DNA of 59,795 nt from an uncultured Monoglobus sp. (GTDB lineage Bacteria; Bacillota; Clostridia; Monoglobales; Monoglobaceae): the NCBI GenBank assembly GCA_947630135.1, contig CANRGH010000015.1:1-59795 (forward strand), in the 5' to 3' direction. The position numbers were made by a program, and so were the translations under genes. Of the stretch, positions 1-59,795 are shown piece by piece. The stretch's first letter is position 1; each line of letters starts with the position of its first letter. Under the pieces are notes generated by a model that saw only the letters and a program-made list of their open reading frames with translations, did no database searches and was not told the origin of the DNA.

Positions 1-620
1 TCGTTCAGACGGTTTCTTATCTGCCTCACTTCGTATCGGTTGCCGCTGTCTGCGGTATGCTGACACTGTTCTTATCCTCACAGCAGACTTCCGCTGACGC
101 GTCAAGCTTTGCCAACGAGGGTATCATCAACATGATTTTGCTGAAACTCGGCCTTATCAAGCAGGGTATTCCGTTCCTCGACAGAGCCAACTGGTTCAGA
201 ACGGTTTACATCGCTTCCGATGTTTGGCAGAGCATAGGCTGGAGCGCCATTGTTTATATCGCCGCTCTGTCCGCTGTTGACCAGGAGCTGTACGAGGCCG
301 CCACTATCGACGGCGCGAGCAGAGTTCAGAAGATGTGGCACATTTCGGTTCAGCTGATCAGACCCACGATCGTTATCCTGCTGGTTATGCAGATCGGTAA
401 GATCATGTCCCTGGGCGCCGACAAAGCCCTGCTTCTGCAGCGTCCCGCAACATACACAAAGTCACAGATCTTGAGTACATACATTTACAATCAGGGTCTT
501 ACGCAAGGTGAGCTGTCGTTCTCGACCGCGGTTGGTTTGTTTAACTCGATAATCAACATTATCCTCGTTGTTGTAGCAAACTTCATCTCGAATAAGCTTA
601 CCGACACCGGATTATGGTAA
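1..620 (+). CDS. ABC transporter permease, LplB/YteP-like (5' end outside window)
   Basis: Inner-membrane permease of a carbohydrate ABC importer. The frame is already open at the first bases (it reads VQTVSYLPHFVS before the first in-frame ATG at 57), so the gene starts upstream of the window. The visible part has several hydrophobic segments and the EAA-type cytoplasmic loop 'YEAATIDGASRVQKMWHI', which in this family docks on the ATPase. It is followed 18 nt later by a second permease and then a binding lipoprotein, the usual LplB-LplC-LplA order. No ATPase gene is seen nearby; such importers often share a multitask ATPase (MsmX-like) encoded elsewhere. The pectin genes downstream suggest an oligogalacturonide or rhamnogalacturonan substrate (inference). 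Confidence 0.9.
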   Translation, partial: VQTVSYLPHFVSVAAVCGMLTLFLSSQQTSADASSFANEGIINMILLKLGLIKQGIPFLDRANWFRTVYIASDVWQSIGWSAIVYIAALSAVDQELYEAATIDGASRVQKMWHISVQLIRPTIVILLVMQIGKIMSLGADKALLLQRPATYTKSQILSTYIYNQGLTQGELSFSTAVGLFNSIINIILVVVANFISNKLTDTGLW

Positions 621-638
621 GAGAGGGGGATAATATAA

Positions 639-1532
639 ATGGTAAAAGATAATTCATTGTCATCAATCATTCTGGATATAGTAATATACGTATTCCTGAT
701 TTTACTCATGATTGTTATCCTGTATCCGATCGTATACATCTTCTCGGTTTCGCTGTCCAGTTCGGCCGCGTTTGACGCGGGTGAAGTTTGGCTCTGGCCC
801 GTTCAGCCCAACCTTGACGCGTATAAAGAGATCGTTACAGGTAAGACGGTTCCCATGTCGTTCCTGCAGGCGGTCATCAATACAATACTCTACACTGTAT
901 TGTCGCTGGCATTCACGACAACGCTGGCTTATCCGCTTTCAAGAGCAAAAGAGAGAGTTCCGTTCCACGGCCTTATCACCAAACTGGTCGTATTCACGAT
1001 GTTCTTCTCAGCAGGTATGATTCCTGTATACTTGATCGTGCAGAAGATGCATCTTCTCAACACAAGATGGGCTCTTATCCTGCCGGCGGTTATTTCGACC
1101 TATAACCTGGTTGTTATGCGTTCATTCTTTGAGGGCGTTCCGGTTGAGCTTGAGGAAGCCGCGTTTATCGACGGCGCGAACGAGTTGACTATCTTCTATA
1201 AGATAATTCTTCCGCTGTCAAAGGCCGCGCTGGCAACAGTTGGTCTGTTCTACGGCGTATACATGTGGAACCAGTGGTTCAGCGCTATGCTTTATCTGAG
1301 CGATCGTGTTAAGAACCTCTATCCTCTGCAGTACATCATCAGACAGATTGTTATGGAGAACCAGCTTGCAGCTGAGGCCGCCGCTGCCGGCGAGCTCAAC
1401 ACGGTTCAGGTAAGCACTGCCTCGCTGAAGTATGCGACGCTGTTCATCTCTATCGTTCCGATGCTGTGCGTATATCCGTTCATCCAGAAGTACTTCGTAA
1501 AGGGAGTTATGGTAGGTTCCGTAAAGGGTTAA
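639..1532 (+). CDS. ABC transporter permease, LplC/YtcP-like
   Basis: Second membrane subunit of the same importer, 297 aa, the usual length. It has about six hydrophobic segments, the first at residues 10-35, and the EAA loop 'ELEEAAFIDGANELTIFYKI' near residues 170-190. The C-terminus 'YFVKGVMVGSVKG' is typical of the YtcP group. The start ATG follows a GAGAGGGG-type ribosome site. It sits between the LplB-like permease and the lipoprotein gene on the same strand with short gaps, so co-transcription is likely. Substrate is inferred from neighbouring pectin genes only. Confidence 0.92.
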   Translation: MVKDNSLSSIILDIVIYVFLILLMIVILYPIVYIFSVSLSSSAAFDAGEVWLWPVQPNLDAYKEIVTGKTVPMSFLQAVINTILYTVLSLAFTTTLAYPLSRAKERVPFHGLITKLVVFTMFFSAGMIPVYLIVQKMHLLNTRWALILPAVISTYNLVVMRSFFEGVPVELEEAAFIDGANELTIFYKIILPLSKAALATVGLFYGVYMWNQWFSAMLYLSDRVKNLYPLQYIIRQIVMENQLAAEAAAAGELNTVQVSTASLKYATLFISIVPMLCVYPFIQKYFVKGVMVGSVKG

Positions 1533-1582
1533 TATTCGTTGACCCGCTATGTAAACTATCAGTAATATAAGGAGGAATTTAC

Positions 1583-3361
1583 ATGAAATTAAAGAAGATT
1601 GTTGCTCTGGCAACATCCGCTGTTATGGCGGTATCGCTTCTCGCCTCCTGCGGCACGAGCTCTACGCAGGGCCACATTGAGCAGGACGGCAAAACGATCT
1701 ACACCTACTACCTCAACATGTACACCCAGGACAGCAAGGGTTACGCTGAGGGTCAGGACGCGAACTTCGCTCAGCTCATCAGAGAGAAGTTCAACGTTCA
1801 GCTTGAGTACGACAGAATTCCCAGAGGCGACTGGGAGACCAAGACAAACCTGTCATACGCGGTTGGCAACGAGGCCGACGTTACGACGGGCGGCAAGGAG
1901 CCCCAGTATAAGAAGTGGGCCACAGAAGGTTATTTGGCGCCCATTCCGCAGGAAGCTTACGCGGGCGACGACTGTATCTTAAAGGATTGGAAGGCTCTCT
2001 GGAGCGAGGAAGACTTTAAGGACGTTCTGGCTCTGGCTAAGAGCTCCGACGGTGAGCTTTACTACCTGCCCACACTGAGACAGGAAAAGGCTCAGATGTG
2101 CTGGGACTACAGAAAAGACGTATTTGATCAGCTGGGCATCAAAGAGTTCCCCAAGACTATTGACGAGCTCTATGACGTATGCGCCAAGCTGAAGGCCGCT
2201 TATCCCGACAAGATTATCATTTCTTGTAACGGCATGGGCACAACATCTCCCGGTTCGGCTATCACGGGCTTCTTCCAGGCTTACTGGATCCCCGAGCTTA
2301 TCCTGACTCAACATTCATATGTTGATCCGGTAACGGGTGAGTATGTTCCCTACGCTCTCACAACCGACGCGGCTCGTGAGATGTACAAGACTCTTAAGAG
2401 ATTTAATGACGCCGGCTTCATCGACAAGGAAATCTTCTCGATCGATAAGGACACATTCTCTTCAAGACTCGCGCAGGATAACTGCTTCATCACCTATAAC
2501 TATGTTTACAACATTGAGGACTTCACAAAGAAGACCAAGGGTACAAACGCCGGCAAGAACGCCGAGTGGGCTTGGACAGCCAACATGGTTACGGCGTATC
2601 CCGAGAAGGGCACGATCTTTAAGAGAGACCCCCTGTACTCTAACTGGGGCCCCGCGTTCAGCGACGGTATTCAGGAGGATCCCGACAGATTTAACGCTCT
2701 GCTCAATATGTTCAACTGGTTCGCAACCGAGGAAGGTCAGCTCTACAACACCTATGGTGTAAAAGAGGATGATCCCGACGAGATCAAGGCGGGCGTTGCT
2801 CCCGGCAACTACAGCTATTCAATGGTAAACGGCGAGCCGCAGTTCAATCCCGGCTGGTATGATGAGAGTAATCCCGAGACCGATAAGGACGAGGATAAGC
2901 TCCTGACAGTTGAGTACGGCTCAATGGGTTCGCAGTTCAAGAAAGAGCAGCACATGTTCGACAGCATCCGCGGTAAGGAAGTTGAGGCTCTGTATGACGC
3001 GTTCATGGCGCAGCCCAACTACTACTACTTCGACCAAATTCCTATGAGATATAACGAAGAGGAAGAGCAGAGATTTGCTGACCTCGAGATCGCTCTTAAC
3101 GCTAAGAGAGACGAGTATATCCAGAGATTTTTCACCGGCGATGTTGATCCCAACAATGACGCTGACTGGAACATGTACATCTCCGACATGAACAAGGTTG
3201 GTCTGCAGGAGTTCATCGAGCTGCAGAAGACCGTTTATGAGAGAACCAAGGCTGAGATCGAGAAGGAAGAGGCCGAGTTGGCCGCTGCCGAGGCTGAGGC
3301 TGACGGCGAGGCTGCTCCCGCTGACGCCGCTCCCGCCGAGGAAGCTCCCGCGGCTGAGTAG
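1583..3361 (+). CDS. Extracellular solute-binding lipoprotein, LplA-like
   Basis: Sugar-binding lipoprotein of the importer, 592 aa, within the range of the large LplA class. The N-terminus is a lipoprotein signal peptide with lipobox LASC, so Cys23 should be lipidated and the protein anchored on the outside of the membrane. The middle shows the periplasmic-binding fold signature of this class (for example 'PTLRQEKAQMCWDYRKDVF'). An AAGGAGGAA ribosome site precedes ATG 1583. The last 40 or so residues are a low-complexity Glu/Ala/Pro tail with no obvious domain. A terminator-like hairpin lies 100 nt downstream. The ligand is probably an oligosaccharide from pectin, inferred from the downstream enzymes. 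Confidence 0.92.
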   Translation: MKLKKIVALATSAVMAVSLLASCGTSSTQGHIEQDGKTIYTYYLNMYTQDSKGYAEGQDANFAQLIREKFNVQLEYDRIPRGDWETKTNLSYAVGNEADVTTGGKEPQYKKWATEGYLAPIPQEAYAGDDCILKDWKALWSEEDFKDVLALAKSSDGELYYLPTLRQEKAQMCWDYRKDVFDQLGIKEFPKTIDELYDVCAKLKAAYPDKIIISCNGMGTTSPGSAITGFFQAYWIPELILTQHSYVDPVTGEYVPYALTTDAAREMYKTLKRFNDAGFIDKEIFSIDKDTFSSRLAQDNCFITYNYVYNIEDFTKKTKGTNAGKNAEWAWTANMVTAYPEKGTIFKRDPLYSNWGPAFSDGIQEDPDRFNALLNMFNWFATEEGQLYNTYGVKEDDPDEIKAGVAPGNYSYSMVNGEPQFNPGWYDESNPETDKDEDKLLTVEYGSMGSQFKKEQHMFDSIRGKEVEALYDAFMAQPNYYYFDQIPMRYNEEEEQRFADLEIALNAKRDEYIQRFFTGDVDPNNDADWNMYISDMNKVGLQEFIELQKTVYERTKAEIEKEEAELAAAEAEADGEAAPADAAPAEEAPAAE

Positions 3362-3462
3362 TCCGGCTTAAAGGTTCATTGCCGAAAAGTCTGAGGCAGC
3401 AGAACGGTAAACAGCGAAAGCCCGAACCGGATAATTGCCGAGACTTAAGGAATTGAAAATCA

Positions 3463-3495
3463 GACAACTGCCAATTATTTGGCAGTTGTCTTTTT
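3463..3495 (+). terminator. Rho-independent terminator after the binding-protein gene
   Basis: A perfect 12-bp stem (GACAACTGCCAA / TTGGCAGTTGTC) with a TTAT loop is followed by TTTTT. It sits between the lipoprotein gene and the pectinesterase gene, whose ribosome site CGGAGGA starts six nucleotides after the T-run. It may therefore attenuate rather than fully separate the two parts of the locus. Confidence 0.85.
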
Positions 3496-3513
3496 CTGTA
3501 CGGAGGATAAAAC

Positions 3514-4452
3514 ATGAACATAATTGTAAGAAAAGATCACAAAACGATCATGCCGGCGCTCGAGGCGGCGCGCCCCGGTGACACGCTGATCCTGCCATCG
3601 GGAATATACCGAGAGAAGGTGTATGTCGATAAGCCGGACATTTCGTTTATAGGCGACGGCCACGTCATGATAACCTATGACGCCGCGAGCGGTGAGCTCG
3701 CGCCGGGCGGCGGGAGCTATGACACGTTCTCATCCGCGACATTGACGATTAAGGAAAGCGCGAAAAACTTTAAGGCCGACAACATAACGATCGAGAACTC
3801 ATATAACCGCCTAGGCCTCGACAGAAAGGTTACGCAGGCCGTCGCGGTAAGCTGCGGCGCTGACGGCGCGGCGTTTTATGACTGCAATATCCTCGGATGG
3901 CAGGACACGCTTTATTTAAGCGGCGGCAGGCAGTTTTTCCTTGACTGCTACATAGAGGGCAGCGTAGATTTTATCTTCGGTGATGCTCAGGTTTTGTTTG
4001 AGGACTGCGATATAAACTGCGTGCGCGAGAGGTCATATATTTCGGCCGCGAACACGTCGGAGTGCGATCCCGCGGGTTTTGTGTTCTATCACTGCTATAT
4101 CAGCGCCTGCGAGGGCTGCGGAGAAATATATCTCGGCCGCCCATGGCGGGCCGAGCGCGAGGGAATTAATTCCGCCACCGCTTTTATCGAGTGCACATAT
4201 AACTGCGATATAGCGCCCGCCGGCTGGCTGCCTTGGCACCTTAAACCCGGTGAGGAAGCTCTGAACACGAGATATTTTGAGTACAAAAACACAAACGGCC
4301 ACGGAGAGCCCGCGGACACGAGCGGCAGGGCGGAATGGAGTCGTCAGCTCACCCGCGCGGAGGCGGAGGAGCTCATGTCATACATAGGAAAATGCGCCAA
4401 ATATCCCGACGAGGACGCGCATGAGCATCATGAACATAATAATGATGCCTGA
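3514..4452 (+). CDS. Pectin methylesterase (CE8), intracellular type
   Basis: Removes methyl groups from esterified galacturonans. The 312-aa right-handed beta-helix protein carries the family motifs in order: 'GWQDTLY' with Asp131, 'VDFIFGDA' with Asp152 (the catalytic aspartate pair), and 'YLGRPWR' with Arg212. No signal peptide is visible: the protein starts directly with 'MNIIVRKDHKTIMPALE', so it should act in the cytoplasm on imported oligomers. The C-terminus is His/Glu-rich. CGGAGGATAA precedes the ATG. It lies between the ABC importer and the polygalacturonase, which fits de-esterification before hydrolysis. Confidence 0.93.
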   Translation: MNIIVRKDHKTIMPALEAARPGDTLILPSGIYREKVYVDKPDISFIGDGHVMITYDAASGELAPGGGSYDTFSSATLTIKESAKNFKADNITIENSYNRLGLDRKVTQAVAVSCGADGAAFYDCNILGWQDTLYLSGGRQFFLDCYIEGSVDFIFGDAQVLFEDCDINCVRERSYISAANTSECDPAGFVFYHCYISACEGCGEIYLGRPWRAEREGINSATAFIECTYNCDIAPAGWLPWHLKPGEEALNTRYFEYKNTNGHGEPADTSGRAEWSRQLTRAEAEELMSYIGKCAKYPDEDAHEHHEHNNDA

Positions 4453-4489
4453 TTTTATTAATATTGTGACAATATTTCCTCAAAAGGGA

Positions 4490-4518
4490 TTGACTTTATT
4501 TGCCTGAAGATATATAAT
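4490..4518 (+). promoter_or_regulatory. SigA-type promoter for the polygalacturonase-uxaBA operon
   Basis: TTGACT (4490-4495), exact 17-nt spacer, TATAAT (4513-4518), in an AT-rich gap of 111 nt directly upstream of the GH28 gene. It suggests the catabolic enzymes have their own transcript in addition to any read-through from the transporter genes. No clear operator palindrome was recognised. Confidence 0.8.
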
Positions 4519-4563
4519 ATTTTTGAATAATTAATTATAATAAGTGTCAAACGGAGGTTTATT

Positions 4564-6045
4564 ATGAGCACTTTATCATCTGTTCTTGACGTCACTCAAT
4601 ACGGCGTGATCGGGGACGGCAAAACCAACAATACAAAAGCGATAGCCGGGGTTATTGCGAAGCTTAAGGAACTGGGCGGCGGTACGCTGTACTTCCCTCC
4701 CGGTGAGTATGTGACAGGTTCGATCATGCTCGGCGATTTTATGACGCTCTACCTTGAGGGCGGCGCCGTAATTCTGGGCAGCGAAAATCCCGACGATTAC
4801 CCCATGCTCACAAACAAGGAGATAGAGGGTTACAACAGAGGCGGACACGCGGGCTTGGTGTGCGCGGTTAAGGCGAAGCGCGTGACCGTTACAGGCCGCG
4901 GCATTATCGACGGCAGAGGCTATTACTGGTGGGACGATCCCGAGAACCAGCACAGACCCAGAGCCTTCCAGCCCATTTTGTGCAACAATGTTCGCTTAGA
5001 GGGAATAACCATCAGAAACTCGGCAATGTGGACGGTTCACCCCATCTGCTGCCTCAATGTTGTTATTGACGGCATTTCGGTCCGCAACCCCGCAGACTCG
5101 CCGAACACCGACGGCATTAACCCCGAGAGCTGCCGCAATGTACGTATTTCCAACTGCTCGATCACCGTTGGCGACGACTGCGTAACGCTCAAGTCGGGCA
5201 CCGAGGACGACGATCTTCAAAAGCAGCACGCCTGCGAAAACATTACGATCACTAACTGCACAATGAACGACGGCCACGGCGGCGTTGTTATCGGCAGCGA
5301 GATGTCGGGCGGAGTCAGAAACGTTACAATATCCAACTGCGTGTTCAACGGCACCGACAGAGGCATCAGAATTAAGACGCGCCGCAAGAGAGGCGGATTT
5401 GTTAAGGACGTCAGAATTGACAACATCATCATGTATGACGTGTTCTCGCCTCTGACGATCAACGGCTATTATCAGTGCGGCGGCACCGACCCAAATGACG
5501 AGGAGCTGTTCAGCCTGAAGGCCAGACCGGTCGAGGACAACACGCCCGTGTTCAAAAACATCTACATAAGCAACGTCACGGCCCGCGAGGTAAAGTGCGC
5601 GGCGGGATATATCTACGGCCTGCCCGAGATGCCCGTTAAGGGTCTGCATATCGACAACTTTGTTTGCACAATGACAAAGGGCGAGCACAATGTCGCCAGC
5701 GAGCCTATCATGGCATGGCATGTTGACCCCGTAAGCCACTACGGCTTCTACTGCGCCAACATGAAGGACGTGTGCTTCAACAACATTCACATCACAGCCG
5801 AGCAGTCGCCCTCGATAATAATCGAGCAGTCTGACTCTGTAAAGATCAGCGGCATGACCTCTCCCGGAGACAACACCGCGGTCCGCATCAGAAAGTCGAC
5901 CGACATTCTGCTCAGCAACTCGCTTATCTCGCCGACCGCCGAGACATTCCTTGAGGTTGACGAGGAGTCCAAAAAATCCCTTGCGATCAACGGCGTTGCC
6001 GTCACCGACAAGGAGAGACAGACAGTAATGACAATTATTGATTAA
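4564..6045 (+). CDS. Polygalacturonase, GH28 (probably exo-acting, cytoplasmic)
   Basis: Hydrolyses alpha-1,4-galacturonan chains. All GH28 signature motifs are present: NTD (181-183), DD (204-205), GHG (237-239) and RIK (269-271). The 493-aa length and the N-terminal 'VTQYGVIGDGKTNNTKAI' fit the bacterial exo-polygalacturonosidase-like group. No signal peptide is seen, so it is probably intracellular and works on oligogalacturonides brought in by the upstream importer. An ACGGAGG ribosome site precedes the ATG. It is followed 18 nt later by uxaB. An endo-acting enzyme is less likely given the missing export signal, but linkage specificity cannot be read from sequence. Confidence 0.93.
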   Translation: MSTLSSVLDVTQYGVIGDGKTNNTKAIAGVIAKLKELGGGTLYFPPGEYVTGSIMLGDFMTLYLEGGAVILGSENPDDYPMLTNKEIEGYNRGGHAGLVCAVKAKRVTVTGRGIIDGRGYYWWDDPENQHRPRAFQPILCNNVRLEGITIRNSAMWTVHPICCLNVVIDGISVRNPADSPNTDGINPESCRNVRISNCSITVGDDCVTLKSGTEDDDLQKQHACENITITNCTMNDGHGGVVIGSEMSGGVRNVTISNCVFNGTDRGIRIKTRRKRGGFVKDVRIDNIIMYDVFSPLTINGYYQCGGTDPNDEELFSLKARPVEDNTPVFKNIYISNVTAREVKCAAGYIYGLPEMPVKGLHIDNFVCTMTKGEHNVASEPIMAWHVDPVSHYGFYCANMKDVCFNNIHITAEQSPSIIIEQSDSVKISGMTSPGDNTAVRIRKSTDILLSNSLISPTAETFLEVDEESKKSLAINGVAVTDKERQTVMTIID

Positions 6046-6063
6046 TAAATAGGAGGGTTTAAA

Positions 6064-7437
6064 ATGGAAAGGTTAAAAAGAAAAGAACAATGTCAGCTTA
6101 AAGAGCGGTTCCTGCAGTTCGGCGAGGGCAATTTCCTCCGCGGATTTGTGGATTGGATGATCGACCGCCTGAACAAGGAAAACGGCTATGACGGCGGAGT
6201 GGTTGTGGTTCAGCCCGTGAACGTGGGCCCTGTTGTGAAGTTCCTCAACGAGCAGGATGGACTTTACACTCTGTATCTGCGCGGCCTCTTGAACGGCGAA
6301 AAGGTAGAGGAGACAAGAGTCGTTGAGTGTATCACAAGAGGCATCAATCCCTTTGAGGATACCGACGCGTTTTACGCCTGCGCCGAAAATCCCGACCTGC
6401 GCTACATAATCTCGAACACCACCGAGGCGGGCATAGAGTACAAGCCCGATCAGGACCCGAACGATTTCGAGGCGCTCACATTCCCCGGCAAGCTCACAAC
6501 GTTTATGAAAAAGAGATACGACGCGGGCCTGCCCGGATTTTTGCTGCTGCCCTGCGAGCTTATCGACAAGAACGGCGACGAGCTCAAGAAGTGCATCAAA
6601 AAGCATGCCGCGGACTTTGGCTACGGCGACGATTTCATCAAGTGGGTCGATGAGGAAAACTATTTCACCAACACGCTGGTTGACAGAATTGTTACGGGCT
6701 ATCCGCGCGACACGGCGGCCGAGATGGAGAAGGAGTACGGCTATCTTGACAACGTTATCGACACGGCCGAGATATTCCACCTGTGGGTTATCCAGGGCGA
6801 CAAGAAGTACGCCGAGGAGCTGCCCTTTGACAAGCTGGGCATGAACGTTCTGTGGACTGACGACGTTACTCCCTACAAGAAGAGAAAGGTAAGGATCTTA
6901 AACGGCGCTCATACTATGATGGTTCTGGCCGCGCACCTTGCGGGCATCGAGACGGTCAAAGAGGCTATGGATGACGAGCTTATTTATAACTTCATGCACA
7001 AGGGCCTGTTTGAGGAGATAATCCCCACGCTCGACCTGCCCAAGGACGAGCTGACGCAGTTCGCGAACGACGTTATCGAGCGTTTCAAGAACCCGTTCAT
7101 CAAGCACTATCTGCTGAGCATCGCTCTTAATTCTGTATCAAAATATCAGGTAAGAGTTCTGCCCTCGGTTCTTGAATACATAAAGGCGAACAACAAGGAG
7201 CCTGATTGTCTGGTATTCTCGCTGGCCGCGCTTATCGCGTTCTACAGAACCGATGCCGCCAACGACAACGCCGACGTTATGGCGTTCATGAAGGACGCGT
7301 CCGTCGCCGATATTCTGGCAAAGACCGAGTATTGGGGACAGGATTTGAGCTTCCTCAAGCCCTCGATAGACAAATATCTCGCCGCGATCGACGAAAAAGG
7401 TATCAGAGGCGCGATGCAGGACGTTGTAAACGGCTGA
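6064..7437 (+). CDS. uxaB: Tagaturonate reductase (altronate oxidoreductase)
   Basis: NAD-dependent reduction of D-tagaturonate to D-altronate, the second step of galacturonate catabolism after the isomerase UxaC (not in the window). The 457-aa protein belongs to the mannitol dehydrogenase superfamily. The N-terminus 'RFLQFGEGNFLRGFVDWM' is the family's nucleotide-binding signature, and 'KVRILNGAHTMMVLAAHLAG' carries the catalytic-region Asn-Gly-x-His. TAGGAGGG precedes the ATG. It sits in the tight operon GH28-uxaB-uxaA. Mannonate oxidoreductase (UxuB) is the alternative, but pairing with altronate dehydratase favours UxaB. Confidence 0.92.
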   Translation: MERLKRKEQCQLKERFLQFGEGNFLRGFVDWMIDRLNKENGYDGGVVVVQPVNVGPVVKFLNEQDGLYTLYLRGLLNGEKVEETRVVECITRGINPFEDTDAFYACAENPDLRYIISNTTEAGIEYKPDQDPNDFEALTFPGKLTTFMKKRYDAGLPGFLLLPCELIDKNGDELKKCIKKHAADFGYGDDFIKWVDEENYFTNTLVDRIVTGYPRDTAAEMEKEYGYLDNVIDTAEIFHLWVIQGDKKYAEELPFDKLGMNVLWTDDVTPYKKRKVRILNGAHTMMVLAAHLAGIETVKEAMDDELIYNFMHKGLFEEIIPTLDLPKDELTQFANDVIERFKNPFIKHYLLSIALNSVSKYQVRVLPSVLEYIKANNKEPDCLVFSLAALIAFYRTDAANDNADVMAFMKDASVADILAKTEYWGQDLSFLKPSIDKYLAAIDEKGIRGAMQDVVNG

Positions 7438-7453
7438 TCTGGAGGGCGAAAAC

Positions 7454-8869
7454 ATGGCAAAAATCAAGATAAGCCCCCTTGACAACGTGGAGGTAAACGT
7501 GGGCGGCGAGTACGACGGCCACAAGACAGCCATCCGCGACATCAAAAAGGGCGAGAACATTATAAAATACGGTTATCCGATAGGCCACGCCTTGGAGGAC
7601 ATCAAGGCGGGCGAGCATGTGCACACCCACAACATCAAGACCAACTTAAGCGGCATACTTGAGTATAAGTATGAGCCCGTTGACTGCGCGGTCAAAAAGG
7701 CGGACGATAAGCTTACGTTTAACGGCTATGTCCGCGACGACGGCAGCGTGGGCATCCGCAACGAGATCTGGATAGTCAACACCGTGGGCTGCATCAACAA
7801 GACCTCCGAGAAGCTGGCGAAGCTTGCGAACGAGAAGTATGCGGGCAGGACCGACGGAGTGTTTACCTTCGTTCACCCCTTCGGCTGCTCACAGCTCGGC
7901 GACGACCAGAAAACCACGCAGGCAATATTAAAGGGATTGGTTAACCACCCCAACGCCGCGGGCGTGCTGGTTCTGGGCCTCGGCTGCGAAAACAACAATA
8001 TCCCGGTGTTCAAAGAGGTGCTCGGCGAGTATAACCCCGACAGAGTAAAGTTTATGTCAACCCAGGAGTACGACGACGAGCTTGAGCAGGGCTTAAAGCT
8101 CATTGGCGAGCTGGTTGAGTACGCGCAGAAGTTTGAGAGGACGCCCTGCGACATTTCAAAGCTGGTTGTCGGCCTCAAGTGCGGCGGCAGCGACGGATTT
8201 TCGGGCCTAACGGCAAATCCGCTGGTCGGTCAGTTCTCCGACCTGCTTATCGCTCACGGCGGCAGCACGATACTGACCGAGGTGCCCGAGATGTTCGGCG
8301 CCGAGACTCTGCTGATGAACAGGTGCCGCGACGAGGAGACATTTAACAAGGTTGTTGATCTTATCAACAACTTTAAGGAATACTTCATGCGCCACAATCA
8401 GGTCGTTTATGAAAATCCCTCGCCCGGCAACAAAAAGGGCGGAATTACCACTCTTGAGGATAAGTCGCTCGGCTGCGTTCAAAAGAGCGGCACAGGCGAG
8501 GTTGTTGACGTTATCCAGATCGGCGAGCATGTCAAGAAGCAGGGCCTTAACCTGCTGACCGGCCCCGGCAACGATATTGTGGCCGTGACCAATCTGACTG
8601 CCTCGGGCTGCCATATGGTTCTGTTCACGACGGGCCGCGGCACTCCGGTGGGCGCTCCGGTTCCCACGATAAAGATCTCGTCAAATTCGGGCCTTGCCGA
8701 GCGCAAGCCTCACTGGATCGACTTCAACGCGGGCCCCATTGTGGAGGGCGAAGTCCTCACGCAGGATCTGCTGAAATTTGTTATCGACATAGCGAACGGA
8801 CAGCAGACCAACAACGAGAAGAACGGCTATCGCGAGATCTCGATCTTCAAAGACGGAGTAGTGCTTTAA
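7454..8869 (+). CDS. uxaA: Altronate dehydratase
   Basis: Dehydrates D-altronate to 2-keto-3-deoxygluconate. The 471-aa single-chain protein joins the N-terminal SAF domain (about residues 1-95, 'GENIIKYGYPIGHALEDIKAG') to the large catalytic domain. The latter shows the typical Cys/His motifs 'HPFGCSQLGDD', 'GLGCENNN', 'LKCGGSDGFSGLTANP' and 'GCHMVLFTTGRGTP'. A TGGAGGG ribosome site precedes the ATG, 16 nt after uxaB. KDG kinase and aldolase are not in the window. Confidence 0.95.
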   Translation: MAKIKISPLDNVEVNVGGEYDGHKTAIRDIKKGENIIKYGYPIGHALEDIKAGEHVHTHNIKTNLSGILEYKYEPVDCAVKKADDKLTFNGYVRDDGSVGIRNEIWIVNTVGCINKTSEKLAKLANEKYAGRTDGVFTFVHPFGCSQLGDDQKTTQAILKGLVNHPNAAGVLVLGLGCENNNIPVFKEVLGEYNPDRVKFMSTQEYDDELEQGLKLIGELVEYAQKFERTPCDISKLVVGLKCGGSDGFSGLTANPLVGQFSDLLIAHGGSTILTEVPEMFGAETLLMNRCRDEETFNKVVDLINNFKEYFMRHNQVVYENPSPGNKKGGITTLEDKSLGCVQKSGTGEVVDVIQIGEHVKKQGLNLLTGPGNDIVAVTNLTASGCHMVLFTTGRGTPVGAPVPTIKISSNSGLAERKPHWIDFNAGPIVEGEVLTQDLLKFVIDIANGQQTNNEKNGYREISIFKDGVVL

Positions 8870-8886
8870 AAAATAATATGTTGTTT

Positions 8887-8915
8887 CCCCTTCCCGATTA
8901 GTTATCGGGAAGGGG
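8887..8915 (+). terminator. Hairpin after uxaA (probable terminator)
   Basis: A perfect 12-bp stem (CCCCTTCCCGAT / ATCGGGAAGGGG) with a TAGTT loop, 17 nt after the uxaA stop. The run after the stem is not T-rich, so termination strength is uncertain. Confidence 0.6.
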
Positions 8916-8925
8916 ATTGCGACAA

Positions 8926-8958
8926 TTCTAATCGCTATTCGCTAATCACTAATCACTA
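8926..8958 (-). repeat. Family III 'stop' repeat, solitary inverted copy
   Basis: Read on the minus strand this is AACATAGTGATTAG followed by further GATTAG/GAATAG units. It is the same repeat that forms the ends of the element at 12685-12941 and that recurs at least seven times in the prophage. Here it lies just before the ribosome site (TAGGAGG) of the GH43 gene. Confidence 0.75.
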
Positions 8959-8973
8959 TGTTAGGAGGACATT

Positions 8974-10509
8974 ATGAACAGAGTTGAAGGAAAATGGATC
9001 GCTGATCTGGGCGACGGAACCTTTAAAAATCCCATTCTTTACGCCGACTATTCCGATCCGGACGTTATAAGGGTCGGCGAGGATTTCTATATGACCGCGT
9101 CCAGCTTTACATACACTCCCGGTCTGCCGGTGCTTCACTCAAAGGACCTGATCAACTGGGAGATCATCAATTACGCGGTCAAAAAACAGCCCGACCGCTA
9201 TAACAAGCCGGTTCACGGCTGCGGCGTGTGGGCTCCCGCGATACGCTATCACGAGGGCAAGTTCTATATCTACTACGGCGACCCGGATCTGGGAATATTC
9301 ATGACCTGCACCGACGATCCTTACGGCGAGTGGTCTGATCTGGTTCTGGTCAAGGAGGGCGTTGGACTGATCGACACATGCCCGCTGTGGGACGACGACG
9401 GCAAGGCCTACATTGTTCACGGCTACGCCAACAGCCGCTGCGGCATCAAGAGCCATCTGGCGGTCTGTGAAATGTCGTGGGACGGCACCAAGGTGATCGG
9501 CGAGGACAAGATCATATTTAACGGCACGGTCAGCCAGCCTGTTATTGAGGGCCCCAAGTTCTATAAGCGCGACGGTATGTACTATGTTCTGTCTCCGGCG
9601 GGCGGCGTTCCCACCGGCTGGCAGGTGGCGCTGCGCAGCAAGAACGTTTACGGCCCGTATGAGGACCACATCGTTCTGCGTCAGGGTAAGACCGACATCA
9701 ACGGCCCGCACCAGGGCGGCCTTGTGGAGCTTGAAAACGGCGAGAGCTGGTTCATGCATTTCCAGGATCTTGAGGTTATCGGCAGGATCATACATCTTCA
9801 GCCGGTCAAGTGGATCGACGGATGGCCGGTTATGGGCGAGAATATCGACAGCGGTCTGTGCGGCCAGCCCGTGATGCGCTGCAAAAAGCCCGATGTTGGC
9901 AAGACCTATCCGATAAGCACTATCCCGACCTCGGACGATTTCAAGGGCGGCAAGCTCGGCCTTCAGTGGCAGTGGCAGTGCAACCCGCGCGAGGAATGGT
10001 ACTCCCTCGAAAACGAGGGCAGGCTGAGATTGTTCAGCGAGGACCTGCATACCGAGGAGGACAAATACCTTTGGAACGTTCCCAACCTGCTGACGCAGCT
10101 TTGGCAGGCGCCGTCGATGGTTGTGACGGCCAAGGTCTCGCTGCCCAAGGGCGTCGGCAAAAACAAGGCGGCGCTGGGCGTTATCGGCTATAAGTACGGC
10201 TATGTCGCGCTGACCGACGAGGGAATGATCGAGTTCCGCACGGGCGATTTTAAAGGCCCCAAATGCGAAAAACTGATCGTTGACAAGTGTGCCGGAACCA
10301 CAGAGGCGTATTTGAGATGCGAGATCATCTCGCGCACCAATAGCAAGGAGGCCAAGGGCCGCGTGTCATACAGCATTGACGGCAGCGACTTCATCACGCT
10401 CGGCGAGTTTGAGATCGTTCAGGGCAGATGGGTCGGAGCCAAGACCTGTATCGCCTGCGTGGGCGAAAAGGGCGGCTATGCTGACTTTGAGGACTTTCTG
10501 GTAGTATAA
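8974..10509 (+). CDS. Glycoside hydrolase family 43 (beta-xylosidase / alpha-L-arabinofuranosidase type)
   Basis: Probably removes xylose or arabinose side groups from pectic oligosaccharides. The 511-aa protein has an N-terminal five-bladed propeller with the GH43 triad: Asp28/Asp30 in 'YSDPDVIRVG', Asp134 in 'LIDTCPLW', Glu192 in 'PVIEGPKF'. From about residue 320 a C-terminal beta-sandwich follows, as in the xylosidase-like subfamilies. No signal peptide, so probably cytoplasmic. A TTAGGAGGA ribosome site precedes the ATG. It lies downstream of uxaA behind a hairpin, so it may be transcribed partly on its own. Exact substrate cannot be decided. Confidence 0.9.
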   Translation: MNRVEGKWIADLGDGTFKNPILYADYSDPDVIRVGEDFYMTASSFTYTPGLPVLHSKDLINWEIINYAVKKQPDRYNKPVHGCGVWAPAIRYHEGKFYIYYGDPDLGIFMTCTDDPYGEWSDLVLVKEGVGLIDTCPLWDDDGKAYIVHGYANSRCGIKSHLAVCEMSWDGTKVIGEDKIIFNGTVSQPVIEGPKFYKRDGMYYVLSPAGGVPTGWQVALRSKNVYGPYEDHIVLRQGKTDINGPHQGGLVELENGESWFMHFQDLEVIGRIIHLQPVKWIDGWPVMGENIDSGLCGQPVMRCKKPDVGKTYPISTIPTSDDFKGGKLGLQWQWQCNPREEWYSLENEGRLRLFSEDLHTEEDKYLWNVPNLLTQLWQAPSMVVTAKVSLPKGVGKNKAALGVIGYKYGYVALTDEGMIEFRTGDFKGPKCEKLIVDKCAGTTEAYLRCEIISRTNSKEAKGRVSYSIDGSDFITLGEFEIVQGRWVGAKTCIACVGEKGGYADFEDFLVV

Positions 10510-10522
10510 AAGCATAAAAATA

Positions 10523-10560
10523 AAGGAAGTATTGACCGGCCGGTCAATACTTCCTTTTTG
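10523..10560. terminator. Bidirectional terminator between the GH43 and CLC genes
   Basis: A 17-bp perfect palindrome (10523-10539 / 10540-10556) flanked by A-rich and T-rich runs. It can terminate the GH43 transcript rightward and the CLC transcript leftward. The CLC stop codon lies inside the stem. Confidence 0.85.
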
Positions 10561-11815
10561 TATGTATGTCGATCTGTTCGGTGTCAAGCTTTGAATACTC
10601 GATTATCTGGCTGCTGTAAAGCCCGTAGTAGCCCGACATCATGTAACTCACCGCGGCCGCCGTCGCGAACAGCACGATCCCGCCCGAGCCGAACATCTCG
10701 ACCCCGAAAAATATCGAGGCGATCGGGCAGTTAACGACTCCGCAGAACATTGAGATCATTCCGAGGGCCGCTGCGAAGCCCGGGTCGATCTTAAGCAGCC
10801 CGCCCAAAACGCAGCCCAGCGTGGCGCCGATGAAAAGCGTCGGCAGTATCTCGCCGCCTTTAAATCCCGCGCCGATTGTGATGACCGTGAACAGGATCTT
10901 AAGAGCGAAGGCGTAGGGAACAGCCGTTCCGTTTTCAACCGCGGCGACGATAACCTGCGAGCCGGTTCCGTTATAGTCGGTCGTGCCGAGGATAAAGGTG
11001 AGCGCGGCGATAACCGCGCCGCCCGCGAACACGCGGACATATGGGTTTTTAAAGATGCGTCGCATAGTCTTTTCGGAGCCGTAGATCCCGACGCAGAATA
11101 TTATGCTGACCGCCGCGCATATCATTGCGAGGGCTATTGTCTTGAAGAATATCACAAGGTGAAGCTCGGGAACGCCGGCGAGAGCGTAAAATGCGGGCTC
11201 AATTCCGAAAAGCAGCGTGATCTTGTAGGCCAGAACCGAGGCCAGAAGGCACGGAATAAAGGCGGAATACTGGATAACGCCCACGGTTATGACCTCAAGC
11301 ACAAAGAAGGTCGCGGCGAGAGGCGTTCCGAACAGCGCCGAGAACACGGCGCTCATGCTGCACATGATTATGATGTGCGCCTCTTTCTCGCCGGGGCGCA
11401 GAATTTTTTTCGTGAGCTCGCCTATGCTGCCCCCGATTTGCAGCGCGGCTCCGGTGCGGCCGACGCTTCCGCCGAAGAGGTGGGTCAGGACCGTCGCGAT
11501 AAAGATCAGCGGCGCTAAGCGGAACGGAACTTTTTCCTCGTTTCTGGCCGCCTTTATAACGCTGTTGGTTCCCGCGCTGCTTTCCATTTTGCAGAGGCGG
11601 TATATGAACACGATCAAAAGACCCGCCGCGGGCAGCAGCAGAATGATCAGCTTGTGCGCGTCCCTGAAATCCGTCACATAGGTTATGCAGATGCGGAACA
11701 GCGAGATCGCCGCGCCGCCCAGACCGCCGGTCAGAATGGCGAGGATGAGCCATTTGGCAAACACGCGTATGTACGCGCAGGCCGAAACGATTTTCTGTTT
11801 GAGCTTTTCCGACAT
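10544..11815 (-). CDS. CLC-family anion transporter (possibly fluoride/proton type)
   Basis: Membrane channel or antiporter of the CLC family, 423 aa with about ten hydrophobic helices. Family motifs are visible but altered: the selectivity loop reads 'GSVGRTGAALQIGG' instead of GREGP, and 'GFKGGEILPTLFIGA' corresponds to the GxFxP region. A non-Pro residue after the GRxG and a 'LQIGGS' follow-up recall the CLC-F fluoride exporters, but I cannot assign the ion with confidence. The ATG at 11815 was chosen because it follows GGTGATATT; a longer open frame upstream runs through the tRNA genes and is not used. It follows the tRNA-Gln gene on the same strand behind a terminator. Confidence 0.85.
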   Translation of the reverse strand: MSEKLKQKIVSACAYIRVFAKWLILAILTGGLGGAAISLFRICITYVTDFRDAHKLIILLLPAAGLLIVFIYRLCKMESSAGTNSVIKAARNEEKVPFRLAPLIFIATVLTHLFGGSVGRTGAALQIGGSIGELTKKILRPGEKEAHIIIMCSMSAVFSALFGTPLAATFFVLEVITVGVIQYSAFIPCLLASVLAYKITLLFGIEPAFYALAGVPELHLVIFFKTIALAMICAAVSIIFCVGIYGSEKTMRRIFKNPYVRVFAGGAVIAALTFILGTTDYNGTGSQVIVAAVENGTAVPYAFALKILFTVITIGAGFKGGEILPTLFIGATLGCVLGGLLKIDPGFAAALGMISMFCGVVNCPIASIFFGVEMFGSGGIVLFATAAAVSYMMSGYYGLYSSQIIEYSKLDTEQIDIHTKRKY

Positions 11816-11840
11816 AATATCACCCGAAAATAAATAATAA

Positions 11841-11867
11841 AAACGCCCGGCGAACCGCCGGGCGTTT
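11841..11867 (-). terminator. Terminator after the tRNA-Leu/tRNA-Gln transcript
   Basis: An 11-bp stem AAACGCCCGGC / GCCGGGCGTTT. Read on the minus strand it is followed by a T-rich run. It begins two nucleotides after the CCA end of tRNA-Gln and separates the tRNAs from the CLC gene. Confidence 0.85.
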
Positions 11868-11868
11868 G

Positions 11869-11942
11869 TGGCTGCCTGACTAGGATTCGAACCCAGACAA
11901 AGTGAGTCAGAGTCACTCGTGCTACCCTTACACAATCAGGCA
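11869..11942 (-). tRNA. tRNA-Gln (anticodon CTG)
   Basis: The minus strand folds as a cloverleaf. Acceptor arms are TGCCTGA / TCAGGCA with discriminator G and encoded CCA (11869-11871). The anticodon stem-loop is AGTGA-CTCTGAC-TCACT giving anticodon CTG, and the T-arm contains GGTTCGAATCC. It is five nucleotides from the next tRNA and shares its promoter. Confidence 0.95.
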
Positions 11943-11947
11943 ATAAA

Positions 11948-12032
11948 TGGTGCGAGCAGTGGGACTTGAACCCACACGCCATAAGCACACGCCCCTCAAA
12001 CGTGCCTGTCTGCCGGTTCCAGCATGCTCGCA
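11948..12032 (-). tRNA. tRNA-Leu (anticodon GAG)
   Basis: Class II tRNA of 85 nt including an encoded CCA. Acceptor arms are TGCGAGC / GCTCGCA. The anticodon stem-loop CACGT-TTGAGGG-GCGTG gives anticodon GAG. A long variable arm and the T-arm GGGTTCAAGTCCC are present. Confidence 0.95.
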
Positions 12033-12060
12033 AGTCACTGTTTCATCAAGCAACTCTAAT

Positions 12061-12089
12061 AGTATAATACCTTTTTAATATTTTGTCAA
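12061..12089 (-). promoter_or_regulatory. tRNA operon promoter
   Basis: On the minus strand TTGACA (12089-12084), a 17-nt spacer, and TATACT (12066-12061), about 29 nt upstream of the mature tRNA-Leu 5' end. A near-consensus box pair fits strong constitutive expression. Confidence 0.85.
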
Positions 12090-12167
12090 GAGTTTTTTCT
12101 AAATTTTTTCAAACTTTTTCTTACTGAAAATTTTATAAAAAGTTTAGAAAAATAATAGCAAAAGCTA

Positions 12168-12204
12168 TTGACAAAATCGGATTTTTGTAATACAATGTAA
12201 TACA
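12168..12204 (+). promoter_or_regulatory. Promoter and likely operator of the RelBE-type operon
   Basis: TTGACA (12168-12173), a 17-nt spacer, TACAAT (12191-12196). Two direct copies of TGTAATACA (12186-12194 and 12196-12204), one helical turn apart, overlap the -10 box, as expected for autorepression by an antitoxin/toxin complex (inference). An AGAGAGGAG ribosome site follows. Confidence 0.75.
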
Positions 12205-12220
12205 GAGAGGAGCGGTTTAT

Positions 12221-12442
12221 ATGACAATTTCATTGAGATTAAATGATGAAGATGCCGTTTTGATAAAAAAATACGCCGAGCTAAACAAGATTTCCGCGTC
12301 GGAGCTTATTAGGCAGTCGGTCATGGAGAGAATAGAAAATGAATACGATTTGGAAGCGTTCGGTTCCGCGATGCGCGAGTATAAAAATAACCCCGTCACT
12401 TATTCGCTTGACGAGGTAGAAAAGGAACTTGGGCTGAAATGA
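12221..12442 (+). CDS. RelB/RHH-like antitoxin
   Basis: Small antitoxin of 73 aa. The start 'MTISLRLNDEDAVLIKKYAE' and 'KISASELIRQSVMERIE' are typical of ribbon-helix-helix antitoxins of the RelB/DUF6290 type: an N-terminal DNA-binding strand-helix-helix and a C-terminal toxin-binding tail. The stop overlaps the next start (ATGA), so the pair is translationally coupled. It probably represses its own promoter through the TGTAATACA repeats upstream. Confidence 0.85.
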   Translation: MTISLRLNDEDAVLIKKYAELNKISASELIRQSVMERIENEYDLEAFGSAMREYKNNPVTYSLDEVEKELGLK

Positions 12443-12705
12443 GTTACACGGTTGAATTTACGGAACGGGCGCTCAAAGATTTAAAAAAATTGGACCGCCA
12501 CACCGCTGCGCTGATTTTGGGGTGGATACGGAAAAATCTTGAAAACTGCGAGAACCCGCGAATACACGGAAAGGCACCGACTGCGGACAGAAGCGGCGAG
12601 TGGCGGTACCGCGTGGGTGATTACCGTATACTTGCAAAAATATTTGACAAAAAAATTACGATTTTGGTACTAAACGTCGGGCACAACGTAGTGATTAGAG
12701 ATTAG
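12439..12705 (+). CDS. RelE/ParE-superfamily toxin
   Basis: 88-aa toxin of the RelE fold, probably a ribosome-dependent mRNA interferase. 'YTVEFTERALKDLKKLDR' opens the fold and 'GEWRYRVGDYRILAKIFD' holds the conserved Arg residues of the family. It overlaps the antitoxin by four nucleotides. The last residues (NVVIRD-stop) are encoded by the family III repeat that begins at 12685, so the natural C-terminus was probably replaced or trimmed when the repeat element arrived. Whether it is still toxic cannot be told. Confidence 0.88.
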   Translation: MSYTVEFTERALKDLKKLDRHTAALILGWIRKNLENCENPRIHGKAPTADRSGEWRYRVGDYRILAKIFDKKITILVLNVGHNVVIRD

Positions 12706-12941
12706 TGAATAGCGAATAGGCCTGACACCATTCGGGGTGGATATTATCCGACCGCGGGACGTCGAGGGCCATATCGTCAAACGTTACTGATTTGCGGCCT
12801 CGTTTATCCGAGGAAACGGAATACCGTGGTGCAACGCACCCGCTTCGCGGCTCCGGCCGCAGCCGTCCCCTACGGCAATATGGCGCAAAATGCTGTAGGG
12901 GCGGATATTATCCGCCCGCTCTAATCACTAATCACTACGTT
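12685..12941. mobile_element. 257-bp MITE-like element with family III terminal inverted repeats
   Basis: The left end (12685-12705) and the reverse complement of the right end (12921-12941) agree in 20 of 21 positions, both beginning AACGTAGTGATTAG. Inside are palindromic pieces shared with the prophage: GGGCGGATATTATCCGCCC (12899-12917) and the 'GCGGGACGTCGAGGGC' / 'GCCGTCCCCTAC' block. No transposase is encoded. It explains the non-coding gap between relE and the next gene; flanking sequences on both sides also share ATTTTATAAAAAGTTTAGAAA. Confidence 0.75.
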
Positions 12942-13045
12942 CAGTCACATGTTCCTTGTTAGTAAAATTTTATAAAAAGTTTAGAAATAATTTAGAAAAA
13001 GTTTATTTTTGTTTTATAAAATAAAACAAAAGAGCGGTGGTCGTA

Positions 13046-13606
13046 ATGAAAAAAGATGCGGTTATGGAAGTCGCGGCTGAAATTGTTTTTGGGCTTATAT
13101 TGGTTGCGTTCAATATCTTCGTGTTGTGCGGCGCGATTTTATTATTAATGGATTCAGACTTGCTTTGGCATTATCTTCATGGCGCGCTAATAGTTATATT
13201 CGGATTTATATACTTGTCCGCGCTTATAATTCCGTTTGCTTTGCGCAAAAAATTTAAAAAAATGTGGAAATCTATTCTGACAGCGTTGGTAACGACGTTT
13301 GTGTCAGTCTGTCTCTGCGTGCTTGTTCTTATGGGTGTTTCGAGTCATGTATCTCATTTTGACGTTGGGCGTTGGAACGAGTATCCCGATTTGAGGCTGT
13401 ATATGATTGATGAGCTTGAACCGCGGGTCATGAATATGACAGAGCGGCAGGTCAAAGACCTTCTCGGTGATCCGTGCGATGTGTCAACACAAGGCGTTCG
13501 GACAGTTTATGATTATTACGCCGGGCATCAAACAATAGATGACAAATTGATCAGAATAAGCTTCGAGGACGGAGTAGTCGTATTTGTGACATGGTATGCA
13601 ACATAA
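13046..13606 (+). CDS. Hypothetical membrane protein with a C-terminal SmpA/BamE-like motif
   Basis: 186 aa. Three hydrophobic segments (about residues 8-35, 43-65 and 75-100) precede a soluble C-terminal part. There 'MNMTERQVKDLLGDPCDV' and the following Tyr-rich strand resemble the short 'M(T/S)xxxVxxLLGxP' repeat of SmpA/OmlA-like domains, found in many small Firmicutes envelope proteins. The ATG at 13046 is preferred over an upstream GTG because it follows GGTGG. Function unknown. It stands alone between two toxin-antitoxin pairs. Confidence 0.7.
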   Translation: MKKDAVMEVAAEIVFGLILVAFNIFVLCGAILLLMDSDLLWHYLHGALIVIFGFIYLSALIIPFALRKKFKKMWKSILTALVTTFVSVCLCVLVLMGVSSHVSHFDVGRWNEYPDLRLYMIDELEPRVMNMTERQVKDLLGDPCDVSTQGVRTVYDYYAGHQTIDDKLIRISFEDGVVVFVTWYAT

Positions 13607-13623
13607 TAGTTTCAAAAAATTAT

Positions 13624-13672
13624 ACAATCGTGCACATTATTTGTTGACAATCGTGACACAATGCGGTATAAT
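13624..13672 (+). promoter_or_regulatory. Promoter and possible operator of the Phd/PIN toxin-antitoxin operon
   Basis: TTGACA (13644-13649), a 17-nt spacer, TATAAT (13667-13672): a consensus promoter. ACAATCGTG occurs twice in direct orientation (13624-13632 and 13647-13655) around the -35 box and is the best operator candidate for the Phd-like antitoxin (inference). Confidence 0.8.
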
Positions 13673-13689
13673 ATTATCGAGGTGATAGT

Positions 13690-13971
13690 ATGAATTTTTA
13701 TTCGGTCAGAGATTTGAGAACTACTCCGAAAAGCGTTTGGGAGAATTTATCCTCGGACGGCGAGGTGGTTATTACCAACAACGGTAAGCCGACCGCGCTG
13801 ATGCTGGATATTACTGACGGCTCGTTTGAGGAAACATTAAAGGCGGTTCGGCAGGCGAGAGCGATGATCGCCTTTAATTCAATGCGTGCCAAAGCCGCGG
13901 AACGTGGATATATGTCCGATGAGGAAATCGAGGCCGAGATCGGCGCAGCTCGCAGAGGTGAGCGAGAATGA
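13690..13971 (+). CDS. Phd/YefM-like antitoxin
   Basis: 93-aa antitoxin. 'MNFYSVRDLRTTPKSVWENL' and 'GEVVITNNGKPTALMLDI' are the Phd/YefM DNA-binding fold signature; the C-terminal half is a charged helix that would wrap the toxin. A GAGGTGATAGT ribosome site precedes the ATG. It overlaps the downstream PIN toxin gene by four nucleotides (ATGA). Confidence 0.88.
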   Translation: MNFYSVRDLRTTPKSVWENLSSDGEVVITNNGKPTALMLDITDGSFEETLKAVRQARAMIAFNSMRAKAAERGYMSDEEIEAEIGAARRGERE

Positions 13972-14354
13972 ATATTGTTGTTGATACAAATGTCATTGTT
14001 TCCGCGTTTTGGTCTCGCGACGGCAAACCCGCCGAGATCTTGGGCATGGTTTTAAACGGACGGCACACGATTTGCTACGATCACAGGATAATGACGGAGT
14101 ACCGCGAGGTTTTGAGCAGGCCCAAATTCGGTTTTAGCGAGTGGGAGATCAACTCAGTTCTTGATTTGATCGAAACATACGGCAGCGCGGTTATCGCCGA
14201 AAAAGCGGGCGATGAGTTTATAGACGAAAGCGATAAAAAGTTTTATGAGGTTGCCAAATTCTGCGGCGCTGTTTTGGTGACCGGAAACATCAGGCATTTT
14301 CCGCAAAAGCCTTTTATTATGACAGTATCGGATTTTTTGGAGCGATATAATTAA
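13968..14354 (+). CDS. PIN-domain toxin (COG1569 type)
   Basis: 128-aa PIN-fold endoribonuclease, probably the toxin of this pair. Acidic metal-binding positions are visible in 'VVDTNVIVSAF' (first Asp), 'MTEYREVLSRP' (Glu), 'DESDKKFYEVA' (Asp) and 'VTGNIRHFP'. The last is the COG1569 version of the 'TxD' motif with Asn in place of Asp. Coupled to the antitoxin by an ATGA overlap. RNA target unknown. Confidence 0.88.
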   Translation: MNIVVDTNVIVSAFWSRDGKPAEILGMVLNGRHTICYDHRIMTEYREVLSRPKFGFSEWEINSVLDLIETYGSAVIAEKAGDEFIDESDKKFYEVAKFCGAVLVTGNIRHFPQKPFIMTVSDFLERYN

Positions 14355-14373
14355 ATATTAAAGGGGTGAGATC

Positions 14374-15132
14374 ATGGCGCGAAAATTTTATATTCTTGAT
14401 CTTATGCCGATTGTGTTTGCGCTGCTGCTTGCCGTTTTGGTAAGCCTTGAAAGTGAATATGTATATGAAAACATTGACATTTGTGTTTTTATGAGCGGAA
14501 TATTAGCGCCGTTTTTTCTTCTTTTGGTCGGATATAAGTATTTTACGTTTGATAAGCGCGCCTGTGCTTTAAGAATAATATTGACTTTTGTATCTGTGAT
14601 CCTGATGTTGGCGGTCGAGTTTGCGTCTTATGTAATAAAATATGATTTTTTCGCTGAAAATTATCGCGATATGTTGACAGAGTGTTTACCTTGTTTGATC
14701 GCGGCATATTATTCCGCGGCCATACTGATTTTTGGCTGGCTCGGGATCGTGCTGCTCAAAAATATGCCCGGTGAATTTAACAAACATCTGTATATTCCAT
14801 GGTGTGTGATACCCTGTGCGCTGACATTTATTGCGCCGTTTTTTATACATTCGGGCGGTGCGGCGCAGATAGCTTTCTTTGTATATGCGGCGGTGGCGGC
14901 GCCTGTTTTTGTCACAATATTTCACATAAGTTTTTATGTCAAAACCCTAAAGTATAACATATTGTCTCTGCTGCTGATATTGGTGAACTCTTTGGCCGGT
15001 TTGGTTTTTACAGCATTAGACAGTATCCTCATTCAGAATTGTTTTCAGTATTTCCCGGCGGTTGCGGCGGTTTCTCTTATAACGCCGCTTGTGCTCTGGC
15101 CGGTTGTTTGTGTTTACAAAACTTTAAAATAA
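14374..15132 (+). CDS. Hypothetical integral membrane protein
   Basis: 252 aa, with seven or eight hydrophobic helices spread along the whole length and short connecting loops. No motif I recognise. An AAGGGGTGAG ribosome site precedes the ATG, 20 nt after the PIN toxin stop, so it may be read from the same transcript, although no functional link is evident. Codon use is more AT-rich than that of the downstream patatin. Confidence 0.65.
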   Translation: MARKFYILDLMPIVFALLLAVLVSLESEYVYENIDICVFMSGILAPFFLLLVGYKYFTFDKRACALRIILTFVSVILMLAVEFASYVIKYDFFAENYRDMLTECLPCLIAAYYSAAILIFGWLGIVLLKNMPGEFNKHLYIPWCVIPCALTFIAPFFIHSGGAAQIAFFVYAAVAAPVFVTIFHISFYVKTLKYNILSLLLILVNSLAGLVFTALDSILIQNCFQYFPAVAAVSLITPLVLWPVVCVYKTLK

Positions 15133-15139
15133 AAATCTG

Positions 15140-15168
15140 TTGCCATTTTTTCTCAAATATGTTATTCT
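15140..15168 (+). promoter_or_regulatory. Promoter for the patatin-AEC gene pair
   Basis: TTGCCA (15140-15145), a 17-nt spacer, TATTCT (15163-15168), ahead of the patatin gene whose ribosome site is AAAAGAGG. A reasonable but not perfect match. Confidence 0.55.
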
Positions 15169-15206
15169 ATATATGTTGATCTACAATTTTTGAAAAGAGG
15201 AATATT

Positions 15207-16049
15207 ATGCAGGGCTTGGTTTTGGAGGGCGGAACGTTCCGTCCGATATTTTCGTGCGGCGTTATGGACGCGCTGCTTGAGATGGACATTCACTTTCCGT
15301 ATGTCATAGGAGTGTCGGCTGGGATCGCGGACGGCGTTTCATACGTTTCAAAGCAGAAGGGGCGCAATCTTGAGATCATAACCAACTACCGCCATGACAA
15401 GCGGTATATCGGAATGAGAAATTTTTTAAAGGATCGCAGTATGTTCGGGCTTGAGTTTATCTATGAGACAGTGCCGAACGAGCTGATACCGTTTGATTAT
15501 GACGCGTATTACGGCAGCCCGACGATCGTTAAGGCGGGCGTGACCGACGCGGAGCTCGGCAAGCCTTTTTATATTGACGCGAAGAACCCCGAGACAAACT
15601 GTGATCTGCTTAAGGCGACCTGCGCGCTGCCTCTGGCGTTCCCGCCGATAAAAGTTGATGGCAGGGAGTATTTCGACGGCGGTATATGCGATCCGATACC
15701 CGCGCGTCAGGCAGAGCGCGACGGCTGCGACAAGCTGCTTATCGTGCTGACGAGGCCCGCGAGCTATCGTAAAACTCCGTCGAACGCGAACAAGCTCGCG
15801 GCGAGGCTCTATCGCAAAAAATATCCAAATCTCACAGAGCCGCTGTTGACGAGGCACGATGTTTACAACAGGCAGCTTGAGTACTGCGCGTTTCTTGAAA
15901 AGCAGGGCAGGGCGGTGATCCTGCGCCCGAGCGAGGAGGCGCAGATCGACTCGTTTGAGAAGGATATGGACAGGATCAAAGGAGTGTACCGATACGGCTA
16001 TGATCTGGCGCTTGAAAACGGCGAAAAAATCAAAAAACTGTTTTACTGA
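15207..16049 (+). CDS. Patatin-like phospholipase (YjjU-type)
   Basis: Predicted lipid acyl hydrolase, 280 aa. It has an N-terminal glycine-rich oxyanion loop 'LVLEGGTFRP', the nucleophile elbow GVSAG with Ser37, and the catalytic Asp157 in 'YFDGGICDP', giving the Ser-Asp dyad of patatins. No signal peptide, so cytoplasmic or membrane-associated. The length and the C-terminal extension ('LLIVLTRPASYRKTP') match the bacterial YjjU/RssA-like group. It is followed 11 nt later by an AEC transporter. Substrate unknown. Confidence 0.9.
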   Translation: MQGLVLEGGTFRPIFSCGVMDALLEMDIHFPYVIGVSAGIADGVSYVSKQKGRNLEIITNYRHDKRYIGMRNFLKDRSMFGLEFIYETVPNELIPFDYDAYYGSPTIVKAGVTDAELGKPFYIDAKNPETNCDLLKATCALPLAFPPIKVDGREYFDGGICDPIPARQAERDGCDKLLIVLTRPASYRKTPSNANKLAARLYRKKYPNLTEPLLTRHDVYNRQLEYCAFLEKQGRAVILRPSEEAQIDSFEKDMDRIKGVYRYGYDLALENGEKIKKLFY

Positions 16050-16060
16050 GAGGGATAGAA

Positions 16061-16978
16061 TTGACTGAAAATATATTTATAGTCGGCACGCAGGTCGTTA
16101 TACTGTTCGTGCTTATCGCGGTGGGCTTCGGCTGCGCCAAGGTGAAGATACTGAATGACGGCGCGGTGAAAAGCATAATCGACTTCATGCTTTACATAGT
16201 GACGCCGTGCGTTATCGTGAACTCGTATCAGCGGGACTTCGACCCCGCGATGCTCAAGGGATTGGGAATAACGTTCGCCGCCTCGCTGCTGTCGCATATA
16301 GCGACGATCGTTATCGCGCATATTGCCGTTCATGATAAAGACAAGCGGCGCGAAAACGTGCTGCGCTTCGGCGCGGTGTTCTCAAACTGCGGCTACATGT
16401 CGCTGCCGCTTCAGAACGCGCTGCTGGGCGCGGACGGAGTTTTCTACGGCGCGACCTATATCGCGGTGTTCAACATTGTGATGTGGACCTACGGCGTGTT
16501 CCTGATGGACGGCGGGATCAAAAGCATCTCGCTCAAAAAGGCGTTTATAAACCCCGGCATTATCGGCACGGCCGCGGGACTTTTGGTGTTTGTGCTGTCG
16601 CTTAAGCTGCCGCAGATTATATCCGAGCCTATCGGCTATATCGCCGCGCTCAACACGCCGCTGCCCATGGTGGTCATCGGCTATCATCTGGCGTCGGCCA
16701 GGTTTAACATAAAGGGCGCGGGAACGTATATATCAATGCTGGTGCGGATGATAATTTCGCCGCTTATAATGCTCGGCGGGCTTTACCTATGCGGGATCCG
16801 CGGCACGATCCTTGTGGCCTGCGTGATCGCGGCCTCTGCGCCCTGCGCGGCGGCCACCACAATGTTTGCCGAGAAGTTCGGCGGCGACACCACGCTGTCC
16901 GCGGCATGCGTGTCGATCACCACGCTGCTGTCAGTTATAACCATGCCGATAATCGTGGCTCTCGCCGCGGCGCTTTAG
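16061..16978 (+). CDS. AEC-family (auxin efflux carrier-like) transporter
   Basis: 305-aa secondary transporter with about ten hydrophobic helices arranged as two halves. 'GFGCAKVKILNDGAVKSIIDFMLY' at the start is typical of AEC proteins, which in bacteria move organic acids such as malate or malonate. The start is TTG at 16061 behind AGAGGGAT. It shares a transcript with the patatin and ends at a bidirectional terminator. Confidence 0.88.
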   Translation: MTENIFIVGTQVVILFVLIAVGFGCAKVKILNDGAVKSIIDFMLYIVTPCVIVNSYQRDFDPAMLKGLGITFAASLLSHIATIVIAHIAVHDKDKRRENVLRFGAVFSNCGYMSLPLQNALLGADGVFYGATYIAVFNIVMWTYGVFLMDGGIKSISLKKAFINPGIIGTAAGLLVFVLSLKLPQIISEPIGYIAALNTPLPMVVIGYHLASARFNIKGAGTYISMLVRMIISPLIMLGGLYLCGIRGTILVACVIAASAPCAAATTMFAEKFGGDTTLSAACVSITTLLSVITMPIIVALAAAL

Positions 16979-16989
16979 AAACGAAAATT

Positions 16990-17013
16990 AAAAAAGGCCG
17001 AAAAGCCTTTTTT
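16990..17013. terminator. Bidirectional terminator
   Basis: Stem AAAAAAGGC / GCCTTTTTT with a short loop between the convergent AEC transporter and lipoprotein genes. The lipoprotein stop codon lies at its edge. Confidence 0.85.
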
Positions 17014-17809
17014 AATCGTCGATCGCTAAATAAATGTCAACCCGGTCAAATTCGCCGTAGAACACTGACGGGATCGTGACGTTTTCACCCGGGCCGAGCG
17101 GAGCGACATCGTCGGAGTCAAAGCCGATCAGCTTGTCGCCGCTGAAGAACAGGGTCAGATATTTGAGATTTTCAGCCGGTTCAGAGCCGCTGTTCGCTAC
17201 GGTCACGTTCGCGCCGCCCTGGGCCCTTGAGGCCCGCGCGCCGACCTCGTCAAGAGTGGCGCCGCCGCGGTTCTCGCTGTAGCGGACCGTGCGGACTATG
17301 GTTTCGGTCTCGGGTTCAAGCTCAAAGCCGACATATGAGCGGCTGTCGCTCGTCAGACCCGTGAGCGTCTTGTCCTCGGTGTCAAGCACCTTTCCGTCCG
17401 CGCCGCTGCACTCGATCGTGACGTCCGCGTCAACATCAAATTCTGAGCTGTTTTCAAAGGTGAAGAACGCATATTTTGCGCCGTTGTTGTCAATGTAGTC
17501 GTATTCTTCGATTTTAATATCGTCGCCAACCGTCTCGGGATCAAACTCCTCGTTTGCGGCGCTGTCGTTTTTGTCGGATTTGCTGTCCTTATCTTTGTCG
17601 TTTTCGGGCTTTGCCGTGGCGCGCGAGTCCCCGCGGCTTGAGCTTGAGCTGCTCACATCATCCGAGCCGTACATATCCTCAAGGGCGGCTACGCGCTGCT
17701 TGAGGCTTTCAAATTCCGAGTCGGACACGCAGCCCGAGAGCGGTACCGCCATGACCGCCGCGCACATAAAAGGCGCGAGCGTCTTAACAATTTTCTTAAA
17801 ATCCATCAT
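17012..17809 (-). CDS. Surface lipoprotein, hypothetical
   Basis: 265 aa. Signal peptide with lipobox LSGC (about Cys27), then a short coiled-coil ('SEFESLKQRVAALEDMYGSD') and a long Ser/Asp/Lys-rich linker (about residues 50-90). A beta-rich C-terminal domain of the FxLYD type follows ('YAFFTFENSSEFDVDADVTI'), seen in many Firmicutes lipoproteins. Anchored outside the membrane. An alternative start is the second Met. Role unknown. The nitroreductase lies 18 nt upstream on the same strand. Confidence 0.8.
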   Translation of the reverse strand: MMDFKKIVKTLAPFMCAAVMAVPLSGCVSDSEFESLKQRVAALEDMYGSDDVSSSSSSRGDSRATAKPENDKDKDSKSDKNDSAANEEFDPETVGDDIKIEEYDYIDNNGAKYAFFTFENSSEFDVDADVTIECSGADGKVLDTEDKTLTGLTSDSRSYVGFELEPETETIVRTVRYSENRGGATLDEVGARASRAQGGANVTVANSGSEPAENLKYLTLFFSGDKLIGFDSDDVAPLGPGENVTIPSVFYGEFDRVDIYLAIDD

Positions 17810-17827
17810 ATCATCCCTCCGTGTGTT

Positions 17828-18358
17828 TTAGTCCCAAATTATATAGTTTTCCTTGCGCGGCTTCGGCTCGGGATAGTCGCAGTCGCGATAACCCAAAACG
17901 CAGTTGCCAACGCCCACATATTTTTCGTCAAGTCCCCATTTTTTCATGATCTCAAGGCCCTCCGGGGTCTTGAAGCTTTCGGTGGCGCGGTTGATCCAGC
18001 ACGAGTCAACGTCCAGCGAGTGCGCCGCGAGCATCAGGTTCCCCATAACAAGGCTGCCGTCCTGCATCGCGTTGGCGCCCGAAAGCTCGGTGTCGGCAAA
18101 CACCACGATCACGGTTTTCGCGCCGTAGAACGGGTGGTCGTTTGCGGTGAAGCGCGCGTTGATCTCTTCAAGCTTGTCAACCATATCGGGATCGGTCACA
18201 ACGACCATGACCGGCGCCTGTCTGCCCATTGCCGTGGGAGCGTATGTTCCCGCCTCAAGAATTTGGTCGAGCTTTTCCCTCTCGATCGGGTCGGGTTTAA
18301 ACTTGCGCACGCTGCGGCGGCTTATGATCGTTTTAATCGTTTCGTTCACATTTATCAC
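17828..18358 (-). CDS. Nitroreductase-family flavoprotein
   Basis: 176-aa FMN-dependent oxidoreductase. 'IISRRSVRKFKPDPIE' is the phosphate/FMN-binding N-terminus, 'GTYAPTAMGRQAPVMVV' follows, and the C-terminal 'VGVGNCVLGYRD' region is typical. The length fits the minimal NfsA/FRase fold. Physiological substrate unknown. It probably forms a two-gene transcript with the downstream lipoprotein. Confidence 0.9.
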   Translation of the reverse strand: MINVNETIKTIISRRSVRKFKPDPIEREKLDQILEAGTYAPTAMGRQAPVMVVVTDPDMVDKLEEINARFTANDHPFYGAKTVIVVFADTELSGANAMQDGSLVMGNLMLAAHSLDVDSCWINRATESFKTPEGLEIMKKWGLDEKYVGVGNCVLGYRDCDYPEPKPRKENYIIWD

Positions 18359-18445
18359 TCCAATTCAGAATAGATACAACAATTATAACACATATATCGT
18401 TGATTTTCAAGGGATTTCGGAAAATTATTCCGCCGTTAAAATAAA

Positions 18446-18466
18446 AAGAGCGGCCGCGCCGCTCTT
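18446..18466 (-). terminator. Terminator of the rpsT transcript
   Basis: Stem AAGAGCGGC / GCCGCTCTT with loop CGC. On the minus strand it is followed by TTTTATTTT. It lies about 100 nt after the S20 stop codon. Confidence 0.75.
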
Positions 18467-18568
18467 AAGTTGTAGAGTTTTTGTCTTCAAGTGTCAGATG
18501 CCGCCGTTTCGCCGCGGCGGCCATGAATACAAAGTGTTTCCGCCCGTGGCGGATCGGGTGAACAGCCT

Positions 18569-18829
18569 TTATGAGAGCTTGTTCATCATATTAGCGTACT
18601 GGCTCTTTCTGCGGGCGGCGGTGTTCTTGTGCAGTATACCCTTCGCCACAGCCTGATCGGTCTTTTTGACCACAGCCTTATAAGCTTCGGAGGCAGCGTC
18701 CTTGCCCTGCTTTAAAGACTCCTCAAACTTCTTGACAGCGGTCTTGAGCTGTGACTTGTTCATTTTATTTCTGAGAGTCTTTGTCGCAATAACCTTAACT
18801 CTTTTCTTAGCTGATTTAATGTTAGGCAT
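18569..18829 (-). CDS. rpsT: 30S ribosomal protein S20
   Basis: Primary 16S rRNA-binding ribosomal protein, 86 aa. 'MPNIKSAKKRVKVIATKTLRNK' is the S20 signature and 'HKNTAARRKSQYANMMNKL' the conserved C-terminus. The ATG at 18829 is chosen because it directly follows the strong site GGAGGTGAAAT; seven extra upstream codons in the open frame include the ribosome site itself. Single-gene transcript with its own promoter and terminator. Confidence 0.97.
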   Translation of the reverse strand: MPNIKSAKKRVKVIATKTLRNKMNKSQLKTAVKKFEESLKQGKDAASEAYKAVVKKTDQAVAKGILHKNTAARRKSQYANMMNKLS

Positions 18830-18879
18830 GATTTCACCTCCAGACAAATTTCAATTTGATTTTTACATCAGTAAAAGGT

Positions 18880-18908
18880 ATTATATCACTATATTTTAAA
18901 GAATGCAA
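18880..18908 (-). promoter_or_regulatory. rpsT promoter
   Basis: On the minus strand TTGCAT (18908-18903), a 17-nt spacer, TATAAT (18885-18880), about 50 nt before the S20 start codon. Confidence 0.8.
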
Positions 18909-19027
18909 GAGTTTTTTGAAAAAATTTTGTAATAATTTTCAAATCCCGGGCCGCGGTTTTAGAATATTATGTATAAAAACAGGGGCGCGGCGCCTCTAAA
19001 AATTTACGCTTAACATGAAAAAACAGA

Positions 19028-19056
19028 TTGACATAATAAGGATATTGTCATATAAT
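19028..19056 (+). promoter_or_regulatory. Promoter of the asd-dap operon
   Basis: TTGACA (19028-19033), a 17-nt spacer, TATAAT (19051-19056). The spacer carries TGTC, forming a short GACA/TGTC inverted repeat around it. No lysine riboswitch is visible in the short leader. Confidence 0.85.
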
Positions 19057-19090
19057 TATATATACGAATGAATTCAAGGAGGAACAACAA

Positions 19091-20191
19091 TTGAGACAGT
19101 TTAATGTTGGAATTATCGGCGCCACGGGCATGGTCGGACAGCGCTTCATCACGCTGCTGCATGACCACCCATGGTTTAACATAAAGCTGCTGGCCGCTTC
19201 GCCAAGAAGCGCCGGCAAAAAATACAGCGAGGCGGTCGGCAAACGCTGGTCAATGTCTGTTGACATTCCCGAGTCGGTGCGCGATATGGTCGTTTATGAC
19301 GCGGCGGCCGATGTGGAAAAAATCGCCGCGGAGGTTGACTTTGTGTTCTGCGCGGTCGACATGAAAAAGGACGAGATCAAGGCGCTTGAGGAAAAATACG
19401 CCAAGGCCGAGTGCCCGGTCGTTTCAAACAATTCGGCCCACCGCCACACTCCCGACGTGCCTATGATCATTCCCGAGATCAATCCGCAGCACCTTGAGAT
19501 CATCGAGGCCCAGAAAAAGCGCCTCGGCACAAAGCGCGGATTTATCGCGGTCAAGTCAAACTGCTCGCTGCAGTCGTATCTGCCCGCCTTGGCGGTCATC
19601 AACGAGAAATATCCGATCGACAAGGCGCTTGTCACAACCTATCAGGCAATATCGGGCGCGGGCAAGACGTTTGAGAGCTGGCCCGAGATGGTTGACAATC
19701 TTATCCCCTATATCGGCGGCGAGGAGATGAAGTCCGAGGTCGAGCCCAACAAGATTTTGGGCGAGATCAAGGGCGGCGAGATCGTGCCGTCAGACAAGCT
19801 GAGCATCGAGTGCCAGACTTACAGGGTCCCGGTTTCGGACGGACACACCGCCGCGATATTCTTCAGCTTTAAGGATGGGAAGAACAAGCCCTTGGTCGAG
19901 GAGATCGAAAACATGTGGCGCGAGTTTGAGGGCGAGCCCCAAAAGCTCGGTCTGCCCCACGCGCCCAAACAGTTCATATATGTTTACACCGAGAGTGAGC
20001 AGCCCGACAAGCCTCAGATCAAAGAGGCCCGCGAGATTGACGGCGGAATGGCCATATCCTGCGGCAGGCTGAGAGAGTCGGCTCAGTATGACTACAAAAT
20101 GGTATCAATGAGCCACAACACTCTGCGCGGCGCCGCCGGCGGAGCGGTGCTCATGGCGGAGCTTCTTGCCGCCAAGGGTTATCTTGACTAA
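19091..20191 (+). CDS. asd: Aspartate-semialdehyde dehydrogenase
   Basis: Reduces aspartyl phosphate to aspartate semialdehyde, the branch point to lysine, DAP and threonine. 366 aa. NADP-binding 'GIIGATGMVGQRFI' at residues 7-20, catalytic Cys158 in 'KSNCSLQ', and 'SDGHTAA' with the acid/base His. 'NNSAHRHTPDVPMIIPEINP' marks the archaeal/fungal-like branch of the family, which also occurs in Clostridia. The start is TTG at 19091 behind AAGGAGGAAC. First gene of the dap operon. Confidence 0.95.
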   Translation: MRQFNVGIIGATGMVGQRFITLLHDHPWFNIKLLAASPRSAGKKYSEAVGKRWSMSVDIPESVRDMVVYDAAADVEKIAAEVDFVFCAVDMKKDEIKALEEKYAKAECPVVSNNSAHRHTPDVPMIIPEINPQHLEIIEAQKKRLGTKRGFIAVKSNCSLQSYLPALAVINEKYPIDKALVTTYQAISGAGKTFESWPEMVDNLIPYIGGEEMKSEVEPNKILGEIKGGEIVPSDKLSIECQTYRVPVSDGHTAAIFFSFKDGKNKPLVEEIENMWREFEGEPQKLGLPHAPKQFIYVYTESEQPDKPQIKEAREIDGGMAISCGRLRESAQYDYKMVSMSHNTLRGAAGGAVLMAELLAAKGYLD

Positions 20192-20221
20192 ATACTCGAT
20201 AAATCGGGGAGGTAAATTGAT

Positions 20222-21685
20222 ATGAAAAAGAGATTGTTGTTATTTGTTGTGGCTGCCGCGCTGCTGTCGGCCGCATTTAGCGTTCCGGCGTATGCCGAGG
20301 ATTTTTCGGAATTTGCCGGCACATATGAGGGTTGGTACTATGCGACACAGGGCCAGACCGGTTTGACGCTTACGATCAACGCTGACGGAACCGGCGTGTT
20401 TGACTTTTATAATATGCCAGGAAGATCCAACGCGAAGGACGGCGTGTATTCCGTAAAGGTTTCCAGAACCGAAAAAGGATACGGCGTCGAAGGCGTTGAG
20501 TGGATCGACAGGCCGTCGGGCTATAACTTTGTAACCTTTGACGGTTCATTGAACGGCGGGGTATACTCCGGAACTGTTGATAATAACTCGAGTTTTGAGT
20601 TTTTGCTGAATAAAAATAACAGTAGCTATCAGCAGATCGTTGACACCACCTACCAAAATCATCGTTATGAGGCTGTTGACGAGGGAATGACGTGGCAGGA
20701 TGCGAAGGCTGCGTGTGAGGCGAGAGGCGGCCACCTTGTGACGATCACGTCGCAGAATGAGCAGACTTTTGTGGAAGGCCTTATAAGCAATAAAAACAAA
20801 AACGGCTATTGGATAGGCGGCGAAGACAAGGGCGGCGGTTATGAATGGATAACGGGCGAGCCGATGGCTTACGAAAACTGGGACACGGACCAGCCCGACA
20901 AGAGCTTGCAGCCGTCCGGCTATGAAGATAAAATGATGATGCTCCGCGTGCCCAACGGCTCCGCTTCAGAGCCGGGCCGCTGGAACGATATTGTAAACGA
21001 AGGCGCTGACGGCTTAGGTTCATACTCGTATAAAGCCTTGGACATGGGCTATATATGCGAGTGGGAAACGTGGACAGAGGCGGCGGAATGGTCGACGCCG
21101 GAGCTCCAAAAAGCCGCTGACAACGGCCTTATCCCGGATGTTTTGGTGGGCAAGGACATGACGCAGCCCATTACGCGCGGCGAGTTTGCCGCGGTATCGG
21201 TAAATCTTTTTGAGGCGATGACAGGAGGAAAAGCCGTAATGTCGTCGGAGTGCAGGTTTTCCGATATAGCGGACAATGAAAACCGAAATTATATTTTAAA
21301 GGCGTATAACATAGGAGCCGTCACCGGCTACAGTGATGTTCAGTACGCGCCTGATGAGCTGCTCCAGCGTGAACAGCTCGCGGCCATGCTCTGCCGCGTA
21401 TATAAGCGCAGCGAGTGGCCGGAATGGACGATCGACACTGACGATCAGTATACCATAAACTACTCTGGCGTTAAAAAATTTGACGATGATGCGCTTATAT
21501 CGGATTATGCAAAGCCAAGCGTGTATTTTATGGTAAAGTACGGCGTGCTCAGCGGTATCGGCGATAACAAGTTCGCGCCCAAAAACGCGACGCCCGCCGA
21601 CGAGGCGGCCGGATATGCCAACGCGACACGAGAGCAGGCAATAGTAATGTCATTGAGGAGCTTTGAAAATCTTAGCATAAATTAA
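20222..21685 (+). CDS. Secreted C-type lectin-like protein with SLH-type repeats
   Basis: 487-aa exported protein. Signal peptide at residues 1-25 (ending AYA). Residues about 26-135 form a beta-rich domain, and 140-285 a C-type lectin fold ('WQDAKAACEARGGHLVTITS', 'GYWIGGED', 'YENWDTDQPD', 'YICEW'). Residues 290-487 hold S-layer-homology-like repeats ('PITRGEFAAVSVNLFE', 'LLQREQLAAMLCRVYK', 'ATREQAIVMSLRSFE'). It should sit on the cell wall and may bind glycans. It is odd to find it inside a lysine/DAP biosynthesis operon, 30 nt after asd and 15 nt before dapA. Ligand unknown. Confidence 0.88.
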   Translation: MKKRLLLFVVAAALLSAAFSVPAYAEDFSEFAGTYEGWYYATQGQTGLTLTINADGTGVFDFYNMPGRSNAKDGVYSVKVSRTEKGYGVEGVEWIDRPSGYNFVTFDGSLNGGVYSGTVDNNSSFEFLLNKNNSSYQQIVDTTYQNHRYEAVDEGMTWQDAKAACEARGGHLVTITSQNEQTFVEGLISNKNKNGYWIGGEDKGGGYEWITGEPMAYENWDTDQPDKSLQPSGYEDKMMMLRVPNGSASEPGRWNDIVNEGADGLGSYSYKALDMGYICEWETWTEAAEWSTPELQKAADNGLIPDVLVGKDMTQPITRGEFAAVSVNLFEAMTGGKAVMSSECRFSDIADNENRNYILKAYNIGAVTGYSDVQYAPDELLQREQLAAMLCRVYKRSEWPEWTIDTDDQYTINYSGVKKFDDDALISDYAKPSVYFMVKYGVLSGIGDNKFAPKNATPADEAAGYANATREQAIVMSLRSFENLSIN

Positions 21686-21700
21686 TAAGGAGAGTTATTA

Positions 21701-22594
21701 ATGAAAAAGCCTATTTTTACCGGAAGCGGCGTTGCGATCATCACGCCGTTTACCGAAGACGGAGTTAATTATAACAAGATGAGCGAGCTGATCGAGATGC
21801 ACATCGTTCAAGGGACCGACGCGATAATCGTGTGCGGCACCACGGGCGAGTCGGCAACGATGCCCGACGAGGAGCATAAGGAGGTCATCCGCTTCACCGT
21901 TGAGAAGGCGGCCGGCAGAATTCCCGTTATCGCGGGAACAGGCAGCAACGACACGGCTCACGCGGTCGAGCTCAGCAAATACGCCGAGAGCGTAGGGGCC
22001 GACGGTCTGCTTATTGTGACTCCGTATTACAACAAGACGACGCAGAAGGGATTATACGCGCATATAAAGCTGATCGCCGACAGCGTGAAGATCCCGATCA
22101 TCCTTTACAACATCCCGAGCAGAACGGGCGGTCTCGGCTTCAAGATCGAGACGCTCAAAAAGCTGGCGGAGCTGCCGAACATCAACGCCATCAAGGAGGC
22201 CACAGGCGACCTCGCGTTTGTTGCCGAGATCGCTGCCGAGACCGACCTTAACATTTACGCCGGAAACGACGATATAATCGTTCCGGTAATGTCGCTGGGC
22301 GGCAAGGGCGTTATCTCGGTTCTGGCCAACATTCTGCCCAAAGAGACGCACGACATTTGCGCCTTGTTTGAGAGCGGCGAGCTCGCCAAGTCGCGCGATC
22401 TGTTCCTCAATCATCTGGACCTTATCCACAAGCTGTTCATTGAGGTCAATCCCATTCCGATAAAGACCGCAATGAACATGCTGGGCTATGACGCGGGTCC
22501 GCTCAGAATGCCCCTTTGCGATATGGAGGACGGCAACAAGGCTGTGCTTGAGGCGGCGCTTAAAAAGATGAGCGTCGGCTGCAAATTAAACTGA
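21701..22594 (+). CDS. dapA: 4-hydroxy-tetrahydrodipicolinate synthase
   Basis: Condenses pyruvate with aspartate semialdehyde. 297-aa TIM barrel. Schiff-base Lys165 in 'NAIKEATGD', the substrate-binding loop '[10 protein letters not shown]' (45-54), Tyr region '[12 protein letters not shown]', and Arg141 in 'YNIPSRTGG'. An AAGGAGAG ribosome site precedes the ATG. It is followed 17 nt later by dapB. Confidence 0.97.
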
Positions 22595-22611
22595 TTTTCG
22601 GGGTGATACGA

Positions 22612-23370
22612 ATGACAAAGATTTTACTTAGCGGAGCGGGCGGCCACATGGGCAAAGCGGTGGCGAGAGTCTGCGAGAAAACCCCGGGCGCCGAGATCGC
22701 CGCGGGATATGACATACATACCGACGGCAGCGAGAAATTCCCGGTTTACAGCGATTTGAGCGAGGTCAAAGAGGAGTTTGACGTTGTCATTGACTTTTCA
22801 CATCCGTCGGCATTTGACGGCCTGATCGATTATGTCGAAAAAACAAAGACCCCCGCGGTCATATGCACCACGGGCCTTTCGGACGGGCAAAGGGCGAGAA
22901 TGACCGAGGCGGCAAAGTCCGCGCCGATATTCTTTTCGGCCAACATGTCGATCGGAATAAACCTGATTATTGATCTGGCCGTGAGGGCAGCGAAGCTGCT
23001 TGAGAATAACTTTGATATTGAGATCATAGAAAAGCACCACAATCAAAAGCTTGACGCGCCCAGCGGCACCGCGCTTGCGATCGCGGACGCGCTCTCCGAG
23101 GCGGTGAGCTATGAGCCCGAGTATACCTATGACAGACATTCGGTGCGGAGAAAGCGCGGCAAGACCGAGATCGGCCTCCACGCGGTTCGTGGCGGCACAA
23201 TAGTCGGCGAGCACGACGTTATCTTCGCGGGCACCGACGAGGTTATCGAGCTTAAACATTCGGCGACGTCAAAAGAGGTGTTCGCGGTGGGAGCCGTGAA
23301 GGCGGCTGTCTTTATGAAAGGCAAGGGCACCGGAATGTACAGCATGAAGGATTTGATTGAAAACTCATAA
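22612..23370 (+). CDS. dapB: 4-hydroxy-tetrahydrodipicolinate reductase
   Basis: NAD(P)H-dependent second step of the DAP pathway. 252 aa. Nucleotide-binding 'LLSGAGGHMGKAVARV' at the N-terminus and the catalytic 'EKHHNQKLDAPSGTA' motif (His pair and Lys). The ATG at 22612 is preferred because GGGGTGATACGA precedes it; the open frame extends three codons further up. Codes in one operon with asd and dapA. Confidence 0.96.
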   Translation: MTKILLSGAGGHMGKAVARVCEKTPGAEIAAGYDIHTDGSEKFPVYSDLSEVKEEFDVVIDFSHPSAFDGLIDYVEKTKTPAVICTTGLSDGQRARMTEAAKSAPIFFSANMSIGINLIIDLAVRAAKLLENNFDIEIIEKHHNQKLDAPSGTALAIADALSEAVSYEPEYTYDRHSVRRKRGKTEIGLHAVRGGTIVGEHDVIFAGTDEVIELKHSATSKEVFAVGAVKAAVFMKGKGTGMYSMKDLIENS

Positions 23371-23388
23371 TAAACAGGAGGTTATGAT

Positions 23389-23844
23389 ATGATTAAGACC
23401 ATTACCGACATAAAATTTTTCAGCGGAATAGCGATTGTTACGATAAACAATATTCCCAACGACCCCGGCAGCGTGGCGCGCATTCTCGGAATTATTTCCG
23501 AGAACGACATAAGTATCGACATGATAAGCCAGACCGCGCCTTATAAGGACAGCATCAATCTGTCGTTCACCTTGTCGGAGGACGATCTTGCGGCGGTTAT
23601 AGGCCTCACGGGAAAGTTTAAGTCGCTGTCGCCCAAGGTTTCCGCCGACATTAACGGCAACAATACCAAAATTCTGCTCAGCGGCGAGGGTATGCGCTAT
23701 GAGGCGGGCGTCGCGGCGGAGCTGTTCGCGCTGCTGGCCGAGGAGGACATACGCGTCAAGCTAATCACCACGGCAGAGACCGAGATCTCCTGCCTTATCG
23801 ACATCAAGGACACGCAGGCGGCCAAGAAAATTCTCGGAAAATAA
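23389..23844 (+). CDS. Stand-alone double-ACT protein (aspartokinase regulatory-domain type)
   Basis: 151 aa made of two ACT domains (about 12-75 and 85-150). 'IVTINNIPNDPGSVARILGIISENDISIDMI' split over the first domain and 'RYEAGVAAELFALLAEEDIRVKLITTAETEISCLI' over the second resemble the regulatory C-terminus of aspartokinases without the kinase. At the end of the asd-dap operon it is likely a lysine- or threonine-sensing regulator or partner of an aspartokinase encoded elsewhere (inference). A CAGGAGG ribosome site precedes the ATG. Confidence 0.85.
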   Translation: MIKTITDIKFFSGIAIVTINNIPNDPGSVARILGIISENDISIDMISQTAPYKDSINLSFTLSEDDLAAVIGLTGKFKSLSPKVSADINGNNTKILLSGEGMRYEAGVAAELFALLAEEDIRVKLITTAETEISCLIDIKDTQAAKKILGK

Positions 23845-23851
23845 CAACAGG

Positions 23852-23874
23852 CGGCGGAATTTCCGCCGTTTTTT
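23852..23874 (+). terminator. Terminator of the dap operon
   Basis: Stem CGGCGGAA / TTCCGCCG followed by TTTTTTG, eight nucleotides after the ACT gene stop. Confidence 0.9.
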
Positions 23875-23946
23875 GTTGGCAATAATGGGTATAATTACCT
23901 CGCTGCGGGCAATACTATCATAAAATAAACTTTATGAGGTACGCAT

Positions 23947-24240
23947 ATGATTTTAAAAGACAAACGTCAGGTGGTAATTATCAACGACATACGCTCGGAC
24001 AAGATCGAGCAGGCGATATTCATTCTGCGCGACAAGAACGACAGGAGCAAGCCCGCCTCGTGCGACAGCGATCTGGTGATCGAGGCACACAAGATAATCA
24101 ACAGTTTTTTGTATCCGGGCACATACGGCCGCGGCGGCAGGCGCAGGAGCATGATGTCGCGCGGCGCTTTGTGGCTGGCTTCGGCGGCGTTCATAGTCGC
24201 GGTCTCGGCCATGCTGATAAGGCTGATCGCTCCTATTTGA
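23947..24240 (+). CDS. Small tail-anchored membrane protein, hypothetical
   Basis: 97 aa. Soluble N-terminal part ('VVIINDIRSDKIEQAIFIL') followed by a basic stretch (GRGGRRRSM) and one hydrophobic helix at about 73-95, so probably anchored by its C-terminus. A GAGG ribosome site precedes the ATG. Similar short proteins occur widely in Clostridia near cell-envelope genes, but I cannot name a family with confidence. Confidence 0.65.
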   Translation: MILKDKRQVVIINDIRSDKIEQAIFILRDKNDRSKPASCDSDLVIEAHKIINSFLYPGTYGRGGRRRSMMSRGALWLASAAFIVAVSAMLIRLIAPI

Positions 24241-24248
24241 GAAAACGC

Positions 24249-24277
24249 TTGTAAAACCGCGGAAATTATGATATAAT
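24249..24277 (+). promoter_or_regulatory. Promoter of the SLOG gene
   Basis: TTGTAA (24249-24254), a 17-nt spacer, TATAAT (24272-24277). Expected transcription start is around 24284, at or next to the GTG codon at 24285. Confidence 0.7.
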
Positions 24278-24284
24278 TTTCGCG

Positions 24285-24806
24285 GTGATTTTTTTGACTG
24301 ATTTTAACAGAAACGAAACCTGCTGCTTCACCGGCCATCGGATCGTAAGGAGCGAGGATATCGACACGATAAATAACAATCTTAAAAGGGTGATCGCCTC
24401 GCTGTACAAAGGCGGCATGCGCCGCTTTATTTCGGGCGGCGCGATAGGCTTTGACACTCTTGCATCGAGGGCAGTGCTGAACGCGCGCGAGGAATTTCCC
24501 GACATACGGCTCGCGCTCGCTCTGCCGTGCAGAGATCAGGACAGGCTTTGGAACGCCGCGCAAAAGGCGGAGTATGCCGAGATCCTCGGCTCCGCCGACG
24601 AGGTGATATATGTTTCCGAAAACTACAGCCCCGAATGCATGCTGAAGCGCAACCGATATATGGTTGACCGCAGCTCGGCGGTGGTCGTCTATATCCAATA
24701 TCCCCGAGGCGGCACGGTTTATACCGTGAATTACGCTTTGGACAGCGGGCTTAGGGTCATAAATATTCTTGATGATACGGAGGCGGATAAAACTTATGGA
24801 GCTTGA
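24285..24806 (+). CDS. SLOG-family (YpsA/DUF1273-like) nucleotide-binding protein
   Basis: 173-aa Rossmann-like protein. 'CCFTGHRIV' near the start, 'FISGGAIGFDTLASRAVL' and 'YNYALDSG'-like end regions define the YpsA/SLOG group, thought to bind nucleotide-derived ligands. The start is uncertain: GTG 24285 would make the mRNA nearly leaderless given the promoter at 24249-24277; TTG 24294 behind GGTGAT is the alternative. The last 11 nt overlap the AlkD-like gene. Confidence 0.8.
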   Translation: MIFLTDFNRNETCCFTGHRIVRSEDIDTINNNLKRVIASLYKGGMRRFISGGAIGFDTLASRAVLNAREEFPDIRLALALPCRDQDRLWNAAQKAEYAEILGSADEVIYVSENYSPECMLKRNRYMVDRSSAVVVYIQYPRGGTVYTVNYALDSGLRVINILDDTEADKTYGA

Positions 24807-25536
24807 AAAAATTAAGTGGAACGACGAGGGCTACAAGGCGTTTGTTGATTATCTTAAGGGTGCGGCCGAAAGCGGATACGCGGAGTTCAACAAAAAAATA
24901 ACTCCGCAATCGGGCTGCCCGATAATCGGAGTGCGCGTGCCTGAGCTGCGCGGGATCGCCAAGCGGATCGCGAAGGGAGACGCAAGAGCCTACCTTGATT
25001 ATATTACATATGAGCACAAAGGCGAAATGACGCAGGAGGAAATAATAGTCTCGGGTTTGGTTGTCGGCGCTCTGCCTTTGCCGTTCGGTGAGATGTGCCA
25101 AAGGATACGCTTTTTTGCCGCGTCGGTCAAAAACTGGGCCTGCTGCGATGTGGCTGTGAGCTCGTTTAAGGGAATTAAGAAATTTATCGAGGAATACAAA
25201 ATCGAGATCTATCGGTTTTTAAGAAGCGATAACCCGTGGGAGCAGAGAGTCGGGCTGATCATCCTGCTTGACTATTATCTGAATGACGAGCAAAACGCCG
25301 CCTATGCGCTCGATTGCGCAAACGGAGTCAAAAGCGGGGAATATTATGTCAACATGGCGCAGGCATGGCTGATAGCGACCGCCTTTGTGAAACACAGAGA
25401 GCGGACAAAAAATTATCTCGAAAGCGGGTTTGAATTAAGCGAAAAGGTGCTAAAAATGACGGTCCGCAAGCTGCGTGATTCCTACTGCGTGTCCGACGAG
25501 GATAAAGCGTGGGCCGCGGCGCTGCGCCTTAGGTGA
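24796..25536 (+). CDS. AlkD-like DNA alkylation repair protein
   Basis: HEAT-like-repeat DNA glycosylase family, 246 aa, which removes cationic N3/N7-alkylpurines. Characteristic stretches are 'GVRVPELRGIAKRIAKGD', 'NWACCDVAVSSFKGIKKF' and 'SDNPWEQRVGLIILLDYYL' with the Trp and Asp residues that line the AlkD cleft. The ATG at 24796 follows ACGGAGGCGGA and overlaps the SLOG gene, implying coupled translation. Confidence 0.88.
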   Translation: MELEKIKWNDEGYKAFVDYLKGAAESGYAEFNKKITPQSGCPIIGVRVPELRGIAKRIAKGDARAYLDYITYEHKGEMTQEEIIVSGLVVGALPLPFGEMCQRIRFFAASVKNWACCDVAVSSFKGIKKFIEEYKIEIYRFLRSDNPWEQRVGLIILLDYYLNDEQNAAYALDCANGVKSGEYYVNMAQAWLIATAFVKHRERTKNYLESGFELSEKVLKMTVRKLRDSYCVSDEDKAWAAALRLR

Positions 25537-25662
25537 AAAAACGGCTCGGTTTCCGATCGGAAACCGAGCCTCGGCCGGCGCGGAGCCTCCCGCGGAGCAT
25601 GCCGACAGCAGCCCTGCCGACAAAATTGCGGCGGTGATCAGTTTGAAAAATTTTTTACACAT
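25450..25662 (-). pseudogene. Truncated lipoprotein gene (signal peptide only)
   Basis: Starting at 25662 behind AAAAAAGGAGTTG the minus strand encodes a clean lipoprotein signal 'MCKKFFKLITAAILSAGLLS' followed by lipobox Cys and 'SAGGSAPAE'. After only about nine mature residues the frame runs into a strong terminator (25543-25570) and then antisense through the AlkD gene. This looks like the 5' remnant of a lipoprotein gene whose body was deleted. A secreted mini-lipoprotein is the less likely alternative. Confidence 0.6.
25543..25570 (-). terminator. Strong hairpin terminator, minus strand
   Basis: A 28-nt perfect palindrome (GGCTCGGTTTCCGATC and its complement). On the minus strand it is followed by GTTTTTTC. 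It lies inside the open frame of the lipoprotein remnant and just after the AlkD-like gene. Confidence 0.8.
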
Positions 25663-25776
25663 GAGATCAACTCCTTTTTTCATTATAAATAACTGAAACA
25701 GTTGTTATATACAATATATCACATTTGCCGCGAATTGTAAAGAACACAAATTTTTTTACTTTTTATAAAATTTTTC

Positions 25777-25808
25777 TTGCATTAATCGGATATTTATGTT
25801 AATATAAT
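25777..25808 (+). promoter_or_regulatory. Promoter of the T-box transcript
   Basis: TTGCAT (25777-25782) with either TAATAT at 17 nt spacing (25800-25805) or TATAAT (25803-25808) at 20 nt. Very AT-rich surroundings. Confidence 0.55.
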
Positions 25809-25826
25809 TATACTTACATAATAAAT

Positions 25827-26086
25827 GCGTTTGAGCGGAAACAAGTAGATGCGTGAAAGTCTCAAGAGAGTTGCCGGGTGCTGCGAGGCAATGACGGAAG
25901 CGTTTTCGAATACATTCCGCGAGCAGTGCACCGAAAGGGTTTGAGCCGTCCGAGTAGGCTGCAACGGGAGTTCCCGTCACAGAACTTAGGTATTGATGAT
26001 ACCTTCTGAGGCCGCGGCCGTGAGGGCGCGGTGAATTGAGGTGGTACCACGGGTGAAACTCGTCCTCTGCTTAAAAAGGAGAGCGG
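25827..26086 (+). ncRNA. T-box leader, specifier probably UAC (tyrosine)
   Basis: The conserved T-box sequence 'AATTGAGGTGGTACCACGGG' is at 26034-26053, followed by a terminator hairpin ending GCGGGTTTTTT (26073-26084). Upstream, Stem I shows AGAGAG, the distal GGTGCTGCGAGGC loop and the specifier context GAA-TAC-ATTCC-GCGAGC (specifier 25911-25913). By alignment with the usual GAA-XXX-A pattern the codon is UAC. It should sense uncharged tRNA-Tyr and permit read-through into the downstream symporter gene. Confidence 0.9.
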
Positions 26087-26124
26087 GTTTTTTGTTTTGC
26101 CCGCAAAAGAAAGGATGATTTAAA

Positions 26125-27672
26125 ATGGTTTTGAAAATCGGACTGTTGATTGTTTTCTTCGCGATTATGGTCTCTGTGGGACTTTACTGCAGAAAACATT
26201 CGACTGACGTGAGCGGATTTGTCCTCGGCGGACGCGCTGTCGGCCCGTGGCTCACCGCTTTCGCTTACGGCACATCGTATTTCTCGGCGGTTATTTTCGT
26301 CGGATACGCAGGTCAGTTTGGCTGGAAGTACGGCATTGCCTCATCTTGGATAGGAATAGGAAACGCGGTTATAGGCTCACTTCTCGCGTGGATAATTCTC
26401 GGAAGGCGCACAAGGCTCATGACGCAGCACCTTCACAGCGCGACGATGCCCGAGTATTTCGGCAAAAGGTATCAGAGCACGGCTCTTAAGATAGCGGCTT
26501 CCGTTATCGTATTCATTTTTCTGATCCCTTATACAGCGTCGCTCTATAACGGTCTGTCGAGGCTTTTCTCGATGGCGTTCCCGAGGATCGACTATTCGGT
26601 TTGCGTTATCGTAATGGCGGTGCTCACCGGCGTTTATGTAATCGCGGGCGGTTATATGGCGACGGCCGTCAACGACTTTATTCAGGGAATTATCATGCTG
26701 TTCGGCATAGTGGCGGTCATCGCCGCGGTGCTCGTGCAGAACGGCGGCTTTATCGGGGCTCTCAACGGCCTCGCCGCGATCGAGGCTCCGGGCAACGCGC
26801 CGGGCGCGTTCAACTCGTTCTTCGGCCCCGATCCGCTCGGACTGCTGTTTGTTGTGCTGCTCACCTCGCTGGGAACATGGGGACTGCCCCAGATGGTCCA
26901 GAAGTTTTACGCGATCAAGAGTGAGAACGACATTCAAAAAGGAACGATCATTTCCACGTTCTTCGCTCTGGTTGTTGCGGGCGGCTGCTACTTCCTCGGC
27001 GGATTTGGCAGACTGTTCACCGACAAGCTCACGTTTTTGGCTGACGGCTCGATCGAGGGCGGATTTGACGCGATCATTCCCACGATGCTCTCAGGCCTTC
27101 CCGATATTCTGATCGCGGTCGTTATCGTGCTGGTGCTTTCGGCGTCAATGTCAACGCTCTCGTCGCTGGTTCTGGCGTCAAGCTCGACGCTGACGCTCGA
27201 CCTTCTCAAGGGCCATGTTATCAAGAACATGGACGAGAAAAAGCAGGTCCTCATTATGAGAATACTTATCGTCGCGTTTATCGCGATCTCGGCGATTATC
27301 GCGCTCAACAAGGATAAGCTCAGCGCGATCGCACAGATGATGGGCATCTCGTGGGGCGCTCTCGCGGGCGCGTTCCTCGCTCCGTTCATGTATGGCCTCT
27401 ATTGGAAGAGGACGAACAAGATCTCGGTATGGGCGAGCTTTATCTTCGGCGCGGGCATTATGATTCTCAATATCCTGACGCCCGGCATCTTCCCCGCGAT
27501 TTTGAAGTCGCCGATAAACTGCGGCGTTATCGCGATGCTGGCCGGCCTCGTTATCGTTCCGGTCGTAAGCCTGCTCACCGGCAAGCCCAAGGACCTCGGT
27601 GCGGTGGACGATATGTTCGGCTGCTACAACAAAGAGGTTGTGGTCCCCGCAAAAGAGTCACTCGGCAAATAA
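26125..27672 (+). CDS. Sodium:solute symporter (SSS family), T-box-controlled
   Basis: 515-aa secondary transporter with about 13 hydrophobic helices. 'GFVLGGRAVGPWLTAFAYGTSYFSA', split around residues 34-58, is the SSS sodium/substrate-site signature, and 'GTWGLPQMVQKFYAIKSEND' lies in the middle. Pantothenate (PanF) and proline (PutP) carriers are relatives, but the leader's tyrosine-type specifier suggests uptake of tyrosine or a tyrosine-containing compound (inference). An AAAGGATG ribosome site precedes the ATG. Single-gene transcript closed by a strong terminator. Confidence 0.88.
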   Translation: MVLKIGLLIVFFAIMVSVGLYCRKHSTDVSGFVLGGRAVGPWLTAFAYGTSYFSAVIFVGYAGQFGWKYGIASSWIGIGNAVIGSLLAWIILGRRTRLMTQHLHSATMPEYFGKRYQSTALKIAASVIVFIFLIPYTASLYNGLSRLFSMAFPRIDYSVCVIVMAVLTGVYVIAGGYMATAVNDFIQGIIMLFGIVAVIAAVLVQNGGFIGALNGLAAIEAPGNAPGAFNSFFGPDPLGLLFVVLLTSLGTWGLPQMVQKFYAIKSENDIQKGTIISTFFALVVAGGCYFLGGFGRLFTDKLTFLADGSIEGGFDAIIPTMLSGLPDILIAVVIVLVLSASMSTLSSLVLASSSTLTLDLLKGHVIKNMDEKKQVLIMRILIVAFIAISAIIALNKDKLSAIAQMMGISWGALAGAFLAPFMYGLYWKRTNKISVWASFIFGAGIMILNILTPGIFPAILKSPINCGVIAMLAGLVIVPVVSLLTGKPKDLGAVDDMFGCYNKEVVVPAKESLGK

Positions 27673-27680
27673 ACATGTAA

Positions 27681-27719
27681 AATAACAAAACCCGCGCATT
27701 TGCGCGGGTTTTGTTATTT
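27681..27719. terminator. Bidirectional terminator after the symporter
   Basis: A stem of about 17 bp (AAATAACAAAACCCGCG and its complement) with flanking A- and T-rich sides. It marks the end of the host transcription unit and the left border of the prophage. Confidence 0.9.
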
Positions 27720-27741
27720 GGCGGAGTTGGTGGGATTTGAA
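27719..27741 (-). other. Probable attL core: tRNA 3'-end remnant
   Basis: The minus strand reads TTCAAATCCCACCAACTCC followed by GCCA: T-loop, 3' half of the T-stem, acceptor strand and CCA of a tRNA. The 5' half of a tRNA is absent; upstream bases no longer pair. A 62-nt gap separates it from the integrase stop codon. This fits an integration site in a tRNA gene, with the intact copy at the other prophage end outside the window (inference). Confidence 0.65.
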
Positions 27742-27802
27742 GCCGCAAGAAACAGCGTTTTTATTGAGCGTTATTGCAGTTTGACTTGATTTTGACTTAT
27801 TC

Positions 27803-28822
27803 TTATTTTTGTGATAAAAAGCTGTTTAGCTTGTCGGCGGTTTTTATTGCTCTGGCTTTGCTTATATGGGTGTATATATCACGGGTCACTTGAATTGTTG
27901 AATGGCCGAGCAGTTCTTGGGCGTCTTTTACGTCAATGCCTGCCTCAAATAAAATCGTGGCGTATGCGTGGCGGAGCTGGTGCGATGTTATGGATAGGCC
28001 TGTTTCGGCTTGGTATTTTCGCCATAGAATTGTAAACTCTCCGCTCTTTATTATTTCGCCGTCTTTGTTCGGGAAAATAAGGCCGGAAGTTTTTCTTTTG
28101 GTGAGCTCGGAAAACAAGCAATCCGGGATCACTATATGCCGAGTTCCGGCCTCGGTTTTCGGCTGCTTGATATGCGGAAAATTCCCAACATAATAAACGG
28201 ATTTATTCACGCTTACGGTCTTGTTAGTAAAATCGACATCACTGTAATTGAGCGCCAATGCTTCGCCTCGGCGCATGCCCGTATAAAGCACGAAATAGGC
28301 ATAGAAACCGAATGTTTTGTCAATGCTGTTTTTTACGATCTCGATCTCTTCCAGAGTCGGAGCGTCTCGCTTGGTTTTGGGAAGGTTTTTCGGGATACTG
28401 ATATATTGACAGGGGTTGACGCTCACATAATTATTAATTACCGCATATTTAAAGATCAAGTTTAAAACGAGCAAGCGTGTCCTTACTGTTTTTTGCGCGT
28501 ATCCTTTGGCCGCCATGCTTTGAATAAAATTACTGACGTCTTTGGATTGAATATCTTTGATCGACATGCCACTAAATCTATTAACAATTTGTTCGAGGGC
28601 GGGCTTATATTGCCTTATGGTATTGTGTTCTATATTTTCAAAATGCTCGGCCGCCCACTCATCGGCGACAACTTCAAAGGGCTTGCCCTTTTCTTCTGCC
28701 TCTCGGTATTCGAGCATTTTTCTATTGATCTCGCGCTCGGATTTGCCGTAGAAGGAGACTACTTTTCCGTTAACGCGGATCTGGCGGCAGTATCGTCCGT
28801 CTTTGCGCTTTTTTAAACCCAT
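27803..28822 (-). CDS. int: Phage tyrosine recombinase (integrase)
   Basis: 339-aa site-specific recombinase. N-terminal AP2-like arm-binding region ('GRYCRQIRVNGKVVSFYG'), SAM-like core-binding domain (about 50-140), and a catalytic domain with all key residues: Arg in 'YTGMRRGEALAL', Lys in 'KTEAGTRHIVI', 'HQLRHAYAT', His in 'LLGHSTIQVT', and Tyr in 'DIYTHIS'. It lies next to the tRNA remnant at 27719, as usual for integrases that use tRNA genes. An AGGTG ribosome site precedes the start. Confidence 0.96.
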   Translation of the reverse strand: MGLKKRKDGRYCRQIRVNGKVVSFYGKSEREINRKMLEYREAEEKGKPFEVVADEWAAEHFENIEHNTIRQYKPALEQIVNRFSGMSIKDIQSKDVSNFIQSMAAKGYAQKTVRTRLLVLNLIFKYAVINNYVSVNPCQYISIPKNLPKTKRDAPTLEEIEIVKNSIDKTFGFYAYFVLYTGMRRGEALALNYSDVDFTNKTVSVNKSVYYVGNFPHIKQPKTEAGTRHIVIPDCLFSELTKRKTSGLIFPNKDGEIIKSGEFTILWRKYQAETGLSITSHQLRHAYATILFEAGIDVKDAQELLGHSTIQVTRDIYTHISKARAIKTADKLNSFLSQK

Positions 28823-28860
28823 AATCTACACCTCCAAAATAATCGATCGCCCGGTTACAG

Positions 28861-29940
28861 CTATTTATGCCTTAGACAGTAGTAACTGTTTAGTGCTTGT
28901 CCGCTGTTGCAGCCGGGGTATTGGCATTTATGATCTTTGCAATAACGTGTTGACGTGTTTGCTATGCGTTCAATACAACCGTGTTCCGAACATTTGTGCC
29001 AATAGCAATAATAACTGTCACTTGTCGGACTTCTGTCACAACCGGGAAAAAGGCATGTTTCTTCTTCCTGATAGTCGGTTGTACTATAATAGTTATTTTC
29101 GTATGTGGGCGTGTATTCAACTGTTGTGTTGGAGTTTGCCTGATCTTCGAGCTCGGAAATATTTTCATTTAGCTGTCTGTTTGTTTCGTTCACCTGGTTA
29201 ATGTAGCTGTTCGCTTTTTCCACTGTGCTTTTTAACTCGGCGTCTTTGTCCTGCAGAGCGGTATTGGCTTGATTATATTTATTCAGCATATCATAATAAC
29301 CGTATCCCAATACGGAGCTTAGTAGCAGCAACAAAACACATAATATTCCCGGCAAAATTGAAATTTTTGAATTTTTCCGGCGGACTTTTTTCAGGCTTTT
29401 TTTGCAGTAGGGGCAATAATCGTATGTATCGGAAACATCGGCGCCGCATTTTGGGCATTTTATCATATTATTGTTCGGCGAAGTATTTTCGGGCAGCGGC
29501 TTTTGTGCTTTTTCCGGCTGCGGAGTTTCGGGCGGGATATCTTTTGTCAAAGCGTCAAACTCGGCCTTGTGCACGGCTGTTTTTGTATATTTATCGTTTA
29601 TTATTCTTTCGTGCAGGTATAATTCACCGTTATGCAGATATTTGTTATAGTCAAATTTTATATTGTTTCTGTTTATTATCGCGTTTTCTATAGTTCCTTC
29701 TTTGGTTAAAACATGGCACGGAATATAATCTGTGTCAGCGCTTTGCTGCGGCTCGGGTTGACTTTCAGGGGTTGGTGTTCCGAACAGCTTTTGTCTAAAT
29801 TCTTCCGGAGCCTGCGGCTTCTCACCCTGCCTGATCTTCTCCTGACCTTCCTCCCACTCCGAGAGTTTCGACAGCGGCACCCTCACGAGTCGTCCGCTCG
29901 CCGCCTCGGTCAGTATATACGTCTCGTTGTCCTTCGCCAT
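28861..29940 (-). CDS. Zinc-ribbon membrane protein with Cys/His repeat tail
   Basis: 359 aa of unusual build: N-terminal 'RLVRVPLSKLSEWEEGQEK' segment, charged linker, zinc ribbon (Cys162, 165, 176, 179), one transmembrane helix (about 193-216), a coiled coil (218-268), and from 296 three tandem Cys/His units ('CLFPGCDRS...YYCYWHKC', '...TRYCKDHKC', 'YPGCNSG...YYCLRHK'). The topology suggests a cytoplasmic zinc ribbon and an external, or else folded-back, Cys-rich tail. It lies in the lysogenic block between integrase and repressor, so it may be expressed in lysogens. Function unknown. Confidence 0.8.
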   Translation of the reverse strand: MAKDNETYILTEAASGRLVRVPLSKLSEWEEGQEKIRQGEKPQAPEEFRQKLFGTPTPESQPEPQQSADTDYIPCHVLTKEGTIENAIINRNNIKFDYNKYLHNGELYLHERIINDKYTKTAVHKAEFDALTKDIPPETPQPEKAQKPLPENTSPNNNMIKCPKCGADVSDTYDYCPYCKKSLKKVRRKNSKISILPGILCVLLLLLSSVLGYGYYDMLNKYNQANTALQDKDAELKSTVEKANSYINQVNETNRQLNENISELEDQANSNTTVEYTPTYENNYYSTTDYQEEETCLFPGCDRSPTSDSYYCYWHKCSEHGCIERIANTSTRYCKDHKCQYPGCNSGQALNSYYCLRHK

Positions 29941-29962
29941 TATTTATCACTCCCATCTTTGT

Positions 29963-30580
29963 TTATTTACATTTTTCTTTGGTTAAGGTTATGTAATAAT
30001 ATTCGTCTTTATTGTCGATACAGCGGGTTTCTTTGTCCGGACTTAAGACGGTGTCTTCATCGTCACGGTCAGTGAAGTTTAAATAGCCGCCGTTTGAGAA
30101 AAAGATATAGTTTATGTGATATAAATAATCGGTACGTCTTTCTATTTCGGCGGGCAGCTTATATTCTTTGCGAATGGCGGAGCCATCAGGGTCTCTTGAC
30201 ATGATCACATAATATTTTGCTTTGTATTCCTCGGCCTCGTAGAAGTCACCGATCTGCATTGTCTTATATCCGAGTAATCTCGGGATATAAAGAATTGAAA
30301 GAGCAAAATATATTAAAATGACGATAAAGAATACTTTACTCTTTATTTTCTTTAATCTTCGTTTTCTTATTGCCTCTATTATATAATCTATACAACATAA
30401 TATAAAAGAGCCAAAGAATATCGCAGACGAATCTAAAACCAGTGATCTGATCGGAATATCAAATTCTATTCCGTACCAAAATAAGATCAAGCACAGAACA
30501 AAAGGCGTCAACGCAGCACCCGCTTCAAACCGCTCATCATCATTTAGTTTATCTAATATGCCATTAAACAGATCTTTCAT
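29963..30580 (-). CDS. Hypothetical membrane protein in the lysogeny block
   Basis: 205 aa. Three hydrophobic segments in the first 110 residues ('AALTPFVLCLILFWYGIEF', 'SAIFFGSFILCCIDYII', 'VFFIVILIYFALSILYI') and a soluble C-terminal part. Its start codon overlaps the repressor stop (ATGA), so it is coupled to repressor translation. Expression with the repressor suggests a lysogenic conversion or superinfection-exclusion role, but nothing in the sequence proves it. No family recognised. Confidence 0.72.
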   Translation of the reverse strand: MKDLFNGILDKLNDDERFEAGAALTPFVLCLILFWYGIEFDIPIRSLVLDSSAIFFGSFILCCIDYIIEAIRKRRLKKIKSKVFFIVILIYFALSILYIPRLLGYKTMQIGDFYEAEEYKAKYYVIMSRDPDGSAIRKEYKLPAEIERRTDYLYHINYIFFSNGGYLNFTDRDDEDTVLSPDKETRCIDNKDEYYYITLTKEKCK

Positions 30581-31989
30581 TTTGTTTTATTTCGGATTCC
30601 GATAACTTTTCCGTAGCAGTAAAAGTTATCGTCAGACGTGATGATAATTTTTTCATATTTGGGGTTATGTGAAATAAAACCGTTTGATTCCTTTTCTTTA
30701 ATATAGACTTGATCGCCAAGTCTAAACAAACATATATCCCCATCCTCAACACTAGGTTGTTGCTTTATATATACTATGTTACCGTCGTGCAACGTTGGCT
30801 CCATACTATCACCTGATACACGAATAAGAAATGATGTTTCTTGTGGTTCGTCTGGTGATAAGCTAACCATCTCAAATGGGGATTCGTCTAAGAACTGACC
30901 GGTACCGGCAGCGGCAGGCACAAGATATTGGGGTACTTCTTTTTTAAAAGCATAATAATCTGATACAATTTGACCATTTTGTTTTATACTGAATTTTATA
31001 TCGTTATTGTTGTCGTAAGAATTGTCATATTCTGCGATATTAATATTTTCTTTTAATGTTATTGTTAAGTCCGGGTTTTGTTTAACATCTTCCCAATTTG
31101 TATAATTAAAGAAGAATTTTTGAAGAACCACATCCAAAAATTCTGTATATGAAGTTGAGATATCTATATATAGATTAAATAATGCCATAAAAGTTTCGTT
31201 ATGTTCTTTGCATAATTCCTTTTTGTATTCGCTAAGCATAATTTCTCCGCTTAAAGAAGCATGAGGATCAAACGGAACATTTTTAAAACTTGTTACGTTA
31301 TATGACGCATTATTTATAAAATAGTCATTATATGCATTTGTTTTTTCATGATCAAAATGTGTTAACATATTTCTAAAATCAGACATGATTGATCGTTTTT
31401 TCGATTTACCATTTTTTAAGGTTTCTTTATATATTTTATCTAACTTTTCTTTTTCTTTTAAAACTTTTTTGTCGTTCAAGAAATCCTTTAATACATTTTG
31501 ATAACACTTAAATCTTTTTCTTATATCTGTGTTGAAAATATTATCAAGATCAATATAAATTAAATCTAAGGCTTCATCAATAAAAATCACAGTATATTCG
31601 AATATCGGCATACAATAATCACTGTTATTTTGTAATAAATTGTAAAATAACGTATGTGCACAATATGTTTTATTTCTTGCTTCCCATAAATAGGACATAT
31701 ATCTTGTAAGAATATGATCTTGATTAAAAACTTCCTTTAAATTCAACGTATATGTAAATTTGTTATCATTGGTTAATTTTAATGCAGTTTTTGGCTGTTC
31801 TCGTTCAAGAAGATAATCGGCAGATACATGGAAATAATCACAAAGCATATTTAAACTATCATATTTTGGTAGCTGACGACCGGTTTTCCAATTACTGATG
31901 AGGGCTTCAGAAATGCCGGTATCTTTTGCAAGTTTATAGGCAGTAATATTTCTATCTTGTATAAGTTTCACAATAATATCTTTAAACAT
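30577..31989 (-). CDS. Phage repressor: HTH + HEPN-like insert + S24 peptidase
   Basis: 470 aa, roughly twice the length of ordinary CI-like repressors. Residues 1-62 are an XRE-type helix-turn-helix ('YKLAKDTGISEALISNWKTG'). Residues about 350-470 are a LexA/CI-type S24 domain with cleavage site Ala361-Gly362, Ser395 in 'GDSMEP' and Lys431 in 'VYIKE'. Between them lie some 280 mostly helical residues with 'SDFRNMLTHFDHEK' (Arg206...His211, an RX4H motif as in HEPN nucleases). The gene is strongly AT-rich compared with its neighbours. It should hold lysogeny and be inactivated by RecA-stimulated self-cleavage; a nuclease function of the insert is an inference. Confidence 0.85.
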   Translation of the reverse strand: MFKDIIVKLIQDRNITAYKLAKDTGISEALISNWKTGRQLPKYDSLNMLCDYFHVSADYLLEREQPKTALKLTNDNKFTYTLNLKEVFNQDHILTRYMSYLWEARNKTYCAHTLFYNLLQNNSDYCMPIFEYTVIFIDEALDLIYIDLDNIFNTDIRKRFKCYQNVLKDFLNDKKVLKEKEKLDKIYKETLKNGKSKKRSIMSDFRNMLTHFDHEKTNAYNDYFINNASYNVTSFKNVPFDPHASLSGEIMLSEYKKELCKEHNETFMALFNLYIDISTSYTEFLDVVLQKFFFNYTNWEDVKQNPDLTITLKENINIAEYDNSYDNNNDIKFSIKQNGQIVSDYYAFKKEVPQYLVPAAAGTGQFLDESPFEMVSLSPDEPQETSFLIRVSGDSMEPTLHDGNIVYIKQQPSVEDGDICLFRLGDQVYIKEKESNGFISHNPKYEKIIITSDDNFYCYGKVIGIRNKTK

Positions 31990-32017
31990 TTGTTAAAACC
32001 CCCTAAACTTAGCAAAA

Positions 32018-32061
32018 GTTAAGTAAAAGTTATTGACTACTTAACATTTGCATAGTATAAT
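32018..32061 (+). promoter_or_regulatory. Rightward early promoter with operator
   Basis: TTGACT (32033-32038), a 17-nt spacer, TATAAT (32056-32061). An inverted repeat GTTAAGTA (32018-32025) / TACTTAAC (32038-32045) brackets the -35 box and is a good repressor-site candidate. It drives the early genes from 32200 onward. Confidence 0.75.
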
Positions 32062-32067
32062 ATAAAT

Positions 32068-32174
32068 AAGTTGTTGACAAGGCAAGGAAAACGGCCGCAA
32101 ATGCTTGTGTGTTTATGTAGTTTTCTTTCCCTAAATAGAATTATACAAAACAAGTAAGCATTTGTCAACAACTT
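32068..32174. promoter_or_regulatory. Long inverted repeat of the lysogeny switch
   Basis: AAGTTGTTGACAA (32068-32080) and TTGTCAACAACTT (32162-32174) form a perfect 13-bp inverted repeat; CAAATGCTT (32098-32106) and AAGCATTTG (32157-32165) form a second one inside it. The outer arms fall on the start site of the rightward promoter and on the -35 box of the leftward one. They may be paired operators or, in RNA, a long stem. Confidence 0.65.
32140..32168 (-). promoter_or_regulatory. Leftward (repressor) promoter, facing the rightward one
   Basis: On the minus strand TTGACA (32168-32163), a 17-nt spacer, TATAAT (32145-32140). It would transcribe the repressor with a leader of about 145 nt and runs head-on into the rightward promoter at 32033-32061. 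Confidence 0.75.
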
Positions 32175-32199
32175 GTTGATTGAAAGCGAGGTGAAAATA

Positions 32200-32409
32200 A
32201 TGCCGAATAATATGCTTAAACTGCCGCTGGCGCAGATTGGAAAAAATCAGAATGATCTGCTTCCGGAGCTCAGAGCGAGAGGTTTTACAAATCTTTCCGA
32301 TTGTTTGCTATCGAAATACGCAAACGGTCGAGACACCGGGCCGCAGTCAAAAAAGGTTCTGGCTGCCGCTTATGAGATAATCGAAGGCTGGAAGAAAGAT
32401 ACGGCGTAG
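32200..32409 (+). CDS. Small early DNA-binding protein (Cro-like position)
   Basis: 69 aa. 'LAQIGKNQNDLLPELRARGFTNLSDCLLSKYANGR' is split over residues 9-43; it looks like a helix-turn-helix with the second helix region 'NLSDCLLSKYANGRDTGPQS'. The ATG at 32200 follows GCGAGGTG. First gene of the rightward early transcript, the place of Cro. Regulation of the face-to-face promoters is the likely job (inference from position). Confidence 0.7.
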   Translation: MPNNMLKLPLAQIGKNQNDLLPELRARGFTNLSDCLLSKYANGRDTGPQSKKVLAAAYEIIEGWKKDTA

Positions 32410-32420
32410 GAGGAGGTGTG

Positions 32421-32570
32421 ATGATGGAAAAAGAAAAAACCTTAAACGGTTATACGCGGATCGTGGTTGAAACAGATGAGGAAAACCCCGTAACCGTTGC
32501 CGAAATAACCGCGGACGCAGTTGAGTTGGCAGACGGATACAGGGTTAGATTTACACCGGACTATACTTAA
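32421..32570 (+). CDS. Small early protein, hypothetical
   Basis: 49 codons plus stop, behind a perfect AGGAGGTG ribosome site. The product starts 'MMEKEKTLNGYTRIVVETDE' and is acidic, with alternating beta-type residues. It follows the Cro-like gene by 11 nt and overlaps the convergent DUF2188 gene by four nucleotides. No family recognised. Confidence 0.6.
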   Translation: MMEKEKTLNGYTRIVVETDEENPVTVAEITADAVELADGYRVRFTPDYT

Positions 32571-32797
32571 TGCTCGGTGTCTCTTGGCGGGCAAGGATCA
32601 TTGCCATAACTATCTTTTGAGCGAATCTGACCATTTGGCCTTTGGACAATTAATTCGCTTTGCTGATTGCGTGCAATATCTCTGCCGTAGCTTATAGCTT
32701 CGCTTTGCGTATCAAACAATTTAGTGTCTCTGGTGTTGCCTTCACCATGGACAGCCCATTTGTTATCGCGGGGCGAAACCCATTGATTTTTTCCCAC
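32567..32797 (-). CDS. DUF2188-family protein
   Basis: 76 aa. 'WAVHGEGNTRDTKLFDTQSEA', read across residues 14-34, and 'RPNGQIRSKDSYGNDPCPPRD' at the end are the DUF2188 pattern. It is a small two-strand/helix protein of unknown role, common in phage and mobile-element early regions. It is the only minus-strand gene inside the rightward early block. A possible promoter for it lies at 33068-33097. Confidence 0.85.
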   Translation of the reverse strand: MGKNQWVSPRDNKWAVHGEGNTRDTKLFDTQSEAISYGRDIARNQQSELIVQRPNGQIRSKDSYGNDPCPPRDTEH

Positions 32798-32840
32798 AAT
32801 GGCTCACCTCTTTTCGAAAATTATTTTAGGTGGTGATGTA

Positions 32841-33047
32841 GTGAAAATACAACATTTGCTCGCGAAATATCTTAAGGAGCACGGTATAACAATATCGTAT
32901 CTGGCGAGGGTTACGGGAATACAGTATGAATTGCTCAGGCGCTCACTTAACGAGAACCGCGTTATGACAGCCGATGAGCTGGCATCGGTGCTGACAAACA
33001 CGGAAATAAAGATCGAGGATTTGACTAAAACACAAAATATTGTATAA
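32841..33047 (+). CDS. Small XRE-type HTH protein
   Basis: 68 aa. 'LAKYLKEHGITISYLARVTG' and 'YELLRRSLNENRVMTADELA' form a four- to five-helix XRE-like DNA-binding fold. The GTG at 32841 is preferred over the upstream ATG (32799) because it follows TTAGGTGGTGAT. It is a phage early regulator by position; target unknown. Confidence 0.75.
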   Translation: MKIQHLLAKYLKEHGITISYLARVTGIQYELLRRSLNENRVMTADELASVLTNTEIKIEDLTKTQNIV

Positions 33048-33067
33048 ACAGTCCATACACCATAGAT

Positions 33068-33097
33068 ATAATACCACAGTATGTAGTATTTTGTCAA
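33068..33097 (-). promoter_or_regulatory. Possible minus-strand promoter with palindrome
   Basis: On the minus strand TTGACA (33097-33092), an 18-nt spacer, TATTAT (33073-33068). The spacer is an imperfect palindrome (ATACCACAGTATGTAGTAT). It would read antisense through the HTH gene toward the DUF2188 gene. Confidence 0.4.
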
Positions 33098-33131
33098 TAG
33101 GTAAATTACAAGATATTGGATATAGTATAGA

Positions 33132-33255
33132 AACGTAGTGAATAGCGAATAGGGCTCCCGAAAACGCTTGCGTTTTTGGGAAAGAGGAACCAACCTGCAA
33201 CGGGTGAAATTTCCCGCTTGCGGGAAATTGAACAAGCGAAAGGATTGGTGACGAC
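33132..33255 (+). repeat. Intergenic cassette: family III repeat + element I (copy A)
   Basis: AACGTAGTGAATAGCGAATAGG (33132-33152) then element I. Hairpin 1 is CCC-G-AAAACG-CTTG-CGTTTT-T-GGG, followed by the joining GGGAAAGAGGAAC, the ACCTGCAACGGGTGA segment, hairpin 2 AATTTCCCG-CTTG-CGGGAAATT (33208-33229), then ACAAGCGAAAGGATTGGTGACGAC, split here only for description. The AAAGGA serves as ribosome site of the next gene. Confidence 0.85.
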
Positions 33256-33459
33256 ATGCCGAGAGAGAAACCCGCTTATCGCGATAACTTGGAATCCGTT
33301 TTGAGGTTCCTTAGGGAAAAATACGGCGATAACCGACATCTTATGCTGATGTGCGACGTGCAGGAGTATACCGGGCGAAAGTACGGTTATTGCAAAAAGC
33401 ATTATTTGGCGGGGCGGAAGGATATTTCCGCCGAGACATTTGCACGGACGTTGAGCTAA
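33256..33459 (+). CDS. Small early protein, possibly winged-helix/excisionase-like
   Basis: 67 aa, basic. 'LMLMCDVQEYTGRKYGYCKK' followed by 'HYLAGRKDISAETFARTLS' has the spacing of a 'binding-motif plus wing' of excisionase-type proteins, but similarity is too weak to assert. Start ATG directly at the end of element I copy A. The stop overlaps the beginning of the next family III repeat. Confidence 0.55.
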   Translation: MPREKPAYRDNLESVLRFLREKYGDNRHLMLMCDVQEYTGRKYGYCKKHYLAGRKDISAETFARTLS

Positions 33460-33602
33460 CATAGCGATTAGGAATTAGCGAATAGCGAATAGGAGCGCCC
33501 GAAGGGCGCGGAAGAGGTAGAAAAGCTCTGCTTTTCAGAATGATACGCCCACCCTGTGGCGCGAGCCCCTCCGCCCCTCGCGCTTAGAAAGGATTGGTGA
33601 CG
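33460..33602 (+). repeat. Intergenic cassette: family III + hp0 + element II (copy 1)
   Basis: Family III (AACATAGCGATTAGG...) is followed by hp0 GCGCCC-GAA-GGGCGC, GAGGTA, hairpin GAAAAGC-TCT-GCTTTTC, the joining AGAATGATACGCCCACCC, and a stem GCGCGAG / CTCGCGC (33559-33565 / 33577-33583) around the 11-nt loop CCCCTCCGCCC. It ends in AGAAAGGATTGGTGACG before ATG 33603. Confidence 0.85.
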
Positions 33603-34268
33603 ATGCTTGACAAAGCTATTGTGTGTGGCTTATGCGGCGCGCTGTTGTTCGGCGGGCTGACCGCTGCGGCGATTGCGGCGGGGTGGTTCTTGGCGATAAT
33701 GGCGGCGGTGATACTGTTGTGTGCGGCGTTATACTGCGTGGCAGCAATCGCCGAGGCAAATGCCGAAACAGAGCCGCGACCGATCGCCGACGATGTGCGG
33801 CGGGTGAAAATCAAAGAAAAGCCGTGGGTTCGGAAATACTACAACGGCGAGTTTGACCCGGAAGATGACACATCCCGACCGGCAGAGCCGACAGCTGAAA
33901 CGGTCGCGACGAAGATCAGAAAATTTGTATTTTTAGAAAGGATAGCGAAAATGAAAGACTATACCCAAAGCATAAGGTATATGCGCGAGGAGAGGCCGAA
34001 ACAGAGCGAGGCGCACAGGCAGTATTACACAGACGCGATCGAGGCGATGAAACGTCTGACCCCGACGGAGCCGAAACGGAAATTAACAAGTCCGAACATG
34101 TTTTGTTCGCATTGTGGCAAAGAGTTTTGGTTCCGTAACGAGGGTGACCGGAAGCACGGCGAGCGCGTATGCAACAACTGCGGCCAACATATGAAGTGGG
34201 ATTGGTCGCGGACGGACTTAATGAAAATGAAAAAGCGCCCGGAGGCAGAGACCAAAACCGAGCGCTAA
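33603..34268 (+). CDS. Membrane protein with C-terminal zinc ribbon, hypothetical
   Basis: 221 aa. Two hydrophobic segments in the first 50 residues, a charged middle part, and a zinc ribbon near the end ('CSHCGKEFWFRN...CNNCGQHM', four Cys). The ATG at 33603 is used because AAAGGA precedes it; TTG and GTG codons just upstream belong to the element's tail. Phage early gene of unknown role. Confidence 0.65.
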   Translation: MLDKAIVCGLCGALLFGGLTAAAIAAGWFLAIMAAVILLCAALYCVAAIAEANAETEPRPIADDVRRVKIKEKPWVRKYYNGEFDPEDDTSRPAEPTAETVATKIRKFVFLERIAKMKDYTQSIRYMREERPKQSEAHRQYYTDAIEAMKRLTPTEPKRKLTSPNMFCSHCGKEFWFRNEGDRKHGERVCNNCGQHMKWDWSRTDLMKMKKRPEAETKTER

Positions 34269-34309
34269 GAGAAACAAGTTAAGTATAGCATAGGGGCGGG
34301 GATTTGTCA

Positions 34310-34545
34310 ACATAGTAATTAGCGATTAGCGAATAGCGAATAGGAATCCTCCCCCTCAGTCGCCTTCGGCGACAGCTCCCCCTCCCTTAAAAGGGAAGGG
34401 GAGCCAACGTAGTGATTAGCGAATAGGAAATAGGGCTTCCGCGGAACGCCAACGGAGTGCGTTTTGCGGGAAGGAGGAGCCGACCCGGAGCAGGTGAGAC
34501 TTTACTGCTTGCAGGAAAGCGAACAAGCGTAGGGATCGGCGACGA
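34310..34545 (+). repeat. Composite intergenic cassette: III + CCTCAGTC palindrome + III + element I (copy B)
   Basis: Family III at 34310-34344 and again at 34407-34432. Between them is a 'CCCCCTCAGTCGCC-TTC-GGCGACAGCTCCCCC' palindromic repeat (34346-34405). Element I copy B runs from 34433, with hairpin 2 CTTTACTG-CTTG-CAGGAAAG (34500-34519) and tail ACAAGCGTAGGGATCGGCGACGA. This accounts for the 295-nt gap between genes. Confidence 0.8.
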
Positions 34546-34563
34546 TGAAAGGAGAGAAACGAA

Positions 34564-34869
34564 ATGACAACAAAAGACTCAACAATCACGATAAGCGTAG
34601 ATGAAACGTCAAAGCTCGCGTCGTATTGTTGCCAAATATTTTTTGACCGGGAGTCAAAAAAGGGCATTAAAAATATTACGGTCGCCGCTAAAAAATTAGA
34701 GGAAATCAGCTTTTACTATGCGTTTCTGTTTGCGGTTATGTTTAACGACGAAAGAAGAAAAAAGATCGTGGAAGAGTATGACAGAAAAGAGGCCGAAGAG
34801 GCAGTCATAAAAAAGATGGGAGATGAATTGCCAAACTTAGTTAAGGATTTGTTTGGCGACATATTATGA
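34564..34869 (+). CDS. Phage protein, hypothetical
   Basis: 101 aa, mostly helical, with 'DRESKKGIKNITVAAKKLEE' and a hydrophobic helix 'SFYYAFLFAVMF', then a charged C-terminus. AAAGGAGAGAAACGAA precedes the ATG. An ATG at 34543, inside the tail of element I, opens a 20-codon frame that overlaps this start. The stop overlaps the next gene (ATGA). No family recognised. Confidence 0.6.
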   Translation: MTTKDSTITISVDETSKLASYCCQIFFDRESKKGIKNITVAAKKLEEISFYYAFLFAVMFNDERRKKIVEEYDRKEAEEAVIKKMGDELPNLVKDLFGDIL

Positions 34870-35075
34870 ATATGACACATCCGGATATTGATTTTGTTGA
34901 ACGTCACGGCTATACCCGTGAGCAGATGAACTTTTTGACAGGACCGGTCGGCGTGTGCAAAGAATGCGGTTGCGTGATCCCGGAAGGAGATGCATATATC
35001 AAAAGCACTGACGGTGTTTTTTGCAATATAGACTGCTGCCGCGATTACTATGAGATTGAGGAAATTTGTTATTGA
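34866..35075 (+). CDS. Small Cys-rich (zinc-finger-like) phage protein
   Basis: 69 aa. 'VCKECGCVIPEGDAYIKS' and 'VFCNIDCCRDYYE' give two CxxC-type pairs that could bind one zinc ion. Translationally coupled to the preceding gene by ATGA. Similar short zinc-finger proteins are common in early regions of Firmicutes phages. Confidence 0.65.
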   Translation: MNMTHPDIDFVERHGYTREQMNFLTGPVGVCKECGCVIPEGDAYIKSTDGVFCNIDCCRDYYEIEEICY

Positions 35076-35090
35076 TTGATAGAAGCGCCC

Positions 35091-35250
35091 AACATAGCTA
35101 TTAGTAATTAGAAAATAGTGATTAGAAGCGTGCGGAGCACGCAGGGCTCCCGAAAAGCCGACAGGCTTTTTGGGAAAGAGGAGCGGCCCTGCAGCGGTGA
35201 GGAAAGACCGCTTACGGGCTTTACGATAAAGCGAAAGGAGACGCGACGAT
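35091..35250 (+). repeat. Intergenic cassette: family III + hp0 + element I (copy C)
   Basis: Family III variant (35092-35127), hp0 GCGTGC-GGA-GCACGC (35128-35142), then element I: hairpin 1 AAAAGCC-GACA-GGCTTTT, GGGAAAGAGGAGC, hairpin 2 AAAG-A-CCG-CTTA-CGG-G-CTTT (35203-35222) and the tail AAGCGAAAGGAGACGCGACG containing the ribosome site of the ATPase gene. Confidence 0.85.
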
Positions 35251-36558
35251 ATGAAAATTACACGAGGAAGGATCGCGGGGGCGCATAAGGTGGTTGTTTA
35301 TGGGCCGGAAGGCATCGGAAAGACCACATTTGCGTCGAGGTTCCCCGACCCGCTGTTTATCGACACCGAGGGGAGCACAAAGTATTTGGACGTGGCAAGG
35401 CTGCCGAAGCCCGAGAGCTGGAACGAACTTTTGCAGGAGATCAAATGGGTTATTGAAAATCCCGACTGCTGCAAGACGCTTGTTATCGACACGATCGACT
35501 GGGCGGAGCGGCTTTGCGTTGAGCACGTACTCAAGGAAAACGGCAAAAACGGCATTGAGGACTTCGGATACGGCAAGGGTTACATATATGTCGCCGAGGC
35601 CTTTGAAAAGAGTTTGAAGCTATTGGATGAGGTTATTAGACGCGGCATAAACGTTGTGCTCACTGCACACTGTCTGATCAGAAAATTTGAACAGCCTGAT
35701 GAGATGGGCGCTTATGACAGATACGAGCTGAAGCTCGGCAAAAAGACGGCGTCTCAGACCGCGCCGCTCGTTAAGGAATGGTCTGATATGCTGCTTTTTG
35801 CCAACTACAAGACCGTGTCGGTCGCGACCGACGACAAGGGCAAAAATCACAAGGCCCAGGGCGGAAGACGCGTTATGTATACCGCTCATCACCCCTGCTG
35901 GGACGCAAAAAACAGACACGGCCTCGATGATGAGCTTGATTTTGATTTTAAGTATATCGCGCATATATTCGATGAGCCGACGCGGACCGCGACAAAAAAG
36001 GAAATCGAACGTGAAGAGACCGAGAAGGTCGAGCGGGAGTTTGAGGCGGCGATAGATGAGGAGGAGAACCCCCCTCAGTCGGCTGCGCAGGCAGATCCCC
36101 CGAGGGGGAGCCAAAATAACGAACCCCTCTCAGTCAGCTCCGCTGACAGCTCTCCTCAAGGGGCGAGTCGGGCGGATAATATCCGCCCCTACGGTGATGC
36201 GGGGAGGCGGGACGTCGAGGGCGCCGTCCCCTACGAAGATGGGGGGAGGCGGGACGTCGAGGGCGCCGTCCCCTACGAAGATGGGGGGAGGCGGGACGTC
36301 GAGGCGCCGTCCCCTACGGAAACTTCCGGAAGCCGGAAGAGAGGGAAGGCGAGGATTCCGCCGGAGCTTCGGAAGCTCATGGAGAACAGCGCCGTGACGG
36401 AGGAGGATATTCAAAAAGCTGTTTCTAAAAAGGGATATTTCCCGGCTGATATGACGATCGAGGATTATCCCGAGGACTTTGTTAAAGACTGCCTGATCGG
36501 GGCATGGGATCAGGTTTACGACATGATCTTGAAAGACGCCGACGACATGCCGTTTTGA
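35251..36558 (+). CDS. Sak4-like phage recombination ATPase (AAA_24) with repeat-derived insert
   Basis: 435 aa. Walker A 'GPEGIGKTT' (18-26), Walker B-like 'TLVIDTIDWAE', and a core extending to about residue 250 ('YTAHHPCWDAKNRHGLDD'). Such RecA-like ATPases work in phage single-strand annealing. Residues about 272-360 are encoded by genomic palindromic repeats (36064-36330), including a 14-residue unit EDGGRRDVEGAVPY in tandem. The ancestral frame resumes after them and ends 'YDMILKDADDMPF'. It is followed by a DUF669 gene, the usual partner order. Confidence 0.88.
   Translation: MKITRGRIAGAHKVVVYGPEGIGKTTFASRFPDPLFIDTEGSTKYLDVARLPKPESWNELLQEIKWVIENPDCCKTLVIDTIDWAERLCVEHVLKENGKNGIEDFGYGKGYIYVAEAFEKSLKLLDEVIRRGINVVLTAHCLIRKFEQPDEMGAYDRYELKLGKKTASQTAPLVKEWSDMLLFANYKTVSVATDDKGKNHKAQGGRRVMYTAHHPCWDAKNRHGLDDELDFDFKYIAHIFDEPTRTATKKEIEREETEKVEREFEAAIDEEENPPQSAAQADPPRGSQNNEPLSVSSADSSPQGASRADNIRPYGDAGRRDVEGAVPYEDGGRRDVEGAVPYEDGGRRDVEAPSPTETSGSRKRGKARIPPELRKLMENSAVTEEDIQKAVSKKGYFPADMTIEDYPEDFVKDCLIGAWDQVYDMILKDADDMPF
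36064..36330 (+). repeat. In-frame cluster of genomic palindromic repeats inside the ATPase gene
   Basis: Contains two 'CCCCTCAGTCGGCTGCGCAG'-type repeats, the CGGGCGGATAATATCCGCCC palindrome (36169-36188), and a 42-bp unit (starting GGGGAGGCGGGACGTCGAGG) repeated from 36201, 36243 and 36285. The third copy is one base shorter, which restores the reading frame of the host gene. Related pieces are in the MITE-like element at 12685-12941. Confidence 0.85.
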
Positions 36559-36592
36559 TAAAAATTTGAAAATTTGAGAGGAGAAACATATT

Positions 36593-37042
36593 ATGGCAAA
36601 CGATAGAGAATATTCATGGGACGATACCATTGTAAATGACGAGCCCGAATTTGTGCTGCTACCCGACGGGGAATATGAATACGAAGTCAAGAGCTTTGAG
36701 AGGCAGAGATACCAGGGCAGCGCGAAAGAGAACGGACTGCCGCCGTGCAATATGGCGATCCTGAACCTTGAGATCAAAAACGACAAGGGTCTGTGCAGCG
36801 TTCGCGAAAGGCTGTATTTGCACAGCCGCTGCGAGGGGCTGCTGAGCGCGTTTTTTGTCAGCATAGGTCAGAAAAAGAAGGGCGAAAAGCTCGCGATGGA
36901 CTGGAACAAGGTCGTCGGGGCGAAAGGCAGATGCAAGCTGGGACACAGAGAGTACAACGGCGAAAAATACAACCAGGTCACAAGATTCCTGCCGCCCGAT
37001 GAAAACGCATCGAACAAAACATACACGCCCGGGAGGTTCTAA
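36593..37042 (+). CDS. DUF669-family phage protein (ssDNA-binding-like)
   Basis: 149 aa. 'EFVLLPDGEYEYEVKSFERQ', 'CNMAILNLEIKND' and the terminal 'GRF' match DUF669, a phage family almost always found next to Sak4-like ATPases and thought to act as single-strand DNA-binding or annealing partner. Its stop overlaps the helicase start (TAATG). GAGAGGAGAAAC precedes the ATG. Confidence 0.88.
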   Translation: MANDREYSWDDTIVNDEPEFVLLPDGEYEYEVKSFERQRYQGSAKENGLPPCNMAILNLEIKNDKGLCSVRERLYLHSRCEGLLSAFFVSIGQKKKGEKLAMDWNKVVGAKGRCKLGHREYNGEKYNQVTRFLPPDENASNKTYTPGRF

Positions 37043-38631
37043 TGAGCACAACAGAGCTGAGACCGTATCAGGAGCACGCGGAACGCGCTGTTTTTGACGA
37101 ATGGGACGCGGGACGCAATCGGACTTTGCTTGTGCTGCCGACGGGGACCGGAAAGACTATTGTGTTCTCAAAAATTACCGAAGAATGCGTAAAGCGCGGA
37201 GAGCGGGTCTTGATACTCGCTCATCGCGCCGAGCTGCTGTCCCAGGCCGCGGATAAAATATATAAGACAACGGGCCTGAGGTGCGCGGTCGAAAAGGCGG
37301 AAAGCAGCTGTCTTGACAGTTTTTACAGAATAGTCGTCGGCTCGGTCCAGACGCTTATGCGGCGGCAGAGGCTTGAACAGTTCGATCGTGACTATTTTGA
37401 CACGATAATCATTGACGAGGCGCACCACTGCCTGTCGCAGAGCTATATGAACATTATCGAATATTTCAGCGGCGCAAAGCTGCTCGGCGTCACGGCGACG
37501 CCCGACCGGGGAGACAGGCAGAACCTCGGCAAGGTTTTTGACAGCCTGGCGTTTGAATACACGCTGCCGAAGGCGATAAAAGAGGGATATTTGTGCCCGA
37601 TAAAAGCGCAGACCATACCGCTTAAGATTGATATAAGCGAGGTCGGAGTTCAAGCGGGGGATTTCAAGGCGGCCGATATAGACACCGCCTTGGAGCCGTA
37701 TTTGTTCAAAATAGCCGATGAAATGGCCGATCTGTGCAAAAACAGAAAAACGGTCGCGTTTCTGCCGCTGGTCAACACAAGTCAAAAATTTGCGGATATA
37801 TTAAACATGATGGGATTTAAAGCCGCCGAGGTGCACGGCACCAGTTCGGACAGAGCGGAAGTACTCAGAGACTTCGCAAACGGCAAATACAACGTGCTGT
37901 GTAATTCCATGCTGCTTACAGAGGGCTGGGACTGCCCGGATGTTGATTGTATCATCGTGCTGCGGCCCACGAAGGTCAGAAGCCTTTACTGCCAGATGGT
38001 AGGGCGCGGAACAAGGACGGCTCCCGGAAAAACAGATCTGCTGCTGCCCGACTTTTTATGGAACACGGAACGGCACGAACTGTGCAGACCCGCAAATCTC
38101 ATTTGCGAGAGCGCCGAGGTTGCCGAGAAGATGACAAAAAACATCGAGGCCGCCGAGGGGCCGATCGACATTGAGGAAGCCGAAAGAAAAGCGAGCGAGG
38201 ACGTTATCGCGGAGCGCGAAGAGGCGCTTGCGAAACAGTTGGCCGAGATGAAAAAACGGTCGCGCAGACTGGTTGACCCGCTGCAGTTTGAAATGAGCAT
38301 ACAGGCCGAGGACTTGGCGGGATATGTGCCGAGCTTCGGCTGGGAGATGGGGCCGCCCTCGGACGCGCAGAAAAAGACGCTTGAAAAATACGGCATATTC
38401 CCCGACGAGATAGAGAACTCGGGCAAGGCGGCAAAAATACTTGACCGCCTCGCAAAGCGCAGAGATTTGGGCCTTACGACGCCCAAACAAATTCGATTTT
38501 TGGAAGGAAAGGGATTTAAGCATGTGGGGACATGGCAGTTCGTTGACGCGAACAATATGATTTCAAGGATCGCGTCGAACAACTGGCGCGTGCCGCGCGC
38601 CGTCGATCCCGCGGAATATAAACCGGCTTGA
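37042..38631 (+). CDS. SF2 DEAH-box helicase
   Basis: 529 aa. Motif I 'LPTGTGKTIVFS', motif II 'IDEAHHC', motif III 'GVTATPDR', and motifs V/VI 'GWDCPDVDCIIVLRPT' and 'QMVGRGTRT'. The C-terminal 150 residues include a charged helix and a region seen in phage helicases of this type. ATP-dependent unwinding during phage replication or recombination. Coupled to DUF669 through a TAATG overlap. Confidence 0.93.
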   Translation: MSTTELRPYQEHAERAVFDEWDAGRNRTLLVLPTGTGKTIVFSKITEECVKRGERVLILAHRAELLSQAADKIYKTTGLRCAVEKAESSCLDSFYRIVVGSVQTLMRRQRLEQFDRDYFDTIIIDEAHHCLSQSYMNIIEYFSGAKLLGVTATPDRGDRQNLGKVFDSLAFEYTLPKAIKEGYLCPIKAQTIPLKIDISEVGVQAGDFKAADIDTALEPYLFKIADEMADLCKNRKTVAFLPLVNTSQKFADILNMMGFKAAEVHGTSSDRAEVLRDFANGKYNVLCNSMLLTEGWDCPDVDCIIVLRPTKVRSLYCQMVGRGTRTAPGKTDLLLPDFLWNTERHELCRPANLICESAEVAEKMTKNIEAAEGPIDIEEAERKASEDVIAEREEALAKQLAEMKKRSRRLVDPLQFEMSIQAEDLAGYVPSFGWEMGPPSDAQKKTLEKYGIFPDEIENSGKAAKILDRLAKRRDLGLTTPKQIRFLEGKGFKHVGTWQFVDANNMISRIASNNWRVPRAVDPAEYKPA

Positions 38632-38648
38632 ACTTAGGAGACTGACAA

Positions 38649-40916
38649 ATGGACGAAAGACAAGACCTGCTTGAATTGCTTGAACATATTAACCCTTTAA
38701 GCTGCGATTATCAAGAATGGCTGAACGTCGGCATGGCGCTTAAGCACGAGGGATATTACGCTAAAGACTGGGATGATTGGAGCCGACGCGACGCGGACAG
38801 ATACCACCCGGGCGAATGCTTTAAAAAATGGAGCGGTTTCGGCGGGAGCGACACGCCCGTCACGGCGGGAACGATCGTTAAAATGGCGAAGGACAGAGGT
38901 TATGTTTTTCACAGGCCCGACAAAGAGCTGGACTGGAACGACGCGATCGGCGGCGCCAACGAGCTCAAGATCATTGACGAGGCGTGGGTCGAGAGCCGCG
39001 AATTTGCGATACCCGAAAATTGGGATCCTGCCGCTCAGCTGATCACATACCTTGACACGTTGTTTGAGGCGGGCGAGAATGTCGGCTATGTCACAGAGAG
39101 CTGGGAGAAAGACGGGAAAATGCTGCCGTCAAAAGGCTGCTGGGACAGAACGGCGGGACAGCTGATAGAAGAGCTTTCAAAGTGCGGCGAAGATATAGGC
39201 GCGGTGATCGGCGACTGCAACGAAAAAGCGGGGGCGTGGATACGCTTTAATCCGCTTGACGGGAAAGGCGTTAAAAACAGCAACGTTACCGAGTTCAGAT
39301 ACGCGCTGGTCGAATCCGACACGATCGAGCCGGAGCGGCAAAAGGCGCTTATCGAGGAGCTTGAACTCCCGGTCGCCTGCCTTGTTTACAGCGGCGGGAA
39401 GAGCCTGCACGCAATCGTGAAGATCGACGCGTACAATCAGACCGATTACCGCTCCAAAGTTGATTATCTCTATAAGGTCTGCGAGAAGAACGGACTGAGC
39501 GTTGACAAGCAAAACAAAAATCCGTCCCGCCTTTCGCGTATGCCGGGAGTTATTCGCAACGGAAAAAAACAGTACCTTTTAGCGACGAACATAGGTAAGT
39601 CAAGCTTTGAGGAGTGGAAGGAATGGATCGAATCGGTAACCGATGATCTGCCGGAGCCCGAGAGCATGGCGGAGGTTTGGGATAACCTGCCCGAACTGTC
39701 GCCGGTGCTGATCGACGGTATATTGCGCCGGGGCCACAAAATGCTGGTCGCGGGACCGTCGAAGGCGGGAAAGTCGTACATACTGATCGAACTGTGTATA
39801 GCGATCGCCGAGGGCGAAAAATGGCTCGGCAAAAGCTGCGCAAAGGGGCGCGTGCTGTACGTTAATCTGGAGCTTGACAAGGCCAGCTGTTTTCACCGAT
39901 TCAAAGATGTTTACACCGCGCTCGGCATCGCTCCGAACAACCTTTTGAACATAGATATTTGGAACCTGCGCGGAAAGTCAATGCCGATGGACAAGCTTGC
40001 GCCGAAGCTGATAAGGCGGGCGGCAAAAAAGAACTATATCGCTATCATCATTGACCCGATATATAAAATAATCACGGGTGATGAGAACAGCGCCGATCAG
40101 ATGGCGCGGTTCTGCAACCAATTTGACAAGGTATGCACGGAGCTCGGCTGCGCGGTGATATACTGCCACCATCACAGCAAGGGCGCTCAGGGCGGCAAAA
40201 AGAGCATGGACAGAGCCTCCGGCAGCGGCGTGTTTGCCAGAGACCCCGACGCGCTGATCGATCTGATCGAGCTAAATATGACAGAGGCGCTCAAAAAGCA
40301 GCAGATAAACAGAGCGGTTTGCGCTGTGTGCGCCGAGGCGCTTAAAAAAGCGGGCAAATTAAGCGATGTGCCGCGGGACGATATTGTAAGCGAGAAAACA
40401 GCCGTTAAAGCTCTGGAGGAATATTTGAGGCCGCGAGAGCGTGAGGACGCCATGCGCGAGGTGGAAAAAGCGCGCGAAAAGGCAAAACATATCAAGGCGT
40501 GGAGAATAGAGGGTACGCTGCGCGAATTTGAGGCGTTCGAGCCGATAAATCTGTATTTCGACTTCCCGATACACAGACCGGATATAGACGACGCGCTTAA
40601 AGATATAAAGCCCGAGAGTGACAGGCCGATATGGGAGAAAAGCAAAGGCAAGCAGAAAGAGACCGCAGAACAGAAAAAAGATAAGTTTCTGAACGCGATC
40701 AAATATTGCAATTTCGGCGATCCGCCGACTATACATCAGCTGGCGAACGCTTTGGGCAAATCAAAAGATACTCCAATGCCGTTGAGAACAGTCAGAAACT
40801 GGATCGAAAAGTTCGGTTATAAAACAGATGGAAACGGTTTTGTGGTTAAAGATGAAGGGCAAGAAAACAGTGCCAAAAAGCAAAATAACAGTGCCAAAAA
40901 TACACAAAAACAGTAG
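38649..40916 (+). CDS. Phage primase-helicase replication protein (PriCT-2 / AEP-like / RepA-like ATPase)
   Basis: 755 aa. Residues about 1-85 are a PriCT-2 type domain ('CDYQEWLNVGMALKHEG', 'KWSGFGG'). About 170-310 is a primase-like domain with 'CLVYSGGKSLHAIVKID' and 'NPSRLSRMPGVIRNGKKQ'. About 355-530 is a RecA-like ATPase with Walker A 'GPSKAGKSYILIEL' and Walker B 'YIAIIIDPIYKI'. A C-terminal winged-helix-like region follows. It probably initiates phage replication; its last codons already lie in the iteron-like repeats that follow. Confidence 0.88.
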   Translation: MDERQDLLELLEHINPLSCDYQEWLNVGMALKHEGYYAKDWDDWSRRDADRYHPGECFKKWSGFGGSDTPVTAGTIVKMAKDRGYVFHRPDKELDWNDAIGGANELKIIDEAWVESREFAIPENWDPAAQLITYLDTLFEAGENVGYVTESWEKDGKMLPSKGCWDRTAGQLIEELSKCGEDIGAVIGDCNEKAGAWIRFNPLDGKGVKNSNVTEFRYALVESDTIEPERQKALIEELELPVACLVYSGGKSLHAIVKIDAYNQTDYRSKVDYLYKVCEKNGLSVDKQNKNPSRLSRMPGVIRNGKKQYLLATNIGKSSFEEWKEWIESVTDDLPEPESMAEVWDNLPELSPVLIDGILRRGHKMLVAGPSKAGKSYILIELCIAIAEGEKWLGKSCAKGRVLYVNLELDKASCFHRFKDVYTALGIAPNNLLNIDIWNLRGKSMPMDKLAPKLIRRAAKKNYIAIIIDPIYKIITGDENSADQMARFCNQFDKVCTELGCAVIYCHHHSKGAQGGKKSMDRASGSGVFARDPDALIDLIELNMTEALKKQQINRAVCAVCAEALKKAGKLSDVPRDDIVSEKTAVKALEEYLRPREREDAMREVEKAREKAKHIKAWRIEGTLREFEAFEPINLYFDFPIHRPDIDDALKDIKPESDRPIWEKSKGKQKETAEQKKDKFLNAIKYCNFGDPPTIHQLANALGKSKDTPMPLRTVRNWIEKFGYKTDGNGFVVKDEGQENSAKKQNNSAKNTQKQ

Positions 40917-41130
40917 TGCACAACAAAAAAACAGTGCCAAAAACGTTGTGCCAATGGCACTCAAAAATGGCAATTATGCAATTTTAACAAGGGCGATTGT
41001 GCCAAACATATATTTGGCACTTGGCACTTTCAGCAATATGCACAAAAATATACAACTATATGACGACAAAAAAACAGTGCCAACAGTAAAAAATGGCAAT
41101 TTTTCAGTGCCAAAATGGTGTGCCAGAATA
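40868..41130 (+). other. Putative phage replication origin with GTGCCA iterons
   Basis: The hexamer GTGCCA occurs about nine times in direct orientation, mostly within ACAGTGCCAAAAA, plus TTGGCAC at 41013-41027. Copies start inside the 3' end of the primase gene and continue through an AT-rich gap ending in TATATATACTACGTATATATA (41130-41150 region). Iterons next to the initiator gene are typical of origins. This fills most of the 353-nt gap. Confidence 0.75.
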
Positions 41131-41170
41131 TATATACTACGTATATATATTTTACGTTTTTGCAAACGTC

Positions 41171-41228
41171 ATGTGTGTAGGTGTGGGAAAGGACTTAAAA
41201 GTCGTCCTTTCCCCACCCCCTACACATG
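41171..41228 (+). other. Long hairpin next to the origin
   Basis: GTGTAGG-T-GTGGGAAAGGAC pairs with GTCCTTTCCCCAC-CCCC-TACAC around a TTAAAAGTC loop. There is no T-run right after the stem. It could be a terminator of the replication transcript or part of the origin (strand-initiation signal). Confidence 0.6.
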
Positions 41229-41269
41229 ACACGATGACCAAATTTTTAATTTTTAGGAGTTAACGAAAA

Positions 41270-41695
41270 ATGGAAAATATTTTTGAAAATGAACATCCGG
41301 CGAAAATTGAGTTTTTTATGGCGATGATCCCGCCGACCGTGACGCACCAGGAGAAAAAAGCGGCGGCGAAAAACGGGAGGATAGTTTTTTACGAGCCGCC
41401 GGAGCTCAAAGACGCGAGAAATAAGCTGGAGGCGCATCTTAGCAGGCACAAGCCCGATAAGCCTTTTTTGAGCGGTGTGAGACTTTTGACAAAGTGGTGC
41501 TTTCCTCGAGGCAAACACAGGGACGGTGAATACAAGACCACGAGGCCCGACACCGATAATCTTCAAAAGCTGCTCAAGGATTGCATGACAAAGGTCGGCT
41601 TCTGGAAAGACGACGCGCTTGTGGCAAGTGAGATAGTCGAAAAATTCTGGGCCGAGATACCGGGGATATATATTTTGATTGAGGAGGTTGAGTGA
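41270..41695 (+). CDS. RusA-like Holliday junction resolvase
   Basis: 141 aa. 'TTRPDTDNLQKLLKDCMTK' and 'VGFWKDDALVASEIVEKFW' carry the conserved Asp residues of the RusA endonuclease family, which cuts Holliday junctions in phage recombination. TTTTTAGGAGTT precedes the ATG. It follows the origin region and overlaps the open frame of the next gene. Confidence 0.9.
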   Translation: MENIFENEHPAKIEFFMAMIPPTVTHQEKKAAAKNGRIVFYEPPELKDARNKLEAHLSRHKPDKPFLSGVRLLTKWCFPRGKHRDGEYKTTRPDTDNLQKLLKDCMTKVGFWKDDALVASEIVEKFWAEIPGIYILIEEVE

Positions 41696-41732
41696 CTGCG
41701 GTAACGGCGGTAACGGCGGAAAAAGAGATAGA

Positions 41733-41758
41733 CCATTTTCGCGGCTTCGCGAAAATGG
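41733..41758 (+). repeat. Perfect 11-bp hairpin just before a ribosome site
   Basis: CCATTTTCGCG-GCTT-CGCGAAAATGG followed by TGGAAAGGAGAGACGGC and the GTG of the next gene. Same layout (variable stem, small loop, ribosome site) as elements I and II but without their conserved joining sequences. The preceding GGTAACGGC is a tandem 9-mer. Confidence 0.65.
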
Positions 41759-41775
41759 TGGAAAGGAGAGACGGC

Positions 41776-42474
41776 GTGAATAACGACGAACGCATTTGGA
41801 AAGCGAAACAACTCAGATACAAGAAAAGTATGCTCGAAGGGCTTAATTATGAGTATATCTATGAAAAAATTATTGAAATTGATTTTGAGTGTAGCGATAT
41901 TCAGTATCTGATTGATGACGATAACGCTTTACTTGACGCAATGGACGGCGACGACGAACAGGCTTATGAATTTCGTATGATGTTTGCGGATTTGTCCGCC
42001 GAGGTTCAGAATCTGCAAGATATTATCGGAGAATATACTCCGGGTTTCGGATTGGAGGAAATGTTCGATAACTTCTTCGTCGGAATTATGTGCGGAGGCA
42101 GGAGTCCGTTTCAAATTCTCGGTTTCGACGGGTATCAAGAGGACTATTTTCGTTTGATCGCATGGGACGCGGATATGGCAGAAAACGAGGCTTTTAAGCG
42201 CCTTATGCGATTGAAAAAGGAAGATATAATTAAACAGGCTGGTCGTTGTTTTGGCTTGGCAGTTTCGTTTTTTAATGTGGTAACGAAGTTTGATTATTTA
42301 AAGGCGTCGTTTGACATTCTGCGAAACGAAAACACAACGTATCTAAAAATAATCAAAGAAATTGACGAGGCATACGCAGCGGCGGAGGCCAGAGATTTTT
42401 CACCATACAGCGATGTCGGGCAACGGTTTAAAAAATTGATTGAATCGCTGCCTGATAAGGTTTGGTTGGAGTGA
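41776..42474 (+). CDS. Phage protein, hypothetical
   Basis: 232 aa, acidic and helical ('YEYIYEKIIEIDFECSDIQY', 'GFDGYQEDYFRLIAWD'). GTG 41776 is chosen because GAAAGGAG precedes it; the frame stays open upstream to 41692 but that part is the hairpin and a tandem 9-mer. No family recognised. Lies between the resolvase and gene remnants. Confidence 0.6.
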   Translation: MNNDERIWKAKQLRYKKSMLEGLNYEYIYEKIIEIDFECSDIQYLIDDDNALLDAMDGDDEQAYEFRMMFADLSAEVQNLQDIIGEYTPGFGLEEMFDNFFVGIMCGGRSPFQILGFDGYQEDYFRLIAWDADMAENEAFKRLMRLKKEDIIKQAGRCFGLAVSFFNVVTKFDYLKASFDILRNENTTYLKIIKEIDEAYAAAEARDFSPYSDVGQRFKKLIESLPDKVWLE

Positions 42475-42484
42475 GGTGTAGGTT

Positions 42485-42610
42485 GTGAAAATCGGATTGA
42501 TTGATGTGGACGGACATAACTTTCCCAATCTGCTGAAACGTTGCGGCAGAAACGGAAAGTTGCGAAAATCGAGTATTTTGTTGCGCATGGTATTTCAAAT
42601 ATTCCATTAA
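42485..42610 (+). pseudogene. 5' fragment of a phage gene fused to a foreign 3' part
   Basis: GTG 42485 opens 'MKIGLIDVDGHNFPNL', a start I associate with a common full-length protein of clostridial phages. After 16 codons the frame switches to unrelated sequence and stops at 42610. From that point the neighbouring frame codes for the C-terminal part of another protein. This looks like a deletion that joined the head of one gene to the tail of the next. Confidence 0.55.
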
Positions 42611-42840
42611 TGGAGTGTTATTTATGTGAGTTTAGTACGGGGTGTGATGTCTGCCCTGTTAAATGGGGTGGTAAACTCAATTTTTGCATTAACAGAAATG
42701 CAAACTTGGATAACAAGGGGCTTTTGGCGCAATGGAAATATACCAAAAATTACAAAAAAGCAGCGCGTCTGGCGCGAAGGATTGCGAACTTACCGTTGAA
42801 GAAAAAATACAGAGAGGAGTACGAAAATGCGATTGATTGA
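42610..42840 (+). CDS. Cys-containing phage protein, probably truncated at its N-terminus
   Basis: 76 aa from ATG 42610 (TAATG overlap with the upstream remnant). 'MECYLCEFSTGCDVCPVKWG' holds four cysteines in a CxxC...CxxC layout, followed by 'NLDNKGLLAQWKYTKNYKKA'. The frame is open for about 30 codons upstream without a good start, consistent with loss of the original N-terminus. Its stop overlaps the next gene. Confidence 0.55.
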   Translation: MECYLCEFSTGCDVCPVKWGGKLNFCINRNANLDNKGLLAQWKYTKNYKKAARLARRIANLPLKKKYREEYENAID

Positions 42841-43129
42841 CGCGGACAAGTTAAGAGAAGATTGGCTTGAAAACGGTCGAAATGAAAAAATTTACGATAC
42901 AAATGATTTTTTGGATTCCATTGACGGGCAAGAGACCGTTGACGCTGAGCCGGTGCGACATGGTAAGTGGATTTTTGTAGAACCCGGCGCAGTATGGTGT
43001 TCTGAATGTGGCATGGATAGCTCGTTGGGCGATGCTGAGACAGCAGATGAAACTAAAAGGCGAATTGCCAACGGAGAAACACCTAATTATTGTCCAAACT
43101 GTGGCGCGAAAATGGATTTGAAGGGGTGA
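42827..43129 (+). CDS. Small zinc-ribbon phage protein
   Basis: 100 aa. The start 'MRLIDADKLREDWLENGRNE' and the two CxxC pairs ('WCSECGMD', 'YCPNCGAKM') are characteristic of a family of small proteins abundant in clostridial phages and integrative elements. Function unknown. AGAGAGGAG precedes the ATG. Confidence 0.82.
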   Translation: MRLIDADKLREDWLENGRNEKIYDTNDFLDSIDGQETVDAEPVRHGKWIFVEPGAVWCSECGMDSSLGDAETADETKRRIANGETPNYCPNCGAKMDLKG

Positions 43130-43133
43130 TTTT

Positions 43134-43574
43134 GTGACGATTAAAGAGGTCAAACAGTGGCTGGGCAGGGGAAGATTTATTGACGGGGAGATCAATATTC
43201 TTTTGGCGGAACGAGAAAGGCTGTTTGAGCAGGCGACAAAGATCACCAAAGCGCCGAAAATTGACAATGTGGCCGAGGGCGGCGGGAACGCGACTGAACG
43301 GATAATGATTAAATATACCAATTGTACAACAAAAATCGATATGCGCGTCGATGAGCTCTGCCGCGTTAAGGAAGAGATCGAGGCCGTGATTGACAAGGTT
43401 GAGGACTACAAACTGCGCAATTTGCTCCGATACCGATACATAAACTGCCAGACGTGGGAAGATACGGCCTACGCTATGGGTTTGAGTTATGTTCATGTGG
43501 TGCATAATTTGCACCCGAAAGCGCTTTGCGAGGTCAAAAAGCTAATTGAAGAAAATTCTCTGTCCGGATTATAA
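43134..43574 (+). CDS. DUF1492 / RinA-ArpU-like late transcription regulator
   Basis: 146 aa. Coiled N-terminal half and C-terminal 'LRNLLRYRYINCQTWEDTAYAMGLSYVHVVH', split across about 110-140, which resembles a sigma-70 region 4-like helix-turn-helix as in DUF1492 and the RinA/ArpU families. Position just ahead of the terminase genes is where such late activators sit. Start GTG 43134 behind AAGGGGTGATT. Confidence 0.82.
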   Translation: MTIKEVKQWLGRGRFIDGEINILLAERERLFEQATKITKAPKIDNVAEGGGNATERIMIKYTNCTTKIDMRVDELCRVKEEIEAVIDKVEDYKLRNLLRYRYINCQTWEDTAYAMGLSYVHVVHNLHPKALCEVKKLIEENSLSGL

Positions 43575-43795
43575 TAGTTGATCCTATCGGTGCTGAAAAT
43601 TTTTTGAAAAATTTTATAATATTTAATAGAATTTAACACTTGTTCTGTGATATTATATATGCTGTGAAAGTGGATAGGGTTTTCAACATTTTTTCTCCTT
43701 TTATTAATTAATTTGCGAAAGGCGTCGGTGTTTATCGGCGCTTTTCGTGTGGGGATTTTACGAATTTTTACGAACATAAAAAGGGGGCGCGGATA
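43575..43795 (+). other. Non-coding gap before the packaging genes
   Basis: AT-rich 221-nt gap with a hairpin CGAAAGGCG...CGGCGCTTTTCG (43716-43747). A weak TATTATATAT box at 43651-43660 lacks a clear -35 partner, as expected for an activator-dependent late promoter. A pac or cos site could also be here (inference from position). Confidence 0.45.
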
Positions 43796-44179
43796 ATGGC
43801 CTTAAGTGAAGAAAAACGTGCCGAAATTGTGGCGCTGTGGGCGTCTCTTAAAAACAAAAGCAAAATATCGGATTTGGTCGGCGTCTCGGAGGGCACGGTC
43901 AGGAACGTAATCAAGAAGCTTGAGAGCAATGAGGATTATATAAACATATACGAGAGATCGAGGTCAAAGTTTGTTGAAAAATCTACGACGGTAATTGATA
44001 TGGCTTTTGACAGACTTATCGAGAAGTTGTGCGATCCGGAGGATGATGTGACCGTTAATCAGCTTTCGACCGTTATCGGGACTTTGTTTGACAAGCGGGC
44101 GCTCGCCGTTGGCGACAGCACCGAAAATTCAAAGATAACCGTGGAGCTTTCAAAAGAGGCGGCGGAATATGCAAAGTAA
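43796..44179 (+). CDS. Terminase small subunit
   Basis: 127 aa. N-terminal helix-turn-helix ('KISDLVGVSEGTVRNVIKKL') for binding phage DNA and a helical C-terminus for oligomerisation. Ends 11 nt inside the large-subunit gene. AAAGGGGGCG precedes the ATG. Assignment rests on the HTH, size and position. Confidence 0.82.
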   Translation: MALSEEKRAEIVALWASLKNKSKISDLVGVSEGTVRNVIKKLESNEDYINIYERSRSKFVEKSTTVIDMAFDRLIEKLCDPEDDVTVNQLSTVIGTLFDKRALAVGDSTENSKITVELSKEAAEYAK

Positions 44180-45575
44180 TGAAGAAAAAGCTCCGCTTTT
44201 TCAGAACAAATCGCCCACCCGGGTTGCGCGCGCCGCCTCCGCCCGCGCTATAAGACTGGATTTTTCGTTGGTTAACGAGAAGCAGGAGCGGTTTTTTAAG
44301 TCCGAAAAGAGGTTTATCGCTTACGGCGGGGCGCGCGGCGGCGGGAAGTCTTGGGCGCTCAGGCATAAGGCGGCGCTGCTGGCGCTGAATTATGCGGGGA
44401 TTAAGATGCTGCTGCTGCGCAGGACGTACCAGGAGCTGGAGCAGAACCATGTTACGGAACTGACAGCCATGTTAAACGGCGTGGCGAAATACAATATGCA
44501 GCGGAAAATATTCACGTTCCCGAACGGCAGCATATTAAAGCTGGGCTACTGCGCGGCGGAGTCTGATGTGCTGCAATATCAGGGACAAGAATATGACGTT
44601 ATATTCATCGACGAGGCGACGCAGTTCACCGAATATCAGTTTTCGGCCTTGACGGCGTGTGTCAGAGGCGCAAATAATTTCCCGAAGCGGATGTATTTGA
44701 CATGCAACCCCGGAGGCGTGGGGCACGAATGGGTAAAGCGACTTTTTGTGTCGAGGCGCTATAAAGATAGCGAGCGGCCCGACGACTATGAGTTTATACC
44801 CGCGACGGTTTTTGACAACAAGGCGTTGATCGATAACGATCCCGGATATGTGGACATGCTGAATAATCTGCCGGACGATATACGCGAGGCGTGGCGTGAC
44901 GGCAACTGGGATATGCTGGCGGGTCGGTACTTTACCGAGTTTGACAGGCAGATACATGTAATTGAGCCGTTTGAGATCCCCGAGCATTGGCGGCGGTACA
45001 GATCTATTGACTACGGTCTGGACTGCCTGGCGTGTTTGTGGATCGCGGTGGATGAGCGCGGAAACTATTATATTTACCGTGAATACGCCGAGAGCGACAA
45101 GACGATCGCGGACGGAGCGGCTGATCTGGTCGAACTGTCGGGAAGCGAGCAATATGATTATACCGTGGCGCCAACCGATCTTTGGGCGCGGTCGCAGGAG
45201 AGCGCGAAGGCGAAGGCGGATTTGTTCCGCGAAAATGGTGTGCCGCTGATGAAGGGCAGTAACAACCGCGAGGCGGGGTGGCTGGCGATAAAAGATATGC
45301 TGCGGGTCTCGGGCGGCGATAGCAGACTCAAAATTTTCAGCGTGTGTGGACGGCTGATTGAGGACTTGCCCGCGCTGCAGCGGGACCAAAAGCGGCCGAC
45401 CGACTGCATGATCGAGCCGCATGAGATAACGCATGTACCGGACGCGCTGCGGTACTTCGCGCTGGAGTATACGTTCCCGTCCAAAAAGCCGAAGGCTGAG
45501 ATGAGCGCGATCGCCGAGCATGAGCAGCGGCTTTTGAAGCGGGCAAGAAGAGGTAGAAAAGCTCCGCTTTTCTAA
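44169..45575 (+). CDS. terL: Terminase large subunit
   Basis: DNA-packaging motor ATPase and nuclease, 468 aa. Walker A 'GGARGGGKS' (53-61), Walker B 'VIFIDEATQ', coupling 'TCNPGGVGHEWVK', and nuclease motifs beginning 'RSIDYGLDCLACLW'. Residues 5-29 (EEKAPLFQNKSPTRVARAAS plus ARAIR) and the last residues 'RGRKAPLF' are both encoded by copies of intergenic element II, so both termini have been rewritten by repeats. Overlaps the small subunit gene. Confidence 0.95.
   Translation: MQSNEEKAPLFQNKSPTRVARAASARAIRLDFSLVNEKQERFFKSEKRFIAYGGARGGGKSWALRHKAALLALNYAGIKMLLLRRTYQELEQNHVTELTAMLNGVAKYNMQRKIFTFPNGSILKLGYCAAESDVLQYQGQEYDVIFIDEATQFTEYQFSALTACVRGANNFPKRMYLTCNPGGVGHEWVKRLFVSRRYKDSERPDDYEFIPATVFDNKALIDNDPGYVDMLNNLPDDIREAWRDGNWDMLAGRYFTEFDRQIHVIEPFEIPEHWRRYRSIDYGLDCLACLWIAVDERGNYYIYREYAESDKTIADGAADLVELSGSEQYDYTVAPTDLWARSQESAKAKADLFRENGVPLMKGSNNREAGWLAIKDMLRVSGGDSRLKIFSVCGRLIEDLPALQRDQKRPTDCMIEPHEITHVPDALRYFALEYTFPSKKPKAEMSAIAEHEQRLLKRARRGRKAPLF
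44181..44251 (+). repeat. Element II (copy 2) inside the terL 5' end
   Basis: GAAAAAGC-TCC-GCTTTTTC hairpin, then CGCCCACCCGGGTTGCGCGC and a 12-nt loop CCGCCTCCGCCC with a shortened right arm. It is in frame with terL and supplies about 20 codons. Confidence 0.8.
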
Positions 45576-45808
45576 ATTGATTTGCCCGCCCGGTTGCGCG
45601 CGCCGCCTCCGCCCCGCGCGCTGAACAACATTGTGATAAAGGATTAATAATAAATAAAAGCGCCCGATGGGCGCAAGGGCTCCCACGAAGCGCCAGCGGA
45701 GCGCACTTCGTGGGAAAGAGGAACCGACCCGGAGCGGGTGAGACTTTCACGCTTGCGTGAAAGCAAACAAGCGTAGGGATCGGTGACGACGAAAGGATTG
45801 GTGACGAA
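45549..45808 (+). repeat. Tandem cassettes: element II (copy 3) + hp0 + element I (copy D)
   Basis: Element II at 45549-45624 starts within the last codons of terL. hp0 GCGCCC-GAT-GGGCGC is at 45660-45674. Element I from 45677 has hairpin 1 CCCACGAAG...CTTCGTGGG, the conserved GGGAAAGAGGAAC, a middle stem ACCCG-GAG-CGGGT, hairpin 2 CTTTCACG-CTTG-CGTGAAAG (45744-45763), and a doubled tail (GGATCGGTGACGAC, GGATTGGTGACGA). Confidence 0.85.
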
Positions 45809-46141
45809 ATGAATGTTAAGAAGGTTAAGAGGCGGTGTTGTGTGCGGGGGTGCGGGAACACCGATTGTTATTCGATCTCAAAGGGAACAGAGTTCGGCGG
45901 GATCATTATCTGCAAGAGCTGTCTTGAGGAAGCTCTTAAGGCGATAAAGAGCGGTGGAACGGCAAAGACGAGCCGCGCGGTGAAAAAGGCGGCTCCGTTG
46001 TTTTATCATCCGGGAAGTGAACCTCCCTCTCCGTCGCCTGCGGCGACACCTCTCTCTCCCAAAGGAGGGCGAGGCAAGCGGGCGGATAATATCCGCCCCT
46101 ACGGTGATGGGGGAGAAAGAACCGAAAATAAGGAGATGTGA
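45809..46141 (+). CDS. Small zinc-finger phage protein with repeat-encoded tail
   Basis: 110 aa. 'CCVRGCGNTDCYSISKG' and 'IICKSCLEEAL' give a four- to five-Cys zinc-finger-like core in the first 50 residues. From about residue 71 the protein is encoded by the 'CCTCCCTCTCCGTCGCC' and GGGCGGATAATATCCGCCC repeats (46019-46105), ending ADNIRPYGDGG-ERTENKEM. The core is probably the ancestral protein. Confidence 0.6.
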   Translation: MNVKKVKRRCCVRGCGNTDCYSISKGTEFGGIIICKSCLEEALKAIKSGGTAKTSRAVKKAAPLFYHPGSEPPSPSPAATPLSPKGGRGKRADNIRPYGDGGERTENKEM

Positions 46142-46145
46142 TGGC

Positions 46146-46355
46146 ATGCAGTTTATTTGTTTGGCGTTGTGCGGGGTTATTGCGGTTATTGTTATAATTT
46201 CGCATATTGAGCGCAGGGACCTTTATGATCGACTTATGAGCTGTGACTTAGAGGAGTATCAGAGAATTACGGAGCGTTCGGAAGAGGCGCCGAGGCAGGA
46301 GAGCGCGCATGTTAGGGCGATTAAAAAGTGGCGCAATATGGAGAATGGGGAATAA
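46146..46355 (+). CDS. Small single-span membrane protein
   Basis: 69 aa. One N-terminal hydrophobic helix 'FICLALCGVIAVIVIISHI' and a charged helical tail. ATG 46146 follows AAGGAGATGTG; the frame is open further upstream only because it runs through repeats. Role unknown. Confidence 0.6.
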   Translation: MQFICLALCGVIAVIVIISHIERRDLYDRLMSCDLEEYQRITERSEEAPRQESAHVRAIKKWRNMENGE

Positions 46356-46615
46356 AACCCCTCTCAGGCCGCAAAGCGGCCAGCTCTCCCCAAGGGGCGA
46401 GCCACGGGCGGGTAATACCCGCCCCTACGAGATGATGGGGCAGGGTTCCCACGAAGCGCCAGCGGAGCGCACTTCGTGGGAAAGAGGAACAAACTTGAAG
46501 CGATGAGCAAAGGCCGCTTGCGGACTTTGCGATAAGCGGAAAGATTTGCGACGATCGCCCGCCCGGTTGCGCGCGCCCCTCCGCCCCGCGCGCTATTGAA
46601 AGGAGATTTGACTAT
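46356..46615 (+). repeat. Composite intergenic region: palindromic repeats + element I (copy E) + element II (copy 4)
   Basis: 'CCCCTCTCAGGCCGCAAAGC' palindrome (46357-46390), ACGGGCGGGTAATACCCGCC (46404-46423), element I from 46443 with hairpin 2 GCAAAG-G-CCG-CTTG-CGG-A-CTTTGC (46507-46530). Directly after its GCGACGA tail comes the second half of element II (46556-46600), then AAAGGAGATTTGACTAT before the portal ATG. Confidence 0.8.
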
Positions 46616-48949
46616 ATGGAATTTCGATTTACGCCGAGGCAGAAGGGGCTTTTCGGGAAACGGATAAGGCGGGCCGGAGGCAATGCGGGAGATACGTATG
46701 AGCCGAAGGATACCGTTAAGGAGTCCGAGATTGAGAAGGCGAAAAATAGCAGGGTTACGCCATATCAGCACAGGATGACCGTATATGACGCGCCGGAGCA
46801 GTCGGGAGCGGAGGACGGCTTTAATTCGGGCCTTGAGGAGCGGATCACTCGGCAGAGCGCGGGAGCGAGAGACGAGAACGCGCAAATCATGCAGCGGGGC
46901 GCGGTATCGGCCGTGCTGTCCGATATGGAGCAGCCGACAAAGTACATAGACGAGCCGACGGGCGATATCTGGCTGCTGCCGCAGGAGATACCGAAAGCGG
47001 CTGCGACGCCGCCCGACGATATTGACAATGCTCTCGGGACAGACGCGGACGGGAATATTCTGTTTAAGGACGATGTTATCGCGTACATAAAAGACGAGCT
47101 TGAGAAACGGCGCAGCGAGAGGCTGCCGCTTGAGCTTCAATGGCAGCTCAACAGCAATTTTTATGACGGGAACCAATATTGTGACATCAATCCCGCTTGC
47201 GACGAGATCATGCAATATCCGATTGCCGAAGGCGAGGAAGGGAAGCAGCGCGAGGTGTTTAACCGTATCGCGCCGCTGATTGAGACGCGGGTTGCGAACC
47301 TTAAAAAAATCAACTATTCCATGCGGGTAAATCCGTTGACCAATGAGACTGACGACGTTCAGAAGGCGCGCGTGTCGACTGCGATACTTAACCACGCGCA
47401 GCAGAAAAGCGGATTTAATGCCAAAAAGGACGCGCTGATACTCTGGAACGAGATGTGCGGCTCGTGCTTTTTCACGACATGGTGGGACCCGGAGGCGGGA
47501 GAGATCACTTCGGCTGTGCGGGAGACGATGACGGACGACGACGGACGCAGTGCGAGCAAGCTGCGTTTTTTTCATGAGGGCGACATTGACTACGGCTTGT
47601 TGACGCCGTATGAGGTTTATCCCGAGAGCATATTCAAACAGACGGTGGCGGATCAGCAGAGTATTATTGTTGAGCAGGTGCGAACCGTTGATGAGATCGA
47701 AAAGCTCTACGGCGTGAGGCCCGAGGGAACCGAGATCGACACGTTCACTTTAACTCCGATACCCGCAGCGGGCGGGTATGGATATGAGGCGACCGTCGTT
47801 TCGATGGGAAAGGCTAAAATGAAGAACTGTCAGACGGTGGTGACATATTTCGAGAGGGCGTCAAAGGCGTTCCCAAGAGGCAGAATGGCGGTACTTATCG
47901 GCGACGAGGACCTTGTATATTACGGCGAAATGCCTTATGACGAGATACCGATAATACGCTGCGTGTGCAAGGAGCGGCCGGGTCAGTTTTTCGGGAAATC
48001 CGTGATTGAGGAACTGATACCGCTGCAGCGGGCGTATAACACGGCCTGCAACGACATTGGAGATTATCTTAAAACGGTAAAAACGCCGCAATATTTGGTG
48101 TATGAAGGCACGGTTGACGTGGACGAGTGGGAGGAACGCGCGGGAATACCGGGCGCGATCCTGGTTTATAAGGGAAATCCGAATGTTCCGCCGATCCCAA
48201 GACCGAGCACGGCGTTTTCGGGTGAGGTATTCACGCAAAAATACGATTTGGAGCGGCAAATGGAATATGTCGCGGCGGTGTCGCAGCTCATGGTTTACGG
48301 CGAGACGCCGCAGGGCGTGACGTCGGGCACGGCTATTGAGTCGCTGCGCGATATAGACAATACGCGGCTTGCGCTGACGGGTGATTATATCCGGGCTTCC
48401 GTGATTGAAATGGCGAAGATATGGCTTTCGATGTACAAGCGGTACGCGAGCGGCTGGCGCGTTATCAGAACGGTCGGCACAAACGATTTGGGAGATGTAC
48501 TGGTCTGGAGCAGCGAGGACATAACGAGCTATGATGTGACGTTTACGACCGAAAATGAATTGATGTATTCCGATCAGAACCAGTGGCAGAGGCTGTTGCA
48601 GCTTTTGACGTCCGGTATTAATGATCAGAGGATCATTGAGGAGGCCGTTGAAAAGGCGCGCGAATACATCAAGAGCGGCGCGGCAAACAGCGCGGCGACA
48701 GTGAATGAGCTTCAGGAACAGGCGGCGGCGCGAGAGAACACCATGCTTGAGCGCGGCGTGCTGCCGAGCGTTCGGGAGTACGACAACCACAGGCTGCACG
48801 CGGAGGAGCACCTTAAATATATGCTGCAGCTTGAGTTTGAGCGTATGCGGAGAGACAGGCCGCGGATCGCGGAGGCGATGATGGCGCATTATCGGGAGCA
48901 TATACAGAGGTTGAATTATATTGCGCCGCAAGCGGCGCAGGAGAGGTAG
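46616..48949 (+). CDS. Phage portal protein (P22-like)
   Basis: 777 aa, the long size of P22-type portals. 'LELQWQLNSNFYDGNQYCDI', 'REVFNRIAPLIETRVANL' and 'PGQFFGKSVIEELIPLQRAY' are typical. The dodecameric ring at the capsid vertex through which DNA is packaged. The N-terminus M-x-FRFTPRQ is repeated in the next protein. The last codons lie at the start of element II copy 5. An AAAGGAG site within the repeat tail precedes the ATG. Confidence 0.9.
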   Translation: MEFRFTPRQKGLFGKRIRRAGGNAGDTYEPKDTVKESEIEKAKNSRVTPYQHRMTVYDAPEQSGAEDGFNSGLEERITRQSAGARDENAQIMQRGAVSAVLSDMEQPTKYIDEPTGDIWLLPQEIPKAAATPPDDIDNALGTDADGNILFKDDVIAYIKDELEKRRSERLPLELQWQLNSNFYDGNQYCDINPACDEIMQYPIAEGEEGKQREVFNRIAPLIETRVANLKKINYSMRVNPLTNETDDVQKARVSTAILNHAQQKSGFNAKKDALILWNEMCGSCFFTTWWDPEAGEITSAVRETMTDDDGRSASKLRFFHEGDIDYGLLTPYEVYPESIFKQTVADQQSIIVEQVRTVDEIEKLYGVRPEGTEIDTFTLTPIPAAGGYGYEATVVSMGKAKMKNCQTVVTYFERASKAFPRGRMAVLIGDEDLVYYGEMPYDEIPIIRCVCKERPGQFFGKSVIEELIPLQRAYNTACNDIGDYLKTVKTPQYLVYEGTVDVDEWEERAGIPGAILVYKGNPNVPPIPRPSTAFSGEVFTQKYDLERQMEYVAAVSQLMVYGETPQGVTSGTAIESLRDIDNTRLALTGDYIRASVIEMAKIWLSMYKRYASGWRVIRTVGTNDLGDVLVWSSEDITSYDVTFTTENELMYSDQNQWQRLLQLLTSGINDQRIIEEAVEKAREYIKSGAANSAATVNELQEQAAARENTMLERGVLPSVREYDNHRLHAEEHLKYMLQLEFERMRRDRPRIAEAMMAHYREHIQRLNYIAPQAAQER

Positions 48950-49036
48950 AAAAAGCTCCGCTTTTTCAGAATAATAACGCCCGCCCGGTTGCGCGCGCCC
49001 CTCCGCCCCGCGCGCTGAGAAAGGAGACTTGACTAT
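48921..49036 (+). repeat. hp0 + element II (copy 5)
   Basis: hp0 variant GCGCC-GCAAGC-GGCGC, GGAGAGGTA, hairpin GAAAAAGC-TCC-GCTTTTTC, then a stem GCGCGCG / CGCGCGC (48991-48997 / 49009-49015) around CCCCTCCGCCC, then AGAAAGGAGACTTGACTAT before ATG 49037. The first 30 nt are portal codons. Confidence 0.85.
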
Positions 49037-50161
49037 ATGCAATTTAGGTTTACGCCGAGGCAGGCGGGGGTTTATGGGAGTGATGAGCGCCCGCGTGAGG
49101 AGGATGTGCCGATTGAGGATTATGATTATTCGGCGAAAAATAACAAAGAAAGGAATGATGATGAGATGAACGAGAACGAGAATGATGAGAGATTAATTGA
49201 TTTTGACGCGGCCAGAGAACAGGCAATGATCGCCGCTCAGCAGCAGGATCAGGAGCAGACGGCGCCCGAACAGACGGCGCAGCCCTCGGAGCAGCCCGTA
49301 GAGCAACAGCCCGAGCAGGTTCAGGTCGAGCAGACAGCGCAACAGGTTCAGCAGCCGCAACAGCAGGAGTCGCAGCCCGAACAGGGACAGCAGCCCGCGG
49401 AGCAGCCGCAGCAGCAGATGTCGGAGGCTGACAGGGCGGTGCAGGAAAATCAGCAGCTCAGGTCAGCGCTTGCGAACGTGCTTCGGCAGAACCAGCAAAT
49501 GCAGGAGGCTCTTAACCAGATGAGCGAGAGCAATGAGCAGGCTGCCGAGGAGGAAGTCTTGACGCCGCCGACTATGGATTTTTCAAATCTGTGGTCGGAA
49601 GACGAGAATGTTATCAAGCAGAAAGAGGCGGAATACGCGCAGAGAATGGCGGAGTATACCGAAAAAAAGATGATGAAGCAGCTCGCTCCGCTGATCGAAT
49701 ACGCGCAGGGTGAAGCCAAACGAAAAGAAATGCAGACAACAATGCAGAACCTTTCAAAGGTTCCCGCGACGTCGGGAATTATGGGTATGACCGAGACGCT
49801 TGAGAGAATTTTAAACAGTAATCCGACGCTTTCGGGCTCGGACGCGCCGCTTGAGGATAAGCTTATCACGGCTTACGCGATCGCGAAGGGAGCGGACGCT
49901 ATACAGCGTGAGCAGAACCCACCCGCGCCGCAGCCCGAGCCACAGCCGACGATCGACGATTTTATGCGCGTGTACGCCGAAAATCCCGATCTGCAGAGGC
50001 GCATTGAGGCAGCGAGGGCGGCGCAGGCGGCTAAAAGCCGCGCGAATGTGCCGCCGATGAGCGCGTCGGCCGGGGCTTTTAACGCGGCGCTGTCGGCGCC
50101 CGAGGAGCCCAAGACGTTTGAGGACGCCAAGAGGATGTTGATGGCGAAATTGGGGATGTAA
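49037..50161 (+). CDS. Phage scaffolding protein
   Basis: 374 aa. Acidic N-terminus, a Gln/Glu/Pro-rich segment (about 70-145), long coiled-coil helices (about 145-245) and an Ala-rich C-terminus ending 'FEDAKRMLMAKLGM'. Composition and position between portal and capsid genes fit a procapsid scaffold. It starts with FRFTPRQ like the portal. Followed by the capsid gene after 48 nt. Confidence 0.83.
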   Translation: MQFRFTPRQAGVYGSDERPREEDVPIEDYDYSAKNNKERNDDEMNENENDERLIDFDAAREQAMIAAQQQDQEQTAPEQTAQPSEQPVEQQPEQVQVEQTAQQVQQPQQQESQPEQGQQPAEQPQQQMSEADRAVQENQQLRSALANVLRQNQQMQEALNQMSESNEQAAEEEVLTPPTMDFSNLWSEDENVIKQKEAEYAQRMAEYTEKKMMKQLAPLIEYAQGEAKRKEMQTTMQNLSKVPATSGIMGMTETLERILNSNPTLSGSDAPLEDKLITAYAIAKGADAIQREQNPPAPQPEPQPTIDDFMRVYAENPDLQRRIEAARAAQAAKSRANVPPMSASAGAFNAALSAPEEPKTFEDAKRMLMAKLGM

Positions 50162-50209
50162 TTTGGAAAAAATAAAAAATTTATAATATTTTATCAGAGG
50201 TGAATTTTT

Positions 50210-56854: not shown

Positions 56855-58609
56855 ATGGCTATAACGGGTAATTTGGGAGATATAAGAAAATCGGCGTATC
56901 TCGAAATGCGGGACGTGATTATCCCGAACGAAATCAAGGAGCGCAAAGAGGCAGACAAGGCGCTTGACAGTAAGATCGAGGAAGAAAAGAAGGCCAGAGA
57001 AAAAGGCGACGGTGATTTGCAAAAGCTTATTGAAAAAGAGGAGAAGGCGCGCGAGAGTGCGGATGACAAGCTTGGCGACAAGATCGACACAGAGGCAAAT
57101 ACAAGGCAGAGAGCTGATGAAGAGCTTGACGGCAAGATCGGCAAAAAGGCCGATAAAGGCACAGTAAGCTCGATCGATGAGCTTTATCTTCCGGGAATAT
57201 ATCATCCTGCAAAAAGTATTACAATCACGTATACAAAGATTGACGGCACAGAAGTAAACACGTCCGTTGACACGCTTATCGTTTCCGCAAACGAGATCAA
57301 AGACAGCAACGGACGGATAAAAATAAGGCAAACGGCTATAGTTGATGCCGATGACGCGTATTTTTGTATATTGACGCGCTTGGGCGATTACAAGGAGGAT
57401 ACCGAACATTTCCATTGGGAGCCTTGGGATCGCACCGATGAGGATATTTTCAAAGAATTTAGAGGCACATTGAAATATCCGTTGGAGGTGGCCAAAGAAC
57501 AACTTGATAAAACATGGCAGACCGGATGGTATATGTGTAACTTCATGGCGCCCGGAGAAAACGAAGGCAACCCGCAGCATTTGGTTCAGGTGATCAATGA
57601 ACGTGATTATGATGACAACTATATGATCTCGCAAATACTTTATGATGATAATCTGCCAAAATATTACAGATGGGCGTCTGCGGACACTTTTGACGGGTAT
57701 GCCGGAGTGCTTGATGAATCGGAATTCTGCGAATGGTTAAGTGTCACACCTCAAGGCAACTGGTCAAATCCCTTTGTTGTGAAGGATAAAGATGTTATGC
57801 TTTCCTCTTTGACGACGCCGGGGGTGTATTATTTTGATTTTGACGATGAGGCCGAGATAGCAGATGGTACTCTGGACACAAGAGATCCGGATTATTCTCT
57901 GGGCATATTCAACAGAGGCTACATGATAGTTGGCACAATCAAAGATAACTATGATAATGTAGGTGCAACTTTAATATGGCAAAAGATTTTTGTCGGCGAT
58001 AAAGGGAATATTAAAGTGTACATACGACAAACAGAACCTTCCGACAAATTGAATTATGAAGACTGGGTGCCTGTATTAAGCAAAGAGGGTTCATGGGCGG
58101 ATCCATATTTAATCAAAGATAATAATCCTATATTGGCCTCTTTAAATAAGCCGGGAGTATATTTGTTTGCTTCTAATTGTGACATTAAGCTTGTAAATAA
58201 CGACAAAAATATTAATTACGGTTATATCGCAGATAATTATATGATTGTCGGAAAATTTACTTATGACTATGAAAATGGTATTATGGGTCGAACACCAAAA
58301 CAAAAACTCTGGCAACAGATTATTTTGGGTGATGAGAACGGAAATCCACATTTCTATATAAGGACTTGTAGCTATGGCGTTGATAGGACAACAGGCAATG
58401 GTGAAGATTGGATCGAATTAGGTCAAACAGCCGCTAATGAAGCAAAAATTAGGGCGCTTGAAAACAAGATCGACGCGGAGATCGAGCGGAGCAAAGGCGT
58501 GGAAAGTTCTTTAAGCGCTGCGTTCAATGCGGAATTAATTAAACGCGCGGGTGAGGATGATAAGCTGCAAAGCCAGATCGACGAGTTAAAAGCGGCGATC
58601 GGAAATTAA
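56855..58609 (+). CDS. Large tail fibre / receptor-binding protein with tandem domains
   Basis: 584 aa. N-terminal charged coiled coil (about 28-108, 'KEADKALDSKIEEEKKAREK'). Then two or three repeats of a domain of about 110 residues: 'NWSNPFVVKDKDVMLSSLTT' near 300 and 'SWADPYLIKDNNPILASLNK' near 412, each followed by 'GVY(Y/L)F' and 'NYMIVG'-type strands. Module A ends the protein (537-584). Probably host recognition. AGGAGGCGG precedes the ATG. Confidence 0.75.
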   Translation: MAITGNLGDIRKSAYLEMRDVIIPNEIKERKEADKALDSKIEEEKKAREKGDGDLQKLIEKEEKARESADDKLGDKIDTEANTRQRADEELDGKIGKKADKGTVSSIDELYLPGIYHPAKSITITYTKIDGTEVNTSVDTLIVSANEIKDSNGRIKIRQTAIVDADDAYFCILTRLGDYKEDTEHFHWEPWDRTDEDIFKEFRGTLKYPLEVAKEQLDKTWQTGWYMCNFMAPGENEGNPQHLVQVINERDYDDNYMISQILYDDNLPKYYRWASADTFDGYAGVLDESEFCEWLSVTPQGNWSNPFVVKDKDVMLSSLTTPGVYYFDFDDEAEIADGTLDTRDPDYSLGIFNRGYMIVGTIKDNYDNVGATLIWQKIFVGDKGNIKVYIRQTEPSDKLNYEDWVPVLSKEGSWADPYLIKDNNPILASLNKPGVYLFASNCDIKLVNNDKNINYGYIADNYMIVGKFTYDYENGIMGRTPKQKLWQQIILGDENGNPHFYIRTCSYGVDRTTGNGEDWIELGQTAANEAKIRALENKIDAEIERSKGVESSLSAAFNAELIKRAGEDDKLQSQIDELKAAIGN

Positions 58610-58635
58610 TGTCGACAAAGAAAGGTCGGAAAATT

Positions 58636-58845
58636 ATGGAAAAATTCATAAAAAGCAATGTTTTTGAAACCATTGTGAGGGAGCTGGCGAGAGGGATTAA
58701 AAGTCAAATTGACGAGCTGAAGGATCAGACCGTCCCGATAAAAACCATCGGGGCAGGCCTTAAACTCGGCGAAGGCGGCGAGCTTTCGATTGACTGCGCA
58801 TCAGTGAACGACACGAAAAACGCGGTAAATGAAATTATTAAATAA
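58636..58845 (+). CDS. Small fibre-associated protein carrying module B
   Basis: 69 aa. 'SQIDELKDQTVPIKTIGAGL' leads into module B ('GLKLGEGGELSIDCASVNDT'), nearly matching the C-terminus of the protein at 55848. ATG 58636 is preferred; an in-frame ATG at 58609 overlaps the previous stop. It may be a separated C-terminal piece of the upstream fibre or a trimerisation cap. Confidence 0.65.
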   Translation: MEKFIKSNVFETIVRELARGIKSQIDELKDQTVPIKTIGAGLKLGEGGELSIDCASVNDTKNAVNEIIK

Positions 58846-58863
58846 AAATACAGGAGGATTATC

Positions 58864-59772
58864 ATGGCAAGTATGAGATTAATGTCAACGGCGGCGGACA
58901 GCAAGCCGATAAATCTGGAGGATCTGAAAACACTGGTGGAGCTGCTTTCGGGGGCGTTTGCGACGCTTGAGGCGGTAAACACGTTAAGCGGTTCTTCGCA
59001 CACGCACAGCAACAAGACGGTGCTTGACGCGACAAACGCTTCGTTCACGAGTACGCTTAAGGGAAATTATGATGCGGCGTATACGCACAGCACTTCGGCC
59101 CACGCGCCGAGCGGCGCGCAGGCGAATGTGATCGAGAGCGTCAAGGTAAACGGTACGGCGTTGGTTCCCACATCTAAGGCGGTTGACGTCACGGTCCCGA
59201 CCAAGGTGTCGCAGATAGCAAACGACAGCGGATTTCAGACATCGGCACAGGTCCTGTCCGCGATAAACGCGCAGATCGACGCGTTTGCCCAAAAGGTTAC
59301 GGACAACGACACGATCGACACGATAAAAGAAGTGATCGACTACATAGCCGAGCATGAGGGCGAGGCGACAGAGATGATGAGCGCGATCACCAAACTCCAG
59401 ACGGACGTGGCGGGAAAAGCTCCCGCAAGTCACAAGCACAGCTACAACGACCTTACGGACAAGCCGAGCATACCGCCGGCTGTGACCGTTGACAGCCAGC
59501 TTAATGGAACTTCCGCAAATCCCGTGCAGAATAAGGCTGTATACTCGGCGTTGGCGGGCAAGCTTAACACGACGGACGTGCAGGCGTGGGCGAAGGCGGC
59601 AAGCAAGCCGACGTATAACGCGACCGAGGTCGGAGCAATACCGACGACCGCCAAAGGAGCGGCAAGCGGAGTCGCGGAGCTTGACGCAAACAGCAAGCTG
59701 CCCTCGACCAGATATGACTTCGCCACGACCGCCGAGGTGACGGCTATGGTTGCAGAGGTTCTCGGAGCTTAG
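58864..59772 (+). CDS. Tail fibre protein with collagen-free short repeats
   Basis: 302 aa, low in aromatic residues. Short blocks common to Firmicutes prophage fibres: 'TKVSQIANDSGFQTSAQV', 'SHKHSYNDLTDKPSIP', 'LNGTSANPVQNKAVYSAL', 'AWAKAASKPTYNATEVGA', 'ASGVAELDANSKLPS'. These make beta-structured shafts. CAGGAGGATTATC precedes the ATG. Confidence 0.82.
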   Translation: MASMRLMSTAADSKPINLEDLKTLVELLSGAFATLEAVNTLSGSSHTHSNKTVLDATNASFTSTLKGNYDAAYTHSTSAHAPSGAQANVIESVKVNGTALVPTSKAVDVTVPTKVSQIANDSGFQTSAQVLSAINAQIDAFAQKVTDNDTIDTIKEVIDYIAEHEGEATEMMSAITKLQTDVAGKAPASHKHSYNDLTDKPSIPPAVTVDSQLNGTSANPVQNKAVYSALAGKLNTTDVQAWAKAASKPTYNATEVGAIPTTAKGAASGVAELDANSKLPSTRYDFATTAEVTAMVAEVLGA

Positions 59773-59783
59773 GGGGTGAAAGT

Positions 59784-59795
59784 ATGGCGGAAAAA
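59784..59795 (+). CDS. Start of next tail gene (cut by window end)
   Basis: GGGGGTGAAAGT precedes an ATG at 59784; only four codons (MAEK) are inside the window. Confidence 0.4.

Follow-up and report, generated by a model that had tools for sequence, protein, structure and literature searches.

Host GTAG-tagged repeats in frame within the linker of a Sak4-like ATPase gene of a prophage

Background and relation to known repeats

The Rickettsia palindromic elements (RPE) reportedly go back to a description by Ogata et al. in 2000. In the excerpted text of PMC2229807 these are palindromic repeats that lie in frame within conserved genes and are translated, and at least one of the resulting proteins stayed active. 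GTAG-tagged REPs, as the excerpts of Di Nocera et al. (2013, PMC3733652) define them, are short palindromes ending in GTAG that reach hundreds of copies or more per genome, are clustered or paired, and are mostly intergenic and sometimes translated within ORFs. According to the same excerpts, intragenic clusters encode 43-82 amino acids in bacterial genes, many cases fall in genes of DNA synthesis and repair, and flexible linkers are proposed as REP-tolerant sites. The phyla given in those excerpts do not include Firmicutes, and no word in the main text of PMC3733652 begins with 'phage'. REPs are regarded as extragenic, with intragenic cases described for bacterial genes; a literature search returned no paper on REPs inside phage genes, which is no proof of absence.

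The locus described here lies in a stretch of 59,795 nucleotides (the window) and contains palindromic repeats inside a Sak4-like ATPase gene. It resembles the GTAG-tagged REPs in ORFs, so far as the excerpts of PMC3733652 describe them, in its tag, copy number, clusters and pairs, predicted translation within an ORF and linker site. It differs from them in that the gene belongs to a prophage, in a host with presumably Clostridia-like genome relatives. With the RPE, as characterised in the excerpts of PMC2229807, it shares palindromic repeats in frame inside a conserved gene; the RPE sequence is different and 105-146 bp long, whereas the tagged palindromes here measure 23-26 nt, and the RPE terminal tag is given in the excerpts of PMC3733652 as CGTC, against GTAG here. 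On tag and length an RPE was ruled out. The Rickettsia elements, to which the original prediction had compared the locus, remain an analogue, but the best parallel is provided by the GTAG-tagged REPs in ORFs, as excerpted from PMC3733652, and not by the long RPE.

The Sak4-like ATPase gene and its prophage

The gene (35251-36558, forward strand) encodes 435 amino acids in a frame that is open across the insert. In profile searches the ORF matched PF13479 (E 1.4e-63) and the Sak4-like PHROG family phrog_124 (E 1.6e-78), and a Foldseek search with its structural model returned RecA structures and the Sak4 structure 8rc5 among the best matches; a sequence search against solved structures gave no match at E<=0.01. 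The family profile match and the RecA fold together place the product among the Sak4-like SSAPs, and the ORF is the gene for the Sak4-like RecA-fold ATPase of a prophage, with putative annealing activity. It shares the RecA fold and PF13479 with the Sak4-like annealing ATPases (phrog_124, 8rc5), and here adjoins a DUF669 gene (36593-37042, forward strand; PF05037, E 7.4e-05; phrog_378, ssDNA-binding, E 5.7e-04). Helicase and primase genes likewise follow the ATPase gene, and the prophage also holds RusA, terminase, portal and capsid genes. An integrase-like ORF (27803-28822) and a repressor-like ORF (30577-31989) carry labels read from the sequence, not search matches. The window also contains a T-box leader (25821-26070) ahead of a transporter-like ORF, and two tRNA genes at 11872-12031 on the reverse strand.

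Three more repeat families were observed in the prophage (window positions 33132-53188), mainly at gene junctions and in some cases just upstream of likely ribosome-binding sites. They occur at positions 34432, 45676, 46442 and 51921 (family 1), at 44170, 45541, 46556, 48935 and 52430 (family 2), and at 33458, 34309, 34406, 35091, 51420 and 53146 (family 3). The type found at 48935 has seven of its nine genome matches within its own contig. The terminase ORF overlaps one junction repeat with its first codons (44169-44251) and another copy with its end (45541-45622); its true start may lie downstream.

Architecture of the insert

The repeat-derived insert occupies 36070-36318 on the forward strand (249 nt, 83 codons, G+C 0.69). 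Repeats are present in the longer interval originally proposed, 36064-36330 (267 nt, 89 codons), but the repeat-derived part is confined to these 249 nt. The insert is composed of two A-type hairpins and four GTAG-tagged palindromes, one of the GGGCGG type and three of the GGGACG type. The A-type modules, without a GTAG tag, lie at 36070-36112 and 36124-36168 (forward strand), and the segment of the second has matches genome-wide. They had been taken for two identical palindromes; both copies exist, but the second starts CCCCTCTCAGTC and therefore holds TCTCAGTC, not CCTCAGTC. The GGGCGG-type palindrome follows at 36170-36192 (forward strand). Like the other three tagged palindromes it ends in CTAC, the complement of GTAG, the tag being thus read on the other strand.

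A unit of 42 bp (14 codons) was correctly foreseen to occur in three copies, which are arranged in tandem at 36186-36311 (forward strand) with ungapped identities to copy 1 of 100, 93 and 79%. The GGGACG-type palindromes are located at 36209-36234, 36251-36276 and 36293-36317, all on the forward strand; the first two are the same 26-nt sequence and the third, with 25 nt, is 1 nt shorter. The exact stems beside the tag are 8 and 6 bp long, within the 5-13 bp given for GTAG-tagged REPs in the excerpts of PMC3733652. The peptides encoded by the insert include stretches around RADNIRPYGDAGR and DVEGAVPYEDGGR.

No inverted pair of at least 12 nt was found in 35900-36500, so that terminal inverted repeats do not bound the insert, and a MITE was ruled out. 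In an Rfam search of the whole window at the gathering threshold no family covered the insert, and folding of the insert RNA as a whole gave an unremarkable z of -1.64.

Reading frame and coding character

The three forward frames of the insert contain 0, 0 and 4 stops, and GC-rich repeats of this kind are therefore easily read through. Among composition-matched shuffles of the insert a given frame is open in 16.5%, against 2.4% for generic window DNA. The codon score is -3.1 for 36064-36330 (89 codons), compared with +8.8 to +20.9 per 60 codons in segments of the core and +16.0 over 75 codons of the tail. The score of the insert is as expected for unadapted DNA, and suggests that the insert is young or unconstrained.

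The frame of the tail depends on the 25-nt third palindrome. This copy had been interpreted as having lost one base, and in this array it does have 25 nt against 26 nt, but the shorter form recurs elsewhere: an identical 25-mer is present at one other place in this genome (C39:8828), and the matches listed for the other genus genomes include four more. The arithmetic fits the proposal that the original frame resumes through the shorter copy, and such frame compensation may plausibly have occurred.

Distribution in the host genome and genus

Within its own genome of 2.35 Mb the 267-nt stretch is matched 94 times at E<=1e-3, itself included. The search patterns for the two palindrome types, both with the GTAG/CTAC tag built in, gave 170 genome matches for the GGGCGG type, a count slightly inflated by a few nested double matches, and 60 for the GGGACG type; the reversed-pattern control gave 0 in each case. 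The repeats in the ATPase gene are thus, as had been claimed, real genome repeats and not a product of chance. Across the genus, the GGGCGG type is present in 10 and the GGGACG type in 8 of 12 genomes, and the former was found in 17 of 51 genomes of the order. Neighbouring palindromes within 120 bp of each other are arranged in the +- orientation in 52 cases, in -+ in 33 and in the same direction in 40. High copy number, dispersal, a mostly intergenic location, and pairs and clusters of defined orientation are the features of GTAG-tagged REPs, and judged by these the host repeats have the architecture of that class.

In several intergenic copies an A module lies directly 5' of a GTAG palindrome, and so the insert is made of the same cassettes. 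Two more cassettes were observed in the prophage. A cassette of an A module and a GGGCGG-type palindrome (46022-46112, forward strand) makes up the C-terminal third of a small ORF with cysteine pairs (45809-46141), where the coding score is weak, and shares its reading frame (RADNIRPYGDGGE) with the copy in the ATPase. The third, an A module with a GTAG palindrome (46351-46429, forward strand), is situated at or after the end of an ORF that stops at 46355.

A census was made of 86 stretches around repeat clusters, in which codon usage was scored on both sides of 116 unique clusters with 248 elements; it covers 139 GGGCGG-type elements (genome count 170) and 60 of the GGGACG type (genome count 60). 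Some open frame of suitable length accommodates 33 of the 116 clusters. Coding scores exceed 5 to the left and right of a single one, the cluster of the ATPase (32.4 and 16.9), and no other intragenic candidate of that standing was found among the 116, the codon score being a rough gene finder from which degenerate repeats would escape. Clear coding on both sides was likewise seen for none of 94 clusters from 77 loci, which come mostly from other genus genomes, with some overlap and a few from G000.

The Y1 transposase (PF01797), whose superfamily includes the RAYTs, has 0 matches in this genome, which differs in this respect from the described GTAG-tagged REPs, as does the cluster in also holding untagged A-type hairpins. 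PF01797 matches were obtained in two of the 11 other genus genomes (G003 and G007) and, within the order, in G042, G038 and G041. The repeats nearest to such matches are one element about 430 bp away (L213) and a pair about 220 bp away (L219), with no clear flanking. A Y1 transposase was rejected as the mover, since it is absent here and the matches elsewhere neither track repeat abundance nor are clearly flanked by repeats. Assignment to the RAYT-mobilised REP/REPIN was rejected as well, the genome having no repeat-flanked Y1-type transposase. The repeats may possibly have spread by RAYT-independent copying, through a RAYT since lost, or by recombination; with a GTAG repeat that is mobile or copied and no Y1 transposase in the genome, the mode of spread becomes testable.

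Comparison with homologues

Matches were found in eight of 100 related genomes searched; the ATPase itself was matched in G001 and G009 only, and the other six genomes matched the repeat-encoded peptides only. The stretch between core and tail is 126 aa long here versus 44 aa in G001 and 49 aa in G009, and the genomes of these two genus homologues have 2 and 0 GGGCGG-type matches and none of the GGGACG type. For a wider comparison, the ORF of the window, the two genus members and the best 80 loci each from the larger sets of viral contigs and genome contigs were combined to 163 ORFs, from which one not closed by a stop was removed, leaving 162 homologues.

Linker length varies from 29 to 137 aa across the 162 homologues, without conserved sequence. 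Linkers of at least 126 aa occur in three sequences including the query, and the long linkers are unlike each other. A conserved linker of similar length in distant homologues, which would speak against an insertion, was not seen: five others have linkers of 115-137 aa, and these are not conserved. GTAG hairpins are present in the linker of only one homologue of the 162, the query, and the expected absence of the insert from relatives is thereby borne out. Hairpins with an exact stem of at least 6 bp number four in the linkers (30,330 bp in total), all from the query gene, and four in the cores (116,808 bp) of the compared homologues. As had also been proposed, the insert separates the ATPase core from a conserved C-terminal tail (residues 368-435, 36352-36555, forward strand), which follows in frame and whose tryptophan is conserved in 162 of 162 homologues. 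Among the Sak4-like ATPases compared, this member is the only one whose linker before the tail has gained length from repeat DNA. No strain with an empty site, that is, an insert-free version of this gene copy, was found.

The query tail is not an outlier, ranking 43 of 161 sequences. The query deviates at 7 of 101 highly conserved columns of the core, tied for the most among the 162, and at 4 of 20 conserved columns of the tail. Its tail scores 0.477 and 0.462 against the two genus relatives, which score 0.615 against each other; this relative-rate comparison is suggestive at most. The core deviations and the divergence of the tail could reflect a mildly relaxed constraint on the query gene.

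The structure model, built with 71 aligned sequences, gives the core (residues 1-245, 35251-35985, forward strand) pLDDT values of mostly 84-98 per 10-residue block, with 70-80 at residues 151-170 and 211-220. Residues 241-370 are modelled as coil with pLDDT of about 45-57, the insert itself at about 45-51, and the tail as helical, with 93-97 in the blocks covering 371-430. All relatives show variation in the linker, and the model has it disordered, with a confidently predicted core on one side and a confident tail on the other; the repeats thus lengthened a pre-existing disordered linker and did not create one. The original prediction, in which the repeats became a linker, fails on this point, as every homologue already has a linker and the repeats only lengthened one.

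Origin and tolerance of the insert

The insertion of host repeats in frame in a phage gene is confirmed, and the earlier interpretation of the repeats as an in-frame protein linker is partly supported. Repeat identity, position and frame, absence in homologues, the retained tail and near-uniqueness among the clusters examined are directly established. The most probable history, in which we place good though not full confidence, is that a cluster of host GTAG-tagged repeats, in which A-type hairpins precede GTAG palindromes, inserted into the recombinase gene of the prophage. Its landing site would have been the linker, disordered and variable in length, that joins the RecA-fold core to the helical C-terminal tail. 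The insert would then have been lengthened by tandem duplication of the 42-bp (14-codon) unit. The gene would stay open because the repeats are GC-rich, poor in stops and 249 nt in total, and their translation would add 83 amino acids to the flexible linker. The direction from host to prophage, the duplication history, neutral tolerance, translation and activity are the parts of this history that we infer. The insertion was most likely tolerated because of its landing place.

It is unlikely that the insertion has inactivated or is inactivating the gene, with the frame open merely by luck in stop-poor repeats of a decaying prophage. Two of the three forward frames of the insert, and the given frame in 16.5% of shuffles, are open, the seven deviating core columns are tied for the most, and the query tail is further from its genus relatives than these are from each other, all of which would agree with decay; yet the tail remains in frame, is confidently modelled as helical, has the codon score of +16.0 and is no outlier among 161 sequences, and the neighbouring recombination, replication and head genes of the prophage match families over long open frames. 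We give still less credence to selective retention of the insert, for instance through an effect of the longer linker or of mRNA hairpins on recombinase activity or operon expression. Such a role would be in keeping with the enlargement of the array in multiples of codons and with the published REP insertions, which the excerpts of PMC3733652 describe as frequent in replication and repair genes, and is opposed by homologue linkers of widely differing length without conserved sequence, the unexceptional fold of the whole insert and its unadapted codon usage.

Least probable of all, and very improbable in itself, is an assembly artefact by which repeat copies were misjoined inside a prophage gene. 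With more than a hundred repeat sites and draft contigs, the tandem array could be mis-sized, but unique gene sequence runs on in frame at both sides of the insert, a random join would seldom preserve the frame, and the assembly is 99.49% complete with a contamination of 0.02.

GTAG palindromes in other viral genes

IMG/VR contains exact matches to the two palindromes on 2 and 2 contigs. On one contig (L388), an ORF at 2553-3755 of the reverse strand encodes a phage capsid protein (PF05065, E 6.1e-22); ahead of the capsid domain, in a variable stretch, it holds a GTAG palindrome that is read in frame as VGADIIRP. In 11 of its 12 homologues the alignment reaches the palindrome stretch, and all 11 are without the palindrome. 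A looser palindrome pattern matched at least 120 stretches in IMG/VR. The fetched viral loci contain at least 206 palindromes, of which, among those counted, 115 lie in some open frame, many of these being possibly shadow frames.

Of 19 distinct viral ORFs scanned, seven match a family to the left and to the right of the palindrome, five have matches that are not on both sides and seven have none. The seven ORFs matched on both sides are two terminases, two portals, a portal-MuF ORF, a Mu-type transposase and an integrase. Of 22 portal genes that are close homologues (L522-L543, from 80 kept loci), three have a 47-bp GTAG palindrome pair that is translated, four a look-alike peptide, and 15 neither. 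Among 20 close terminase homologues (L602-L621) the site is readable in 13, with palindromes in differing numbers in 11 and none in two. These portal and terminase cases are not independent events, because contigs of one virus recur in the sets; they nevertheless show gain or loss of REPs between close viral relatives, an event of the same kind as that proposed for the Sak4-like gene, which the gene of the window alone cannot reveal. The palindromes found in these viral genes also show that host-type repeats reach phage DNA.

A wider proposal, to which we attach only tentative belief, is that host REPs regularly use temperate phages as a substrate. During residence or replication of the phage they would insert in frame at permissive loops of genes for recombination, packaging and the capsid, would give rise to length variation at these places and would be transferred by phages to other hosts. 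If this is true, viral genes with host-type REPs, such as the Sak4-like gene and the capsid, portal and terminase genes from IMG/VR, are records of REP traffic and of the host of the virus. REPs in viral genes offer a possible sequence tag tying uncultured viruses to REP-rich hosts. Where they are read in frame, as in the recombination, capsid, portal and terminase genes, their presence or absence in close relatives provides a natural experiment on the protein segments that tolerate foreign peptides.

The GTAG palindromes were noted at two sites inside the Mu-type transposase (L391, 1860-4238), inside the integrase (L404, 7378-9432, reverse strand) and inside the portal-MuF ORF (L472, 897-3347). 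In L396, L397, L405, L522-L543 and L602-L621, 47-bp GTAG pairs at one site are present, absent or doubled between close relatives.
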